From positions 1 through 53,520 of the forward strand of contig NZ_VSKK01000007.1 of assembly GCF_008086205.1 (NCBI RefSeq): a stretch of 53,520 nt of DNA. Direction: 5' to 3'. The stretch comes from Bizionia myxarmorum. Its GTDB lineage: Bacteria > Bacteroidota > Bacteroidia > Flavobacteriales > Flavobacteriaceae. How positions within the stretch are numbered: position 1 is the first letter of the stretch; each line of letters opens with the position of its first letter. The position numbers were made by a program, and so were the translations under genes. Positions 1-53,520 of this stretch are shown in pieces. The notes beneath the pieces were generated by a model. The model had not been told where the DNA came from, ran no database searches, and was given only the letters and a program-made list of their open reading frames with translations.

Positions 1-3000
1 AAGTAACAGCACCTTCACAAGTTGGCGCAGACGATTCTACTGGACCTGTTGGTATTAATACATTTCCACATGCATCAGTAACTGATGGCAATGTTGGTAA
101 TACAATACCTGCATAACAATCAGCAGGGGCAGATGTCGCAGTGATAGTATCAAAATCTACAGCTACTATGGTGTATGTGTAAACCCATTCATTACTGGAA
201 CCTTGACAGCTTGGATATGTGTAAGTAAACGTTATTGTACCTTCACAATTATCATAAGTACCGCCTTGAACAGGGCCAATAGGATTGATTGGTAAACCAC
301 AGCTATCATTAATAACTGGAGGATTTACAAGACTTACATCAGCATCAGCAGCACAAGCAACTTGTGTTCCTTCATTAGCTGGCAATTGAATTTCTTCTAA
401 TTGAACGTTATAAACGTACGACCAATCAAGTGAGTTTCCAGCACAATCGGTATAAGTATAGGTATATGAAACAGTACCTTCACAATCAACAAAGGTTCCA
501 CCTTCAACAGGGCCTGATGGCACTATATTATTTCCACAACTATCTACAACAACAGGAGGCGTTGGCTCAACTGCTAAAGATGCGCAAGCCACGTCCGCAT
601 CACCATTCGGTGTATCAATTGTAAAAGCTGTAAATTCAATATTTGCAGTATGCACGTAATCTTGTGTATTACCAGCACAATCTGTATAAGTCCAAGTGTA
701 AGTAACAGCACCCTCACAAGTTGGCGTAGAGGATTCTACAGGACCTGTTGGTGTTAAAACATTTCCACATGCATCAGTAACTGATGGCAATGTTGGTAAT
801 ACAATACCTGCATAACAATCAGCAGGGGCAGATGTCGGAGTGATCGTATCAAATTCAGGTAAAGCAATATTTGCAGTATGCACGTAATCTTGTGTATTAC
901 CAGCACAATCTGTATAAGTCCAAGTGTAAGTAACAGCACCTTCACAAGACGGCGTAGAGGATTCTACAGGACCTGTTGGTGTTAAAACATTTCCACATGC
1001 ATCAGTAACTGATGGCAATGTTGGTAATACAATACCTGCATAACAATCAGCAGGGGCAGATGTCGCAGTGATCGTATCAAATTCAGGTAAAGCAATATTT
1101 GCAGTATGCACGTAATCTTGTGTATTACCAGCACAATCTGTATAAGTCCAAGTGTAAGTAACAGCACCTTCACAAGATGGCGTAGAGGATTCTACAGGAC
1201 CCGTTGGTGTTAAAACATTTCCACATGCATCAGTAACTGATGGCAATGTTGGTAATACAATACTTGCATAACAATCAGCAGGAGTAGATGTCGCAGTGAT
1301 CGTATCAAATTCAGGTAAAGCAATATTTGCAGTATGCACGTAATCTTGTGTATTACCAGCACAATCTGTATAAGTCCAAGTGTAAGTAACAGCACCTTCA
1401 CAAGATGGCGTAGAGGATTCTACAGGACCTGTTGGTGTTAAAACATTTCCACATGCATCAGTAACTGATGGCAATGTTGGTAATACAATACCTGCATAAC
1501 AATCAGCAGGGGCAGATGTCGCAGTGATCGTATCAAATTCAGGTAAAGTAATATTTGCAGTATGCACGTAATCTTGTGTATTACCAGCACAATCGGTATA
1601 TGTCCAAGTGTAAGTAACAGCACCCTCACAAGTTGGCGTAGACGATTCTACAGGACCCGTTGGTGTTAAAACATTTCCACATGCATCAGTAACTGATGGC
1701 AATGTTGGTAATACAATACCTGCATAACAATCAGCAGGGGCAGATGTCGCAGTGATAGTATCAAATTCTAAATATTCAATAGTGTAAACATAAGACCACG
1801 TAGCTTCATTGTTATTACAATCCGTAAACGTATATGTATAAGTGCGTGTTCCTTCACAAGTAATTGGATCTGGACTGTTTGTAATTGCAGCAGCAGACGG
1901 TGTTATTGTATTACCACAAGCATCTGTAATAGTAGGAACTGTAAAGGTTTCAGTAGCTTCAGCGGCGCAATTTACAAGACCACTACCATTAATAGTACTA
2001 ATCACTAAAGGTGGCGTGTTAATTGTGAAGGTTTGAGTAGCTGTCGCTGTTTGATCGCAATCGTCTGTTATTGTATAAGTTCTAACTACGCCTACAGGAC
2101 AGGTACCTAAAGATTTGTCTTGATAGGTAATGCTAGCAACAGCATTTGCTGTAAATGTTCCGCCTTCCGCTAGAAATTGAGCTTCTGTAATAGTCGTAAT
2201 TGCGATATTGAAATCTAAAGCAGTTTCACTTCCAACTGATATATCAGTGGCATTACAACCATTCATCACAATCGCATCAGGTGCTATTAATGTAGGAGGT
2301 GTAGAATTCTCTAAAATAATTTCATAATCAGCAGTTGCAGAACAATTTGAATTTGTGTCTGAAACTGTAACTGTATAAGTTCCCGCAGGTAAACCTGTTA
2401 AATCTTGTGTTGTTGCATTTCCTGCATTATTCCAAGAATACGTATAAGGACCTGTTCCGCCAATTACAGAAATATCAATAGCACCACTATTGCCTCCAGA
2501 ACATCCTGTGTTCGTTAAGCTATTTAATGTGATGGTAATTGGGTTAAGTACCGTTACCGTAATTGGTGAACGATCTCCAGTACAAGTAGTACTTGGTCCT
2601 TCAGCAACATAATAGGTAAAAGTCCCTGCTATGTTGGTAGAAGGTGTTAAACTCGTTAAACCATCATTTGTAGTATTATCGGTGTAATATAAAAGAACGT
2701 AGCTTGGATTGGTAGGAGTTGCTGTTAAAGGAACTGCCGTTTCACCTAGACAATATGTTACGTTGGAAGTTGTAGGTGAAGTTGTAACCTCATTTACTTC
2801 AATAGTAAAAATATAGCTACATCCCGTATCTCCCGGAGGAACTGCATAATAAGTAGTGATACCAATTGTTGCAGGAAAAGGGTTGTTAACTGTATACTGC
2901 GTTGAAGAATCCGTTACGGGATATGAGTTGTAAAATCTAGATCCTGGAGGGAAATTTGCTGAAACAGCTGATACCGGAATGGTATTTCCTTGAAAATCAC

Positions 3001-4696
3001 AATAAAAGAACTCTCTTTCTACTGAAACGTTAGTACAGTTATCAATAATGTATTGAGCCGAGTCAATATCAATTTCAATAGGATTTATATTAGGTTCACC
3101 TTGACAAACACCATTTTGTTGGTAACCTTGTATAAGTGGTAAGGAGTAATTACTTTGAGAAACAACACCTGTACCAGAAATATTACCACCTACAATTACA
3201 ATTTTAGGCGCACAATTATTATTTATAAGAATGGCACAATCCGTTGTGGATGTCAGCTCAAATGTGATGCTGGCCATTAACTCATTTAAATTGTTAATGT
3301 TTAAAGGAAGATAAGAAATATCCCAAACAATAGAACCTGTTGCACCTAAATTAGGAGCGAAATAGGGTGGAGAAGAAGTAAACAATGGATTAATTTCATT
3401 GTATGAAATACTTCCAGGAACAAATTGCGATGTATATGGAATAGGAATTACTAATTTTCCATTAGTTATGGCTTCTGTTCCACGGTTTCTAATTTCTACA
3501 CCATATTGCACAACATCACCAGGCTCAACAACATAAGGTTGAGTCGCTGGCGCACCATTAATCGTATTTGCTGATAATAAACCTTCAGATTCAGGAACAT
3601 AGGCTACAACCGAAAAAATTACATTATAAATAATGTACGTATCTCCTGTAGAGCCATATCTAAATTGTGTACTTGTTTGGTTGTTGTCAATAATTGAGTT
3701 GTTTGTATTTGCAACATCAAACATGGCAATGTCTATACCTGTATTGTTTTTTCTATTTAAATTTCTTGCATTTCCACCCGTTAAAATGGAAGAGTTAAAG
3801 AAGTTATTTGCTGAATTTCCAGAATGTGATAAACTTTGAAATTGATTATCTGATTGTCGTTTTATTTGGAAATAATCACCTGAAATTCCTACGTCACCTT
3901 CACCAGCCATCATACCAAGCTTGAAGTTTACAGGGCCATTTTGAACCGCTTTAAACCCAGAAACATTTATAGTATGTTGAGCAGTTCCACCAACCACATA
4001 AGCATAACCATCAAAAACGGTTACATCACGCCAATCCATTTTAGAGTTTTCGTAAACAACTACAAGTCCCCAGCCGCCGTAATAACCGGTACTTCCGCCG
4101 TCTCCTTGAGTAAGTGCCATATCAGCAACAAAATAATCCCCGATACCACCATTTCTAACAATATTGGTTACCTCTTTATAACCAGCATACATACCAGCAT
4201 CACCAGGATATCTAATATCACCAGCATCAGCAACTATAGTTTGATAGCTTTGTCCAGGTCCTTTAAATTTAACGGTTCTACGTTGTAAATCTGTAAAATT
4301 ATTAGCGTTACTTCTACCTGACCAGTATAAACCAGCATAAACAATATTTGAACAAGATGGCGTGGCTCCATTTTCTTCTGAAAATTTTAAAGTAGAAGAA
4401 GAGGAGTTTTTAGTTAAAGGATCTCCATCAACGTCCACAAATTTCATGTCGTTGTTACTGTTGTTTTTAGTATCGGAATAATTTACTAATGTCAGGTTGG
4501 TATTACCAGCCATGGTAAAATCACCTTTTACATTGTAAACCGTTTTGCTTGGCGAAAAATCTGAAGTCCTTGGAGTAAAAGGCTCACGAACTTGACCAAA
4601 ACTATAGAAACTAGCACCTAATAACATAATCGTTACTAGCAGTAGCTGTACAATATTTCTATGAGCTGGAACTTTAATAGCGTATAGTTTTTTCAT
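1..4696 (-). CDS. Giant secreted adhesin with SprB and HYR-like repeats (5' part only)
   Basis: An open frame runs from the ATG at 4696 to the window edge without a stop, giving 1,565 complete codons. The C-terminus lies outside. An N-terminal signal peptide (MKKLY..., hydrophobic LLLVTIMLLG, cleavage near YSFG/Q) is followed by about 350 residues that include an LYWSG motif and a WGLVVVYENS motif, as in bacterial surface proteins with DUF11/DUF3344-like modules. A DUF11-like segment follows (VVEPGDVVQYGVEIRNRG). Around 2325-2545 is a clear SprB repeat (GCSGGNSGAIDISVIGGTGP, then YTYSWNN and AGTYTVTVSD). The rest is Cys-containing HYR-like repeats (VTDACGN, CEG, YTYTDCAGN). SprB is the gliding adhesin of Flavobacterium johnsoniae, and such proteins are exported by the type IX system. 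The T9SS C-terminal signal cannot be seen here. The preceding 168-aa gene ends 30 bp upstream, so co-transcription is likely. The exact role (gliding, attachment or biofilm) is inference. Confidence 0.85.
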   Translation of the reverse strand, partial: MKKLYAIKVPAHRNIVQLLLVTIMLLGASFYSFGQVREPFTPRTSDFSPSKTVYNVKGDFTMAGNTNLTLVNYSDTKNNSNNDMKFVDVDGDPLTKNSSSSTLKFSEENGATPSCSNIVYAGLYWSGRSNANNFTDLQRRTVKFKGPGQSYQTIVADAGDIRYPGDAGMYAGYKEVTNIVRNGGIGDYFVADMALTQGDGGSTGYYGGWGLVVVYENSKMDWRDVTVFDGYAYVVGGTAQHTINVSGFKAVQNGPVNFKLGMMAGEGDVGISGDYFQIKRQSDNQFQSLSHSGNSANNFFNSSILTGGNARNLNRKNNTGIDIAMFDVANTNNSIIDNNQTSTQFRYGSTGDTYIIYNVIFSVVAYVPESEGLLSANTINGAPATQPYVVEPGDVVQYGVEIRNRGTEAITNGKLVIPIPYTSQFVPGSISYNEINPLFTSSPPYFAPNLGATGSIVWDISYLPLNINNLNELMASITFELTSTTDCAILINNNCAPKIVIVGGNISGTGVVSQSNYSLPLIQGYQQNGVCQGEPNINPIEIDIDSAQYIIDNCTNVSVEREFFYCDFQGNTIPVSAVSANFPPGSRFYNSYPVTDSSTQYTVNNPFPATIGITTYYAVPPGDTGCSYIFTIEVNEVTTSPTTSNVTYCLGETAVPLTATPTNPSYVLLYYTDNTTNDGLTSLTPSTNIAGTFTYYVAEGPSTTCTGDRSPITVTVLNPITITLNSLTNTGCSGGNSGAIDISVIGGTGPYTYSWNNAGNATTQDLTGLPAGTYTVTVSDTNSNCSATADYEIILENSTPPTLIAPDAIVMNGCNATDISVGSETALDFNIAITTITEAQFLAEGGTFTANAVASITYQDKSLGTCPVGVVRTYTITDDCDQTATATQTFTINTPPLVISTINGSGLVNCAAEATETFTVPTITDACGNTITPSAAAITNSPDPITCEGTRTYTYTFTDCNNNEATWSYVYTIEYLEFDTITATSAPADCYAGIVLPTLPSVTDACGNVLTPTGPVESSTPTCEGAVTYTWTYTDCAGNTQDYVHTANITLPEFDTITATSAPADCYAGIVLPTLPSVTDACGNVLTPTGPVESSTPSCEGAVTYTWTYTDCAGNTQDYVHTANIALPEFDTITATSTPADCYASIVLPTLPSVTDACGNVLTPTGPVESSTPSCEGAVTYTWTYTDCAGNTQDYVHTANIALPEFDTITATSAPADCYAGIVLPTLPSVTDACGNVLTPTGPVESSTPSCEGAVTYTWTYTDCAGNTQDYVHTANIALPEFDTITPTSAPADCYAGIVLPTLPSVTDACGNVLTPTGPVESSTPTCEGAVTYTWTYTDCAGNTQDYVHTANIEFTAFTIDTPNGDADVACASLAVEPTPPVVVDSCGNNIVPSGPVEGGTFVDCEGTVSYTYTYTDCAGNSLDWSYVYNVQLEEIQLPANEGTQVACAADADVSLVNPPVINDSCGLPINPIGPVQGGTYDNCEGTITFTYTYPSCQGSSNEWVYTYTIVAVDFDTITATSAPADCYAGIVLPTLPSVTDACGNVLIPTGPVESSAPTCEGAVT
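638..1767 (-). repeat. Near-identical 228-bp (76-codon) tandem repeats inside the adhesin gene
   Basis: About five copies of a 228-bp unit lie head to tail. The same landmark (aaaacatttccacatgcatc) recurs from about 756, 984, 1212, 1440 and 1668. Copies differ at only a few positions, for example cctgcataac/cttgcataac and cttcacaag/cctcacaag. A further copy of the same type occupies about 1-166, in the same reading frame (landmark offset 699 = 3 x 233). Two divergent units lie between (about 236-470 and 475-700). Each unit encodes one HYR-like domain with conserved Cys residues. Such low divergence between copies means recent duplication or gene conversion. Confidence 0.9.
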
Positions 4697-4726
4697 GTTT
4701 ATAATAATTAATTATTATTATTTAAT

Positions 4727-5233
4727 TTAGGAAGGGTTTACAACTTTATAAAAAACGGTCGTTACAGAATCGGCGTTCATAAGATAATTTCGCACTTGTT
4801 CATCTGAACACTCGAACAAACATTTTATGTACACATATCTTAAAGAAGTAAATCCGTTGATTCTAGATAAGTCCAATCTGTTATTTAAATCTGACATTTG
4901 GTTAAGCGTAATAGTAATTACTTGTACACTATTATAGGATCTGTTGCTAGCTTGTAATAAACTGTTAGACGATGCATCTAAAAGTTTTAAAACTGTAGGA
5001 CTTTCAGTTCCCGTAACATTAATGATTTCTGAATTCTGAATGTAGATGGTTGGATTGTTACCATGCAATAACTCATTTGGAATAGTTACCGAAGATCGCA
5101 TACTGCTATTTTCAGAACTGTTGTCAAAAATTCTTTGAATATTATTTTGTGCAAATCCATTTGCAGAAAACAAAATTGATAGCATACAAACCATTGTTAG
5201 GGATGCTAAAGTTGCGTTCATTCTATTTTTCAT
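4727..5233 (-). CDS. Small exported protein of unknown function, upstream of the adhesin
   Basis: This 168-aa protein has a signal peptide (MKNRMNATLASL..., hydrophobic core, cleavage likely after SANGFA before QNN). The mature part is rich in Asn and Ser. It contains a segment (VQVITITLNQMSDLNNRLDL then INGFTSLRYVYIKC) that looks like a short beta-rich unit with two Cys (KCLFEC). I recognise no family. The stop is 30 bp from the adhesin start on the same strand with no terminator between, so the pair probably forms one transcript. It might be a partner or accessory protein of the adhesin, but nothing in the sequence proves that. Confidence 0.7.
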   Translation of the reverse strand: MKNRMNATLASLTMVCMLSILFSANGFAQNNIQRIFDNSSENSSMRSSVTIPNELLHGNNPTIYIQNSEIINVTGTESPTVLKLLDASSNSLLQASNRSYNSVQVITITLNQMSDLNNRLDLSRINGFTSLRYVYIKCLFECSDEQVRNYLMNADSVTTVFYKVVNPS

Positions 5234-5741
5234 AAGTAGTGATATATAATTTTTTTAACTTCTTCTTTAATAAGAGCTATAAAATCAATTTATTCTAATC
5301 GTTCAAAAGAGTCTTAAGTCTTTACAAGATTTAATGACATATTCGATTTTCTAAAAATTGTTGAGGGAAGAGCATGCGAACATGCCAATGGATTAGGTTT
5401 TTTAGATGGATTTGGAATCATTTGATTAATAGCTTACTTAGCAAATAACATACGATTAAAGCATCTAATCAAAAAAAAATGTTAAATAACTCAAAAATTC
5501 GTTCAAAGGAATAATTAAAACACTTAGTCGATGAATAGGTTAGATTAAACGGCTGCGCTTTATCTAATAAACTCATTTTTAAGGATTGCAAAATTTAGGG
5601 GAAGTGGTTTTGTAGATTCATTTTTTCATGTAAATTAGGTCGGTTAATAGCGTTTAATTGGTTTTAAGGACGGCAATGTAGGTTTTTTGTCTTATTAAAA
5701 CAACACTTAAACTGAATTATTTAACCTTTAATCGATATTAT
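5234..5741. other. Divergent intergenic region, no gene seen
   Basis: These 508 bp separate the leftward adhesin pair from the rightward polyphosphate operon, so they must hold both promoters. I see no convincing TAnnTTTG box with a spaced TTG on either strand. Two small hairpins are visible: gcatg-cgaa-catgc near 5373-5386, and an imperfect stem at 5540-5567 (ttagat...atctaa). No open frame with coding character, no tRNA and no repeat was found. Confidence 0.5.
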
Positions 5742-6227
5742 ATGAAAACACTGACACTTATTCGCCATGCTAAATCATCTTGGGTTCTCAACCTTCCTGA
5801 TATCCAAAGACCGTTAAACGACCGCGGTTTTAGCGATGCCCATTTAGTTGCAAATCATATTAATTTGCGTCAATTTCAGCCCGATAAATTAATTTCGAGC
5901 ACAGCAGTTCGTGCTAAAACAACAGCAGAAATTTTCATAGATATTTTGAAAATTCCATCAAAAATTTGTGAATTTAATCATGAATTGTATGATTTTTCGG
6001 GTAAATATTTAACGTTTCACATTAAAAATTGCTCGGATTCTATAAATCATCTTATGGTTTTTGGACATAACGAAGCCATAACTAATTTTGTTAACACCTT
6101 CGGCGATAGATTTATAGAAAATGTTCCAACTTCTGGGCTTGTAACCATTACTTTTGATGTTAAATCTTGGAAAGAAATAGCTTTGGGTGAAACCGTACAG
6201 GTAATTTTCCCCAAAGATCTTAAATGA
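5742..6227 (+). CDS. sixA: SixA-type phosphohistidine phosphatase
   Basis: This 161-aa protein belongs to the histidine phosphatase (phosphoglycerate mutase-like) superfamily. The catalytic RH motif is at R8-H9 (LIRHAKSSW), followed by the substrate-loop pattern RPLNDRG, the STAVRAKTTAEIF segment and the second catalytic His (H109 in FGHNEA). SixA enzymes remove phosphate from phosphohistidine, as on the HPt domain of ArcB in E. coli. Here the gene is followed after 84 bp by ppk1 and ppx on the same strand, an arrangement that suggests a role near polyphosphate metabolism. The ATG at 5742 gives a normal start (MKTLTLIRHAK). Cytoplasmic, as there is no signal peptide. Confidence 0.85.
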   Translation: MKTLTLIRHAKSSWVLNLPDIQRPLNDRGFSDAHLVANHINLRQFQPDKLISSTAVRAKTTAEIFIDILKIPSKICEFNHELYDFSGKYLTFHIKNCSDSINHLMVFGHNEAITNFVNTFGDRFIENVPTSGLVTITFDVKSWKEIALGETVQVIFPKDLK

Positions 6228-6311
6228 TATAAAGAAATGCTTCAAGTCTCATACTGATGAGCGAAAATTCATCTTATTATAATATATTTGTAGGACAAGT
6301 AAAAATAGTTA

Positions 6312-8372
6312 ATGACAAACCACGTAATAGAAAACCGCTATATAAATAGAGAAGTTAGTTGGCTCCAGTTTAACGACCGTGTGCTACAGGAAGCCGATGA
6401 TGAAACCGTTCCATTAATTGAAAGGCTTCGCTTTTTAGGTATTTTCTCAAACAATTTAGATGAATTTTTTAAAGTCCGTTATGCCACAGTAAAACGTATC
6501 GTGGAAGCTGGAAAAGGAGGAAAAAGTGAACTTGGTGGTATTAAAGCGAATGAGTTATTAGATATTATTACCCAAATTGTTATAAAACAACAAAGTGATA
6601 GTTTAGAAATATTAAGCAAAATTCATAAGAAATTAGAAGACGAAAATATTTTTATTATTAATGAAACGGAGATTCAACCTTCGCAACATCACTTTATAAA
6701 AACATATTTTCATCAAAAAGTGAGTCCCGCTTTGGTGACTATTATTTTAAGCGATTCTATAGAATTGCCCAATTTAAAGGATAGTGCAGCCTATTTAGCT
6801 ATAAAATTAGGCTTGGCGAATGGCAGCAATCAATATGCATTGATTGAAATATCTAAATCCATGGATCGGTTTGTAGTTTTACCAAAAAAAGATGGTAAAA
6901 GCTATATCATCATGTTGGATGATCTTTTGCGTTATTGTTTAGATGAAATTTTCGATATTTTTGATTACGAAACCATTTCAGCCCACATGATTAAAATTAC
7001 CAGAGATGGTGAGTTGGACTTGGAAAGTGATTTAAGTAAAAGTTTTATAGAAAAAATTTCAGATAGTGTTAAGCACCGTCAAATAGGAGAGCCTGTTCGT
7101 TTTGTTTATGATAAAACCATTGATGCGGAAACCTTGTCCTATTTAATGAAGAAAATGAATATTGATTCTACCGACAGTAAAATTCCAGGAGGCCGGTACC
7201 ACAATCGTCGTGATTATATGGATTTTCCAAGTTTGGGTCGAACCGATTTATTGTACACCAAAATTGAGGCTTTATCGGTAAAAGGATTAAATTTTCAGGA
7301 TAGTATTTTTAAATCTATTGCGCATAAAGATTATTTAATTCATACACCATATCATACATTTTCCTATATCGTTAAATTTTTAAGAGAAGCTGCTTTAGAT
7401 CCTAAAGTGAGTAATATTAAAATTACCATTTACCGATTGGCTCAAATTTCGCATGTAGCGAGTTCACTTATTAACGCTGCTAAAAACGGCAAAAAGGTAA
7501 TAGTTTCTATTGAAATTCAAGCCCGATTTGACGAGCAAGCCAATATTGATTATGCCCAGCAAATGCAGAATGAAGGTGTGCATTTAATTTTTGGTGTTCA
7601 AGGTTTAAAAGTACACAGCAAAATGTGTGTTATTGAGCGTGAAGAAGCGCATAAAATTATTCGCTACGGCTTTATTAGCACCGGGAATTTCAATGAATCT
7701 ACTGCTAAAATATATACGGATTATACCTTATTTACGGCCAATCAAAAAATATTGAAAGACATTAATAAGGTCTTTAGTTTCTTTGAAATTAATTATAAAA
7801 TATACCAATACAAGCACATAATTACATCACCGCATTATACGGAGAAAGCATTTTTTAGGTTAATTAATGCACAAATTGTAAATGCATCTTTAGGGAAACC
7901 TGCGCAAATACGGTTTAAAATGAATAGTTTATCGAGTTATCGAATGGTGGATAAATTGTATGAAGCAAGTCGTGCTGGTGTTAAAATTCAAATGGTTGTT
8001 CGAGGCATTTGCTGTTTAATTCCAGGTGTTAAAGGCATGAGTGAAAACATTGAGGTAGTGAGCATCGTTGATAAATTTTTGGAACACTCCAGACTTTATA
8101 TTTTTGGTCCAGATGAAAATGCACAAATTTATATTTCATCAGCCGATTTAATGACCCGAAATATTGAAAATAGAGTGGAAGTAAGCTGTCCTATTTATGA
8201 TGAAGATATTAAACAGGAATTATTAGATAATTTTGCTATTTTTTGGAGTGCTAACGTAAAAGCACGTATCTTAAATGAAACCCAAAATAATCAGTATAAA
8301 GAGCGTAAGGAGCCTATTATTCGTGCGCAATTTGCCATTTATGAATACTATTTAAATAAACTAAAAAGTTAG
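6312..8372 (+). CDS. ppk1: Polyphosphate kinase 1
   Basis: This 686-aa protein matches the full PPK1 length and order: N domain (INREVSWLQFNDRVLQEA), H domain, and C1 and C2 phospholipase D-like domains. PPK1 polymerises the gamma phosphate of ATP into polyphosphate through a phosphohistidine. The autophosphorylated His is H435 (LKVHSKMCVIER) and the second catalytic His is H592 (FLEHSRLYIF). Both fall at the same numbers as in the E. coli enzyme. The STGNFNESTAKIYTDYTLFT segment is also typical. The stop is 1 bp before the ppx ATG, so the two genes are translationally close and surely co-transcribed. Confidence 0.97.
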   Translation: MTNHVIENRYINREVSWLQFNDRVLQEADDETVPLIERLRFLGIFSNNLDEFFKVRYATVKRIVEAGKGGKSELGGIKANELLDIITQIVIKQQSDSLEILSKIHKKLEDENIFIINETEIQPSQHHFIKTYFHQKVSPALVTIILSDSIELPNLKDSAAYLAIKLGLANGSNQYALIEISKSMDRFVVLPKKDGKSYIIMLDDLLRYCLDEIFDIFDYETISAHMIKITRDGELDLESDLSKSFIEKISDSVKHRQIGEPVRFVYDKTIDAETLSYLMKKMNIDSTDSKIPGGRYHNRRDYMDFPSLGRTDLLYTKIEALSVKGLNFQDSIFKSIAHKDYLIHTPYHTFSYIVKFLREAALDPKVSNIKITIYRLAQISHVASSLINAAKNGKKVIVSIEIQARFDEQANIDYAQQMQNEGVHLIFGVQGLKVHSKMCVIEREEAHKIIRYGFISTGNFNESTAKIYTDYTLFTANQKILKDINKVFSFFEINYKIYQYKHIITSPHYTEKAFFRLINAQIVNASLGKPAQIRFKMNSLSSYRMVDKLYEASRAGVKIQMVVRGICCLIPGVKGMSENIEVVSIVDKFLEHSRLYIFGPDENAQIYISSADLMTRNIENRVEVSCPIYDEDIKQELLDNFAIFWSANVKARILNETQNNQYKERKEPIIRAQFAIYEYYLNKLKS

Positions 8373-8373
8373 C

Positions 8374-9279
8374 ATGCTAACCATAAAAAAATACGCTGCA
8401 ATAGATATTGGTTCCAATGCCGTAAGGTTGCTAATAGCGAATATTATAGAGGAAAAAGGTAAACCCACGCGCTTTAAAAAAAGTTCGCTGGTTCGTGTGC
8501 CCATTCGTCTAGGTTCTGATGTGTTTATGAAAGGTAAAATTTCAAAACATAACGGCGAACGCTTATTAGACACTATGCAAGCCTTCAAACTGCTTATGAA
8601 ATCTCATAATGTGGTAAAATATAAAGCCTGTGCTACATCGGCCATGAGAGAAGCGAGTAATGGTACTAAAATTTCCAATAAAATATTAGAAAAAACCGAC
8701 ATTAGAATTGATACCATTGATGGCGAAGAAGAAGCGGCAATTATTGCTGCAACAGATTTAAACGCTTACATAAATCCAGATAAAACCTATTTATATGTTG
8801 ATGTGGGTGGTGGAAGTTCGGAGTTTACTGTAATTCATAATGGAAACTCCATAACATCTAAATCTTTTAAAATAGGAACGGTTAGATTACTGAATGATAT
8901 TGTAAAAAATGAAACTTGGTACGAGCTGGAACAATGGATTAAAACGCATACCAAAGATTTTGAGAAAATTGACGTTTTAGGAACTGGTGGAAACATTAAT
9001 AAAATATTCAAAATTTCGGGTAAACCTATAGGCAAACCGTTGACTTACTTTTATTTAACATCCTATTACAATATGTTGCAAACCTATTCTTATGAAGAAC
9101 GTATTTCGGAACTCGATTTAAATCAGGATCGTGCTGATGTAATTATTCCAGCAACCCGTATTTACTTATCTTCTATGAAATGGAGTGGTGCCAAGGACAT
9201 TTTTGTGCCAAAAATTGGTTTAGCAGATGGAATTATAAAAAGTATCTATTTCGATACCGTTTCAAGTAATACACAGTAA
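8374..9279 (+). CDS. ppx: Ppx/GppA phosphatase family protein (exopolyphosphatase)
   Basis: This 301-aa protein has the sugar kinase/Hsp70-fold ATPase motifs of the Ppx/GppA family: phosphate-1 motif AAIDIGSNAVRLLI near residue 8, phosphate-2 motif DVGGGSSEF near 140, and ATSAMREASNG. It is a short form with only the two-domain Ppx-GppA core, without the C-terminal HD-like domain of E. coli Ppx (513 aa). It starts 1 bp after ppk1. The expected reaction is release of orthophosphate from polyphosphate chain ends, or pppGpp hydrolysis. These two activities cannot be told apart from sequence alone. Confidence 0.9.
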   Translation: MLTIKKYAAIDIGSNAVRLLIANIIEEKGKPTRFKKSSLVRVPIRLGSDVFMKGKISKHNGERLLDTMQAFKLLMKSHNVVKYKACATSAMREASNGTKISNKILEKTDIRIDTIDGEEEAAIIAATDLNAYINPDKTYLYVDVGGGSSEFTVIHNGNSITSKSFKIGTVRLLNDIVKNETWYELEQWIKTHTKDFEKIDVLGTGGNINKIFKISGKPIGKPLTYFYLTSYYNMLQTYSYEERISELDLNQDRADVIIPATRIYLSSMKWSGAKDIFVPKIGLADGIIKSIYFDTVSSNTQ

Positions 9280-9379
9280 AAATCATGCAGTTTGTCTTTT
9301 TATTAACCTATATTTAAGAAAATGATATATATTCGCTAGAACTAAATCAAATTTAAGACCTTGTAAAACTTATTTAATT

Positions 9380-9910
9380 ATGAAAAAACAATTACTCTTA
9401 TTAGCCTTTGTTATAATTGCATCCGTTTCATATGCCCAAAATGCTATGTATGGTGTTCGAGCAGGAATGAACGTTTCAAATTTAGATTTTGAACCAGATG
9501 CAACCTTTGATAACCAACACCGAAATGGATTTGCTATTGGTTTCTTTGGAGAATATAGCTTGTCATCTTCTATTTCTTTAGCACCAGAAATTCAATTTTC
9601 TGCAGAAGGAGCAAAAGATAGAAACTTACGTGTGGATTATATTCAAGCGCCTATTTTATTGAAATTTAAACTTGGTGATAGAATGTCATTGGGTGCTGGT
9701 CCTTTAATTGGCGTTAAGGTTCATGAATTTGAAGATGGATATGGAAACTTCGGTTTCTCTGGAGTTGGTGCCATCGAATTTATGATTACTGATGAATTAT
9801 TTATCGACGCTAGATACCATTATGGTGTAACTAATATTTTAGATGATAATCCTGCAGGATTAGAAGCTAAAAACTCTAATATCCAAATAGGTATTGGTGT
9901 AAAGATTTAA
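9380..9910 (+). CDS. Outer-membrane beta-barrel protein (OmpX/PorT-like)
   Basis: This 176-aa protein has a signal peptide (MKKQLLLLAFVIIASVSYAQ, cleavage at the Q) and alternating amphipathic beta strands. It opens with the common Bacteroidetes pattern YGVRAGMNVSNL. It contains GFAIGFFGEYSLSSSISLAPEIQFS and ends in a strand with aromatic/hydrophobic alternation (IQIGIGVKI). This fits the outer-membrane beta-barrel family PF13568 (PorT-like), with probably eight strands. It is a separate transcription unit 100 bp after ppx, closed by the hairpin at 9935. Ligand and function are unknown. Confidence 0.8.
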   Translation: MKKQLLLLAFVIIASVSYAQNAMYGVRAGMNVSNLDFEPDATFDNQHRNGFAIGFFGEYSLSSSISLAPEIQFSAEGAKDRNLRVDYIQAPILLKFKLGDRMSLGAGPLIGVKVHEFEDGYGNFGFSGVGAIEFMITDELFIDARYHYGVTNILDDNPAGLEAKNSNIQIGIGVKI

Positions 9911-9934
9911 CTAATTAACCAATTATATTTGAAG

Positions 9935-9968
9935 AACTCCAACGCTTTTTGTGTTGGAGTTTTTTTTT
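9935..9968 (+). terminator. Rho-independent terminator after the beta-barrel gene
   Basis: A 9-bp perfect stem (aactccaac at 9935-9943, gttggagtt at 9953-9961) closes a loop of about 9 nt and is followed by a run of T to 9968. It sits 24 bp after the stop codon of the + strand gene and just before the end of the convergent miaE. Confidence 0.9.
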
Positions 9969-9971
9969 GCT

Positions 9972-10553
9972 CTATCCGTGAATGGTTTCCTTAGTGCCTA
10001 AATCTTTCATAATATTTGCTTCAAACTCTAATAAGTCATTCCACTTTTTATCTACCTCTTCACGATTACCATACTGTCTAGCAAAACCTAAAAACATGGT
10101 GTAATGATTGGCTTCACTAACCATCAATTTTCTATAAAATTCAGCTAATTCTTTATCTTTTAATTCTTCGGAAAGCAAACGAAAACGTTCACAACTTCTA
10201 GCTTCAATTAAAGCTGCGTAAAGCAATCTGTGAACCAATTGCGTGGTACGGCTGCCACCTTTTGGAAAGAAGGTAATTAGCTTTAAAACGTAATCGTCTT
10301 TACGATCCCGACCTAATATCCAACCATGATCTATAATCCGGTCATGAACCATTTTAAAATGACTGATTTCTTCTTTAACCAAAGTAATCATTTCTTGCAC
10401 CAAGTCTGTGTATTCTGGAAAACCGACTATAAGCGAAATAGCTGTACTCGCTGCTTTTTGCTCGCAATAGGCGTGATCCGTTAAAATATCTTCAATATTT
10501 TTTTCTACAATGTTTACCCATCTTGGGTCTGTTGGTAATTTAAGTCCTAACAT
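9972..10553 (-). CDS. miaE: tRNA-(ms2io6A)-hydroxylase
   Basis: This 193-aa ferritin-like diiron monooxygenase hydroxylates the isopentenyl group of ms2i6A at position 37 of tRNAs that read UNN codons. Diiron ligands are recognisable in the paired motifs EEISHF (residues about 60-65), EARSCERF, and SEANHYTMFL (E-x-x-H type). The N-terminal KLPTDPRWVNIVEKN pattern is typical of MiaE. It is the last gene of a three-gene minus-strand block: dnaX, lipoprotein (stop 2 bp upstream of this ATG), miaE. Cytoplasmic. Confidence 0.92.
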   Translation of the reverse strand: MLGLKLPTDPRWVNIVEKNIEDILTDHAYCEQKAASTAISLIVGFPEYTDLVQEMITLVKEEISHFKMVHDRIIDHGWILGRDRKDDYVLKLITFFPKGGSRTTQLVHRLLYAALIEARSCERFRLLSEELKDKELAEFYRKLMVSEANHYTMFLGFARQYGNREEVDKKWNDLLEFEANIMKDLGTKETIHG

Positions 10554-10555
10554 GT

Positions 10556-11128
10556 TTAATTTTCAAAATTAGATACTATGAATTTTCCATTTGGCTTAAT
10601 TCGTAGTGTGTATTGTAATTTATAATCGCCTTTAATATGATTGTAATAAAAGCTTATTTGGGCTTCTTCCAATTCTTTTAATGCTAAATCTGGTGAATTT
10701 TCTACAGCAACGCTTAATAAAGTCATCATCTTTAAGTCTTCATTGAGGCTCTCATTTTCAGTATTGAAAAAGGATTTATCCACGGTTTTATTGAAAATTT
10801 CTTTTTCATCTTTAAAAACGGTTACCTCACTTATAAATTCGCGGTAAAACGTTTTAGTCGTAATGGAATCGATTTTTATACTGTCTACCAAATTGTTTTC
10901 CAAATCGGAATAGGTTTTAATTTTAATACGAAAACCATTGTTTAAAATGGTATCGGTTTTAATTTCCGTATACGTTTGAGGGATAAAGACTGTCTTGGTT
11001 GAAAAAGAATCTAACAGTTTGGTTTCTTTCAGTATTTCTTGTGGCGTTTTTTCCAATCTATCGCGTCCATCACAAGCGGCAAAGGTGATTGCAAATACCA
11101 ATAATATAATAAGGCTTGTATATTTCAT
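10556..11128 (-). CDS. Small lipoprotein of unknown function
   Basis: This 190-aa protein has a type II signal peptide (MKYTSLIILLVFAITFAAC) with the lipobox Cys at residue 19, so it is membrane-anchored by lipid. The rest alternates charged and beta-prone stretches (TEIKTDTILNNGFRIKIKTY, SITTKTFYREFISEVTVFKD). The size and layout recall Bacteroidetes DUF4738 lipoproteins, but I cannot confirm that. It starts 5 bp after dnaX stops and ends 2 bp before miaE starts, so it is transcribed with both. No functional link with replication or tRNA modification is evident. Confidence 0.75.
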   Translation of the reverse strand: MKYTSLIILLVFAITFAACDGRDRLEKTPQEILKETKLLDSFSTKTVFIPQTYTEIKTDTILNNGFRIKIKTYSDLENNLVDSIKIDSITTKTFYREFISEVTVFKDEKEIFNKTVDKSFFNTENESLNEDLKMMTLLSVAVENSPDLALKELEEAQISFYYNHIKGDYKLQYTLRIKPNGKFIVSNFEN

Positions 11129-11133
11129 AGGTT

Positions 11134-12870
11134 TTAAAAATCTAAACCAAAGGTCTTTTTTAAGACATCAATAGCCGGGTTTTTTTCTTTTAATTTCTCA
11201 AACTGCTCTTCAGTTGTATAGGCATATTGCTTTTCCATTTCCTCATTAATAGTAATGTCTAAATGAATATCAAAATTGTTCAGTTCTTTTCGAATAAATC
11301 CTAAAAGTTCATATTGTTCCCGTTCAACTTCCAATTTATTAGTGGCATTTGGAAATTCTAGTTGAATGGCATTTCCATTTGCTTTAGGAACATCAATGGA
11401 TAAAATAGAAGCTAAATTGAATTTTCCAGTCGCTTCCAATTCTTTAACAAAAACATTCCAAACACTTACTAATTGGTCTTGCGTGAAAGTATCTTTAGGT
11501 AGTTCGGTTTCGTCTACCACCACATCCATTTGTCGGATTTTATGTTCTTTTTTGGTTTTAAGACTTTTTATTGATAAACCCGATGTCGTTTTCCGTTTAG
11601 CGTCTAAAGTTAGAACACGTCTTGAGTCGTCTTGTACAGGTTCAGCAACTTGATTGCTTGTTACTTGTTGTGTAGCTTTAGAAATCTCCGGACTGGCCAC
11701 AGTTGAAGCAGGAGTGGAGGTAATAGCCTTGGTATTTACAGGAATGGGTTTTATGCCAATCTTTTCAAAATAACTCGGCGGAATTATAAACTGTTTAGAA
11801 TTTTTTTTTTCTCCATCGAAAGTGATAGAGGCAAGTTGCATAAGGCAGAGTTCTACCAGCAGACGCTGGTTTCTACTGGACTTGTATTTCAAATCACAAT
11901 CGTTAGCTTTTTCAATACCTTCAAATAAAAAGGCTTGAGATGCTTTTCGGGATTGTTCTAAATATTTGACTTGTGTTTCTTCACCCACTTCCAATAATTC
12001 AACTGTACTTGGATTTTGGCAAACTAGCAAATCCCTGAAGTGCGATGCTAGACCAGCAATATAATGATGGCCATCAAACCCTTTAGCTAAAATACTATTG
12101 AATTGTAATAATAATTCTGGGATTTTATTTTCTAAAATTAAATCAGTGCTTTTAAAATACGTTTCATAATCCAGCACATTTAAATTTTCAGTAACCGCTT
12201 GACGCGTTAAATTTTTCCCTGAAAAACTAACCACACGATCAAAAATGGATAAAGCGTCACGCATGGCGCCATCGGCTTTTTGAGCTATAATATGAAGGGC
12301 ATCATCTTCGGCAGTAATACCTTGCTCTTTGGCAATATATTGTAAGTACGCCTTGGCGTCTTTAACCGTAATACGTTTAAAGTCGAAAATCTGGCAACGC
12401 GATAAAATGGTTGGAATAATTTTATGCTTTTCGGTTGTTGCTAAAATAAAGATGCAATGTTTTGGTGGCTCTTCTAATGTTTTTAAAAACGCATTAAAAG
12501 CAGCTTGAGATAACATGTGGACCTCGTCGATAATATAGACTTTATATTTCCCAACTTGCGGCGGAATACGGACTTGATCCGTTAAATTTCTAATATCATC
12601 TACCGAGTTATTAGAAGCTGCATCGAGTTCAAAAATATTAAAAGCAAAATCTTCATCTTCTTTTTCAGTTCCATCGCTATTAATCATTTTGGCCAAAATA
12701 CGCGCACATGTTGTTTTACCAACACCACGAGGACCTGTAAATAATAAACCTTGAGCTAAATGGTTGTTTTCAATGGCGTTTAATAAAGTATTTGTAATAG
12801 CATGCTGCCCAACAACGTCCTTAAACGTTTGTGGTCTGTATTTGCGCGCTGATACTACAAAGTGTTCCAT
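11134..12870 (-). CDS. dnaX: DNA polymerase III subunit gamma/tau
   Basis: This 578-aa clamp-loader ATPase has Walker A GPRGVGKT at residues 46-53, Walker B IIDEVHML, the SRC sensor motif (PTILSRCQIFDF) and an AAA lid. A Pro/Ser/Thr-rich linker (around 395-420) leads to a C-terminal tau-like region. The usual zinc-binding Cys cluster between Walker A and Walker B is absent: the stretch after KMINSDGTEKEDEDF has no Cys. The gene heads the dnaX-lipoprotein-miaE block. Its promoter and two palindromes lie directly upstream (12876-12947). No obvious A-rich slippery frameshift site was identified. Confidence 0.96.
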   Translation of the reverse strand: MEHFVVSARKYRPQTFKDVVGQHAITNTLLNAIENNHLAQGLLFTGPRGVGKTTCARILAKMINSDGTEKEDEDFAFNIFELDAASNNSVDDIRNLTDQVRIPPQVGKYKVYIIDEVHMLSQAAFNAFLKTLEEPPKHCIFILATTEKHKIIPTILSRCQIFDFKRITVKDAKAYLQYIAKEQGITAEDDALHIIAQKADGAMRDALSIFDRVVSFSGKNLTRQAVTENLNVLDYETYFKSTDLILENKIPELLLQFNSILAKGFDGHHYIAGLASHFRDLLVCQNPSTVELLEVGEETQVKYLEQSRKASQAFLFEGIEKANDCDLKYKSSRNQRLLVELCLMQLASITFDGEKKNSKQFIIPPSYFEKIGIKPIPVNTKAITSTPASTVASPEISKATQQVTSNQVAEPVQDDSRRVLTLDAKRKTTSGLSIKSLKTKKEHKIRQMDVVVDETELPKDTFTQDQLVSVWNVFVKELEATGKFNLASILSIDVPKANGNAIQLEFPNATNKLEVEREQYELLGFIRKELNNFDIHLDITINEEMEKQYAYTTEEQFEKLKEKNPAIDVLKKTFGLDF

Positions 12871-12875
12871 TTTTT

Positions 12876-12916
12876 ACTGAATTTAATTCAGTTTTTTTAT
12901 AGAAAACTGAATCAGT
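12876..12916 (-). promoter_or_regulatory. Two related palindromes at the dnaX start site (operator candidate)
   Basis: Palindrome 1, actga-a-tcagt, lies at 12906-12916, only 2 bp downstream of the -7 box, so it covers the expected start of transcription. Palindrome 2, actgaat-tta-attcagt, lies at 12876-12892, 5 bp before the dnaX ATG. Both share the half site ACTGAA/TTCAGT and are 30 bp apart start to start. This could be an operator for a dimeric regulator, or RNA hairpins in the leader. Palindrome 2 plus the T run at 12893 also looks like a terminator on the + strand, but no + strand gene ends there. Confidence 0.5.
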
Positions 12917-12918
12917 AA

Positions 12919-12947
12919 CAAAGTTAAACAACAAGTTCATAATTCAA
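12919..12947 (-). promoter_or_regulatory. Bacteroidetes-type promoter of dnaX
   Basis: On the minus strand a TTG (12945-12947) is followed after 18 bp by taactttg (12926-12919), an exact match to the -7 consensus TAnnTTTG. It lies about 50 bp upstream of the dnaX ATG. Confidence 0.65.
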
Positions 12948-13028
12948 GATTTTGAACATAGAATTTAATAGGAGTTATTAACAATAGCCATTGGTATAAT
13001 TAAGATTCTATTCTAACAAAAATAAATT

Positions 13029-13122
13029 ATATTTACAGGATAACGATAACTGAAAATTTCCATATCCTGATTTATTTGCGGGATATGGATAATAAAAGTT
13101 GTTATATAACGAGTTGGCAATA
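13029..13122 (+). repeat. Imperfect hairpin element directly upstream of the 13.1-kb lipoprotein gene
   Basis: A central perfect 8-bp stem (ccatatcc 13060-13067, ggatatgg 13081-13088) is extended by an imperfect outer stem in which ggataacgataac (13038-13050) faces gttgttatataac (13098-13110). The element ends in gttatataac (13101-13110) and gttggcaata (13113-13122), 3 bp before the gene's ATG. Near copies of this end lie elsewhere in the window: inverted at 14342-14370, and at the 52.4-kb element (52411-52432 on the minus strand). Confidence 0.6.
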
Positions 13123-13125
13123 ATT

Positions 13126-14340
13126 ATGAGAGAAACATTTTACATATTAACAGTCATTCTTCTTTTAACATCTTGCAAAGAAAACAAAATAACAATTGAA
13201 AAAATTGATTTTGAAACAAATTATAAATTTTCTTCAGTAATTGAGAATGAGACTTCTAAAGATACAGTTAATTGGAAATATCAAAAATCTGCAACGAGTT
13301 ATGCGACAAAAGGAGACTATAAAAACGCCTTAATTCAGTATGATTTGGGAATGGGAGGAAAAGAAAAAAACTTTTCTAAAACACAAATAGATTCTATAAA
13401 TAATAAGTATAAAAAAATTAATGCTCGAAATTATATTATAGAAAAAGCCAAAGAAAATCAAATAGTAATAATAAACGAAGCTCATCATAATTCGTTTCAT
13501 CGAGTATTTACAAAATCACTTCTTAAAGAGTTGTTCGATAATGGATATACAAATTTAGGACTTGAAGCTTTGACCAATAATGATAGTCTAAATTCAACCC
13601 TCATTAATAGAAAATATCCAATTCAAAAAACAGGATATTATATAAAAGACCCTCAATTTGGGAATTTAGTTAGAGATGCTTTAAATATTGGTTATAATTT
13701 GTTTGCCTATGAGAGTATGGGGAATGGTAGTGGAAAGCCAAGAGAAATTGAGCAAGCTAAAAATATTCAAAAAGTAATCAACTCAAAACCGAATGAAAAA
13801 TTTTTAATTCATTGTGGTTATGACCACGCATTAGAAGGCAATCACGATTATTGGGAAAAAGCTATGGCAAGTAGATTAACTGAATATACAGGAATAAATC
13901 CTTTTACAATAAATCAAACTAAATTTAGTGAAAGAGGAAATTCTGAATTAAATCAACCATTTTTAAAAGCCCTTAACATATCGGAATCTACCATTCTAAT
14001 AGATAAAAACAAAAACCCTTTAAAATATGAACGTGATGAAGCTTACACAGATATTGTCGTGTTTCATCCAAATACCAAATATATTAACAATAGACCTAAT
14101 TGGCTATTTGAAAATGGAAATAAAAATATTTCTATTTCGCTAAATGACATTCAAATTGAATTTCCAGTTATGATTTTAGCATTCAAAAAAGGAGAAGATA
14201 TAAATTTCGCAATTCCAGTTGACATAACAGAGATAGAAAATAAAACAGATAACTGTAATCTTGGTTTGAAAAAAGGAACTTATGAAATTGTAGTTACGAA
14301 TGGAAAACAGTCCTTTAAATTTGAACAGAAAGTAAAATAA
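13126..14340 (+). CDS. Accessory lipoprotein, Tiki/EreA-like catalytic core suspected
   Basis: This 404-aa protein starts at the ATG at 13126, chosen because it opens a lipoprotein signal (MRETFYILTVILLLTSC, Cys at 17). The longer frame from 13099 runs through the flanking repeat. Residues about 55-75 look like one TPR-type helix pair (YATKGDYKNALIQYDLGM). Residues about 105-240 carry VIINEAHHNSFHR, YTNLGLEAL and LIHCGYDHALEGNHDY. The spacing of E/H motifs resembles the broad EreA/ChaN/TraB (Tiki) superfamily, but that is a weak resemblance. The gene is very AT-rich, stands alone and is bracketed by inverted motifs (13101-13122 and 14342-14370), so lateral acquisition is likely. Substrate unknown. 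Confidence 0.7.
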   Translation: MRETFYILTVILLLTSCKENKITIEKIDFETNYKFSSVIENETSKDTVNWKYQKSATSYATKGDYKNALIQYDLGMGGKEKNFSKTQIDSINNKYKKINARNYIIEKAKENQIVIINEAHHNSFHRVFTKSLLKELFDNGYTNLGLEALTNNDSLNSTLINRKYPIQKTGYYIKDPQFGNLVRDALNIGYNLFAYESMGNGSGKPREIEQAKNIQKVINSKPNEKFLIHCGYDHALEGNHDYWEKAMASRLTEYTGINPFTINQTKFSERGNSELNQPFLKALNISESTILIDKNKNPLKYERDEAYTDIVVFHPNTKYINNRPNWLFENGNKNISISLNDIQIEFPVMILAFKKGEDINFAIPVDITEIENKTDNCNLGLKKGTYEIVVTNGKQSFKFEQKVK

Positions 14341-14341
14341 C

Positions 14342-14370
14342 TATTGCCAACATCCGTATATAACATATAG
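14342..14370 (+). repeat. Inverted flanking motif downstream of the 13.1-kb lipoprotein gene
   Basis: tattgccaac (14342-14351) is the exact reverse complement of gttggcaata at 13113-13122. It is followed by gtatataacatatag (14356-14370), which mirrors gttatataac upstream and closely matches gtatataaaacatagc at the far 52.6-kb locus (reverse complement of 52584-52599). It begins 1 bp after the stop codon. Confidence 0.65.
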
Positions 14371-14504
14371 TAATAGATGAACAACACTTTCCAATTTACT
14401 TTTACAAAAATCCAGTTCTCCTATTAATAAGCGTCAAGCAAACTTTTAAAATAAAAGCCATCTTCCTTTAAAAACATAAATTACTTTATTGTAGTTTTAC
14501 GCAC

Positions 14505-14818
14505 AAGTAAATCGCCTTATCGAACCAAACTTGTTTTGGTTAGGAAAGTCCGAACACCGGAGTGCAAACATAGTGGCTAACAGCCACCAGCCGTGAGGTT
14601 AGGAAAAGTGCAACAGAAAGTATGTACAGGTTATGCTGTAGTGAAACCAGGTAAACTCTATGTGGTGCAATGTCATGTATACCAACGTTTGAGCGCGGCA
14701 CGTGCGATTGTTGGAGGGTAGGCAGCTAGAATGTATTGGTAACAATGCATCCAGATAAATGATAAGGGCTTTTTAATTTTTAATTAGAAAGTACAGAATT
14801 CGGCTTATAGATTTGTTT
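14505..14818 (+). ncRNA. rnpB: RNase P RNA (M1 RNA)
   Basis: The conserved core is plain: ggaaagtccgaacaccgg (CR I region) near 14550, gtgcaacagaaagtatgtac (CR II) near 14608, and the 3' part with gagggtaggcagctagaatg, then cagataaatgataagggc and acagaattcggcttat. The ends pair as P1 (aagtaaatc 14505-14513 with gatttgttt 14810-14818). The size of about 314 nt is normal for bacterial class A RNase P RNA, the catalytic RNA that trims the 5' leader of pre-tRNAs. A strong terminator follows immediately. Confidence 0.95.
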
Positions 14819-14824
14819 AAATAA

Positions 14825-14858
14825 ACAAGCTCCTTGAATTTCAAGGAGCTTTGTTTTT
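14825..14858 (+). terminator. Terminator of rnpB
   Basis: A long stem (acaagctccttgaa paired with ttcaaggagctttgt) is followed by ttttta, 7 bp after the P1 helix of RNase P RNA. Confidence 0.9.
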
Positions 14859-14890
14859 ATATTAAAATAATTTTTTCAGAAAATTTAAAT

Positions 14891-15454
14891 CTATTCTTCT
14901 TCGTCGTCTTCATCTGAAGGCATTTCAAAAAAGCTGAACACATTACCACCATAGCTCTTGGAATAACTATAATGTTCTAATTCTGACAGTGGCGTATGCT
15001 TGGAATGTTCTACAATTAAAACACCATTAGACTCTAATAAATTATTTTGAAAAACCAATGCGGGAATTTTACTGAATTCCTCCAACGGGAAATCATAAGG
15101 TGGATCGGCAAAAATAATAGTAAACTTCTTATTGCATTTTTCTAAATACTTAAAAACATCGCTTTTTATGGTGTTTAAGGACATACCAAAACCATCGGCC
15201 GTTTCATTTATAAATTTAATACACGCAAAATTTTCATCTACACAAGTTACGTTTTCAGAACCTCTAGATGCAAATTCATAGCTGATGTTTCCGGTGCCGG
15301 AAAACAAATCGAGTACGGAGACTGAATCAAAATAATACTGATTGTTTAAAATATTAAACAAGGCTTCTTTCGCCATATCCGTTGTAGGACGAACCGGAAG
15401 TTTTTTTGGTGCTGTAATTCTACGGCCTTTAAATTGACCTGATACGATACGCAT
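14891..15454 (-). CDS. rsmD: 16S rRNA (guanine(966)-N(2))-methyltransferase
   Basis: This 187-aa class I SAM-dependent methyltransferase methylates G966 of 16S rRNA during 30S assembly. Motifs: RIVSGQFKGRRI at the N-terminus, RPTTDMAKEALFNIL, SAM-binding DLFSGTGNIS (residues about 48-57), and catalytic DPPYDFP of the N6/N2 aminomethylase type. The C-terminus is very acidic (DEDDEEE), a common flavobacterial feature. The start ATG shares one base with the stop of the upstream DUF3822 gene (TAATG), which implies translational coupling. Confidence 0.93.
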   Translation of the reverse strand: MRIVSGQFKGRRITAPKKLPVRPTTDMAKEALFNILNNQYYFDSVSVLDLFSGTGNISYEFASRGSENVTCVDENFACIKFINETADGFGMSLNTIKSDVFKYLEKCNKKFTIIFADPPYDFPLEEFSKIPALVFQNNLLESNGVLIVEHSKHTPLSELEHYSYSKSYGGNVFSFFEMPSDEDDEEE

Positions 15455-16275
15455 TATAAACTGTGAATTAAAGTGAAAAAAGCATGATTGCTTTCAGGTT
15501 TTTCTAAATATTTAAACGTGTCATGGCGTTTAGCAAATCGAATATGACGAATGTATTTATAGGCTATTTTATGCAACTCATCATTATCTGAAACTTTTCC
15601 TAAAAATACTAAAATAAGTTCGTCTGGATTAAGTTGTAATTGTTCTGCAGTAAAAAGGACATAATAGATAAAATCTTCTTTTGTAATATACTCAAAACTG
15701 TTGTAGAGTATAAGTTGGCCTTGATTTACAACAACAATTTCAAAATGCGAACTTTGAACATGCACATACATTTTTATGTCTGTTTCCGTTTGCTCTTTTT
15801 CTAAAATAGTTTCAATTAAAACCGTTGAAAAATGTTTGTAAGAAAACACACCAAACTGCTCATAAATATAATTGTTGATGTTTACATAAGGCACATAAAC
15901 ATTCACGCTTTTATTACTTTCAATTTTATCAAAACTAATAAAATCCGAGCGTAATATTTTAGAATTAAATTTTAGATAATCGGCTAGATTCTCTTCTTGA
16001 AAAAGAGATTCAGGAACTAAAGTGGCTAATTCATTTTCATGAATTACATGTATTTCATTAAAAGCTGTTTGAAGCGCTTTTTCAGTTTCAAATGTTTCGA
16101 TTAGCAAATCCAAGATTTTAAAAGGCGTTTCTCGTTTTTTAGTCGAAATTTCCTTTAAAAACACAACTGTATTGCTTTCTGTATTCAGAATACAAAAAGA
16201 AAGTCCATTCAAACTAATTTGAATGGACAAGTTCTTATTACTCTTTATAGAATCGATTTTATTCGTTATCGCCAT
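15454..16275 (-). CDS. DUF3822 family protein
   Basis: This 273-aa protein starts at the ATG at 16275 (MAITNKIDSIKSNKNLSIQIS), which fits the family pattern NLSIQISLNGLSF better than the upstream ATG at 16296. The latter would lengthen the overlap with the previous gene. DUF3822 proteins are confined to Bacteroidetes and have a two-lobed fold reminiscent of an actin/Hsp70-like ATPase. Their function is unknown. The gene is coupled to rsmD (one-base overlap) and overlaps the end of the membrane-protein gene by 17 bp. The fixed association with rsmD hints at ribosome-related work, but that is guilt by association. Confidence 0.82.
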   Translation of the reverse strand: MAITNKIDSIKSNKNLSIQISLNGLSFCILNTESNTVVFLKEISTKKRETPFKILDLLIETFETEKALQTAFNEIHVIHENELATLVPESLFQEENLADYLKFNSKILRSDFISFDKIESNKSVNVYVPYVNINNYIYEQFGVFSYKHFSTVLIETILEKEQTETDIKMYVHVQSSHFEIVVVNQGQLILYNSFEYITKEDFIYYVLFTAEQLQLNPDELILVFLGKVSDNDELHKIAYKYIRHIRFAKRHDTFKYLEKPESNHAFFTLIHSL

Positions 16276-16999
16276 AAGTTTTTGGCCAGTTTCCATTTGT
16301 TTTAACTTCGTTCATGGATCCAACACGGATAGCATCACCGTTTACACCATCAACAGAAATTACTTGATTTTCTTGAATTCTTGAATCTTTATCTAAATCA
16401 TATAAAATCACGTCTTTTTTAACAAAAGCTTCAAAAACAGGAATTTTAATATCTTCAGATTCTATGAATCCAGCATTCATTTCAAATTTAGCACCTTCTT
16501 TCCCTACTGGAACATTCATCATGTCCTTGTATCGCGTAGATGTACGAAATAATGAATCCTTAACTGAAACAAAAGCTAATGTATCAATTAATGTCAATTC
16601 TTTCATCGTTTCAACACCACCATAACGTTTTGTTAATTCAGCGTCAATTACCAAGGTATCACGACGTTGCGTAATAGTATATTGAGCTGTATCAATAAAT
16701 TTAATTAAGTTTTCAAAGTTTGGAGCAAAAACACCAGTTACTTGACGGTGTGCCAATTGGGCATCCCGAATGTCAATTAAACGTGTAATGACTTGCGCAT
16801 AACGTTTGTTTTTTGCTTCATCAAATTGAATAGGTTTGTATACAGACATAAATGTTTGATACCCTAAAAAGCCAATAAGTACCCAAAGTAATACAATTAT
16901 TACAGGTTTAAGTTTTGCTGGTACAAATTTGTCTACAAGCCAAACTAAACCAATCGTTACAAGGATTACCGCAACTACTATTAAAATTATTGTTAACAT
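16259..16999 (-). CDS. Conserved membrane-anchored protein of unknown function
   Basis: This 246-aa protein has two N-terminal membrane segments (residues about 2-24 and 31-51: MLTIILIVVAVILVTIGLVW and VIIVLLWVLIGFLGY). A soluble domain of about 190 residues follows, predicted extracytoplasmic if the N-terminus is inside. Recurring patterns in it are RYAQVITRLIDIRDAQLAHR and FAPNFENLIKFID, which resemble the helix and early strand of a pilin-like fold. I do not recognise a named family. It is first in the block with DUF3822 and rsmD, and the coding ends overlap. A -7 box lies 33 bp upstream (17032-17039). Confidence 0.78.
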   Translation of the reverse strand: MLTIILIVVAVILVTIGLVWLVDKFVPAKLKPVIIVLLWVLIGFLGYQTFMSVYKPIQFDEAKNKRYAQVITRLIDIRDAQLAHRQVTGVFAPNFENLIKFIDTAQYTITQRRDTLVIDAELTKRYGGVETMKELTLIDTLAFVSVKDSLFRTSTRYKDMMNVPVGKEGAKFEMNAGFIESEDIKIPVFEAFVKKDVILYDLDKDSRIQENQVISVDGVNGDAIRVGSMNEVKTNGNWPKTYGDNE

Positions 17000-17031
17000 A
17001 GTATTTAATTAAAATGAATTAAGGTTGTACG

Positions 17032-17039
17032 CAAATCTA
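17032..17039 (-). promoter_or_regulatory. -7 box upstream of the membrane protein-DUF3822-rsmD block
   Basis: The minus strand reads tagatttg here, an exact TAnnTTTG match, 33 bp upstream of the ATG at 16999. A TTG lies farther upstream than the usual 17-21 bp (about 24 bp), so only the -7 element is well supported. Confidence 0.45.
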
Positions 17040-17121
17040 CAATTTTTTTTTAATCGTAAAAGCCAATGAGCCTAAAAATCATTGTTATCTTTACTTAAAA
17101 TTTTAAAAACCCTATTTGTTA

Positions 17122-18546
17122 ATGAATTCTAATGAATTTTATTCGCTTGTAAAACAACAGTTTCCGTTCAAACCAACCCTAAAACAGGACATTGTTTTGC
17201 AGCAATTATCAGAATTTATTTTTTCAGAAAGGAAAAACGATCTATATCTTTTAAAAGGATATGCCGGAACAGGGAAAACTACTATCATTGGCTCTGTGGT
17301 TTCTAATTTATGGCATGCCAAAAAAAGCGCTGTACTATTGGCGCCTACTGGGCGAGCGGCAAAAGTAATCTCTAATTATTCGGGAAAAGAAGCCTTTACT
17401 ATTCATAAAAAAATATACTTTCCGAAGAAAGAAAAAGGTGGAGGCGTTAAGTTTGTGATGCAACCCAACAAGCATAAAAACACGATTTTTATTGTAGATG
17501 AAGCTTCTATGATTCCAGATACGCCTGGCGATTCTAAATTTTCTGACGGAAACTCTTTGTTGGATGATTTAATGCAATATGTTTATTCTGGAATTGGCTG
17601 TAAGTTATTATTAATTGGAGATACAGCCCAATTACCGCCAGTTAAATTAGATTTAAGTCCTGCTTTAAATGAAAGCACTTTGGAATTGACCTATAATAAA
17701 TCTGTAACCAAGATGGAACTGGATGAAGTTATGCGTCAAGAACAAGATTCTGGAATTTTGGCAAACGCCACACTTTTACGTGAAATGCTGGATCAACCGT
17801 TTCTAGACACCTTTAAATTCAATTTAAAGGGTTTTACAGATATTGTTAGACTTATTGATGGTTACGAGATTATGGACGCTATAACGGATTCGTATAGCGA
17901 ACTAGGGAATGAAGAAACGGCTATAATTGTGCGGAGTAATAAACGGGCCAATATGTATAATGAGCAAATTCGGAATCGGATTTTGTTCAATGAAAATGAA
18001 TTATCTACGGGCGATTATTTAATGGTGGTGAAAAATAATTATTATTGGGTGAAGCCAAATTCGGATGCCGGATTTATTGCCAATGGTGATATAATTGAAA
18101 TATTAGAAATTTTCAGCATCATCGATTTATATGGGTTTCGCTTTGCTGAAGTAAAAATCCGCATGGTAGATTATCCGCGGATGATACCTTTTGAAACCGT
18201 TTTAATGTTGGATACTATTACGGCCGAAACACCGTCTTTGCCGTATGAAGATTCCAATCGGCTTTATCAAGAAGTGATGAAGGATTATGAAAATGAATCC
18301 AGTAATTACAAGAAGTTTTTAGGCGTAAAAAACAATAAATTTTTCAATGCCTTACAGGTGAAATTTTCCTATGCTATCACCTGTCATAAATCGCAAGGAG
18401 GGCAGTGGAGCACTGTTTTTGTGGAGCAACCCTATCTTCCAGATGGGATAACTGTGGATTATTTGCGTTGGTTGTACACGGCCGTTACCAGAGCTAAAGA
18501 AAAATTATATTTAATAGGTTTTAAAGATGATTTTTTTGAACAATAG
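17122..18546 (+). CDS. RecD-like SF1 DNA helicase/AAA ATPase
   Basis: This 474-aa protein starts at the ATG at 17122 (MNSNEFYSLV); a TTG two codons earlier is less likely. Walker A is GYAGTGKTT (residues 46-54) with APTGRAAKV (motif Ia). Motif II is IFIVDEASM, motif III LLIGDTAQLPPV. The C-terminal helicase 2A half has SYAITCHKSQGGQW and WLYTAVTRAKEKLYLIGF. This is the RecD2/UvrD_C_2 layout of stand-alone 5'-3' helicases, without RecBC partners nearby. It is shorter than RecD2 of Deinococcus and lacks its long N-terminal helix-hairpin-helix part. It likely acts in DNA repair or replication restart. Confidence 0.88.
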   Translation: MNSNEFYSLVKQQFPFKPTLKQDIVLQQLSEFIFSERKNDLYLLKGYAGTGKTTIIGSVVSNLWHAKKSAVLLAPTGRAAKVISNYSGKEAFTIHKKIYFPKKEKGGGVKFVMQPNKHKNTIFIVDEASMIPDTPGDSKFSDGNSLLDDLMQYVYSGIGCKLLLIGDTAQLPPVKLDLSPALNESTLELTYNKSVTKMELDEVMRQEQDSGILANATLLREMLDQPFLDTFKFNLKGFTDIVRLIDGYEIMDAITDSYSELGNEETAIIVRSNKRANMYNEQIRNRILFNENELSTGDYLMVVKNNYYWVKPNSDAGFIANGDIIEILEIFSIIDLYGFRFAEVKIRMVDYPRMIPFETVLMLDTITAETPSLPYEDSNRLYQEVMKDYENESSNYKKFLGVKNNKFFNALQVKFSYAITCHKSQGGQWSTVFVEQPYLPDGITVDYLRWLYTAVTRAKEKLYLIGFKDDFFEQ

Positions 18547-18706
18547 CTAATCATTTTACGCGTAAATCAAAATATTAAAATGCTTTAAGAACTTATTACT
18601 AGGCCTATTTTTAAGCTTTAATATGAATGTTTGAACGCTCTTGTTCGTATTCCGGAACTTTTATAAAAGTTTAAAGGTTCTAAATGGTAAATCAGGTTTA
18701 TTATCT

Positions 18707-18714
18707 TATTTTTG
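18707..18714 (+). promoter_or_regulatory. -7 box upstream of kdsB
   Basis: tatttttg matches TAnnTTTG exactly and lies 24 bp before the chosen kdsB ATG at 18739. This argues against the longer frame from a TTG at 18712, which would begin inside the box. No clear -33 TTG at the right distance. Confidence 0.4.
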
Positions 18715-18738
18715 AAGTTGTTTAATACACCTTTATCT

Positions 18739-19470
18739 ATGAAAATTATTTCCATGATACCTGCACGATACAAAGCCTCGCGTTTTCCAGGCAAGTTGAT
18801 GCAAGATTTAGCAGGCAAAACGGTAATTTTAAGAACCTATGAAGCCACGGTAAACACACAGTTATTTGATGATGTTTTTGTAGTTACCGATAGCGCTATA
18901 ATTTATGATGAAATTGTAAACCACGGTGGAAAAGCCATTATGAGTGTTAAAGAACATGAATGTGGAAGCGACCGAATTGCTGAAGCTATTGAATTCATGG
19001 ACGATGTGGATATTGTGGTAAATGTACAAGGTGATGAGCCTTTTACCGAAATTGCCTCCCTAAAAAAGCTAATTACCGTTTTTAATAATGATCCTTTAAA
19101 AGAAGTAGATTTAGCGTCCTTAATGGTGCATATTCACGATTGGGAAGAAATTACCAATCCAAATACTGTAAAAGTCATTGTTGATAATTCTAATTTTGCC
19201 TTATACTTTTCAAGAAGTCCCATTCCGTTTCCAAGAGATAAAGAAATTAATACGAAATATTATAAGCACAAAGGTGTATATGCCTTTAGGCGCCAAGCTT
19301 TATTAGATTTTTACCGTTTACCGATGCTGCCTTTGGAAGCTTCGGAAAAAATTGAGTGTATTCGTTATTTGGAATATGGTAAAAAAATTAAAATGGTAGA
19401 AACGGATGTTCAAGGTGTTGAAATTGATACCCCTGAAGATTTAGAACTAGCTAACAAATTGTGGAAATAA
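18739..19470 (+). CDS. kdsB: 3-deoxy-manno-octulosonate cytidylyltransferase (CMP-Kdo or CMP-Kdo8N synthetase)
   Basis: This 243-aa cytoplasmic enzyme activates the 8-carbon sugar with CTP before its transfer to lipid A. Motifs: [22 protein letters not shown]-type nucleotide loop at residues 6-26 (R and K conserved), [44 protein letters not shown] and a C-terminal [13 protein letters not shown]. The following HAD gene starts inside the end of this gene (10-bp overlap), and a KdnB-like dehydrogenase follows. This suggests the natural substrate may be 8-amino-Kdo rather than Kdo, as in Shewanella. Confidence 0.93.
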
Positions 19471-20162
19471 TTTATAATAACATACACGTTATTGGCTTTG
19501 ATGCTGATGATACACTTTGGGTGAATGAAACCTATTTTCGGGAAGCTGAAGTGGCGTTTGGAAACCTATTATCATCTTACGAAACCTTAAATAAAATAGA
19601 TCAAGAGTTATATAAAGCCCATATTAAAAACCTACCCATTTATGGCTATGGGATTAAAGGTTTTATGTTGTCCATGGTAGAAACAGCTTTAGAAATTTCT
19701 CATAATAATGTATCTGCCAAAACTATGCAAGCCATTTTGGACATTGGTAAAGATATGTTGGAGAAACCTTTAGAATTGCTGGATGATGTGGAATTGGTTT
19801 TAAAGGAATTATCAAAAAAATACCGCTTAATTGTTGTCACCAAAGGTGATTTATTGGATCAAGAGCGGAAACTAGAAAAATCTGGATTGCTGGATTATTT
19901 TCATCATATAGAAGTTTTAAGTGATAAAAAAGAAGGCAATTACTCGCGACTTTTAAACCATTTAGATATTAAACCATCGGAATTTTTAATGATTGGGAAT
20001 TCTTTAAAATCGGATATTTTACCCTTGGTAAATTTAAAAGCACATGCCATTCATGTGCCATTTCATACAACGTGGGTGCATGAGCAGGTTCAAGAACATG
20101 AAACGAATGGAAAAGCGTATAAAACGATAAAAAGTTTAAAGGTTTTACTGGAAATGTTATGA
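19461..20162 (+). CDS. HAD family hydrolase (subfamily IA)
   Basis: This 233-aa protein probably starts at the GTG at 19461 inside the 3' end of kdsB, because the frame has no ATG before the first HAD motif. Motif I is DADDTLW (nucleophile and acid/base Asp), motif II VVTKGD, Lys region [10 protein letters not shown], and motif [15 protein letters not shown]. The alpha-helical cap between motifs I and II is of C1 type. It likely dephosphorylates a small phosphorylated metabolite. A role as a Kdo- or Kdo8N-phosphate phosphatase is suggested only by the neighbours. Overlap with kdsB implies co-translation. Confidence 0.82.
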
Positions 20163-20253
20163 TAGTACAGGCTGATTTCAGAAATTATAACGATATTTAT
20201 AAATTGAAGTTAGCTCCCAAATAAATAAGGAAAGATTAATTAAATAGAATTTT

Positions 20254-20269
20254 AAAACAGTACTGTTTT
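20254..20269. promoter_or_regulatory. Perfect 16-bp palindrome between the HAD and KdnB-like genes
   Basis: aaaacagtactgtttt is its own reverse complement and is followed by tt then ctatt, 22 bp before the KdnB-like ATG. With its T tail it could be a small terminator after the HAD gene. It could equally be a protein binding site near the next promoter. Confidence 0.35.
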
Positions 20270-20291
20270 TTCTATTATAGAACAATATTAC

Positions 20292-21374
20292 ATGAGTTAC
20301 AAAAATTACCCAATGGTGTCTCGAGTTGTTTTTGGTCGAGGAAGTTTTAGTCAATTAGAAGATATTATCGCTCCCAAACGATTAAGTTCTATTGCCCCAT
20401 TTATTTTTTTAGTTGATGATGTTTTTGAGAAAAATACCGCATTAACAAGTCGTATTCCTTTGGGTTATGACGATAAAATAATTTTTATTTCAGCTGAAGA
20501 AGAACCCAAAACATCACAAGTAGATGCTTTAGTTGAAGAAATAATAGTAACCTCCAAACAACGACCTTCCGGAATTATTGGTATTGGTGGCGGTACCGTT
20601 ATGGATATGGCAAAAGCCGTTGCTATTATGATTACAAATGATGGTGAAGCTAAAGATTATCAAGGTTGGGATTTGGTAAAAAACCCTGCTATTTACCACG
20701 TTGGTATTCCTACCATTTCTGGAACAGGTGCCGAAGTTTCTAGAACCACCGTTTTAACGGGTCCTGAAAAGAAATTAGGTATAAATTCCGATTATACACC
20801 CTTTGACCAAGTTATTTTAGATCCAGAATTAACCAAAGGTGTTCCTAAAGATCAGTGGTTTTACACGGGAATGGATTGTTTTATTCATTGTGTAGAATCG
20901 TTAAAAGGAACTTATTTAAATGCCTTTAGCGAGAGTTATGGTGAAAAGGCTTACGAATTATGCTACGAACTATTTTTAGATAATAATCTTTCAGAAGAAG
21001 AAGGACAAGATAAATTAATGATGGCATCTTGGCACGGCGGAATGAGTATTGCATATTCTCAAGTTGGTGTTGCTCATGCCATGAGCTATGGTTTAGGCTA
21101 TTTATTAGGCACCAAACATGGTATTGGTAACTGCATTGTTTTTGATCATTTAGAAGAATTTTATCCAGAAGGTGTGCGCGTTTTTAAAGAAATGAAAGCC
21201 AAGCATGAAATTCAATTGCCTCAAGGTCTTTGCACCCATTTAAGCGATACGGAATTTGATACAATGATTGATGTGGCTTTAAGTTTAGGACCACTATGGG
21301 AAAATGCACTAGGTAAAGAATGGAAAAAAATAATGACGCGTCAAAAATTAAGAGATCTCTATTCCAAAATGTAA
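20292..21374 (+). CDS. kdnB: Iron-containing alcohol dehydrogenase, KdnB-like (Kdo 8-oxidase)
   Basis: This 360-aa protein is a group III metal-dependent alcohol dehydrogenase. NAD-binding GIGGGTVMDMAKAVA (residues about 97-111) and TISGTGAEVSRTTVL are present. Metal ligands D195, H199 (GMDCFIH), H262 (VAHAMSYG) and H276 (TKHGIGN) are all visible. In Shewanella, KdnB oxidises C8 of Kdo so that KdnA can transaminate it to 8-amino-Kdo. The position between kdsB and an acyltransferase supports that reading. No KdnA-type aminotransferase is in the window, so the assignment rests on family resemblance and context. Confidence 0.78.
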   Translation: MSYKNYPMVSRVVFGRGSFSQLEDIIAPKRLSSIAPFIFLVDDVFEKNTALTSRIPLGYDDKIIFISAEEEPKTSQVDALVEEIIVTSKQRPSGIIGIGGGTVMDMAKAVAIMITNDGEAKDYQGWDLVKNPAIYHVGIPTISGTGAEVSRTTVLTGPEKKLGINSDYTPFDQVILDPELTKGVPKDQWFYTGMDCFIHCVESLKGTYLNAFSESYGEKAYELCYELFLDNNLSEEEGQDKLMMASWHGGMSIAYSQVGVAHAMSYGLGYLLGTKHGIGNCIVFDHLEEFYPEGVRVFKEMKAKHEIQLPQGLCTHLSDTEFDTMIDVALSLGPLWENALGKEWKKIMTRQKLRDLYSKM

Positions 21375-21375
21375 T

Positions 21376-21924
21376 ATGGGTGGATTTTCTGACTTTATTT
21401 ATTTCAAAGTGCTTGGATGGCGAGTTACAGGAAATGTGAATTTTTCTCAAGATACCGTTAAAAAAGCAGTTCTAATTGCGGTTCCACATACCAGTTGGCA
21501 CGACTTTTATATTGGTGTGTTATTAAGAAAAGTTTCGCACTTGAAATCTAATTTTATAGCTAAAAAAGAACTTTTTATGGGGCCTATCGGTTGGTATTTA
21601 AAAGCCATTGGTGGCGCACCGATAGATAGAGGGAATAAACAGAATAAAGTAGAAGCTATTGCGCAACTTTTTGAAGAGCATGATGAGTTCAGACTAGCTT
21701 TAGCCCCGGAAGGCACGCGTAAAAAAGTAAATGAATGGCGAACAGGATTTTATTATATTGCTAAAGCTGCCAACGTACCTATTATTATGTTTACTTTAGA
21801 TTTTAAGAATAAACAAAATAACATTTCAGAACCGTTTTATCCAACGGATAATCTAGAAGCAGATTTCGAATTTATGAAAGCTTTTTTCAAAGGTGTGGAA
21901 GGGAAGGTTTCAGCTTATTCATAA
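21376..21924 (+). CDS. PlsC-type 1-acyl-glycerol-3-phosphate acyltransferase family protein
   Basis: This short 182-aa acyltransferase starts 1 bp after the KdnB-like stop. The HX4D catalytic motif is H38 to D43 (HTSWHDF). The second block KAIGGAPIDRGNK and third block LALAPEGTRKKVNEW (EGTR) follow, then a conserved Pro (ANVPII). It is shorter than typical PlsC (about 240 aa) and lacks a long N-terminal membrane segment. The family transfers acyl chains to lysophosphatidate. Given the Kdo cluster, a lipid or lipid A related acceptor is also possible. Confidence 0.85.
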   Translation: MGGFSDFIYFKVLGWRVTGNVNFSQDTVKKAVLIAVPHTSWHDFYIGVLLRKVSHLKSNFIAKKELFMGPIGWYLKAIGGAPIDRGNKQNKVEAIAQLFEEHDEFRLALAPEGTRKKVNEWRTGFYYIAKAANVPIIMFTLDFKNKQNNISEPFYPTDNLEADFEFMKAFFKGVEGKVSAYS

Positions 21925-21971
21925 GAATGAAAACGGAAACATGTTTCAATTATAAAATAAACGTTAAATAA

Positions 21972-22000
21972 AAAGCTACCAATTACGGTAGCTTTTTTTT
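21972..22000. terminator. Bidirectional terminator between convergent genes
   Basis: Stem aaagctacc (21972-21980)/ggtagcttt (21987-21995) with a T run to 22000. The A run on the left arm makes it usable also for the minus-strand gene ending at 22014. Confidence 0.85.
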
Positions 22001-22013
22001 ATCTTTATCTGTA

Positions 22014-23498
22014 TTAGTCTTCTACTTTAAAATCTTTCCTTTCCTGAAGCGGTTCTAATACATTATAGTCTTTCCATAGTGCCGGATCGTATTGCTTTAT
22101 GGTTTCATAATCTAATGTTTTAGCTTCTTGAATGCCGTTAAAACGTGTAGCATCTAATTCAGTAACATCTAGCGTTAATATTTCGGTACGTTCTTTGAAA
22201 GTACCTTCAACTTTAAAATTGAAAGACACTTTATTACTGCGATTTCCGTTTTCAATAAATTTTATAGGTCGGTTTAGATAGAAATATCGATCCACTTCAT
22301 TTTTAATATAATAGGGATAATAATAGCCATCAGAGTCTTTTTTATAAGCAACAGATCTTGCTTTATTTTTCTCTATAAATTTAATACCTAAAATTAAACG
22401 TAAATTTAATTTCTTACCCTCGCGACCTGGATAAAAAGCATAATCAGCTCTTAAAACAGCGAAAGTTTGATTGGAAACATACATAGTTCCCACATAATTA
22501 GCAGAACCACGTCTCGGTTTAAAACTTATGATATACACAATTTCATTATCTAAAAACGTTAAATCTTTAAGTTCGTAATCGTATTTTCTGGTATCGGTTA
22601 GGAAGTCTAATTCTAGGGTTTCAGAAATAGGATTTACTTCTTTTACCATATTAAATGCGGCTTCCCGCACAAAGCGAATAGCATTTATAGAATCTGATAC
22701 TTTGTCATTTTTTTTATTTAAGGATACGGAATCTGAAACGGTAAACCAGCCCGATTTAACGGTGTAAACCTTACTCGTATCCAAATGTTTTAAAACAATA
22801 TCACTGCCCTTATCTGCCAATTTTTCCATAGACTGATCATTCCGCTCATCTAAAAGTCTAACCGCTTTATCTACTTTTAATTTAGCAGTTTTGGCATCTT
22901 TTATATACAAGGTAGAAACCATGTCGGTGTACTGTTTGGTTTTGTTAGTCACCAAAGATTTTTCTAAAGCATCAAAATCTCTGTTGAAAGCTTCTAATTG
23001 TTTCTTTCTGAAATTTGACGATTTTTCTATTTCGAAATCTGCCATTTTTCCCACCACATATTCCGTACGTCTTCCAAAAAGTTTAAACGCATGATTATTT
23101 AAGCGGTAGTTTTTGGAGGCATTGGCATTTACATAATATAGAATCGAATCAATGCTCAATTTTCTGTCGGTTACATAAACTTCAGAAAGTTCATTAACCT
23201 GATCTTTTAGAATATATTTTTGAGATTTAAATTGGTGTACCTGAAATCCTATTTTTTCATAGCCCATACAGGAAATATAAACAGAATCTGTGGGTTGGAA
23301 ACTAGATGTATGAATAGTAAAATTACCTTCATCATTAGAAATAACGCCATACTCTTCACCAATTTGAATAGTAGCAAAAGGAATTGGCGCATTTGCATCG
23401 TCTAAAATTTTCCCATTGATAGTTTGGCTGAAACTAGAAGATGAAATTAAAAATAGACCAGCTATATGAAGTAAATGGAATGTGTTTTTTGATACCAT
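22014..23498 (-). CDS. Exported CarbopepD-regulatory-like protein of the cell envelope
   Basis: This 494-aa protein has a signal peptide (MVSKNTFHLLHIAGLFLISSSSFSQ). A carboxypeptidase regulatory-like (CarbopepD_reg_2) beta-sandwich follows at residues about 27-105: INGKILDDANAPIPFATIQI and GVISNDEGNFTI, the same module that opens TonB-dependent receptors. The remaining 390 residues (SIDSILYYVNANASKNY...) are a Bacteroidetes-specific region of unknown function, beta-rich in the second half (ADYAFYPGREGKKLNLRLI). No transmembrane barrel of SusC size is present. Likely periplasmic or outer-membrane-associated. It is a single gene with convergent terminator at 21972. Confidence 0.8.
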   Translation of the reverse strand: MVSKNTFHLLHIAGLFLISSSSFSQTINGKILDDANAPIPFATIQIGEEYGVISNDEGNFTIHTSSFQPTDSVYISCMGYEKIGFQVHQFKSQKYILKDQVNELSEVYVTDRKLSIDSILYYVNANASKNYRLNNHAFKLFGRRTEYVVGKMADFEIEKSSNFRKKQLEAFNRDFDALEKSLVTNKTKQYTDMVSTLYIKDAKTAKLKVDKAVRLLDERNDQSMEKLADKGSDIVLKHLDTSKVYTVKSGWFTVSDSVSLNKKNDKVSDSINAIRFVREAAFNMVKEVNPISETLELDFLTDTRKYDYELKDLTFLDNEIVYIISFKPRRGSANYVGTMYVSNQTFAVLRADYAFYPGREGKKLNLRLILGIKFIEKNKARSVAYKKDSDGYYYPYYIKNEVDRYFYLNRPIKFIENGNRSNKVSFNFKVEGTFKERTEILTLDVTELDATRFNGIQEAKTLDYETIKQYDPALWKDYNVLEPLQERKDFKVED

Positions 23499-23587
23499 AA
23501 GATTATTTTAGATAATGACGAATCTAGCTACAATTTGTTACAAGCTAACGAAAAAATAAACTCAAAGTGCAAAATGGTTTTTAAAAT

Positions 23588-24199
23588 TTAAAGAACGCCA
23601 TCCAAAATATAAACGATATCAAAAGACCCGTAAAATAGTTTGTAACTGCCATCTGGTCTCAAAAGCATATGGTATAATTCCGAATCGGATTCCGTGAAAA
23701 ACTCCGATTCTAAATAATTATTACCATCCACAAATACGTTTTTATCAGCATCTGCTGGAATATTAGAATCCTTACTGACAATTAAATACGAAGCAAATTC
23801 AGATGAATTTCGTTTTATGAAATCCCAATACAAGTCGTCAGCAACATCTTTTTCAAAGGCTTCATTCTGCTTTTTATAATAATGCAACACCAGTTTTTTA
23901 CTAGGATCTACTTTTTGCTGCACTATGTTTTCAATCTCCCTATAAAAACTTTCTTGATTAATAGAAGAGAACTGACCATCTACAATACGATTGGATAAGC
24001 GTTTGATAATATAGGTATCGGTTTCAGTAGTTTTTACAAATACGGCTGGTTTTATCTTATTTCTAAATTTTCTTTTGCAGATTTTTTTACCATCTAAATT
24101 TTTATAAATAATTTTCTTATCCGCATTTTGAGCAAGACAATCGGTTGTTGGAAAACAAAAGATTAAAGTAAAGATTAGAAGTAGGTAGCTTCGTTTCAA
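23588..24199 (-). CDS. Exported protein of unknown function
   Basis: This 203-aa protein has a signal peptide (MKRSYLLLIFTLIFCFPTTDCLA, cleavage before QNADKK). The mature part is basic near its start (KKICKRKFRNKIKP) and later carries LVLHYYKKQNEAF and LLRPDGSYKLFYGSFDIVYI. I recognise no family or catalytic motif. It ends 89 bp before the next minus-strand gene and starts 24 bp after yebC, so it may be read through from yebC. Transport or redox function cannot be inferred; two Cys remain after cleavage only in the KKIC and leader regions. Confidence 0.65.
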   Translation of the reverse strand: MKRSYLLLIFTLIFCFPTTDCLAQNADKKIIYKNLDGKKICKRKFRNKIKPAVFVKTTETDTYIIKRLSNRIVDGQFSSINQESFYREIENIVQQKVDPSKKLVLHYYKKQNEAFEKDVADDLYWDFIKRNSSEFASYLIVSKDSNIPADADKNVFVDGNNYLESEFFTESDSELYHMLLRPDGSYKLFYGSFDIVYILDGVL

Positions 24200-24223
24200 A
24201 ATAAAAATTTATAATTTTAATTA

Positions 24224-24946
24224 TTATTCGTCACCACTTTCTTCCATGGTATGGTAAACGTTTTGGACATCATCATCCTCTTCTAATTTTTCTAGAAGCT
24301 TTTCAACATCTGCCATTTCCTCTTCATTTAGGGCTTTTAATACTTGTGGAATACGCTCAAAACCTGAAGAAAGAATTTCAATTTCCCGTTTCTCTAATTC
24401 GGCTTGAATGGCACCAAAATTTTCAAAAGGGGCATAAATTAAAATACCATCATCATCGGCAAATACTTCTTCAGCACCAAAATCTATAAATTCTAATTCC
24501 ATTTCTTCTGGATCTAATCCTTCGGCATCAATTCTGAAATTACAGGTATGGTCAAACATAAAAACAACAGAGCCTGAAGTTCCTAAACTACCATCACATT
24601 TATTGAAATAACTGCGTACATTAGCAACAGTTCGGGTGTTATTATCGGTAGCCGTTTCCACTAAAATAGCAATACCATGAGGTGCGTAACCTTCAAAAAT
24701 AACTTCTTTATAATCGCCTTGACTTTTATCTGAAGCTTTTTTAATGGCACGTTCAACGTTGTCTTTTGGCATGTTAACAGCCTTGGCATTCTGAATTACC
24801 GCACGTAATCGGGAGTTAGAAGCTGGATCAGGTCCGCCTTCTTTAACAGCCATTACAATGTCTTTCCCAATGCGCGTAAACGCTTTACTCATGGCAGACC
24901 AACGTTTCATTTTTCGTGCTTTACGGAACTCAAAAGCTCTTCCCAT
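24224..24946 (-). CDS. yebC: YebC/PmpR family protein (transcription/translation regulator)
   Basis: This 240-aa protein has the full family pattern: MGRAFEFRKARKMKRWSAMSKAFTRIGKDI at the N-terminus, MPKDNVERAIKKA, VIFEGYAPHGIAILVE, TDNNTRTVANVR and GSLGTSGSVVFMF. An acidic C-terminal domain ends it (LEEDDDVQNVYHTMEES). Some members bind DNA and regulate genes. Others act on stalled ribosomes, as recently proposed for YebC at proline stretches. The N-terminal KRW variant of the usual KHSKW signature is common in Bacteroidetes. Likely single transcription unit or head of the pair with the 203-aa exported protein. Confidence 0.93.
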   Translation of the reverse strand: MGRAFEFRKARKMKRWSAMSKAFTRIGKDIVMAVKEGGPDPASNSRLRAVIQNAKAVNMPKDNVERAIKKASDKSQGDYKEVIFEGYAPHGIAILVETATDNNTRTVANVRSYFNKCDGSLGTSGSVVFMFDHTCNFRIDAEGLDPEEMELEFIDFGAEEVFADDDGILIYAPFENFGAIQAELEKREIEILSSGFERIPQVLKALNEEEMADVEKLLEKLEEDDDVQNVYHTMEESGDE

Positions 24947-25063
24947 AGTTCAAGTGAAATTTTAAAATTTAAAAGTAATTTGTTTTTGTGGTACAAATTA
25001 ACAAAATCTCTAAAAGTAATCGGAATCATTTTTAGAGATATTTGTTAAAAATAAATCTATTAT

Positions 25064-25360
25064 TTAGTCTTCATCTTCAGGAACTACAATAGCATCAATA
25101 GCTTCTGCCAATTTGAAATCTTTGTTGGTTACACCATCAGCTTCATGCGTGGACAATGAAATATTTAATACATTATAAACATTGGTCCATTCTGGGTGAT
25201 GGTTTAAAGCTTCACATTCAAAAGCAATACGGCTCATGGCACTAAAGCAATCTTTAAAGGATTCGAATTCGAATTCCGCATGAATAGCTTCATCAAAATA
25301 TTCCCAATCTGGAAAACGCAATAATTTCTTTTCGATATCTTCTTTGGATAATTTACTCAT
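25064..25360 (-). CDS. phhB: Pterin-4a-carbinolamine dehydratase
   Basis: This 98-aa protein starts at the ATG at 25360 (MSKLSKEDIEKKL); the longer frame from 25414 has no family support. The signature EALNHHPEWTNVYNVLNISL holds the catalytic HHP-E motif, followed by STHEADGVTNKDFKLAEAI. The enzyme dehydrates 4a-hydroxy-tetrahydrobiopterin, recycling the cofactor of aromatic amino acid hydroxylases. No phenylalanine hydroxylase lies in the window. It follows the SDR gene by 54 bp on the same strand. Confidence 0.92.
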   Translation of the reverse strand: MSKLSKEDIEKKLLRFPDWEYFDEAIHAEFEFESFKDCFSAMSRIAFECEALNHHPEWTNVYNVLNISLSTHEADGVTNKDFKLAEAIDAIVVPEDED

Positions 25361-25414
25361 AGTCTTGTGTTTTATTTTAATTGATAATATAGCTAAATTA
25401 CAAATGAAAATCAA

Positions 25415-26245
25415 CTAAATTTCTATTTCTGTTAGGAAATTTTTACTGGTAAACTGTAAATGCTTGGGTAATAAATTATACTTGGACATAACGGCTAAAT
25501 ACCTATCATCATTAGAGGTGTAAACCTGTTTTAGCAAAACATTTTTAAAGTGTAATGTTTCTAAAATTTCAGAAATAAATTCGTCATGATGCACCAAATC
25601 TGAACTTCCCACATGAAAAATACCACTCTTATTTCTATTAATGATATAATGAATTTGTTGGGTTAATTTTAAATCGGTTGCAATATTCATGATCAAGTTG
25701 GGAAACACTTCAATAGCTTCTTTATTCTTGATGAATTCTTTTATTTCAGTTATTCTAGGCGATTTACTTCCAAAAACCATAGGCAACCTTAAAATAGCGA
25801 CTTGACGTTTGGGCAAACGCAAAAGCATGTTTTCTATTTTAATTTTGAAATGTCCATAAACGCTATGGCTTAAAGTTTTATCGGTTTCATAGCTTGGGTA
25901 TTTACTGTAGGAATCGAATACATTTGCAGATGATAAAAACAGCAATTTACTTTTATACATTTGCACATATTGCGCTATATGAGAATGTGCTATAACTTGC
26001 GCGTTGAAATCGCCACGAAGAGCTGAAATAATGATGGTTGGTTTAACAATTTCTAATATTTCAAAAACATCATCTTCTTCCAAATCATAATGAAAAAAGT
26101 GCTGATTTTTTTCAAATTCTGGTTTTGGTGTTCGGTAGGTTCCATAGGTTTTAAAATAGGAGCAGAGCTCTTTGTAAATGGCATTGCCAATAAAGCCACT
26201 AGCACCTAAAATAAGTATTCTATGTTTGTTTTGAGATGCCGACAT
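25415..26245 (-). CDS. NAD(P)-dependent epimerase/dehydratase (extended SDR, RmlD-like)
   Basis: This 276-aa protein starts at the ATG at 26245 (MSASQNKHRILILGASGFIG); the longer frame into glsA is not supported. The Rossmann glycine motif GASGFIG is at residues about 14-20. The active-site Tyr/Lys pair is in SVYGHFKIKIE (YxxxK), with Ser of LFLSSANVFDSYSKYPSYE upstream. It resembles dTDP-4-dehydrorhamnose reductase (RmlD) more than UDP-glucose epimerases. It lies 20 bp after glsA and is probably co-transcribed. Substrate unknown, likely a sugar nucleotide. Confidence 0.82.
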   Translation of the reverse strand: MSASQNKHRILILGASGFIGNAIYKELCSYFKTYGTYRTPKPEFEKNQHFFHYDLEEDDVFEILEIVKPTIIISALRGDFNAQVIAHSHIAQYVQMYKSKLLFLSSANVFDSYSKYPSYETDKTLSHSVYGHFKIKIENMLLRLPKRQVAILRLPMVFGSKSPRITEIKEFIKNKEAIEVFPNLIMNIATDLKLTQQIHYIINRNKSGIFHVGSSDLVHHDEFISEILETLHFKNVLLKQVYTSNDDRYLAVMSKYNLLPKHLQFTSKNFLTEIEI

Positions 26246-26265
26246 GGCCAATAAGTAGGTTTTTA

Positions 26266-27180
26266 TTAAAAAATAGATTGTTTGGTAAGCGTTGTAAATT
26301 GCTCTAGAGCTAACATGCCCAATTTGGAATTTCCTTGCGGATTTAATCCTGGCGCCCAAACGGAAATACTAAATTCATGTGGAAGTGAGGCCGCAATGCC
26401 ACCACCAACGCCACTTTTTCCGGGCAATCCTACTTCAAAAGCAAATTCACCGGCTTCATCATAGAATCCACAGGTTAACATAATGGCGTTTATTCTTTTG
26501 GCTTGCGTTTTAGTCAGTCGCCCTACATCTCTTAAACAAACGCCTTTATTTGCAAACATAAAGAAGGCTTTGGCTATTTGAGAACAGGACATTTCCAATG
26601 AACATTGATGGAAATAAAAATCTAAAACATCATCAACCGAATTATGCAGATTATCAAACGACTTTAAAAGATTGGCTGCCGCGTAATTATTAAATCCAGT
26701 TTCTTTTTCAGATTGTGCTACTTTCAAATTATAGGAAATACTAGAATCGCCAGTGATATCTTGCACGTATTTTAAAAAATCAGCTTTCGGATTCTTTAAT
26801 TGTGTTACCAAAATATCAGCAATTACAATAGCTCCAGAATTAATAAGCGGATTTCTAGGAATTCCTTCTTCTAATTCTAAAAGTGACAAATGATTAAAAG
26901 GGTTTCCAGATGGTTCTACATCCATGCGTTCCCAAATTGTCGATCCTACTTGGCTCATAGCCATAGCAAGCGTTAAAACTTTGGAAATACTTTGAATTGA
27001 AAACCCCACTTCTGAATCGCCAACCGCGAATTCTTCACCTGAAATGAGCTTTAAATGCATGCCAAACCGATTCGGATCTACGCCAGATAATTCAGGAATA
27101 TACGTGGCAATTTCACCCTTATCAGATTCTTGAGTTACGTTGGCGTAAATGGTATTTAAAATGGCTTGGTAGTCTATCAT
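26266..27180 (-). CDS. glsA: Glutaminase A
   Basis: This 304-aa serine beta-lactamase-like enzyme converts glutamine to glutamate and ammonia. Active-site SxxK motif is in FSIQSISKVLTL; further family motifs are EPSGNPFNHL, NPLINSGAIV, NNYAAANLLKSF, ANKGVC and PGKSGVGGGI. The length is typical for bacterial GlsA. It starts 7 bp after gcvT stops and precedes the SDR gene by 20 bp, so all are likely one operon. Cytoplasmic. Confidence 0.95.
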   Translation of the reverse strand: MIDYQAILNTIYANVTQESDKGEIATYIPELSGVDPNRFGMHLKLISGEEFAVGDSEVGFSIQSISKVLTLAMAMSQVGSTIWERMDVEPSGNPFNHLSLLELEEGIPRNPLINSGAIVIADILVTQLKNPKADFLKYVQDITGDSSISYNLKVAQSEKETGFNNYAAANLLKSFDNLHNSVDDVLDFYFHQCSLEMSCSQIAKAFFMFANKGVCLRDVGRLTKTQAKRINAIMLTCGFYDEAGEFAFEVGLPGKSGVGGGIAASLPHEFSISVWAPGLNPQGNSKLGMLALEQFTTLTKQSIF

Positions 27181-27187
27181 GCATTCC

Positions 27188-28270
27188 TTATCCTTTATAG
27201 AATGGTAATTTTATAACCGTTGCAGGGATGGCATTTTTTCGAATTTGAATATAAATTTTAGAATCTACAGCAGTAAAATCCATAGGAACATAACCTAAAC
27301 CAATACCTTTTTTTAAGGACGGTGACATAGTACCAGAGGTCACGGTTCCAATAACGTTTCCATCAGCATCTACAATATCGTAACCCGTTCTTGGAATTCC
27401 TTTTTCGTCTAATTCAAAAGCAATTAATTTGCGTTTTAAACCTGCTTCTTTCTCTTTGGCCAATTTTTCTGAATTGGTAAACGGTTTTGTAAACTTCGTA
27501 ATCCAACCTAATCCAGCTTCAAAAGGCGAAGTGGTTTCGTCAATATCATTACCATATAAACAATAACCCATTTCCAAACGCAAGGTATCACGAGCAGCTA
27601 AACCAATTGGTTTAATACCATAATCGGCACCCGCTTCAAATACAGCGTCCCAGATTTTCTTAACCTCCGAGTTCTTACAATAAATTTCAAATCCACCGCT
27701 ACCAGTATAACCCGTTGCTGAAATAATTACATTTTCTACACCAGCAAAATCGCCAACTACAAAGTTGTAAAATTTAATATCGGATAAATTATGACTGGTA
27801 ATAGACTGCATAGCTTCAATAGCTTTTGGGCCTTGAATGGCTAAAAGTGAATAATCATCACTTACATCGCGAATATCTGCTCCAACATCATTTTTAGCTT
27901 TTACCCAATTCCAATCCTTTTCAATATTTCCAGCATTTACAACCAAAAGATAGGTTTCTTCTTTTAACTTGTAAATAATTAAATCGTCAATAACGCCGCC
28001 AGTTTCATTTGGGAAATAGCTATACTGCGCTTTACCAATGGTTAATTTACTAGCATCATTAGAGGTGATTTTTTGAATTAATGCCAAAGCATTTGGGCCT
28101 TCAACTAAAAATTCACCCATGTGCGATACGTCAAAAACACCTACAGAATTACGAACCGTTTCGTGTTCGATATTGATGCCTTCATATTGAACGGGCATAT
28201 TAAAACCTGCAAAAGGAACCATTTTAGCTCCAAGTGCTTCATGTGTTGATGATAAAGCTATATTTTTCAT
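27188..28270 (-). CDS. gcvT: Aminomethyltransferase (glycine cleavage T protein)
   Basis: This 360-aa protein starts at the ATG at 28270 ([20 protein letters not shown]). The upstream frame to 28360 is excluded by a -7 box at 28321-28328. It transfers the methylene group from the H-protein aminomethyl arm to tetrahydrofolate. Motifs: [62 protein letters not shown] and [12 protein letters not shown]. gcvH and gcvP are not in the window, so the glycine cleavage genes are scattered, as usual in flavobacteria. First gene of the gcvT-glsA-SDR(-phhB) operon. Confidence 0.96.
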
Positions 28271-28320
28271 AAGTATTTTCCGCGTATTCGGAATCTTTAA
28301 ATTAGACTTCAGTTGTTGCG

Positions 28321-28328
28321 CAAATGTA
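28321..28328 (-). promoter_or_regulatory. -7 box of the gcvT operon
   Basis: The minus strand reads tacatttg, an exact TAnnTTTG, about 50 bp upstream of the gcvT ATG at 28270. No clear TTG at the usual -33 distance. No glycine riboswitch-like structure lies in the leader of roughly 45 nt. Confidence 0.45.
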
Positions 28329-28456
28329 TTGAAATTTATCTGTTTTGAAGTGGGACCCAATAGTAAACTAGGCTTAAAAAACTGTTAATTTTAAATTTTA
28401 AAAGTAATTCAAACTATTTTTCTATTAATTTGGAAAGTTAATAAACTACACATTCT

Positions 28457-30091
28457 ATGAAAAACCTATTTATTACACTTTTTTCGCTATTTCTTGGTAT
28501 CAATATGATTGCGCAGGAAAATATTGCCACAGATTATTTATCTGCAGAATTTCACCAAGAGCGTCGTGATGCTTTGCGTAAAGGCATGCCTAAAAATAGT
28601 GTAGCCGTATTTTTTGCGAATCCCGTTAGGAATCGTGCAAATGATGTGGACTTTATGTACCACCAAGATCCTGACTTTTACTATTTAACAGGTTATAAAG
28701 AACCGCATGCTGTTTTGGTGTTGTTTTCAGAAGATCAAACCACGAGTGATGGTAATTCTTATAATGAAATGTTATATGTTCAAGAGAAAAATCCGCAAGC
28801 AGAGCAGTGGACCGGAAAACGACTAGGAGTGGAAGGCGCTAAAAATCAATTAGGTTTTAAGATGGTTTCTAATGGTAGCGAATTCCCAAGTTCAGAAGTA
28901 GAGTATTCAAAATTTACTAAAGTGTTATTTAATGATTTTAATAATGATTATCGCGATTCCAAGCGTAATCAAGCCGATTTATACAGTTTAATTGAGCAGT
29001 TTAAACAGCAAGCTAATTATGATGAGGCCAGCTTGCCAAATCCTATGAAATCGCGTATTTATGATATGATTAAAGCTACCGACATTGAAAATAGTGCCAA
29101 TGTAGCTCAAACAATTGGTCGTGCTTTGGAATATTATCCCGATTTAAAAAAGGATCAGGTTATTTCAGACTATACAGAAACAACAGATCCTAAAGTTCGT
29201 TTGGAACTGAAACAACAAGTCATTAAAATTGAACAGGAAAAACCAGAATCGAATTTAGATACTCAAAGTTTATCCACATTAATGGCGGGTTTACGTGAAA
29301 TTAAAACGGAAGAAGAACTGGATTTATTAACAAAAGCTGTGCGTATTTCGGCTATGGGCCAGCGCGAAATCATGAAGGCCATGCATCCTAAAATGTCAGA
29401 ACTAGAAATTCAAGGGATTCATGAATTCGTTTATAAAAAATATGGTAGTGAATATGAAGGATACCCAAGTATTGTAGGTGCTGGAAATAACGGTTGTGTT
29501 TTACATTATATTGAAAATAGTAAAATGCAAGTGAATAATGAATTGGTTTTAATGGACTTGGGCGCGGAGTATCATGGCTATTCAGCAGATGTTACGCGAA
29601 CAATTCCTGCTAATGGTAAATTTACCAAAGATCAAAAAATAATATACGATTTAGTGTATGAAGCACAAGAAGCTGGCATAGCAGCAGCCAAAGTGGGGAA
29701 TTCATTTAATGCAGCAGATGCCGCGAGTCGTGCTGTAATTCATAAAGGTTTAATAGGTTTAGGTATTGCCAAAACGGAAAAAGAAGCTAGACAATATTTC
29801 CCTCATGGCACCTCACATTATTTAGGATTAGATGTTCATGACCCGGGACTTTACGGTGCTTTTAAACATAATATGGTTATAACTGTAGAACCAGGAATTT
29901 ATATTCCAGATGGTAGTGATTGCGATAAAAAATGGTGGGGAATTGCGGTTCGTATTGAAGATGATATATTAATTACCAATAATGGTCCTGTAAATTTATC
30001 TGCAGAAGCACCAAGAAGTTCTAAAGAAATTGAAGCTTTAATGAAAGAGAAAAGCGCTTTAGATGATTTTGTTTTGCCGACTTTAAACTAA
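28457..30091 (+). CDS. Exported aminopeptidase P (Xaa-Pro aminopeptidase, M24B)
   Basis: This 544-aa protein has a signal peptide (MKNLFITLFSLFLGINMIAQ), so it is periplasmic or outer-surface, unlike cytoplasmic PepP. An AMP_N domain (AEFHQERRDALRKGMPKNSV, FYYLTGYKEPHAVLVL) is followed by the pita-bread metallopeptidase fold. Metal ligands are recognisable: two Asp in LMDLGAEYHGYSADVTRTIP, His in FPHGTSHYLGLDVHDPG, Glu in VEPGIYIP and Glu in VRIEDDILIT. An insertion of about 60 residues between the halves is rich in Lys/Glu. It removes N-terminal residues before proline. Tail overlaps the GNAT gene by 4 bp. Confidence 0.92.
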   Translation: MKNLFITLFSLFLGINMIAQENIATDYLSAEFHQERRDALRKGMPKNSVAVFFANPVRNRANDVDFMYHQDPDFYYLTGYKEPHAVLVLFSEDQTTSDGNSYNEMLYVQEKNPQAEQWTGKRLGVEGAKNQLGFKMVSNGSEFPSSEVEYSKFTKVLFNDFNNDYRDSKRNQADLYSLIEQFKQQANYDEASLPNPMKSRIYDMIKATDIENSANVAQTIGRALEYYPDLKKDQVISDYTETTDPKVRLELKQQVIKIEQEKPESNLDTQSLSTLMAGLREIKTEEELDLLTKAVRISAMGQREIMKAMHPKMSELEIQGIHEFVYKKYGSEYEGYPSIVGAGNNGCVLHYIENSKMQVNNELVLMDLGAEYHGYSADVTRTIPANGKFTKDQKIIYDLVYEAQEAGIAAAKVGNSFNAADAASRAVIHKGLIGLGIAKTEKEARQYFPHGTSHYLGLDVHDPGLYGAFKHNMVITVEPGIYIPDGSDCDKKWWGIAVRIEDDILITNNGPVNLSAEAPRSSKEIEALMKEKSALDDFVLPTLN

Positions 30092-30603
30092 TAACTTAAA
30101 AGCATCTGATGATTAGGGTTGGAATGTGTTTCAGAAATTTTAAAATCGTAACGACCTACAACTTCAAAACCAGCTTTTTTATAAAAATTAATAGCTTTTT
30201 GGTTTTCGGTCCAAACATATAACCACATGCCAGATTGCTGGTTGTTTTTAGATAATTCAAGGTTGAATGTAAAAAGGTGTAAACCCAGTTTTAAATGATG
30301 GAATTCTTCCAAAACATAAATTCGTTCGAGTTTAGTTACGTTTTTAAAAGGAAGATTATCTTGAGCGAAATTGAAGATTATCTTTGAATAACCAGTAGGT
30401 TTTTCATTAAAGTAAAGAATATGGAAATGGTTATTGACATCTTTTAATTCGGTTTCAAAGGCTGCAATTGTCAATTTCGAATTGATATAATTGGAAATAT
30501 CCGTTTCTGACGCACTTATGGCGTGCGATTCTATAAAGGATTGTCTTGCAATTCCGGATAGAAGTTCCGCATGATTTGTGTCCGCTTTTATTATTTTAAT
30601 CAT
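30088..30603 (-). CDS. GNAT family N-acetyltransferase
   Basis: This 171-aa protein has the GNAT core: beta strands with HILYFNEKPTGYSKIIF, acetyl-CoA region LERIYVLEEFHHLKLGLHLF (the usual Q/R-x-x-G-x-G/A loop is altered to HHLKLGL), and the C-terminal pattern WLYVWTENQKAINFYKKAGFEVVGRYDF. Similar to RimI-like and PaiA-type acetyltransferases. Substrate unknown. It converges on the aminopeptidase P gene with a 4-bp overlap of stop regions. Confidence 0.85.
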   Translation of the reverse strand: MIKIIKADTNHAELLSGIARQSFIESHAISASETDISNYINSKLTIAAFETELKDVNNHFHILYFNEKPTGYSKIIFNFAQDNLPFKNVTKLERIYVLEEFHHLKLGLHLFTFNLELSKNNQQSGMWLYVWTENQKAINFYKKAGFEVVGRYDFKISETHSNPNHQMLLSY

Positions 30604-30649
30604 TTGGTATTTGGCAGCATGAAGTTTATAAAATGCAAAAGTATATTTT

Positions 30650-30678
30650 TTTGGACTATAAAATTAGATGTATTTTTG
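30650..30678 (+). promoter_or_regulatory. Promoter of the nnr gene
   Basis: tttg (30650-30653) is followed after 17 bp by tatttttg (30671-30678), an exact TAnnTTTG. Transcription would start near 30685, about 40 bp before the ATG at 30726. Confidence 0.6.
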
Positions 30679-30725
30679 ATTCACAGTCCATTTTAATCCC
30701 ATAATTGAAAAAGAGACATTCACCT

Positions 30726-32297
30726 ATGAAAATATTTTCCGATAAGCAGATTTACGAAGGCGATAAATTAACAGCCCAACGCCAAAATATAAGTTCTACA
30801 GAGCTTATGGAACGTGCTGGTACGCAAATTTTTAACTGGTTGCACATGCGGATGCAAGGTGCTCAAGTGCCTATTCAAGTTTTTTGTGGTATTGGAAATA
30901 ATGGTGGCAATGGATTAGTAGTAGCGCGCCATTTAATTAATCATGGCTATAATGTGCATACCTATGTGGTTAATTTTAGTGACAAGCGCACCAAAGATTT
31001 TCTAATTAATTACGATAGAATTAAGCAAACCTCTAAAAAGTGGCCAACCCTTATTGGTCCAAAAGATGATTTTCCCGAAATTGGCCCAGATGATATTATC
31101 ATTGACGCTGTTTTTGGCATTGGATTAAACCGTCCTGCTGATGATTGGGTGGTGAATTTATTTCAACATTTTAAAACTTCCAAAGCCTATACCTTGGCTA
31201 TCGATTTGCCTTCTGGAATGAAAACAGATAGTGTTCCCGCTGATGAAAAAGATATGGTTTGGGCAAGTTATACCTTAAGTTTTCAATCGCCTAAATTGGC
31301 TTTCTTTTTACCTGAAACAGCTAAATATACGGAGCAATGGGAAGTTTTAGATATTGGTATTGATCGGGATTACCTAATAAACACACCAACAGAAGTTGAA
31401 TTAATAGGCAAACAAGAAGTACTTCCTATTTATAAAACACGCGATCAATTTTCGCATAAAGGAAGCTTTGGTCATGCCTTGATAATTGGCGGTAGCTATG
31501 GTAAAATAGGCGCTGCTATTTTGGCAAGCCATTCTGCTATGTCCGCTGGCGCTGGTTTAGTAACGGCTTTTGTTCCAAAATGTGGCTATATTCCTATGCA
31601 ATCTAGTTTGCCTGAAATAATGGTTATAACAGATGAAAACGAGGAATATATAAGCAATATTCAATTTAAAATAAAACCTACGGTTATAGGATTAGGAGTT
31701 GGATTAGGAACTGAAAAAGAAACGTCTGAAGCGTTAAAAGTGTTTTTAACGAACAACAAAACACCTTTGGTTATTGATGCAGATGCCATAAATATATTGT
31801 CTAAAAACACTGATTTATTAGCATTATTGCCAGAAAACACAGTTTTAACGCCACATCCAAAAGAATTAGAACGTTTAATAGGAAAATGGAAGAATGATTT
31901 TGATAAGTTGAAAAAAGTAAAAGCATTTTCAAAAAAACATAAAGTCATTATGGTGATTAAAGGCGCTTATACCTTAACAATTTTAGAGGATAAAATTTAT
32001 ATTAATTCTACTGGAAATCCTGGTTTAGCAACTGGAGGAACTGGTGATGTGCTTACCGGGATTATTACAGGTTTAATTGCTCAAGGTTACCAACCGTTGG
32101 AAGCATCCATTTTTGGCGTGTATTTGCATGGTAAATCTGCTGATATTGCGGTGCAAAGTCTGGGTTATGAAGCCATGATTGCGTCTCATGTCATAGAAAC
32201 TTTAGGCGATGCTTATATTGATTTGTTTACTAAACCCGAACCGCTGCAAGTGGAAGAGACCGAAGCGGAACCCAAAGAATCTCAAAAGAAAATATAA
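30726..32297 (+). CDS. nnr: Bifunctional NAD(P)H-hydrate repair enzyme
   Basis: This 523-aa fusion starts at the ATG at 30726 (MKIFSDKQIYEGDKLT); the upstream frame from 30705 has no family support. The N-terminal half is the NAD(P)HX epimerase (YjeF_N: GIGNNGGNGLVVARHL near residue 57). The C-terminal half is the ADP-dependent dehydratase (carbohydrate-kinase fold: GSYGKIGAAILASHSAMSAG, PLVIDADAIN, LTPHPKELERL, GNPGLATGGTGDVLTGI). Together they repair hydrated NADH and NADPH. The C-terminal 20 residues are acidic and charged. The stop codon is part of a 40-bp perfect palindrome. Confidence 0.95.
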   Translation: MKIFSDKQIYEGDKLTAQRQNISSTELMERAGTQIFNWLHMRMQGAQVPIQVFCGIGNNGGNGLVVARHLINHGYNVHTYVVNFSDKRTKDFLINYDRIKQTSKKWPTLIGPKDDFPEIGPDDIIIDAVFGIGLNRPADDWVVNLFQHFKTSKAYTLAIDLPSGMKTDSVPADEKDMVWASYTLSFQSPKLAFFLPETAKYTEQWEVLDIGIDRDYLINTPTEVELIGKQEVLPIYKTRDQFSHKGSFGHALIIGGSYGKIGAAILASHSAMSAGAGLVTAFVPKCGYIPMQSSLPEIMVITDENEEYISNIQFKIKPTVIGLGVGLGTEKETSEALKVFLTNNKTPLVIDADAINILSKNTDLLALLPENTVLTPHPKELERLIGKWKNDFDKLKKVKAFSKKHKVIMVIKGAYTLTILEDKIYINSTGNPGLATGGTGDVLTGIITGLIAQGYQPLEASIFGVYLHGKSADIAVQSLGYEAMIASHVIETLGDAYIDLFTKPEPLQVEETEAEPKESQKKI

Positions 32298-32334
32298 ATT
32301 TAAAGAGTCGCAAATTTGCGACTCTTTAAATTTA
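32295..32334. terminator. 40-bp perfect palindrome, bidirectional terminator, overlapping the nnr stop
   Basis: The two 20-bp arms (32295-32314 and 32315-32334) are exact reverse complements, with core agagtcgcaaatttgcgact. The first three bases are the nnr stop codon TAA. Both flanks are AT-rich; the + strand side reads aaattta rather than a pure T run. It ends 15 bp before the stop of the convergent lipoprotein gene, so it can serve both. Confidence 0.8.
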
Positions 32335-32349
32335 TAAGCACTCTAAAAA

Positions 32350-33387
32350 TTACACTTTTAATTCCGTTAATAATGCTCTTAAAGCATCACTTGAAGGTCT
32401 TGGAGCATCCGGAGATACTACGTTTCCTGCAGGATCAATTAAAATAAAACGCGGAATGCCGTTAATTTTATAAGCTTCAATAAATTCTGATTTCCAACCT
32501 TTAGGTGCGAAAATTTGAATACCACTTAATTCTTTATCCGCAATCATAGCTTTCCATGCTTCACGCGCTTTGTCCCAAGATTTATCATGAGCTCTGTCAT
32601 CATCAATAGACATACTAACAAATTGAATGTTTTTGCCGTGGTAATTCTTTTCTAATTCTTTTAAGAAGGGAATTTCAACTTTACAAGGTCCACACCAAGT
32701 TGCCCATACATCTATATACACATACTTTCCAGCTAAATCTGATAACGAGGTTGTGGAACCATCATAATTTTCGTAATCGCTAAAAGTTGGAGAAGGAGCG
32801 CCTTTAGGTAATTCATTTTTTAAAGCAATGGATTGGCCTATAAACGATTTGTATGATTTTAACATTGGTGTTAAATCCTTATTCGCGTTGTTTGTTATCA
32901 TCGTATCAATGGTTTTATCCGAATTGTAGAAATCCGATAATTCCGTTTCAATACCATTTAATTTGGTTTCCAACGTTTCCATATCTTCAATAGTACTTAA
33001 AGCTTCAAAGTCTAAAAGTTGCTCTTCTTTTAAGGATTTTTGAGCTAAAAAGTTACTGTGTTCAGATCCAGTTCCCGAAAACTTAACGCTTTCGTCAAAC
33101 TTTTCAGTGTCAATAGTCATGTCAATTTCATAACCATTCTTTAAAAAGACAGAAGTAGATTCGGTACCATCAAAAACATTGTAAATATCTGTTTTAACTT
33201 TTAGGGTATCACTAAATGTACCATCAGCGTTTACGGCGATAGTTTTGGAGTAATCACGGGTTCTAATAAGTAGCGAATCGCTATTTTTATTAGTTATTTT
33301 CCCTGTAAAAGTAGCGTAGTCTTTAGGTGCTTCTTCTTTGCAAGCTAATATGGATAATACTGATATTAATATGAGTGTTTTATTCAT
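32350..33387 (-). CDS. TlpA/ResA-like thioredoxin lipoprotein
   Basis: This 345-aa lipoprotein (MNKTLILISVLSILAC, Cys 16) has an N-terminal DUF4369-like beta domain (TGKITNKNSDSLLIRTRDY) and a helical middle (EEQLLDFEALSTIEDMETLE). The C-terminal redoxin domain has the active site C232-G-P-C235 (ATWCGPCKVEIP). The cis-Pro is in INGIPRFILIDPAG. This is the common Bacteroidetes TlpA-family architecture of envelope thiol-disulfide oxidoreductases. A -7 box lies 22 bp upstream (33409-33416). Redox partner unknown. Confidence 0.9.
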   Translation of the reverse strand: MNKTLILISVLSILACKEEAPKDYATFTGKITNKNSDSLLIRTRDYSKTIAVNADGTFSDTLKVKTDIYNVFDGTESTSVFLKNGYEIDMTIDTEKFDESVKFSGTGSEHSNFLAQKSLKEEQLLDFEALSTIEDMETLETKLNGIETELSDFYNSDKTIDTMITNNANKDLTPMLKSYKSFIGQSIALKNELPKGAPSPTFSDYENYDGSTTSLSDLAGKYVYIDVWATWCGPCKVEIPFLKELEKNYHGKNIQFVSMSIDDDRAHDKSWDKAREAWKAMIADKELSGIQIFAPKGWKSEFIEAYKINGIPRFILIDPAGNVVSPDAPRPSSDALRALLTELKV

Positions 33388-33408
33388 TTTTGAATAGGTT
33401 TATTTACT

Positions 33409-33416
33409 CAAAAATA
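33409..33416 (-). promoter_or_regulatory. -7 box of the TlpA-like lipoprotein gene
   Basis: The minus strand reads tatttttg (TAnnTTTG), 21 bp upstream of the ATG at 33387. No matching -33 TTG seen. Confidence 0.4.
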
Positions 33417-33504
33417 GATTTTTAAGATGAATTATAAATGAATTATCAGGTTTTGTTTGCATAATAGCATATGAATGTGGAATTTTGGCCTAATCGATAC
33501 AAGC

Positions 33505-35016
33505 ATGAGAACAATCCATTACATTTCACAAGACCGCATTAATTTAGAAACCATTTCAAGTATTTTAGAGGAAAATAAAGCGCTTGAGCTTTCTAACGAT
33601 TCTATTAAGAAAATGCAGGCTTGTCGGGATTATTTAAATGAAAAATTAGTTAATCAAGACCAACCAATTTATGGTATTAATACCGGTTTTGGCTCTTTGT
33701 ATAATGTGAAAATTTCCACAGAAAATTTAACCAAACTGCAAGAGAATCTGGTTATGTCTCACGCTTGTGGAACGGGAGAATTGGTTCCAAAAGCCATTGT
33801 TAAATTGATGTTGCTTTTAAAAGTACAGTCCTTAAGTTACGGTCATAGTGGTGTGCAATTGGAAACCGCTAAGCGTTTAATGGATTTTTATAACCATGAT
33901 ATTTTACCGGTAATTTATACTCAAGGTTCATTAGGAGCTTCAGGTGATTTAGCTCCTTTGGCGCATTTGGCATTGCCATTAATTGGCAAAGGCGAAGTGT
34001 ATTTTGAAGATGCTGTTCATACGTCAGAATCTATTTTAAAGAAATTTAATTGGGAACCTATTACCTTACAATCTAAAGAAGGTTTAGCGCTTTTAAACGG
34101 CACGCAATTTATGTCAGCTTACGGGATTCATTTATTAATGAAGGCTTTCAAATTATCTTATTTAGCGGATTTAATAGGAAGTACGTCATTAGAAGCTTTT
34201 GACGGTAGAATTGAACCTTTCAATGCGTTGGTGCATTTGGTTCGCCCTCATAATGGGCAATTAAAAACAGCTGAACGTATTCGTGAATTTCTAGAAGAAA
34301 GTGAACTTATTTCTCAACATAAGCAGCATGTACAAGATCCGTATTCTTTTAGATGCATGCCACAAGTTCACGGTGCTACAAAAGACACGTTGGATTTTGT
34401 TAGAAAAACATTCATCACAGAAATCAATTCTGTAACCGATAACCCGAATATATTTAGTCAGGAAGATTTAATTATTTCAGGAGGAAATTTCCACGGTCAA
34501 CCTTTAGCGTTGGCTTTAGATTATTTAAAAATTGCCATGGCAGAATTAGGAAATATTTCAGAAAGACGGATTTTTCAACTAGTTTCTGGTTTACGAGGCT
34601 TGCCAACATTTTTAGTGGATAATCCCGGTTTAAACTCTGGTTTTATGATTCCACAATATACAGCAGCCAGCATTGTAAGTGCTAATAAACAATTGGCTAG
34701 CCCTGCGAGTATTGACAGTATTGTGTCTAGTAATGGTCAAGAAGATCACGTAAGTATGGGCGCCAATGCTGCAACTCAAGCCTATACCTTGATTCATAAT
34801 GTGGAGCGTATTTTAGCTATTGAATTGTTTAATGCATCTCAAGCTTTATTTTTTAGAGCGCCATTAAAATCTTCCCCATTTATAGAATCTGTTTTAACAG
34901 CATTCCGTCAAGATGTTTCATTTGTATCCAATGATCGTGAGTTGCACATTGATATTCAGAATTCCATTTCGTTTTTAAGCAATTTACAAATTGACGATCG
35001 CGAAATTTACGAATAG
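33505..35016 (+). CDS. hutH: Histidine ammonia-lyase
   Basis: This 503-aa protein starts at the ATG at 33505 (MRTIHYISQDRINLE). The MIO prosthetic group forms from A145-S146-G147 (GSLGASGDLAPLAHLALPL). Other family motifs: YGINTGFGSLYN, NPNIF, FHGQPLALALDYL, QYTAASIVSANK and SSNGQEDHVSMGANA. The enzyme deaminates histidine to urocanate. Active-site residues fit histidine rather than phenylalanine or tyrosine substrates, as far as overall similarity can tell. The other hut genes are not in the window; hutH stands alone here. Confidence 0.93.
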   Translation: MRTIHYISQDRINLETISSILEENKALELSNDSIKKMQACRDYLNEKLVNQDQPIYGINTGFGSLYNVKISTENLTKLQENLVMSHACGTGELVPKAIVKLMLLLKVQSLSYGHSGVQLETAKRLMDFYNHDILPVIYTQGSLGASGDLAPLAHLALPLIGKGEVYFEDAVHTSESILKKFNWEPITLQSKEGLALLNGTQFMSAYGIHLLMKAFKLSYLADLIGSTSLEAFDGRIEPFNALVHLVRPHNGQLKTAERIREFLEESELISQHKQHVQDPYSFRCMPQVHGATKDTLDFVRKTFITEINSVTDNPNIFSQEDLIISGGNFHGQPLALALDYLKIAMAELGNISERRIFQLVSGLRGLPTFLVDNPGLNSGFMIPQYTAASIVSANKQLASPASIDSIVSSNGQEDHVSMGANAATQAYTLIHNVERILAIELFNASQALFFRAPLKSSPFIESVLTAFRQDVSFVSNDRELHIDIQNSISFLSNLQIDDREIYE

Positions 35017-35056
35017 GAGATTAGCAATATAAAAATTGAGGTTAGGTAACAGGATT

Positions 35057-35425
35057 TTATTTATCACATAAATCGTCAGCCCAGGCAATGGCTTCATCCA
35101 TAGAGTTAAAAGCTTTAAACGGGATACTAATAAACGCGCTTTCAAAATCGGAATTGTCTATCCGAACCGTTTCCCCAAAAACAATAGCAAAACCCATCAG
35201 ATTTTCAATTTTGGAGGTTTTATAATAAATATTTGGATCTACACAATAGGAATTTACTCTGTGGGTTATGTAAACAAATTTCTCGCCATTATAATGTTCT
35301 GCAGCAAAATCTCGCAATTGTTTATTTAATTCTTTAGTAACAGTGATGCCTCTATCCATAACTGCAATAGCGTAATGGCTGTAACATGTAAGTTCACCAA
35401 AATGAAATTTTTTAATAACTGGCAT
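35057..35425 (-). CDS. Small SpoIIAA/STAS-like protein, paralogue A
   Basis: This 122-aa cytoplasmic protein has the pattern FHFGELTCYSHYAIAVMDRG, GEKFVYITHRVNSYCVDPNI, GFAIVFGE, and FISIPFKAFNSMDEAIAWAD. The alternating strand-helix order and length suggest a STAS/SpoIIAA-like fold of the kind found in flavobacteria, but I cannot confirm that. It is about 55-60 percent identical by eye to the next gene (35654-36022), in the same orientation, 228 bp apart, so the pair arose by tandem duplication. No signal peptide. Function unknown. Confidence 0.72.
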   Translation of the reverse strand: MPVIKKFHFGELTCYSHYAIAVMDRGITVTKELNKQLRDFAAEHYNGEKFVYITHRVNSYCVDPNIYYKTSKIENLMGFAIVFGETVRIDNSDFESAFISIPFKAFNSMDEAIAWADDLCDK

Positions 35426-35653
35426 ATATAAAGTTAATTAAATTTTTGAATTAAAAAGCTATATTAATTATATATAATCTTTTATATATCAGAATTTTAT
35501 GTAATTTTTGATTGTAGATTTATATTATTCAAGGCTAATATTATATCAAGTTGTGATTGCATCAATTCGATATTCATACTTATATTTCTTCATTAAATTC
35601 ATTAGGGAAGAATAGGACGTAAAATTAAAGAGATGGATATCATTTGAAAGGGG

Positions 35654-36022
35654 TTAAGAGCAGCACAAATAGTTTCCCCAGCTTGTGGCTTCATCTATAT
35701 TGTTAAAAGATTTGAAAGGAATACTGATAAAAGTACGTTCAAAATCAGTATTATCTATTTGAACCGTGTCACCAAAAACAACAGCAAAACCTACAAGATT
35801 TTTAATTTTTACTGTTTCAAAATACACATTTGGATCTACAGAATAGGAGTTTTTTCGGTGTGTTATATATACAAATTTGTTATCATTAAAATATGATCTT
35901 GCTATATCATATAGTTCATTATTTAAAACTAAAGAAATGGTAATACCTTCATTCATTACGGCAATCATGTAGTTATCGTGAAAGGTGATTTCACCAAAAT
36001 GATATTTGTTAACCACGGACAT
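35654..36022 (-). CDS. Small SpoIIAA/STAS-like protein, paralogue B
   Basis: This 122-aa protein is the same length as paralogue A, with conserved blocks KYHFGEITF, MIAVMNEGITI, NKFVYITHRKNSYSVDPNVY, GFAVVFGDTVQIDN and FISIPFKSFNN. Differences are concentrated in the helices (ELYDIARSYFNDN against QLRDFAAEHYNGE) and at the C-terminus (YLCCS against DLCDK). It ends upstream of A with an AT-rich gap of 228 bp and no terminator, so a joint transcript is possible. The clpC terminator lies just before this gene's start. Confidence 0.72.
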   Translation of the reverse strand: MSVVNKYHFGEITFHDNYMIAVMNEGITISLVLNNELYDIARSYFNDNKFVYITHRKNSYSVDPNVYFETVKIKNLVGFAVVFGDTVQIDNTDFERTFISIPFKSFNNIDEATSWGNYLCCS

Positions 36023-36048
36023 TTATAAAATTAATTAAAAATTTTTAT

Positions 36049-36081
36049 AAAAAAAAACTCCGCAAAAGTAAGCGGAGTTTT
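36049..36081 (-). terminator. Terminator of clpC
   Basis: On the minus strand, stem aaaactccgc (from 36081-36072) pairs with gcggagtttt (36063-36054), with an 8-nt loop, and is followed by a run of nine T (36057-36049). It lies 20 bp after the clpC stop. Confidence 0.9.
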
Positions 36082-36100
36082 CAATAATTACTAATTTATT

Positions 36101-38662
36101 TTAAGATTCTGTCGTTTTTTTTCCAGCTTCAATCTTAATCACTAATTCATTGGTTTTAGTATCCAAATCCATAGCAATTTTATCACCTTCTGTAATTTTA
36201 GAATTGATAATTTCTTCAGCTAAAGCATCTTCAACATACTTCTGAATAGCCCTTTTTAAAGGTCTAGCACCATATTGCTTATCAAAACCTTTATCTGCAA
36301 TAAAATCTTTGGCTGCTTTACTTAATTTAAGCGTGTAGCCAATATCTTTAATACGTAGAATAAGTTTTTCTAATTCAATATCAATAATCTTATTAATGTC
36401 TTCTTTTTCAAGAGCATTAAATACTACGACATCGTCAATTCTGTTTAAGAATTCAGGAGCAAAAGCTTTTTTAAGTGCATTTTCAATAACACCTCTAGCA
36501 TTGGCGTCTTCTTGCAATTTCTGCGAAGCTGTTCCAAAACCAACACCTGCTCCAAAATCTTTAAGTTTTCGAGAACCGATATTAGATGTCATGATGATTA
36601 TGGTATTTCTAAAATCAATTTTCCGACCTAAACTATCTGTTAAAAAACCGTCATCTAGAACTTGTAATAACATATTGAAAACATCTGGATGCGCTTTTTC
36701 AATTTCATCAAGCAATAAAACAGCATAAGGTTTTCGTCTGATTTTTTCAGTTAACTGTCCACCTTCTTCATAACCTACGTATCCTGGAGGTGCACCAACT
36801 AATCTAGAAATGGCGAATTTTTCCATATATTCACTCATGTCAATTCGGACTAAAGCATCTTCGCTATCAAATAATTCTTTTGAAAGCACTTTTGCTAATT
36901 GCGTTTTACCAACACCAGTTTGTCCTAGAAAGATGAATGAACCAATGGGCTTATTCGGATCTTTTAATCCCGCACGATTACGCTGAATGGCTTTAACCAC
37001 CTTCGCAACGGCTTCGTCTTGACCAATAACTTTACCTTTAATTAAATCTGGTAAAATAGCCAATTTGTTAATTTCGGTTTGGGCTATTCTATTTACAGGA
37101 ATTCCTGTCATCATAGAAACTACATCAGCTACATTATCTTCCGTTACAATTTCACGGTGTAATTTAGTGTCTGCTTCCCATTTTTCTTGAGCTATAGCTA
37201 ATTCTTTTTCAAGGCGTTTTTCATCATCTCGTAATTTAGCTGCTTCCTCATATTTTTGCTTTTTAACAACGGTAGATTTGGTTTCTTTAACCGCTTCTAG
37301 TTGTTTCTCCAATTCAAGAATCTGATCTGGAACATTAATATTCGTAATATGAACACGAGAACCTGCTTCATCCAAGGCATCAATAGCTTTGTCTGGTAAA
37401 AAACGGTCCGTCATATAACGGTTGGTTAATTTCACACAGGCTTCAATAGCTTCTTGAGTATATTCGACGTTGTGATGCGATTCGTATTTATCTTTAATGT
37501 TGTTTAAAATTTCAATCGTTTCATCAACCGTTGTTGGTTCTACAATTACTTTTTGAAAACGACGTTCTAAAGCTCCATCTTTTTCAATATACTGACGATA
37601 TTCATCTAAAGTAGTAGCACCAACACATTGAATTTCACCTCGTGCTAAAGCCGGCTTAAACATATTGGAAGCATCTAAACTTCCTGTAGCACCACCTGCA
37701 CCAACAATGGTGTGGATTTCATCAATAAAAAGAATAATATCATCATTCTTTTCCAGCTCGTTCATAACGGCTTTCATACGCTCTTCAAATTGGCCACGGT
37801 ATTTAGTACCTGCTACTAAACTCGCTAAATCCAAAGTCACAACACGCTTATTGAATAAAGTTCGCGATACCTTATGCTTTATAATTCGAATAGCTAAACC
37901 TTCAGCAATAGCCGATTTACCTACGCCTGGTTCACCAATTAAAAGTGGATTGTTTTTCTTACGTCTACTTAAAATTTGCGAAACGCGTTCTATTTCTTTT
38001 TCACGTCCAACAACCGGATCTAACTTACCTTCTTCAGCCATCGCGGTTAAATCACGTCCAAAATTATCTAAAACAGGTGTTTTAGACTTCTTGTTTGTTT
38101 TTCCAGTAGGCGAATTAAATAAGTTATCTTTTGAAGTGTCGTCATCTGTAGCTGAATCGTCATCCTGAAAAGACTCCGCTTTCGGCTCTCCTGTTATATC
38201 AAGATAATTTTCGTCGTTTGTTATCATAAACTTAAACTGTTCTTTTACGTTATCATAGTCCACTTTCAACTTATTTAAAAGTTTGGTTGTGGGATCGTTT
38301 TCATTTCTTAAAATGCACAATAATAGGTGTGCCGTATTAATGGAGTTACTTTGAAAAAGCTTGGCCTCCAAAAATGTCGTTTTTAAAGCCCTTTCGGCTT
38401 GTCTAGTCAGGTGTAAGTTCTTCTTGCTATTAGAAGCTACTGCCACGTTAGGGTTTGCAGGACTTAATATTTCAACTTTACGTCTTAAATGGTTTAAATC
38501 TATTTCTAAAGCACTCAAAATATCAATTGCTTTCCCGTTACCGTCTCGTAATAATCCAAGCATTAAATGTTCCGTACCTATAAAATCGTGTCCCAATCTT
38601 AAGGCTTCTTCCTTGCTGTAAGCAATTACATCTTTAACTCTTGGTGAAAAATTGTCATCCAT
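36101..38662 (-). CDS. clpC: ClpC-type AAA+ unfoldase of the Clp protease
   Basis: This 853-aa Hsp100 protein has two N-terminal Clp_N repeats (SPRVKDVIAYSKEEALRLGH...TEHLMLGLL), and D1 with Walker A GEPGVGKSAIA and Walker B ILFIDEIHTIVG. A UVR-type middle segment (KKQKYEEAAKLRDDEKRLE) defines ClpC rather than ClpA or ClpB. D2 has GQTGVGKTQLA and VLLLDEIEKAH, and the ClpP-docking loop is seen as GAGVGFG. It feeds unfolded proteins to ClpP. clpP is not in the window. The upstream leader has an SD-like aaagga 9 bp before the ATG. A terminator follows at 36049. Confidence 0.96.
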   Translation of the reverse strand: MDDNFSPRVKDVIAYSKEEALRLGHDFIGTEHLMLGLLRDGNGKAIDILSALEIDLNHLRRKVEILSPANPNVAVASNSKKNLHLTRQAERALKTTFLEAKLFQSNSINTAHLLLCILRNENDPTTKLLNKLKVDYDNVKEQFKFMITNDENYLDITGEPKAESFQDDDSATDDDTSKDNLFNSPTGKTNKKSKTPVLDNFGRDLTAMAEEGKLDPVVGREKEIERVSQILSRRKKNNPLLIGEPGVGKSAIAEGLAIRIIKHKVSRTLFNKRVVTLDLASLVAGTKYRGQFEERMKAVMNELEKNDDIILFIDEIHTIVGAGGATGSLDASNMFKPALARGEIQCVGATTLDEYRQYIEKDGALERRFQKVIVEPTTVDETIEILNNIKDKYESHHNVEYTQEAIEACVKLTNRYMTDRFLPDKAIDALDEAGSRVHITNINVPDQILELEKQLEAVKETKSTVVKKQKYEEAAKLRDDEKRLEKELAIAQEKWEADTKLHREIVTEDNVADVVSMMTGIPVNRIAQTEINKLAILPDLIKGKVIGQDEAVAKVVKAIQRNRAGLKDPNKPIGSFIFLGQTGVGKTQLAKVLSKELFDSEDALVRIDMSEYMEKFAISRLVGAPPGYVGYEEGGQLTEKIRRKPYAVLLLDEIEKAHPDVFNMLLQVLDDGFLTDSLGRKIDFRNTIIIMTSNIGSRKLKDFGAGVGFGTASQKLQEDANARGVIENALKKAFAPEFLNRIDDVVVFNALEKEDINKIIDIELEKLILRIKDIGYTLKLSKAAKDFIADKGFDKQYGARPLKRAIQKYVEDALAEEIINSKITEGDKIAMDLDTKTNELVIKIEAGKKTTES

Positions 38663-38852
38663 AAATAATTCCTTTCTGCATTAAATGTACTAAATCATAT
38701 CATCAAGGACAAAAATCATACCCTAATTAATACGCAGTATGCTAATAGACAAAAAAAAGTTTATAAAGTCAAAATTTTTAACAGCTTACTTGTTAACGAA
38801 AAGCAGGGTTAACATTGTTAATAAAAAAAGCGAAAAAACATTAAAGAAACCC

Positions 38853-38882
38853 TTGCTGTAGTTGAGGAAATGGTTATATTAG
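38853..38882 (+). promoter_or_regulatory. Promoter of gyrA
   Basis: ttg (38853-38855) is followed after 19 bp by tatattag (38875-38882), one mismatch from TAnnTTTG, about 40 bp upstream of the gyrA ATG. The spacing fits the Bacteroidetes sigma-A type. Confidence 0.5.
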
Positions 38883-38922
38883 CACGATTTGTAAACCTAC
38901 AAAAATCTAATTATAATTATAT

Positions 38923-41499
38923 ATGGCAGAAGGAGAAAAATTGATCCCAATTAACATTGAAGATGAAATGAAATCGGCTTACATTGACTATTCAATGTCA
39001 GTCATTGTGTCACGTGCCTTACCTGATGTAAGAGATGGATTAAAACCGGTGCACAGACGTGTACTTTTTGGTATGCACGAACTTGGAATTAGAGCTACAG
39101 GTGCCCATAAAAAGTCCGCAAGAATTGTTGGGGAAGTTTTAGGTAAATACCACCCACACGGTGATACATCTGTTTATGATGCTATGGTTCGTATGGCTCA
39201 AGAATGGAGTTTACGTTATATGTTAGTGGATGGACAAGGAAACTTTGGGTCTGTGGATGGCGATAGTCCTGCAGCCATGCGTTATACAGAAGCACGTATG
39301 CGTAAAATATCTGAAGATATGTTGGCGGATATTGATAAGGAGACAGTAGATCATAAATTAAATTTTGATGATACGTTACATGAACCAACCGTTCTTCCTA
39401 CGCGTATCCCAGGTTTATTAGTAAATGGTGCATCTGGTATTGCTGTAGGTATGGCAACCAATATGCCACCTCATAACTTAAGCGAAGTAGTAGACGGTAT
39501 TGTAGCTTATATTGAAAATACCGATATTGAAATTGATGAATTAATTACGCACGTTAAAGCACCAGATTTTCCTACAGGAGGAACTATTTATGGATATGAC
39601 GGCGTTATAGAGGCTTTTAAAACGGGTCGTGGACGTATTGTTGTTCGCGCAAAAGCACGAATTGAAGAAGTTCAAGGACGTGAATCTATTATCGTTACCG
39701 AAATTCCATATCAAGTGAATAAGGCCGATATGATTAAAAAAACGGCCGATTTAGTAAACGAAAAGAAAATTGATGGTATTGCAACCATTCGTGATGAATC
39801 CGATAGAAACGGAATGCGCATTGTTTACGTTTTAAAACGTGATGCTATTCCAAATATCGTTCTAAACACTTTATATAAATATACGGCTTTACAGTCGTCC
39901 TTTAGCGTAAACAACATTGCTTTAGTAAATGGACGTCCGCAGTTATTGAATCTGAAAGAAATGATTCATCACTTTGTGGAACACAGACATGAAGTTGTTG
40001 TACGCAGAACCACTTATGAATTACGTAAAGCTGAAGAGCGCGCGCATATTCTTGAAGGTTTAATTATTGCATCAGATAATATTGATGAGGTAATTGCACT
40101 TATTCGTGCCTCTTCAAATGCCGATGAAGCACGTGAGAAGTTAATTGAACGTTTTAAATTATCTGAAATCCAAGCGAAGGCCATTGTTGAAATGCGTCTG
40201 CGTCAATTAACAGGATTAGAACAAGATAAGTTACGTTCAGAATACGAGGATTTAATGGTAACCATTGAAGACCTAAAAGACATTCTTGCTAAAAAAGAGC
40301 GTCGTATGGAAATCATTAAAGACGAATTACAAGTTGTAAAAGATAAATATGGTGATGAGCGTCGCTCCGTAATCGAGTATGCTGGTGGCGATTTAAGCAT
40401 TGAAGATATGATTCCAGATGAGCAAGTGGTTATTACCATTTCACATGCGGGTTATATTAAGAGAACATCCCTTACAGAATACAAAACACAACATAGAGGT
40501 GGGGTTGGACAAAAAGCGTCAACTACTAGAAATGAAGACTTTTTAGAGCATTTATTTGTAGGAACAAATCACCAATATATGTTATTCTTCACTCAAAAAG
40601 GAAAATGTTTCTGGATGCGTGTGTATGAAATTCCAGAAGGTAGTAAAACATCTAAAGGTCGCGCCATTCAAAACCTTATAAATATTGAGCAGGATGATAA
40701 AGTGAAAGCTTTCATTTGTACACAAGATTTAAAAGATGAAGATTATATTAATAGTCATTATGTCATTATGGCTACTAAAAAAGGTCAGGTTAAGAAAACA
40801 TCTTTAGAGCAGTATTCACGTCCACGTACTAATGGAATTAATGCTATTACCATCAGAGAAGATGATGAATTATTAGAAGCTAAATTAACTACTGGAAACA
40901 GTCAAGTTATGTTAGCTTTAAAATCTGGTAAAGCTATTCGTTTTGAAGAAGCTAAAACACGACCAATGGGTAGAAACGCATCAGGTGTAAGAGGTATTTC
41001 TCTAGCTCATGATACCGATGAAGTTATTGGGATGATTGCTATTGAAAACCCAATGGAAGAATCTGTTTTAGTAGTTTCAGAAAAAGGCTACGGAAAACGT
41101 ACCTATATTGATGATCCAGCAGATGGTGAAGCTGTATATCGAATTACGAACCGTGGTGGAAAAGGTGTTAAAACGATTTCTATTACAGAAAAAACAGGTC
41201 ATTTAGTCGCTATAAAGTCTGTAACAGATGAAGAGGATTTAATGATAATTAATAAGTCTGGAATTGCCATCCGTATGGCGGTTGCCGATTTACGTGTTAT
41301 GGGTCGTGCAACGCAAGGTGTAAAATTGATTAACTTAAAAGGAACCGACTCTATTGCCGCCGTTGCTAAAGTTATGAAAGAAGAGGAAGCCGAAGACGTT
41401 ATTGATGAATTGGCTGAAGAAAACGCCGATGAAATATCAGAAATGGACAATGGCACAACTCTTGATAATGATGAAACAGAAACAAATATTGATAATTAA
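38923..41499 (+). CDS. gyrA: DNA gyrase subunit A
   Basis: This 858-aa protein has the breakage-reunion domain and then six beta-pinwheel repeats of the C-terminal domain. The catalytic Tyr is Y121 (AAMRYTE). The quinolone-resistance region reads [13 protein letters not shown], with T82 and D86 at the positions of E. coli S83 and D87. The GyrA box-type segment is [14 protein letters not shown]. The C-terminus is acidic ([19 protein letters not shown]). It introduces negative supercoils with GyrB, which is not in the window. The TPR gene starts 11 bp after its stop and is probably co-transcribed. Confidence 0.97.
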
Positions 41500-41510
41500 T
41501 TATAACTAAA

Positions 41511-42761
41511 ATGAGAAACCCAATTTTAATTGCATTGGCTATATTGGTAAGCACCATTTCTTTCGCACAGAAGAAAGAATTACGTACTGCCGAAAAAGCA
41601 ATAAAAAGCAAAAACTATGCTGAAGCTAAATCAGCATTAAACGAAGCGGAAGGTATGATGTCTGCTATGGATGATAAGCAAAAATCCCAATACCATTTAT
41701 TGGTTGCCGAAGCACTATATGCGCAAGGAACTGCCAATAATACAGATTTGGATAAGGCTATTGAAAGTTTAATTTTGGTAGGTAAAAATTACCCATCAGA
41801 AACTTCGGCGCTTACAACAGCCATGGAAAATGAGCTTCTAACAAAGGCGAATGCCATGTATAAGGCTAACAATTTTGCTGAAGCTGGAACTAAATTTGAG
41901 CAATTATATCATGTAATTCCTTCAGATACTACCTATTTGTATTACGCAGCAGTAAGTGCCGTTAGTGGTCAGGATTATGAAGAAGCTTTAAAGCACTATC
42001 TAAAATTGAGTGACTTAGGCTATAGCGGTATTACAACTGAATATTATGCTGTAAACAAAGAGACAGGTGAAGAAGAAATTTTTGATGAAGCAAATAGAGA
42101 TTTATTTGTAAAAACAGGTAGCTATATTAAACCAGGCGAGCGTGTTTCAGAATCTAAAGTTGGTGAAATCACTAAAAACATTGCTTTTATCTATGTAAAT
42201 CTAGGTAAAACTGATGAAGCTTTAAAAGCTATTAAAAAAGCACGTGCTCAAAATCCAACGGATGTAAATATTATTCTTACAGAAGCTAACTTACATTATA
42301 AGTTAGAAAATAAGGAAGAATACAGAGCGCTTATTGAAAAAGCTATTGAGTTAGATCCAAACAATATTGATTTATTCTATAACCTTGGTGTATTAGCTTC
42401 AGAAGCTGGTGATAATGAAAAGGCTAAAGAATATTACGATAAAGTAATTGAAATGGACTCTACTTACACAAACGCGCATACAAACTTAGCTGCTTTAATT
42501 TTAGGTGAAGAAGAACAAATTATTCAAGAAATGAATGGTCTTGGAACTTCAGCAAAAGATAATAAGCGTTATGATGAACTGAAACAAGCACGTGCTGATT
42601 TATATACGCAAGCTATTCCATATTTGGAAGCTGTATTAAAAACAGATCCAAATAACTTGGAAGTTTCTAGAACCTTAATGAATATTTATAGCGCTATTCC
42701 AGATGCTACAAATCTTAAGCGTATGAAAACTAAAGTTGCTGAATTGGAGGGTAAATTATAA
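41511..42761 (+). CDS. Exported tetratricopeptide repeat protein
   Basis: This 416-aa protein has a signal peptide (MRNPILIALAILVSTISFAQ). At least five TPR-like units are visible: around residues 24-55 (AEKAIKSKNYAEAKSALNEA), 118-150 (KANNFAEAGTKFEQLYHVIP), 225-260 (VNLGKTDEALKAIKKARAQN), 262-295, and 296-330 (YNLGVLASEAGDNEKAKEYY). A short C-terminal unit ends YLEAVLKTDPNNLEVSRTL. TPR arrays are protein-binding scaffolds; the partner is unknown. It shares a transcript with gyrA by its 11-bp gap, and a terminator follows. Confidence 0.85.
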   Translation: MRNPILIALAILVSTISFAQKKELRTAEKAIKSKNYAEAKSALNEAEGMMSAMDDKQKSQYHLLVAEALYAQGTANNTDLDKAIESLILVGKNYPSETSALTTAMENELLTKANAMYKANNFAEAGTKFEQLYHVIPSDTTYLYYAAVSAVSGQDYEEALKHYLKLSDLGYSGITTEYYAVNKETGEEEIFDEANRDLFVKTGSYIKPGERVSESKVGEITKNIAFIYVNLGKTDEALKAIKKARAQNPTDVNIILTEANLHYKLENKEEYRALIEKAIELDPNNIDLFYNLGVLASEAGDNEKAKEYYDKVIEMDSTYTNAHTNLAALILGEEEQIIQEMNGLGTSAKDNKRYDELKQARADLYTQAIPYLEAVLKTDPNNLEVSRTLMNIYSAIPDATNLKRMKTKVAELEGKL

Positions 42762-42790
42762 TCCAGTTTTAAAACATACTTCATAAAAAA

Positions 42791-42822
42791 AATGCTACTG
42801 AATTTCAGTAGCATTTTTTTTT
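42791..42822. terminator. Bidirectional terminator between the TPR and NlpC/P60 genes
   Basis: aatgctactgaa (42791-42802) pairs with ttcagtagcatt (42804-42815), flanked by an A run on the left and a T run on the right. It can end transcripts from both sides: the TPR gene on +, the peptidase on -. Confidence 0.88.
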
Positions 42823-42849
42823 ATAATCTTTCCAATCATTATAAACTAA

Positions 42850-43602
42850 CTAGGCAATTATCTTTTTAATGACGCGCAATTTATGTGTGTGTATTCCGGT
42901 ATCTACATTGTAAATTCCCGAATGATCTAATCTATCAATTCGAACTTTACCATGAGCGTGAATAATAAAATTGTCTGGCATAATAATACCAACGTGAACA
43001 ATGCTACCTTCATCATTATCAAAAAAAGCTAAATCGCCAGCATCACTTTCTTCAATAAAACTTAAAGCTTCTCCTTGACTTGCTTGTTGGGAGGCATCTC
43101 TAAACAGTTTATAACCATTCAGTTTATATACCATTTGGGTAAAACCCGAACAATCTATACCAAAAGGTGTTTTCCCCCCCCATAAATAAGGTGCATTTAA
43201 ATAGCTAAAAGCTGTTTTTAAAATAGCGGCTTTAGGTGAAATAGTATTTACAGAATGTCCTTCAAAGGTATGGTGCAATAAATCCAAAGCATTTAAACTA
43301 GAGCCTAGAGAAATTGGATATAATTGCTGGTCTTTATCTTCTATAAATTCGACTAAATCGGTTGAAAGAATTGGCGTTTCTTCATGCAAATTATAATACT
43401 GTTCTTCTGTAATATGTAGATATTGTTTATTATCAATCCAGCCTTCATAGGTATCAAAACCCAAACGGATTTTACTCCAAGACTTGCGTTTTTCAAGCAC
43501 CTTAAAATAATCGCCATACAATACTTGTGAAACCAGTTCACTTGTATCATTAGGTTCCAATCGTAAGGGAACCATACTTAAATTACAAATTCCGTATTGC
43601 AT
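42850..43602 (-). CDS. NlpC/P60 (C40) cysteine peptidase with SH3 domain
   Basis: This 250-aa protein has an N-terminal bacterial SH3-like domain (PLRLEPNDTSELVSQVLYGD, WSKIRLGFDTYEGWID) and a C-terminal NlpC/P60 domain. Catalytic Cys is C151 (FGIDCSGFTQMVY), the His is in SIVHVGIIM and the third residue in FIIHAHGKV. It cleaves murein peptide bonds, typically gamma-D-Glu to meso-DAP. No signal peptide is visible at the N-terminus (MQYGICNLSMVPLR), which fits a recycling enzyme in the cytoplasm, or an undetected start. It follows the thiolase gene by 15 bp. Confidence 0.88.
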   Translation of the reverse strand: MQYGICNLSMVPLRLEPNDTSELVSQVLYGDYFKVLEKRKSWSKIRLGFDTYEGWIDNKQYLHITEEQYYNLHEETPILSTDLVEFIEDKDQQLYPISLGSSLNALDLLHHTFEGHSVNTISPKAAILKTAFSYLNAPYLWGGKTPFGIDCSGFTQMVYKLNGYKLFRDASQQASQGEALSFIEESDAGDLAFFDNDEGSIVHVGIIMPDNFIIHAHGKVRIDRLDHSGIYNVDTGIHTHKLRVIKKIIA

Positions 43603-43617
43603 GCAAAAAATATCCTA

Positions 43618-44796
43618 TTAGTTTCTTTCGATAACAACTGCAGAAGCACCACCACCACCATTACAAATAGCGGCTGCACCAATTTTTGCATTATTTTGTT
43701 CTAATACGTTTAATAAGGTAATTAAAATACGCACACCAGAACAACCCAATGGATGACCTAAAGAAACGGCGCCACCATTTACGTTGACGTTAGAATCATT
43801 TAAACCTAATAGTTTCATGTTTGCTAAACCAACAACAGAAAACGCTTCATTAAATTCGAAGAAATCCACATCTTTAATGTCAATTCCTGCTTTATCCAAA
43901 GCTTTTGGTAGGGCTTTAGCTGGTGCTGTTGTAAACCATTCTGGTTCGTGAGCAGCATCTGCGTATCCTTTTATAGTTCCTAAAACTTTTAAGCCTAATT
44001 CATCAGCTTTCTCACGACTCATTAAAACCATAGCTCCGGCACCATCATTTATCGTAGACGAATTTGCGGCTGTAGCTGTTCCATCTTTGGAGAAAGCAGC
44101 TCTTAAGGTTGGAATTCTATCTAATTTCACATTCGTGAATTCTTCATCTATATCCACTATAATAGCATCACCACGACGTTGAGGTACTTCAACTGGAACC
44201 ACTTCATTATCAAATTTCCCAGCTTTCCATGCAGCTGCCGATCTTTCATAAGATTGAACAGCAAAAGCATCTTGATCTTCACGAGAAAATTTATATTTTG
44301 TAGCACATGCATCGGCACAAACACCCATGGCATTTTGGTCATAAGCATCCACTAATCCATCACGTTGCATGCCGTCTTCTAATTGAGCAGGACCAAATTT
44401 AGTACCTGTTCTAGCATATAAGTAATGAGGAATTAAACTCATATTTTCCATTCCGCCAGCAACAATAATGTCAGCATCACCCAAAGCAATAGATTGAGCT
44501 GCTTGCATAACTGCTTTCATTCCAGATGCACATACCTTATTAACAGTAACACATGGAACGGTGTTTGGAACACCTGCGTAAATAGCCGCTTGTCTTGCAG
44601 GTGCTTGACCAGCGCCTGCCTGAACCACGTGACCCATAATTACTTCTTGAACTAATTCAGGCTTTAAATTAATTTTATCCAAAGCGCCTTTTATGGCTAT
44701 AGCCCCTAAACGTGGTGCTGGAATAGTGGATAAGGCTCCTAAAAAACTACCAATTGGTGTTCTGGCTGCGGATACAATGACGACTTCTTTACTCAT
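43618..44796 (-). CDS. Acetyl-CoA C-acetyltransferase (thiolase)
   Basis: This 392-aa thiolase starts at the ATG at 44796 (MSKEVVIVSAARTPIGSF); the frame from 44838 is not supported. The acyl-enzyme Cys is C89 (NKVCASGMKAVM), the catalytic His is in NGGAVSLGHPLGCSG, and the final Cys is in AICNGGGGASA. It condenses or cleaves acetoacetyl-CoA and related 3-ketoacyl-CoAs. It is closest by pattern to biosynthetic AtoB/PhaA enzymes. It is first in a two-gene unit with the NlpC/P60 gene (15-bp gap); a -7 box lies upstream. Confidence 0.93.
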   Translation of the reverse strand: MSKEVVIVSAARTPIGSFLGALSTIPAPRLGAIAIKGALDKINLKPELVQEVIMGHVVQAGAGQAPARQAAIYAGVPNTVPCVTVNKVCASGMKAVMQAAQSIALGDADIIVAGGMENMSLIPHYLYARTGTKFGPAQLEDGMQRDGLVDAYDQNAMGVCADACATKYKFSREDQDAFAVQSYERSAAAWKAGKFDNEVVPVEVPQRRGDAIIVDIDEEFTNVKLDRIPTLRAAFSKDGTATAANSSTINDGAGAMVLMSREKADELGLKVLGTIKGYADAAHEPEWFTTAPAKALPKALDKAGIDIKDVDFFEFNEAFSVVGLANMKLLGLNDSNVNVNGGAVSLGHPLGCSGVRILITLLNVLEQNNAKIGAAAICNGGGGASAVVIERN

Positions 44797-44825
44797 GATA
44801 TTAACTTTTATTTTTTTGAATGTCA

Positions 44826-44833
44826 CAAAATTA
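44826..44833 (-). promoter_or_regulatory. -7 box of the thiolase gene
   Basis: The minus strand reads taattttg (TAnnTTTG), 29 bp upstream of the ATG at 44796. It also lies inside the rejected upstream frame, which supports the shorter start. Confidence 0.4.
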
Positions 44834-44900
44834 ATCATTTTTTAGTAGAATGGAGAATGATTAGCATTTTATAGAGCCATAATTTTCGACTATATTTTAC

Positions 44901-44908
44901 TACATTTG
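44901..44908 (+). promoter_or_regulatory. -7 box of the 7TM-HD gene
   Basis: tacatttg matches TAnnTTTG exactly and lies 18 bp before the ATG at 44927. The TTG at 44906 is inside the box and so cannot be the start. Confidence 0.45.
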
Positions 44909-44926
44909 AAAATATTCCTTCAATCT

Positions 44927-46975
44927 ATGAAAGACTTTATAAATGCATTATATAGAAATCACGCTTTAGCTTATAAATTGCTGCTTTTTATATCTACTAC
45001 GCTTTTAATAGTGTACTTATTTCCTAAAAGTGGAAAATTTAAGTACAATTTTGAAAGAGGGAAACCCTGGCAGTCTGAAAATTTATATGCGCCTTTTAAT
45101 TTTGCTATAAAAAAGACTGATGAGCAAGTGGCCACGGAAAAGCAAGAGGTAAAAGACAATGTGCCTTTATACTTTAATATTAATCCCGCTGTTCAGAAAA
45201 CGGTTACTACCAATTTTAAGAAGGGCTTTAAAAATGCATTTTCAGATTCTATACCTTATTATAAACGAAACGCCTTAAACCAATCTGGTACCAAAATTTT
45301 AGATGAGCTTTACCGTTTTGGTGTGTTAAGCGATGATATTGAGCATTCAGAAACCAAAAAAGTAATCATTTTAGATGGTCGGGTGGAGAAGGAGCAAACC
45401 CAATTTACCAATCTTACCGAGGAAAATGAGGTTTCTGCTATCATTACTAGAATTTTAGAAGAAGAGGATTTACTATCCTATAAAAATGAATTTACGTCCT
45501 TGTTTTTTGATTTGGTGGAACCCAATTTAGAATTCAATCAGGAGTTTTCTTCACGGGTGCTGCAAGAGGAATTGGAAAAAGTATCCTACACACGCGGCAG
45601 TGTGGAACGGGAAACGCTTATAATTTCTAAAGGTGAAGTAGTTGAAGGCTTAAAATTTCAAATATTAAAATCGTTAGAATCCGAGTATGAATCGCAGGTT
45701 TGGAACAAATCCAATTACAACTGGATTGTGTTTGCTTACACGCTTTTAGTGACGTTGGCTTTACTGATGCTTTTACTTTTTATACGAAAATACCGTTTAT
45801 CCGTTTTTGAAAACAATGTAAAAGTCACCTTTATATTCTTTAACGTGGCGTTTATGGTTTTAATAACGACGCTGGTGGTGAATTATAATTCGCAATACCT
45901 GTATGTGGTGCCTATTTGTATTCTTCCATTAGTTTTAAAAGCCTTCTTTGATTCGCGATTGGGACTTTTTACTCATGTTGTCACGGTTTTATTATTGGGT
46001 CTTATTGTGCCCAATAGTTATGAATATATGTTTCTTCAAATTACGGCGGGAATCGTGACTATTTTAACGGTTTCTGAATTATATAAGCGTGCGAATCTGT
46101 TTATTTCCGTGGCACAAATCACCTTAATATACATTGTGGCGTATTTTGCGTTTTTTGTGATACATGAAGGGAGTGTTGAAACTTTAAAGTGGGAAACTTT
46201 CGGCTTATTTATATTATGTGGGTTAGCAACCTTGTTCGTGCAGCCGTTGATTTATGCCTATGAAAGGCTCTTCGGATTAGTTTCTGATGTGTCACTTTTA
46301 GAATTATCAGATACCAATTCTAAATTACTAAAAGAACTTTCAAATAAAGCACCAGGCACCTTTCACCATTCTTTAAACGTGGCCAATTTAGCCGAAGCTG
46401 CTGCCAATGAAATTGGTGCGAACGCTATGTTGGCTCGTGTTGGCGCTTTGTATCATGATATTGGTAAAATGAAAAACCCGACGTATTTCACTGAAAATCA
46501 AAGTACGGGGATTAATCCGCATGACGAATTATCACCAACTGAAAGTGCCCGAATAATCATTAATCACGTTATTGATGGCATTGAAATAGCCCGAAAAAAC
46601 AATCTTCCAGATCGGGTTATCGATTTTATAAGAACGCATCATGGCACGAGTATGGTTTATTATTTCTATGTGAAAGAAAAGGAAATGAATGAAAACATAG
46701 ATATGGAAGATTTTAGGTATCCTGGTCCCACCCCGTTTAGTAAAGAAACTGCTATTCTAATGATGTGTGATAGTGTGGAAGCCGCTTCCAAGAGTATAAA
46801 AGATCCAACGTCTTCTAAAATTGATGATTTTGTAGAGAATATTCTGAACAAGCAAATGAATGATGAGCAGTTTTTAAATGCGAATATTACCTTCAAGGAA
46901 ATTCAATCTATTAAAAAGGTTTTAAAGCAAAAACTGACTAATATTTTTCATTTACGAATAGAATATCCTGAATAA
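44927..46975 (+). CDS. 7TM-HD phosphohydrolase (PgpH-like c-di-AMP phosphodiesterase)
   Basis: This 682-aa protein starts at the ATG at 44927. One N-terminal membrane helix (residues about 16-32), an extracytoplasmic 7TMR-HDED-like domain of about 220 residues (VKDNVPLYFNINPAVQKTV), seven membrane helices (about 268-460) and a cytoplasmic HD domain follow in order. HD motif is H510-D511 (YHDIGKMKNP), preceded by FHHSLNVANLAEAAA, and followed by IRTHHGTS. Members of this family, such as Listeria PgpH, hydrolyse cyclic di-AMP. No cyclase gene is in the window. It is a single gene, divergent from the thiolase. Confidence 0.9.
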   Translation: MKDFINALYRNHALAYKLLLFISTTLLIVYLFPKSGKFKYNFERGKPWQSENLYAPFNFAIKKTDEQVATEKQEVKDNVPLYFNINPAVQKTVTTNFKKGFKNAFSDSIPYYKRNALNQSGTKILDELYRFGVLSDDIEHSETKKVIILDGRVEKEQTQFTNLTEENEVSAIITRILEEEDLLSYKNEFTSLFFDLVEPNLEFNQEFSSRVLQEELEKVSYTRGSVERETLIISKGEVVEGLKFQILKSLESEYESQVWNKSNYNWIVFAYTLLVTLALLMLLLFIRKYRLSVFENNVKVTFIFFNVAFMVLITTLVVNYNSQYLYVVPICILPLVLKAFFDSRLGLFTHVVTVLLLGLIVPNSYEYMFLQITAGIVTILTVSELYKRANLFISVAQITLIYIVAYFAFFVIHEGSVETLKWETFGLFILCGLATLFVQPLIYAYERLFGLVSDVSLLELSDTNSKLLKELSNKAPGTFHHSLNVANLAEAAANEIGANAMLARVGALYHDIGKMKNPTYFTENQSTGINPHDELSPTESARIIINHVIDGIEIARKNNLPDRVIDFIRTHHGTSMVYYFYVKEKEMNENIDMEDFRYPGPTPFSKETAILMMCDSVEAASKSIKDPTSSKIDDFVENILNKQMNDEQFLNANITFKEIQSIKKVLKQKLTNIFHLRIEYPE

Positions 46976-47035
46976 ATTTGTTAGCCATTTTAGTTTCTGT
47001 TAAACCCTTTAACATTACTTAACATTTAATTCCCT

Positions 47036-47043
47036 TATTTTTG
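47036..47043 (+). promoter_or_regulatory. -7 box of the prolyl oligopeptidase gene
   Basis: tatttttg (TAnnTTTG) lies 30 bp before the ATG at 47074. Confidence 0.45.
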
Positions 47044-47073
47044 GGAGTTACTCAATTAAAACCAAAAACAACC

Positions 47074-49206
47074 ATGAGGAAATCACTAATCTGTGTTTTG
47101 GCGCTGGCAACAGTTGTTGCTTGTAAGGACGACCAAAACAAAATTGAAAAAGAAGACACTAGCATGAAATTAACCTATCCGGAAACGAAAACCGTTGATA
47201 CGGTAACGACCTATTTTGGAAGTGACGTTAAAGATCCGTACCGTTGGCTAGAAGATGATTATGCAGACGATACTAAAGCTTGGGTAAAAGCCCAAAACAA
47301 AGTAACGTTTGATTATTTAGATCAAATTCCTTTTAGAAGCAAGCTTAAAAAGCGCATGGAAACGCTTTGGAATTACGAGAAAATTTCGGCACCATTTAAA
47401 GAAGGTGATTTTTCATACTTCTATAAGAATGATGGCCTTCAAAATCAATCGGTTTTATATAGAAAAGATGCCGAAGGAAATGACGAGGTATTTTTAGATC
47501 CTAACGCGTTTTCAAAAGATGGAACCACGTCTTTAGGTGGATTAAGTTTCACGGAAGATGGTTCTATGGCTGCTTACGCTATTTCCGAAGGTGGAAGTGA
47601 CTGGCGAAAAATTATTGTTTTAAAAGCTGAAAACAAAGAAATTATTGGTGATACTATTATGGATGTGAAATTCAGTGGTATGTCTTGGTATAAAAACGAA
47701 GGTTTTTATTATTCCAGTTATGAGAAGCCAAAAGGTAGCGAGTTATCTGCTAAAACAGATCAGCACCGTTTGTATTATCATAAATTAGGCACGCCGCAAA
47801 GTGATGATACAGTTGTTTTTGGTGATACTGAAAAGAGACGTTATGTTGGTGGTTATGTTACGCAGGATGCTAGTTATTTAGTAATTACGGCGGCAAATTC
47901 TACCTACGGGAATGAATTATATGTAAAGGATTTACGTAAAAACGGACCTATTGTAACCGTTGTTGACAATTTTGAAAGTAGTAATAGTATCTTGGATAAT
48001 GACGGCAACACCTTTTTTGTTGTAACAGATTATGAAGCGGCAAACCAACGGATTGCGAAGTTTACTATTGATAAAGTTGGGCAAGCTAATTGGAAAGATG
48101 TGATTGCTGAAACAGAAAATGTATTATCGGTTTCTAAAGGTTCTGGTTATATTTTTGCTGAATACATGAAAGATGCCGTTTCGGTAATAAAACAATATAA
48201 ATTTGATGGCACTCTAGTACGCGATGTTACCTTACCAGGCCTTGGTTCTGTTGGTGGATTTAGTGGTAAAAAAGAAGATACGACTTTGTATTTCTCATTT
48301 ACCAATTATACAGCTCCAGGAACTATTTATTCTTATAATCCTGAAACGGGCGAATCTACTATTTATGATAAACCAGAAATTGATTTCAAATCGGATGATT
48401 ATGAGTCTAAACAAGTGTTTTATAATTCCAAAGATGGCACTAAAGTACCGATGATTATTACCTTTAAGAAAGGGACCGAATTAAACGGAAAAAACCCGAC
48501 GATGCTTTATGCTTATGGTGGTTTCAATATTAGTTTAACGCCTTCTTTTAGTATTGCCAATGCTGTTTGGTTAGAAAATGGCGGTGTGTATGCGGTTGCT
48601 AATTTACGTGGTGGTGGCGAATACGGTAAAAAATGGCATAACGCGGGAACGCAAATGCAAAAGCAAAATGTGTTTGATGATTTTATTGCCGCCGCTGAAT
48701 ACTTGATTAAAGAAAACTATACATCATCAGATTATTTGGCTATTAAAGGTGGAAGTAACGGTGGTTTATTGGTTGGCGCTACGATGACGCAGCGTCCAGA
48801 TTTAATGAAAGTGGCAATTCCACAGGTTGGGGTTTTAGATATGTTGCGTTACCATACCTTTACTGCAGGTGCTGGTTGGGCTTTTGATTACGGAACATCT
48901 GAACAAAACAAGGAGATGTTTGAATATATTAAAGCCTATTCTCCGGTTCATAATGTGAAAGCGGGTGTAGAATATCCGGCGACTTTGGTTACGACAGGTG
49001 ATCATGATGATCGAGTGGTACCAGCGCATAGTTTTAAATTTGCTGCTGAATTACAAGCTAAACAAACGGGTAATAATCCAACATTAATTAGAATTGAAGT
49101 GAATGCTGGCCATGGTGCAGGAAAATCGACTGAAGCGACTATTAATGAGCAAGTGGATATTCAGGCTTTTGCACTTTATAATATGGGTGTTAAGGAATTG
49201 AAATAA
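47074..49206 (+). CDS. Prolyl oligopeptidase (S9A) lipoprotein
   Basis: This 710-aa protein starts at the ATG at 47074, which opens a lipoprotein signal (MRKSLICVLALATVVAC, Cys 17). A seven-bladed propeller domain (about residues 80-430) precedes an alpha/beta hydrolase domain. The catalytic triad is S561 (GGSNGGLLVG), D645 (DHDDRVVP) and H680 (NAGHGAGKS). It cleaves short peptides after proline. The lipid anchor puts it in the envelope, so it probably processes peptides in the periplasm or at the outer membrane. It stands alone, closed by a terminator. Confidence 0.93.
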   Translation: MRKSLICVLALATVVACKDDQNKIEKEDTSMKLTYPETKTVDTVTTYFGSDVKDPYRWLEDDYADDTKAWVKAQNKVTFDYLDQIPFRSKLKKRMETLWNYEKISAPFKEGDFSYFYKNDGLQNQSVLYRKDAEGNDEVFLDPNAFSKDGTTSLGGLSFTEDGSMAAYAISEGGSDWRKIIVLKAENKEIIGDTIMDVKFSGMSWYKNEGFYYSSYEKPKGSELSAKTDQHRLYYHKLGTPQSDDTVVFGDTEKRRYVGGYVTQDASYLVITAANSTYGNELYVKDLRKNGPIVTVVDNFESSNSILDNDGNTFFVVTDYEAANQRIAKFTIDKVGQANWKDVIAETENVLSVSKGSGYIFAEYMKDAVSVIKQYKFDGTLVRDVTLPGLGSVGGFSGKKEDTTLYFSFTNYTAPGTIYSYNPETGESTIYDKPEIDFKSDDYESKQVFYNSKDGTKVPMIITFKKGTELNGKNPTMLYAYGGFNISLTPSFSIANAVWLENGGVYAVANLRGGGEYGKKWHNAGTQMQKQNVFDDFIAAAEYLIKENYTSSDYLAIKGGSNGGLLVGATMTQRPDLMKVAIPQVGVLDMLRYHTFTAGAGWAFDYGTSEQNKEMFEYIKAYSPVHNVKAGVEYPATLVTTGDHDDRVVPAHSFKFAAELQAKQTGNNPTLIRIEVNAGHGAGKSTEATINEQVDIQAFALYNMGVKELK

Positions 49207-49232
49207 GTAATTTGATGTTTTAATTTATAGAG

Positions 49233-49262
49233 AAAGCCCAGACTTATGTTTGGGCTTTTTTT
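49233..49262 (+). terminator. Terminator of the prolyl oligopeptidase gene
   Basis: aagcccagac pairs with gtttgggctt across a 4-nt loop (ttat), followed by a run of T, 27 bp after the stop. Confidence 0.9.
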
Positions 49263-49274
49263 GTTTACGTGTAA

Positions 49275-49462
49275 AGTCAGGAGATTTGTTAATGAAGTTA
49301 AGAGATTTGTTAATGAAGTTAGGAGATATGTTAATGAAGTCAGGAGATTTGTTAATGAAGTTAAGAGATATGTTAATGAAGTTAAGAGATTTGTTAATGA
49401 AGTTAGGAGATATGTTAATGAAGTTGAGAGATTTGTTAATGAAGTTAGGAACTTTACAAATG
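49275..49462. repeat. 21-bp minisatellite, eight full copies plus one partial
   Basis: Eight head-to-tail copies of agttaagagatttgttaatga-type units start at 49275, 49296, 49317, 49338, 49359, 49380, 49401 and 49422. A ninth decays at 49443-49462. Copies vary at positions 4-6 (tca, taa, tag or tga after ag) and at position 11 (t or a). The period of 21 leaves several frames open on both strands. These give spurious heptad-repeat peptides (VNEVRRF on +, FINKSLN on -). The array lies between a terminator and a convergent gene. No known role. Confidence 0.9.
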
Positions 49463-49664
49463 TGGAAGGGAGAAGTATAAATAGGGGTTTGAAAATATAA
49501 ATGGCACATGCTATGTTTGCTTACTTGGATGCTATTCCTTAAAGTATGACTGTTAATTTTGTGAAAATTGTAGCATGCTTTTAATAAGATGATAAGGGAA
49601 TTATCAGGCTACGACTGCCTGCCTTATGACAGACAGAAGCCTAACCTAATAGTTAACGTGGTTT

Positions 49665-50393
49665 TTATTTCACTTTTACCAATTGTATACCTTTAACTTG
49701 TGCGAATTCTTCGCTTGTTGCACCAAAAACAGACTTGACGTATTTTTTTACATCTGCTGATACATCCACTAATCCGGCGTCTTTTGCGTATAGTATTTTA
49801 TTTCTATCTAAACGGGCGTTGCTGACTTGAGCATAGGCTTTTGAAACGTTTTCATTGGCATCTTTTAGTTCTTGAAGTTTGGTTTGAAGGGTTGTTATTT
49901 TTAAATCGGTTTCGTTTGGGGTGTAACTTGGTTCGGAATCTAGGACGGAAATCATACCTTCAAAGTGTTGGATTAATTGGTCATAGGATTGTTGGCTGGA
50001 ACTAATTGTTTTGGGTACGGGTTGGTTTGGATCTAGGGGTTCGACTTTTTTGGATGCGCGTTGGCCTTGAATTTTTCGATTAAAACTTTTTGCGTCTTCT
50101 ACTTTTTCTTCACCGGCATTGGTTGTTGCGAGTGCATTTACCAAACGGGTTGCCAATGGGCGCATATCACTAAAAACTTCCATACGCTGATTTACGGCGT
50201 TATTATAGGCGGTGTTTTTGGTTATAACGCCATTTAAACCTGCGCTTGCTTGGTTGTAAAGTGCTTCGAGTTGTGGTGGTTTTAGGCTTGTTTTTGATGG
50301 ATTGTAGTTTGCGCCGTAGCCATTTACAAACGCCATAAGGTCTTGAAAGTTCGCTACATTTTTAGCGTGTCCTACTTCTGATGTTGATGCCAT
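49665..50393 (-). CDS. Conserved hypothetical protein, helical
   Basis: This 242-aa protein has no signal peptide. It is strongly alpha-helical, with Ala/Asn/Gln/Glu-rich stretches (ALYNQASAGLNGVITKNTAY, LQTKLQELKDANENVSKAYA) that suggest coiled coils around residues 65-110 and 160-205. A Pro-rich linker (VEPLDPNQPVPKTISSS) sits between. Such proteins occur in several Bacteroidetes but have no assigned role that I know. It lies alone between the minisatellite and the terminator at 50497. Confidence 0.7.
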   Translation of the reverse strand: MASTSEVGHAKNVANFQDLMAFVNGYGANYNPSKTSLKPPQLEALYNQASAGLNGVITKNTAYNNAVNQRMEVFSDMRPLATRLVNALATTNAGEEKVEDAKSFNRKIQGQRASKKVEPLDPNQPVPKTISSSQQSYDQLIQHFEGMISVLDSEPSYTPNETDLKITTLQTKLQELKDANENVSKAYAQVSNARLDRNKILYAKDAGLVDVSADVKKYVKSVFGATSEEFAQVKGIQLVKVK

Positions 50394-50496
50394 GTTGTTG
50401 ATTTTTAGATGTTAATGTTTTTAAATGTAATGATTAAATCATTACGGAACTCCGTAAATGTTGCTATGGCCTAATTATTTTTTTGTTTTAGGGGCA

Positions 50497-50533
50497 TAAA
50501 AAAACCTGCCAACATACTATATGTTGACAGGTT
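50497..50533 (-). terminator. Terminator of the 148-aa lipoprotein gene
   Basis: Stem of 14 bp (50503-50516 with 50520-50533, one wobble) with a 3-nt loop. On the minus strand it is followed by a T run (50502-50497), 25 bp after the stop. Confidence 0.88.
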
Positions 50534-50557
50534 TGGGGTTATTTATTTTATTTAAGT

Positions 50558-51004
50558 TTATTGTACTTTTTCTGCGGAATAGCCTGCGGTAGTTAAATCG
50601 CCATCCCTATCAAATAATGTTAAATTCATGTCTTTATCTACGCGGTAATACTCGCCATATTTATTTTTATCTATAAAATAATCGTTTCCTTTTTTATTTA
50701 GGACTTCAATTTTATGGGCACCTTCTGGAATTACGGCGTAATATTCGGTGCCGTTGGTGTAGATTTCAAATGGAAAATCTTCGTCCACTATGAGGGTGTT
50801 GGTTATTTTCCATTTTCCAAATAGGGTATAATCTGCTTTTAGATTATCATAGGTTAGAGCTGGGCTTGTAGCGGCAGGGGTTTCTTGAATGGGTGTTTCT
50901 ACGGTTTCCATTTCTGGAAGGTCTATGTCTTCTTGTTTCGGGTCGTTTTTACAGGCAGTAAGAAGGGTTAGGGAAAGGGCTATGAGGAACAATTTGTTTT
51001 TCAT
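50558..51004 (-). CDS. Small lipoprotein of unknown function
   Basis: This 148-aa protein has a lipoprotein signal (MKNKLFLIALSLTLLTAC, Cys 18). An acidic, Pro/Thr-rich linker follows (EDIDLPEMETVETPIQETPA), then a small beta-rich domain (FEIYTNGTEYYAVIPEGAHK, KYGEYYRVDKDMNLTLFDRD). The linker is typical for surface-held lipoproteins, where it spaces the domain from the membrane. No named family recognised. It has its own terminator at 50497 and precedes the accessory region. Confidence 0.75.
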   Translation of the reverse strand: MKNKLFLIALSLTLLTACKNDPKQEDIDLPEMETVETPIQETPAATSPALTYDNLKADYTLFGKWKITNTLIVDEDFPFEIYTNGTEYYAVIPEGAHKIEVLNKKGNDYFIDKNKYGEYYRVDKDMNLTLFDRDGDLTTAGYSAEKVQ

Positions 51005-51143
51005 TTTTTTTGAGTGTTGGATTATTTTGAATGTTGTTGAAACAAATTTAGTGAATAAGAAGCTGATATAAGATTTGGGAGGGTCTTAGTTGGTAGGCTT
51101 GTATTAGCAATTAATTTTGTGGGGTGTTTTGCATAGTTATTAT

Positions 51144-52316
51144 TTAATCCTTATTATCAAGTGTTTCATCAATTAGTGTTAATCCAAACATAATTTCTTT
51201 TGTTAAATCCTTTAAAGTAACCTCTGTATTTCTTTTACTAGTGTTAAATTTTAGATTTATCGGTGGCCAATTCATTATTTCCTTTAACATTTCTGCGGTT
51301 GAATTCATTGCATATTCCATTGAATCTCGAAAAGCTATTGTATTTGATTCAATGTCGTATTCATCAATACCGCTATAAGATTTCAAAGTCAGAAATATAT
51401 CAGATGTTACTTTGCCAACCTCTTTAAGATTTTCAGAAAAATCAGGTAATTCAGAGTTGATTTCATCGTTAAAATCGTCTAATTCTTTAGACAGTCGATT
51501 CACAACTTTTTTTGCTCTTGATAATTTTAGTCTAGTATCTTTAATATTATTTGCTTGATTTATTTCTTCTGTACCTTTATTTAAATTAGTTGTTAGTTTT
51601 TCAAGATATTCTGTCATTTTTGTTAAATTAAGAGTGATTTTATCGAAACACTCATATCCATTTTTATTAATCTCAAAGATGTCTATATCTCCAAAATTAC
51701 CTTTGGTTGAGTTTTCGATTTCATCTATTAATGAGACTATGTTTTGATATTTAACATCTTTTTTAGGTAAAATTATTTCTGTTGAACTTTGATTAAGTTC
51801 TTGTTTATCAATAAATTTATCTTTTATTAAGCTAGATAAATTTAATCGAAATAAAGTCTCAAACTTCTCAATACTTTCAAACTCTTTGTATAGAAGTTTA
51901 TTAGAAAGTTCTTTTTTAAATAACATAACATCATCTAGTTCCGATGTATTTATAGCATTCAAGTTATTAGGTGTAGCAGTTTTAAAGTATATTAATTGTT
52001 GTTTTTCTGGGTTTTTTATTGCTCTATTAATTTCTTCTACAGTTCCTGATTTGTCTCTTTTGGTTGGTGTTCCTAACTTCATCCACAATATTCCAATTAA
52101 TATATCATAATCAATCTGATTATTTATTATTTCTTGTCCATCTTCTCCAACATCAGTGTAGGTGTCTTCGTTCCAGTGAACAATCTGTATTGAGAAACTG
52201 CTTATCTTACCAAAGGTTTTATTAAATTCCTTTACTATTACTTCAATGGAATTTAGTTCGTCTTTGATATCTCCAGGACAAGATATAAATAGATTTATTT
52301 GTTTGATTTCTTTCAA
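51144..52316 (-). CDS. DUF4062/TIR-like N-terminal domain protein, suspected defence or signalling effector
   Basis: This 390-aa protein has an N-terminal domain (residues 1-115) with the pattern NLFISCPGDIKDELNSIEVI, IQIVHWNEDTYTDVGEDGQE, NNQIDYDILIGILWMKLGTP and SGTVEEINRAI. This is the layout of DUF4062-type TIR-like domains, which are found as effectors in STAND NTPases and antiphage systems. Residues about 175-390 are mostly helical with coiled-coil character (EYLEKLTTNLNKGTEEINQA, KVVNRLSKELDDFNDEINSE), possibly for oligomerisation or sensing. There is no NTPase domain and no signal peptide. The gene is AT-rich, follows a hairpin element on its 5' side and neighbours an AbiC-like gene. 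Enzymatic activity is unproven. Confidence 0.7.
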   Translation of the reverse strand: MKEIKQINLFISCPGDIKDELNSIEVIVKEFNKTFGKISSFSIQIVHWNEDTYTDVGEDGQEIINNQIDYDILIGILWMKLGTPTKRDKSGTVEEINRAIKNPEKQQLIYFKTATPNNLNAINTSELDDVMLFKKELSNKLLYKEFESIEKFETLFRLNLSSLIKDKFIDKQELNQSSTEIILPKKDVKYQNIVSLIDEIENSTKGNFGDIDIFEINKNGYECFDKITLNLTKMTEYLEKLTTNLNKGTEEINQANNIKDTRLKLSRAKKVVNRLSKELDDFNDEINSELPDFSENLKEVGKVTSDIFLTLKSYSGIDEYDIESNTIAFRDSMEYAMNSTAEMLKEIMNWPPINLKFNTSKRNTEVTLKDLTKEIMFGLTLIDETLDNKD

Positions 52317-52415
52317 TTACTATTTCAAGTTTGAATTAATATTAAATTTTAGTTTTCTTATTTGTAAAATGTACTTTTGAAATATGTCTTGTTGGGTTTG
52401 CTGTGTTAATTATTT

Positions 52416-52610
52416 CCAACGTCTCGTATATGAAACGTAGCGTGTAAAAAGACGTTATCGTTTCGGATTATACACGAGCCGAATTTTTATTTTTTATGTT
52501 TAACTTTTATTTTCTAAATATACAAAAATAAAAATTTGGCGAACTTAATAAAGAAGCGAAAACCTCTTGTAAAGCCTGTTTTAGCTATGTTTTATATACA
52601 TTGTTGCCAG
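52416..52610. repeat. 195-bp hairpin-forming intergenic element
   Basis: Three nested or adjacent stems are visible. The outer arm gtatatgaaacgtagc (52426-52441) faces gctatgttttatatac (52584-52599), 14 of 16 pairs, and ccaac (52416-52420) faces gttgcc (52603-52608). An inner side hairpin is cgtgta (52441-52446)/tacacg (52471-52476). The core stem pairs 52478-52494 (gccgaatttttattttt) with 52524-52540, 16 of 17 pairs. It lies between the AbiC-like and DUF4062-like genes. Its ends resemble those around the 13.1-kb lipoprotein gene. Confidence 0.7.
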
Positions 52611-52617
52611 CTGTGCT

Positions 52618-53295
52618 TTATCCTAAATTTGATTGTATGTTATTTATTAATTCTATCAATTTAAATGGTATTCCGTTATGTTTCTCGCCACAAACCGAAC
52701 AAGGTGCTGCTACAGATTCAAATGACACGTGAGGTAACACAAATGATTCTAAATGAAAATGAATTAATTCTCTGAAATATTCTTTATCCTCAATTTCAAT
52801 ATCAGCTTTATTGACTTGTTTTATAAACATATTTTCCAATCTAAATATGGCATTTAGTTCAGCAATTTTTCCCTTATCAAAAATTGAATCGTCGTGAGCT
52901 ATTTTTCTTTCCATTTTTGAAAGTTCAGCTAAAATTTTTATTATACCACCATTTCCGTTAGACTTTGTGTATTCAAAATTATCTATAGCTTGAAGAAAAT
53001 ATTTATATAAATCTGAAATGTAACTTAACTTTCTTTTAGTCCTTTCATCTGCTTTTTGTTCGGTTATCTGTCCTTGAATTATTTCGTTTGCATTGATTTG
53101 TGCTTTAAGTGCTAAATAAACTAATATCGCACCAATAATTCCAGTTATTGGCGCCGTAATTCCTCCAATAGTATCTCCAATTTGCCCAGTATTAGTAAAT
53201 GAGACTATTCCGTATTGAGTAAATATTAATGGCGCTAATAAAATCAATGTGATTCCAAGAATTAATATAAAAAATGCTAATCTTGATAATTTCAT
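52618..53295 (-). CDS. AbiC-like phage abortive infection membrane protein
   Basis: This 225-aa protein has two N-terminal membrane helices (residues about 5-27 and 42-64) separated by FTNTGQIGDTIGGITAPITG, followed by ALKAQINANEIIQGQITEQK. That order (two helices with a GxIGD-type loop, then a charged helical cytoplasmic part) is characteristic of the putative AbiC family (putAbiC), proteins linked to phage abortive infection. A CSVCGEKH zinc-ribbon-like remnant sits near residues 202-209. It is bracketed by inverted motifs (52584-52610 and 53316-53342) and lies next to a tRNA-like 3' end. Phage resistance is inference from family and context. Confidence 0.72.
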   Translation of the reverse strand: MKLSRLAFFILILGITLILLAPLIFTQYGIVSFTNTGQIGDTIGGITAPITGIIGAILVYLALKAQINANEIIQGQITEQKADERTKRKLSYISDLYKYFLQAIDNFEYTKSNGNGGIIKILAELSKMERKIAHDDSIFDKGKIAELNAIFRLENMFIKQVNKADIEIEDKEYFRELIHFHLESFVLPHVSFESVAAPCSVCGEKHNGIPFKLIELINNIQSNLG

Positions 53296-53315
53296 TCTAT
53301 CTCATATTTTTTTTT

Positions 53316-53342
53316 GCATTACTGGCAACATTTATATTATTA
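53316..53342 (-). repeat. Inverted flanking motif upstream of the AbiC-like gene
   Basis: The + strand reads gcattactggcaaca then tttatatt, about 20 bp upstream of the ATG at 53295. On the minus strand this is atataaatgttgccagtaat, matching the layout atataacgagttggcaataa upstream of the 13.1-kb lipoprotein. Its partner is gttgccagctgtgc (52603-52616) at the other end of the gene. Confidence 0.55.
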
Positions 53343-53395
53343 TTTCTTTTTTTATACCCATTTGGCCGCTCCGACCAAAAAGAAAAGTTTGAACT

Positions 53396-53414
53396 TGGTG
53401 GGCTCCGGATCAGT
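53396..53414 (-). tRNA. Probable 3' fragment of a tRNA gene (cut at the contig end)
   Basis: On the minus strand the 19 bases read actgatcc-ggagccc-acca. This fits a tRNA 3' end: the last T-loop bases (ACT), the T-stem 3' strand (GATCC), a 7-nt acceptor strand (GGAGCCC), discriminator A and encoded CCA. The 5' part of the tRNA would lie beyond 53414, where the sequence instead runs into a poly-A tract. The anticodon is therefore unknown. Confidence 0.5.
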
Positions 53415-53520
53415 AAAAAAAAAAAAAAAAGATAAGCACTGGATAAAGATGTATACTGGATACGACACATGACAAAGAAAGCGTGCAGTCTGACTGAAGG
53501 CGTGGGCTAGCAGATTCGCC
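53415..53520. other. Anomalous contig-end sequence after a poly-A run
   Basis: A run of about 17 A is followed by about 90 bp of distinctly more GC-rich, unstructured sequence without coding signs. The break falls where a tRNA T-loop should continue. This looks like an assembly or library artefact, not genome sequence. Confidence 0.6.

Follow-up and report, generated by a model that had tools for sequence, protein, structure and literature searches.

Accessory genes of Bizionia myxarmorum as probable cassettes of an integron-like system widespread in flavobacteria

Introduction

Among described systems, the closest to the gene arrangement reported here are chromosomal integrons, including the super-integrons of Vibrio. 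These hold gene cassettes on one strand in an array behind a tyrosine recombinase, with structured attC sites and a crossover at G^TT; the start of each cassette pairs with its own end, duplicate cassettes occur, and the cargo includes toxin-antitoxin and defence genes. The R box of integron sites has the consensus GTTRRRY. Six catalytic residues (R, K, H, R, H and Y) are expected in tyrosine recombinases, and housekeeping Xer proteins act at dif. According to excerpts of the published accounts, the additional domain of IntI is named as defining for integrons (PMC9668308), Treponema carries one attI per integron (PMC3607928), and a survey of complete genomes found a single complete integron in Bacteroidetes proper, in Salinibacter (PMC9024848).

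Here we analysed a 53,520-nucleotide stretch of DNA, hereafter the window, which is contig C19 (NZ_VSKK01000007.1) of the B. myxarmorum genome (3.36 Mb, 19 contigs). A preliminary description made from the sequence alone had proposed that a lipoprotein gene (13126-14340), an AbiC-like gene (52618-53295) and a DUF4062-like gene (51144-52316) are passengers of one family of hairpin-ended cassettes or gene-carrying miniature elements. We found their flanking motifs to be real and non-random, each forming an end of a recombination site that belongs to an integron-like cassette system. The genes are very probably cassettes of an integron-like system of flavobacteria, moved by a tyrosine recombinase (probability roughly 0.86). 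It is unlikely that this same system has already been described for Bacteroidota in subscription journals or preprints. Excerpts of the literature do place Bacteroidota among the phyla with detected integrons (PMC8618304) and report a complete integron in Salinibacter ruber (PMC9024848). However, searches of the open-access literature, judged from listings and abstracts, turned up no account of such arrays in Flavobacteriaceae, and part of one report states that IntegronFinder detected no integrons in a Tenacibaculum (PMC10013915).

Results

Flanking motifs belong to two types of site

All the quoted flank motifs were located in the sequence as given. The lipoprotein gene has GTTGGCAATAA at 13113 (+) on its 5' side and CTATTGCCAAC at 14341-14351 on its 3' side; the gene at 52618-53295, in its own orientation, has GTTGCCAG at 53329 (-) on its 5' side and CTGGCAAC at about 52603-52610 (-) on its 3' side; and GTTGGAAATAA lies at 52420 (-). 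The DNA 5' of the lipoprotein gene has two further copies in the same genome, and 52400-52640 matches seven other places there; most of these matches are partial, and the weakest are probably due to chance. The motifs had been read as four ends, including a separate third end upstream of the DUF4062-like gene; this end instead belongs to the same site, about 210 bases long, as the motif 3' of the AbiC-like gene, the two motifs marking its opposite ends. On its 5' side, the lipoprotein gene has a site of another type (attI-like); on its 3' side it has only half of an attC-like site. At gathering scores, Rfam matched rnpB alone in the window and no family for the sites; a search of nine site loci at E <= 1 gave one match to a microRNA family (E 0.15), taken as chance.

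Sites form one-strand arrays across the family

When another copy of a site from the B. myxarmorum genome was used as the query, matches were detected in 11 of 31 genomes (its own included), with one-strand clusters in several. In a complete genome of the same genus (G002), 34 sites lie in series over about 36 kb (2217029-2252800), all 34 on one strand. Each is 121-190 bases long and, in the orientation of the genes, starts with approximately AAC-A.C-GTATA and finishes with TATAC-N4-6-CGTT. The array is directly preceded by the gene for a 388-codon tyrosine recombinase, which has the orientation of most cassette genes. A second genome (G129) carries 97 sites over about 78 kb downstream of a recombinase, again all (97/97) on one strand. 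Six of the 33 intervals between sites in G002 lack an open reading frame (ORF) of 60 codons, and in 24 of the other 27 the longest ORF runs in the cassette direction; the equivalent figures in G129 are 34 of 96 intervals and 51 of the other 62. Both regions are thus one-strand arrays of cassettes made up of a gene and a site, as in integrons, and the G002 array contains duplicate cassettes.

A covariance model and alignment (R1), built from 28 shorter G002 sites, contains a 9-pair stem in which 97.6% of cells are paired and 41 cells are changed on both sides. The covariation score of this stem was attained in none of 500 shuffles, while two of five covariation measures, those counting pairs or pair types, were not above shuffles (289/500 and 362/500); the RNAalifold consensus of the 28 sites was weak (-2.4 kcal/mol, 9 pairs). 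In the B. myxarmorum genome R1 gave 39 matches at E <= 1, of which 35 remain at E <= 0.01, and it gave 67 in the draft genome of a relative (G003). At E <= 1e-6, sites were present in 171 of 199 genomes of the family of the window, taken as Flavobacteriaceae from its named relatives. These genomes were drawn evenly from a larger group at about one per genus, with B. myxarmorum included, and up to 16 candidates were scored in each, making per-genome counts lower bounds. Among the 20 genomes listed of the 28 without an R1 site, 14 are smaller than 2 Mb.

Arrays are headed by a Xer-like recombinase

Relatives of the recombinase were found at E <= 1e-60 in 77 of the 199 family genomes. We examined 80 named loci, chosen by recombinase alone. 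Their genera include flavobacteria such as Winogradskyella, Bizionia, Mesonia, Psychroflexus and Polaribacter, and also Pontibacter, Rufibacter and others. R1 matches (E <= 0.01, some weak) occur downstream at 32 of the 55 loci with at least 1 kb of sequence there, and the remaining 23 have none. Across all 80 loci, 90 of 95 R1 matches are downstream on the strand of the recombinase; of the remaining five, two lie upstream in the same orientation and three are oriented oppositely. The contig ends less than 1 kb behind the recombinase at 25 of the 80 loci, and less than 1 kb in front of it at one (L244), as would be expected if repeats break assemblies.

The catalytic half of the G002 recombinase is nearest to XerA and archaeal Xer structures (4a8e, 5hxy), followed by the integron integrase 2a3v, both by sequence and by the fold of a predicted model (mean pLDDT 85, pTM 0.63). 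In 12 aligned recombinases the six catalytic residues R, K, H, R, H and Y are invariant, and all share an N-terminal region of about 90 residues that is folded in the predicted model. The IntI-type insertion is absent from all 12. Between two blocks aligned to 2a3v, the recombinase has 19 residues versus 62, leaving approximately 43 absent.

These features bear on the possibility that this is an ordinary integron, its arrays made and moved by a canonical IntI, of which the window cassettes would be remnants (CALIN). We consider this highly improbable. The overall geometry would be the same (array, attI-like site, attC-like sites, G^TT), and the 'integron integrase' profile TIGR02249 does match the recombinase, below its cut-off (203 versus 265 bits; NCBIfam NF040815 gave 216 versus 220). 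Moreover, the IntI insertion is not fully conserved in the integron-like subgroup of tyrosine recombinases, according to an excerpt of PMC8138268. However, the TIGR02249 alignments of the array recombinases are interrupted at profile positions of about 180-239, the place of the 43 or so residues missing relative to 2a3v, and TIGR02249 scored over its cut-off in none of 16 genomes, nor in 14 control genomes, leaving this search with no positive control. The IntI-family integrase with its additional domain is accordingly missing from the arrays by both the 2a3v alignment and the TIGR02249 search. Canonical IntI was also considered as a hidden recombinase, and was rejected on the same search, in which no positive control exceeded the cut-off.

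The preliminary description had further suggested a shared recombinase acting in trans. The recombinase is indeed probably encoded elsewhere, and may act in trans. None of the 11 PF00589 matches in the B. myxarmorum genome is on the window contig, and the sole recombinase match at E <= 1e-60 is on another contig (C14:219362-220489). It is a 35-37% relative of the G002 recombinase, with two R1 sites and then the contig end behind it, and a different sequence takes the place of a window-type attI-like site behind its gene. Given this more distant type and the different sequence behind it, the C14 recombinase may or may not act at the attI-like site of the window, which might alternatively depend on a recombinase missed in the draft, or on none at present. 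No recombinase of the array type was found in the G003 draft. The window contig itself has a cluster of attC-like sites with no integrase nearby, matching the description of a CALIN.

Cassette ends carry paired barcodes

For each cassette, we compared the nine bases that follow the initial GTT with the nine that precede the final AAC. In 33 G002 cassettes, the two were complementary at 6.8 of 9 positions on average, versus 3.5 within sites and 3.2 for other pairs, and the observed total was attained in none of 10,000 permutations. A second set of 78 cassettes gave 6.73 of 9 across the cassette versus 3.24 within the same site (best of 5,000 shuffles, 3.92); it drew on 137 of 163 rows after weak, partial or cut rows were excluded, with AAC as expected in 126 of these and GTT in 129. 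For a third set, 50 cassettes taken from named genomes (78 of 95 rows used, upstream, short or cut rows excluded), the values were 7.16 and 3.32 (best of 5,000 shuffles, 4.14). The commonest end pattern was GTT-NNNNNN-AAT ... ACT-NNNNNN-AAC, with 88 distinct six-base barcodes in 163 cassette starts. The GTTRRRY core is not conserved, being fitted by 18 of 163 R' ends.

Pairing across the cassette is predicted by integron recombination at G^TT, because insertion would separate the far half of a cassette's attC from the rest and leave it at the cassette start. As in the attC sites of integrons, the R'' behind a gene has its pairing partner in the R' that precedes this gene in the cassette, and the junction is at GTT. 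Predicted folding followed the same pattern: the bottom-strand hairpin in the form expected of a circle, with the cassette's own start attached, had a mean of -27.3 kcal/mol, compared with -21.9 for the hairpin as it stands in place and -21.6 when the partner was random, and was more stable than the hairpin in place in 30 of 33 cases, equal in two and weaker in one. Together, these sequence comparisons strongly support an integron-type geometry.

attI-like sites stand at the heads of arrays and alone

The sequence common to attI-like sites ends in TATATAACGAG-TT, or nearly so, and is followed by cassette-specific DNA. A profile built from six copies and searched against 63 sequences found 28 places, which give no measure of how common such sites are, as six are the seeds and 19 are in loci fetched for their similarity to the window site. 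An attI-like site lies directly 3' of a recombinase gene of the array family in five of the 28 (L042, L161, L204, L205 and, weakly, L167 at E 0.0066), the position of attI in integrons. The other 23 have no recombinase of that family within the fetched stretch, so the one attI per integron of known systems does not hold here. Two genomes (G184 and G093) have six attI-like sites each.

Within 5 kb of 27 attI-like sites (the 28th, L042, heads the G002 array), an attC-like site is found downstream on the same strand in 24, upstream in two and on the opposite strand in none. The three with no attC-like site downstream are the window copy, which is followed by a half-site only; L186, which has a matching barcode end with no R1 match; and L170, where no recognisable attC-like site follows. 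The barcode at the cassette start after the attI-like site matched the R'' of the first attC-like site at 6 or more of 9 bases in 21 of 23 scorable cases.

The dnaX-rnpB locus varies among relatives

The first cassette of the window is located between dnaX and rnpB. On its left is a dnaX-like gene (11134-12870, -), named by content, whose protein has an 89% identical counterpart beside the attI-like site and array of G002. An attI-like site with no adjacent recombinase gene follows at 13025-13115 (+), with the presumed G^TT crossover at 13113-13115. It was recovered by the attI-like profile at an nhmmer E of 1.3e-26, being itself a seed of that profile. Over 99 bases it shares 83% identity with the G002 site that lies immediately behind the recombinase gene and overlaps the last codons of that gene. 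Cassette 1 (13114-14351, +) comprises TTGGCAATAATT, the gene at 13126-14340 and ACTATTGCCAAC, its end barcodes being inverted. The gene, lipoprotein-like by its earlier label, matched no Pfam, PADLOC or NCBIfam family, its top sub-threshold Pfam matches being at E 0.011 and 0.013. The cassette locus ends beside rnpB with the 5' half of an attC-like site (14349-14371, +; AACATCCGTATATAACATATAG), the 3' half of which is missing, and cassette 1 may therefore be locked in. The RNase P RNA gene, rnpB (14504-14823, +; Rfam RF00010, 191.8 bits), is its right neighbour.

The preliminary description had advised a search for empty sites in close strains; among relatives, this interval is empty, or contains one cassette, two cassettes or about 30 kb of cassettes, depending on the genome. 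B. myxarmorum has the one cassette. In G003 the interval contains an attI-like site, a cassette, a complete attC-like site, a second cassette and a half-site. In G002, an attI-like site is followed by about 30 kb with many R1 sites, reaching rnpB. In G001, an attI-like site occurs along with sites on two contig ends, and in G184, which belongs to another genus, the attI-like site is accompanied by about 2 kb. The locus is empty in G004, G005, G093, G090 and G015, where the two flank matches are 48-130 bases apart (the sequence was inspected for G004 and G005). The attI-like site is also absent from the empty loci, which indicates presence or absence of the whole unit and not a clean single insertion. 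At this locus, then, the attI-like site and the cassettes come or are missing as a unit, and no two of the genomes that have them show the same content.

Static repeats, such as terminators, could in principle lie between accessory genes that are shuffled by homologous recombination only. The sites are alike enough for such recombination, the G002 array has its duplicate cassettes, and, next to rnpB, the truncated half-sites of B. myxarmorum and G003 are similar while their last cassettes differ and carry different barcodes, a resemblance that resists explanation by simple integron geometry. Even so, this alternative is highly improbable: homologous recombination would not keep the ends of a cassette complementary while the outer ends of the sites differ, and it leaves the recombinase and attI-like site at the array head unaccounted for. 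MITE- or REP-like hairpin-ended mobile elements that carry genes and are moved by a transposase would fit the long imperfect hairpins scattered over the genome, but are very improbable, as the hairpins do not bound each unit and are common to adjacent cassettes, the sites being shared by neighbouring genes in head-to-tail arrays on one strand led by a tyrosine recombinase and with attI-like sites at their heads, and as complementarity is between the ends of one cassette and not the outer ends of a site in place. The hairpin-ended miniature elements first proposed therefore give way to integron-type cassettes, usually of one gene and one attC-like hairpin, arranged head to tail. The genes do remain passengers of one family, now as cassettes, and the motifs, whose random placement relative to genes was named beforehand as refuting, are not randomly placed.

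Cassettes at the contig end and cassette cargo

Two further cassettes are located near the contig end, both on the minus strand. The gene part of cassette 2 (52606-53329) comprises GTTGCCAGTAAT, the gene at 52618-53295 (225 aa) and CTGGCAAC, and its end barcodes match at 6 of 9 bases by eye. An attC-like site of a long type (52409-52618, -; about 210 bases) joins it to cassette 3. This site is matched by R1 at 52408-52615 (E 8.7e-8) and is predicted to form a long hairpin (-58 kcal/mol); two other copies in the genome (L005 and L007) look degenerate. The gene part of cassette 3 (51120-52420) comprises GTTGGAAATAAT, the gene at 51144-52316 and a degenerate end. The degenerate attC-like site that closes it (51020-51140, -) has a partial R1 match at 51020-51116 (E 0.0019). 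With the R'' side of this site assigned by eye, the end barcodes of cassette 3 match at 4 of 9 bases, also by eye, the pairing having been lost.

The AbiC-like label of the gene at 52618-53295 found no support in Pfam (E up to 10), PADLOC, or NCBIfam (E up to 1). For the gene at 51144-52316, Pfam DUF4062 matched weakly (E 0.12), and PADLOC instead assigned its N-terminal part to the candidate defence family PDC-S60 (E 1.7e-35), with a weak match to ZorA_3; its product is thus a candidate defence protein.

We also scanned 71 of the 88 candidate cassette ORFs of G002 and G129, after excluding mostly opposite-strand, very short and duplicate ones; cargo names rest on similarity. The proteins matched 40 Pfam families, and the 25 listed include ParE- and Gp49-type toxins, HTH, Fic, the Thoeris ThsB TIR, PIN, KilA-N and cation efflux. 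Matches to rve are probably insertion sequences. The 25 listed of 55 PADLOC profiles include ThsB, SoFic, PD-Lambda-5_A, PD-Lambda-2_B and PDC-S22. With one site as the query, four plasmid records were matched (two of Tenacibaculum finnmarkense, one of Persicobacter and one of Flagellimonas). The recombinase matched 63 plasmid records, all at less than 60% identity and 49 of them from Acinetobacter. A phage collection had no match to the recombinase (tblastn, E <= 1e-40) and none to the one site used as a query.

Discussion

A plausible mechanism would run as follows. Each cassette usually consists of one gene and an attC-like hairpin of about 120-210 bases, with the same short barcode, inverted, at both ends. 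A tyrosine recombinase related to XerA and IntI would excise the cassette as a circle, with the crossover at G^TT, and the two barcodes would meet in the circle, closing one folded single-stranded attC hairpin. The recombinase would then insert the folded circle at the G^TT of an attI-like site, which may adjoin the recombinase gene or, for action in trans, stand alone in another part of the genome, as between dnaX and rnpB in the window. Arrays at such sites vary between strains. We infer the catalytic activity, the single-stranded substrate, the choice of strand and the action in trans from the arrangement described above.

Integrons are described as rare in Bacteroidota, yet recognisable sites were present in 171 of 199 family genomes, and a gene-swapping platform thought rare in flavobacteria may be common there. 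A near family-wide capture platform, perhaps missed by standard detection, would revise the view of accessory and defence gene movement in one of the major marine groups. A mechanistic question also arises, as integron recombination is held to require a domain that is absent from the flavobacterial recombinase. The six-base paired barcodes could make single cassette movements traceable from sequence alone. We give even odds to a broader proposal, namely that Flavobacteriaceae, and probably much of Bacteroidota, hold a second kind of integron, in which a Xer-type recombinase without the IntI domain would read structure and a paired barcode and not a fixed core, with several attI sites used in trans and many independently exchanged arrays per genome.

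Compared with known systems, the flavobacterial arrays most resemble the chromosomal integrons of Vibrio and others. They share the one-strand cassette array led by a tyrosine recombinase, the structure of the attC-like sites, G^TT, the pairing of a cassette start with its own end, duplicate cassettes, and toxin-antitoxin and defence cargo. Unlike chromosomal integrons, however, the flavobacterial recombinase has no IntI-specific domain and has an extra N-terminal domain, the core is GTT plus a variable barcode and not GTTRRRY (18/163), and each genome can hold several attI-like sites, most with no adjacent recombinase. Treponema integrons differ in having an intI of the integron family. XerA and other Xer proteins are the nearest solved structures to the flavobacterial recombinase by sequence and fold, whereas the flavobacterial recombinases head cassette arrays and carry the N-terminal extension of about 90 residues. 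The window cassettes resemble CALIN in being on a contig with no recombinase match, but stand-alone flavobacterial clusters are often headed by an attI-like site of their own. The system is, as judged from sequence, a widespread variant of the integron; we class it as a variant because it would work in an integron-like way but departs from integrons in three features: the IntI domain, the GTTRRRY core and the single attI.

Recombinases and attI-like sites

A second type of array recombinase, 34–37% identical to the first, is encoded in the B. myxarmorum genome (G000:C14:219362-220489) and in a genome of another genus (G184:C1 near 2,592,000), the latter containing both types. Arrays are headed by the second type as well, and in B. 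myxarmorum its candidate attI differs from that of the first type.

At the head of the array of the complete congener G002 (L042), the recombinase gene (G002:C1:2215278-2216444) shares its final codons with the attI-like site. Two stand-alone attI-like copies (L170 and L177) appear, by eye, to retain a few recombinase end codons, hinting that some stand-alone sites are integrons that have lost their recombinase.

Cassette boundaries and possible spread

Similar truncated attC halves adjoin rnpB in two genomes, at 14349-14371 of the window and at about 665,600 of G003:C22 (L174) in a draft congener. Despite this common rnpB-side half, the last cassettes and their barcodes differ between the two genomes. 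From about AAC onward the two half-sites resemble each other, a pattern that would fit exchange at a cassette's far end as well.

By eye, the final ~140 bases of the window contig (53380-53520) look unlike the remaining genome, showing an A-run and unrelated sequence, and are probably an assembly or adaptor artefact where the contig breaks off within a cassette array. Plasmids from Tenacibaculum, Persicobacter and Flagellimonas (CP116298, CP116296, NZ_AP025294 and NZ_CP092416) also carry attC-like sites of this cassette family and may be a route for its spread. Within the single G002 array (L042/L043), one cassette with a 264-codon ORF and another with a 321-codon ORF are each present twice; duplicate cassettes likewise occur in integrons.
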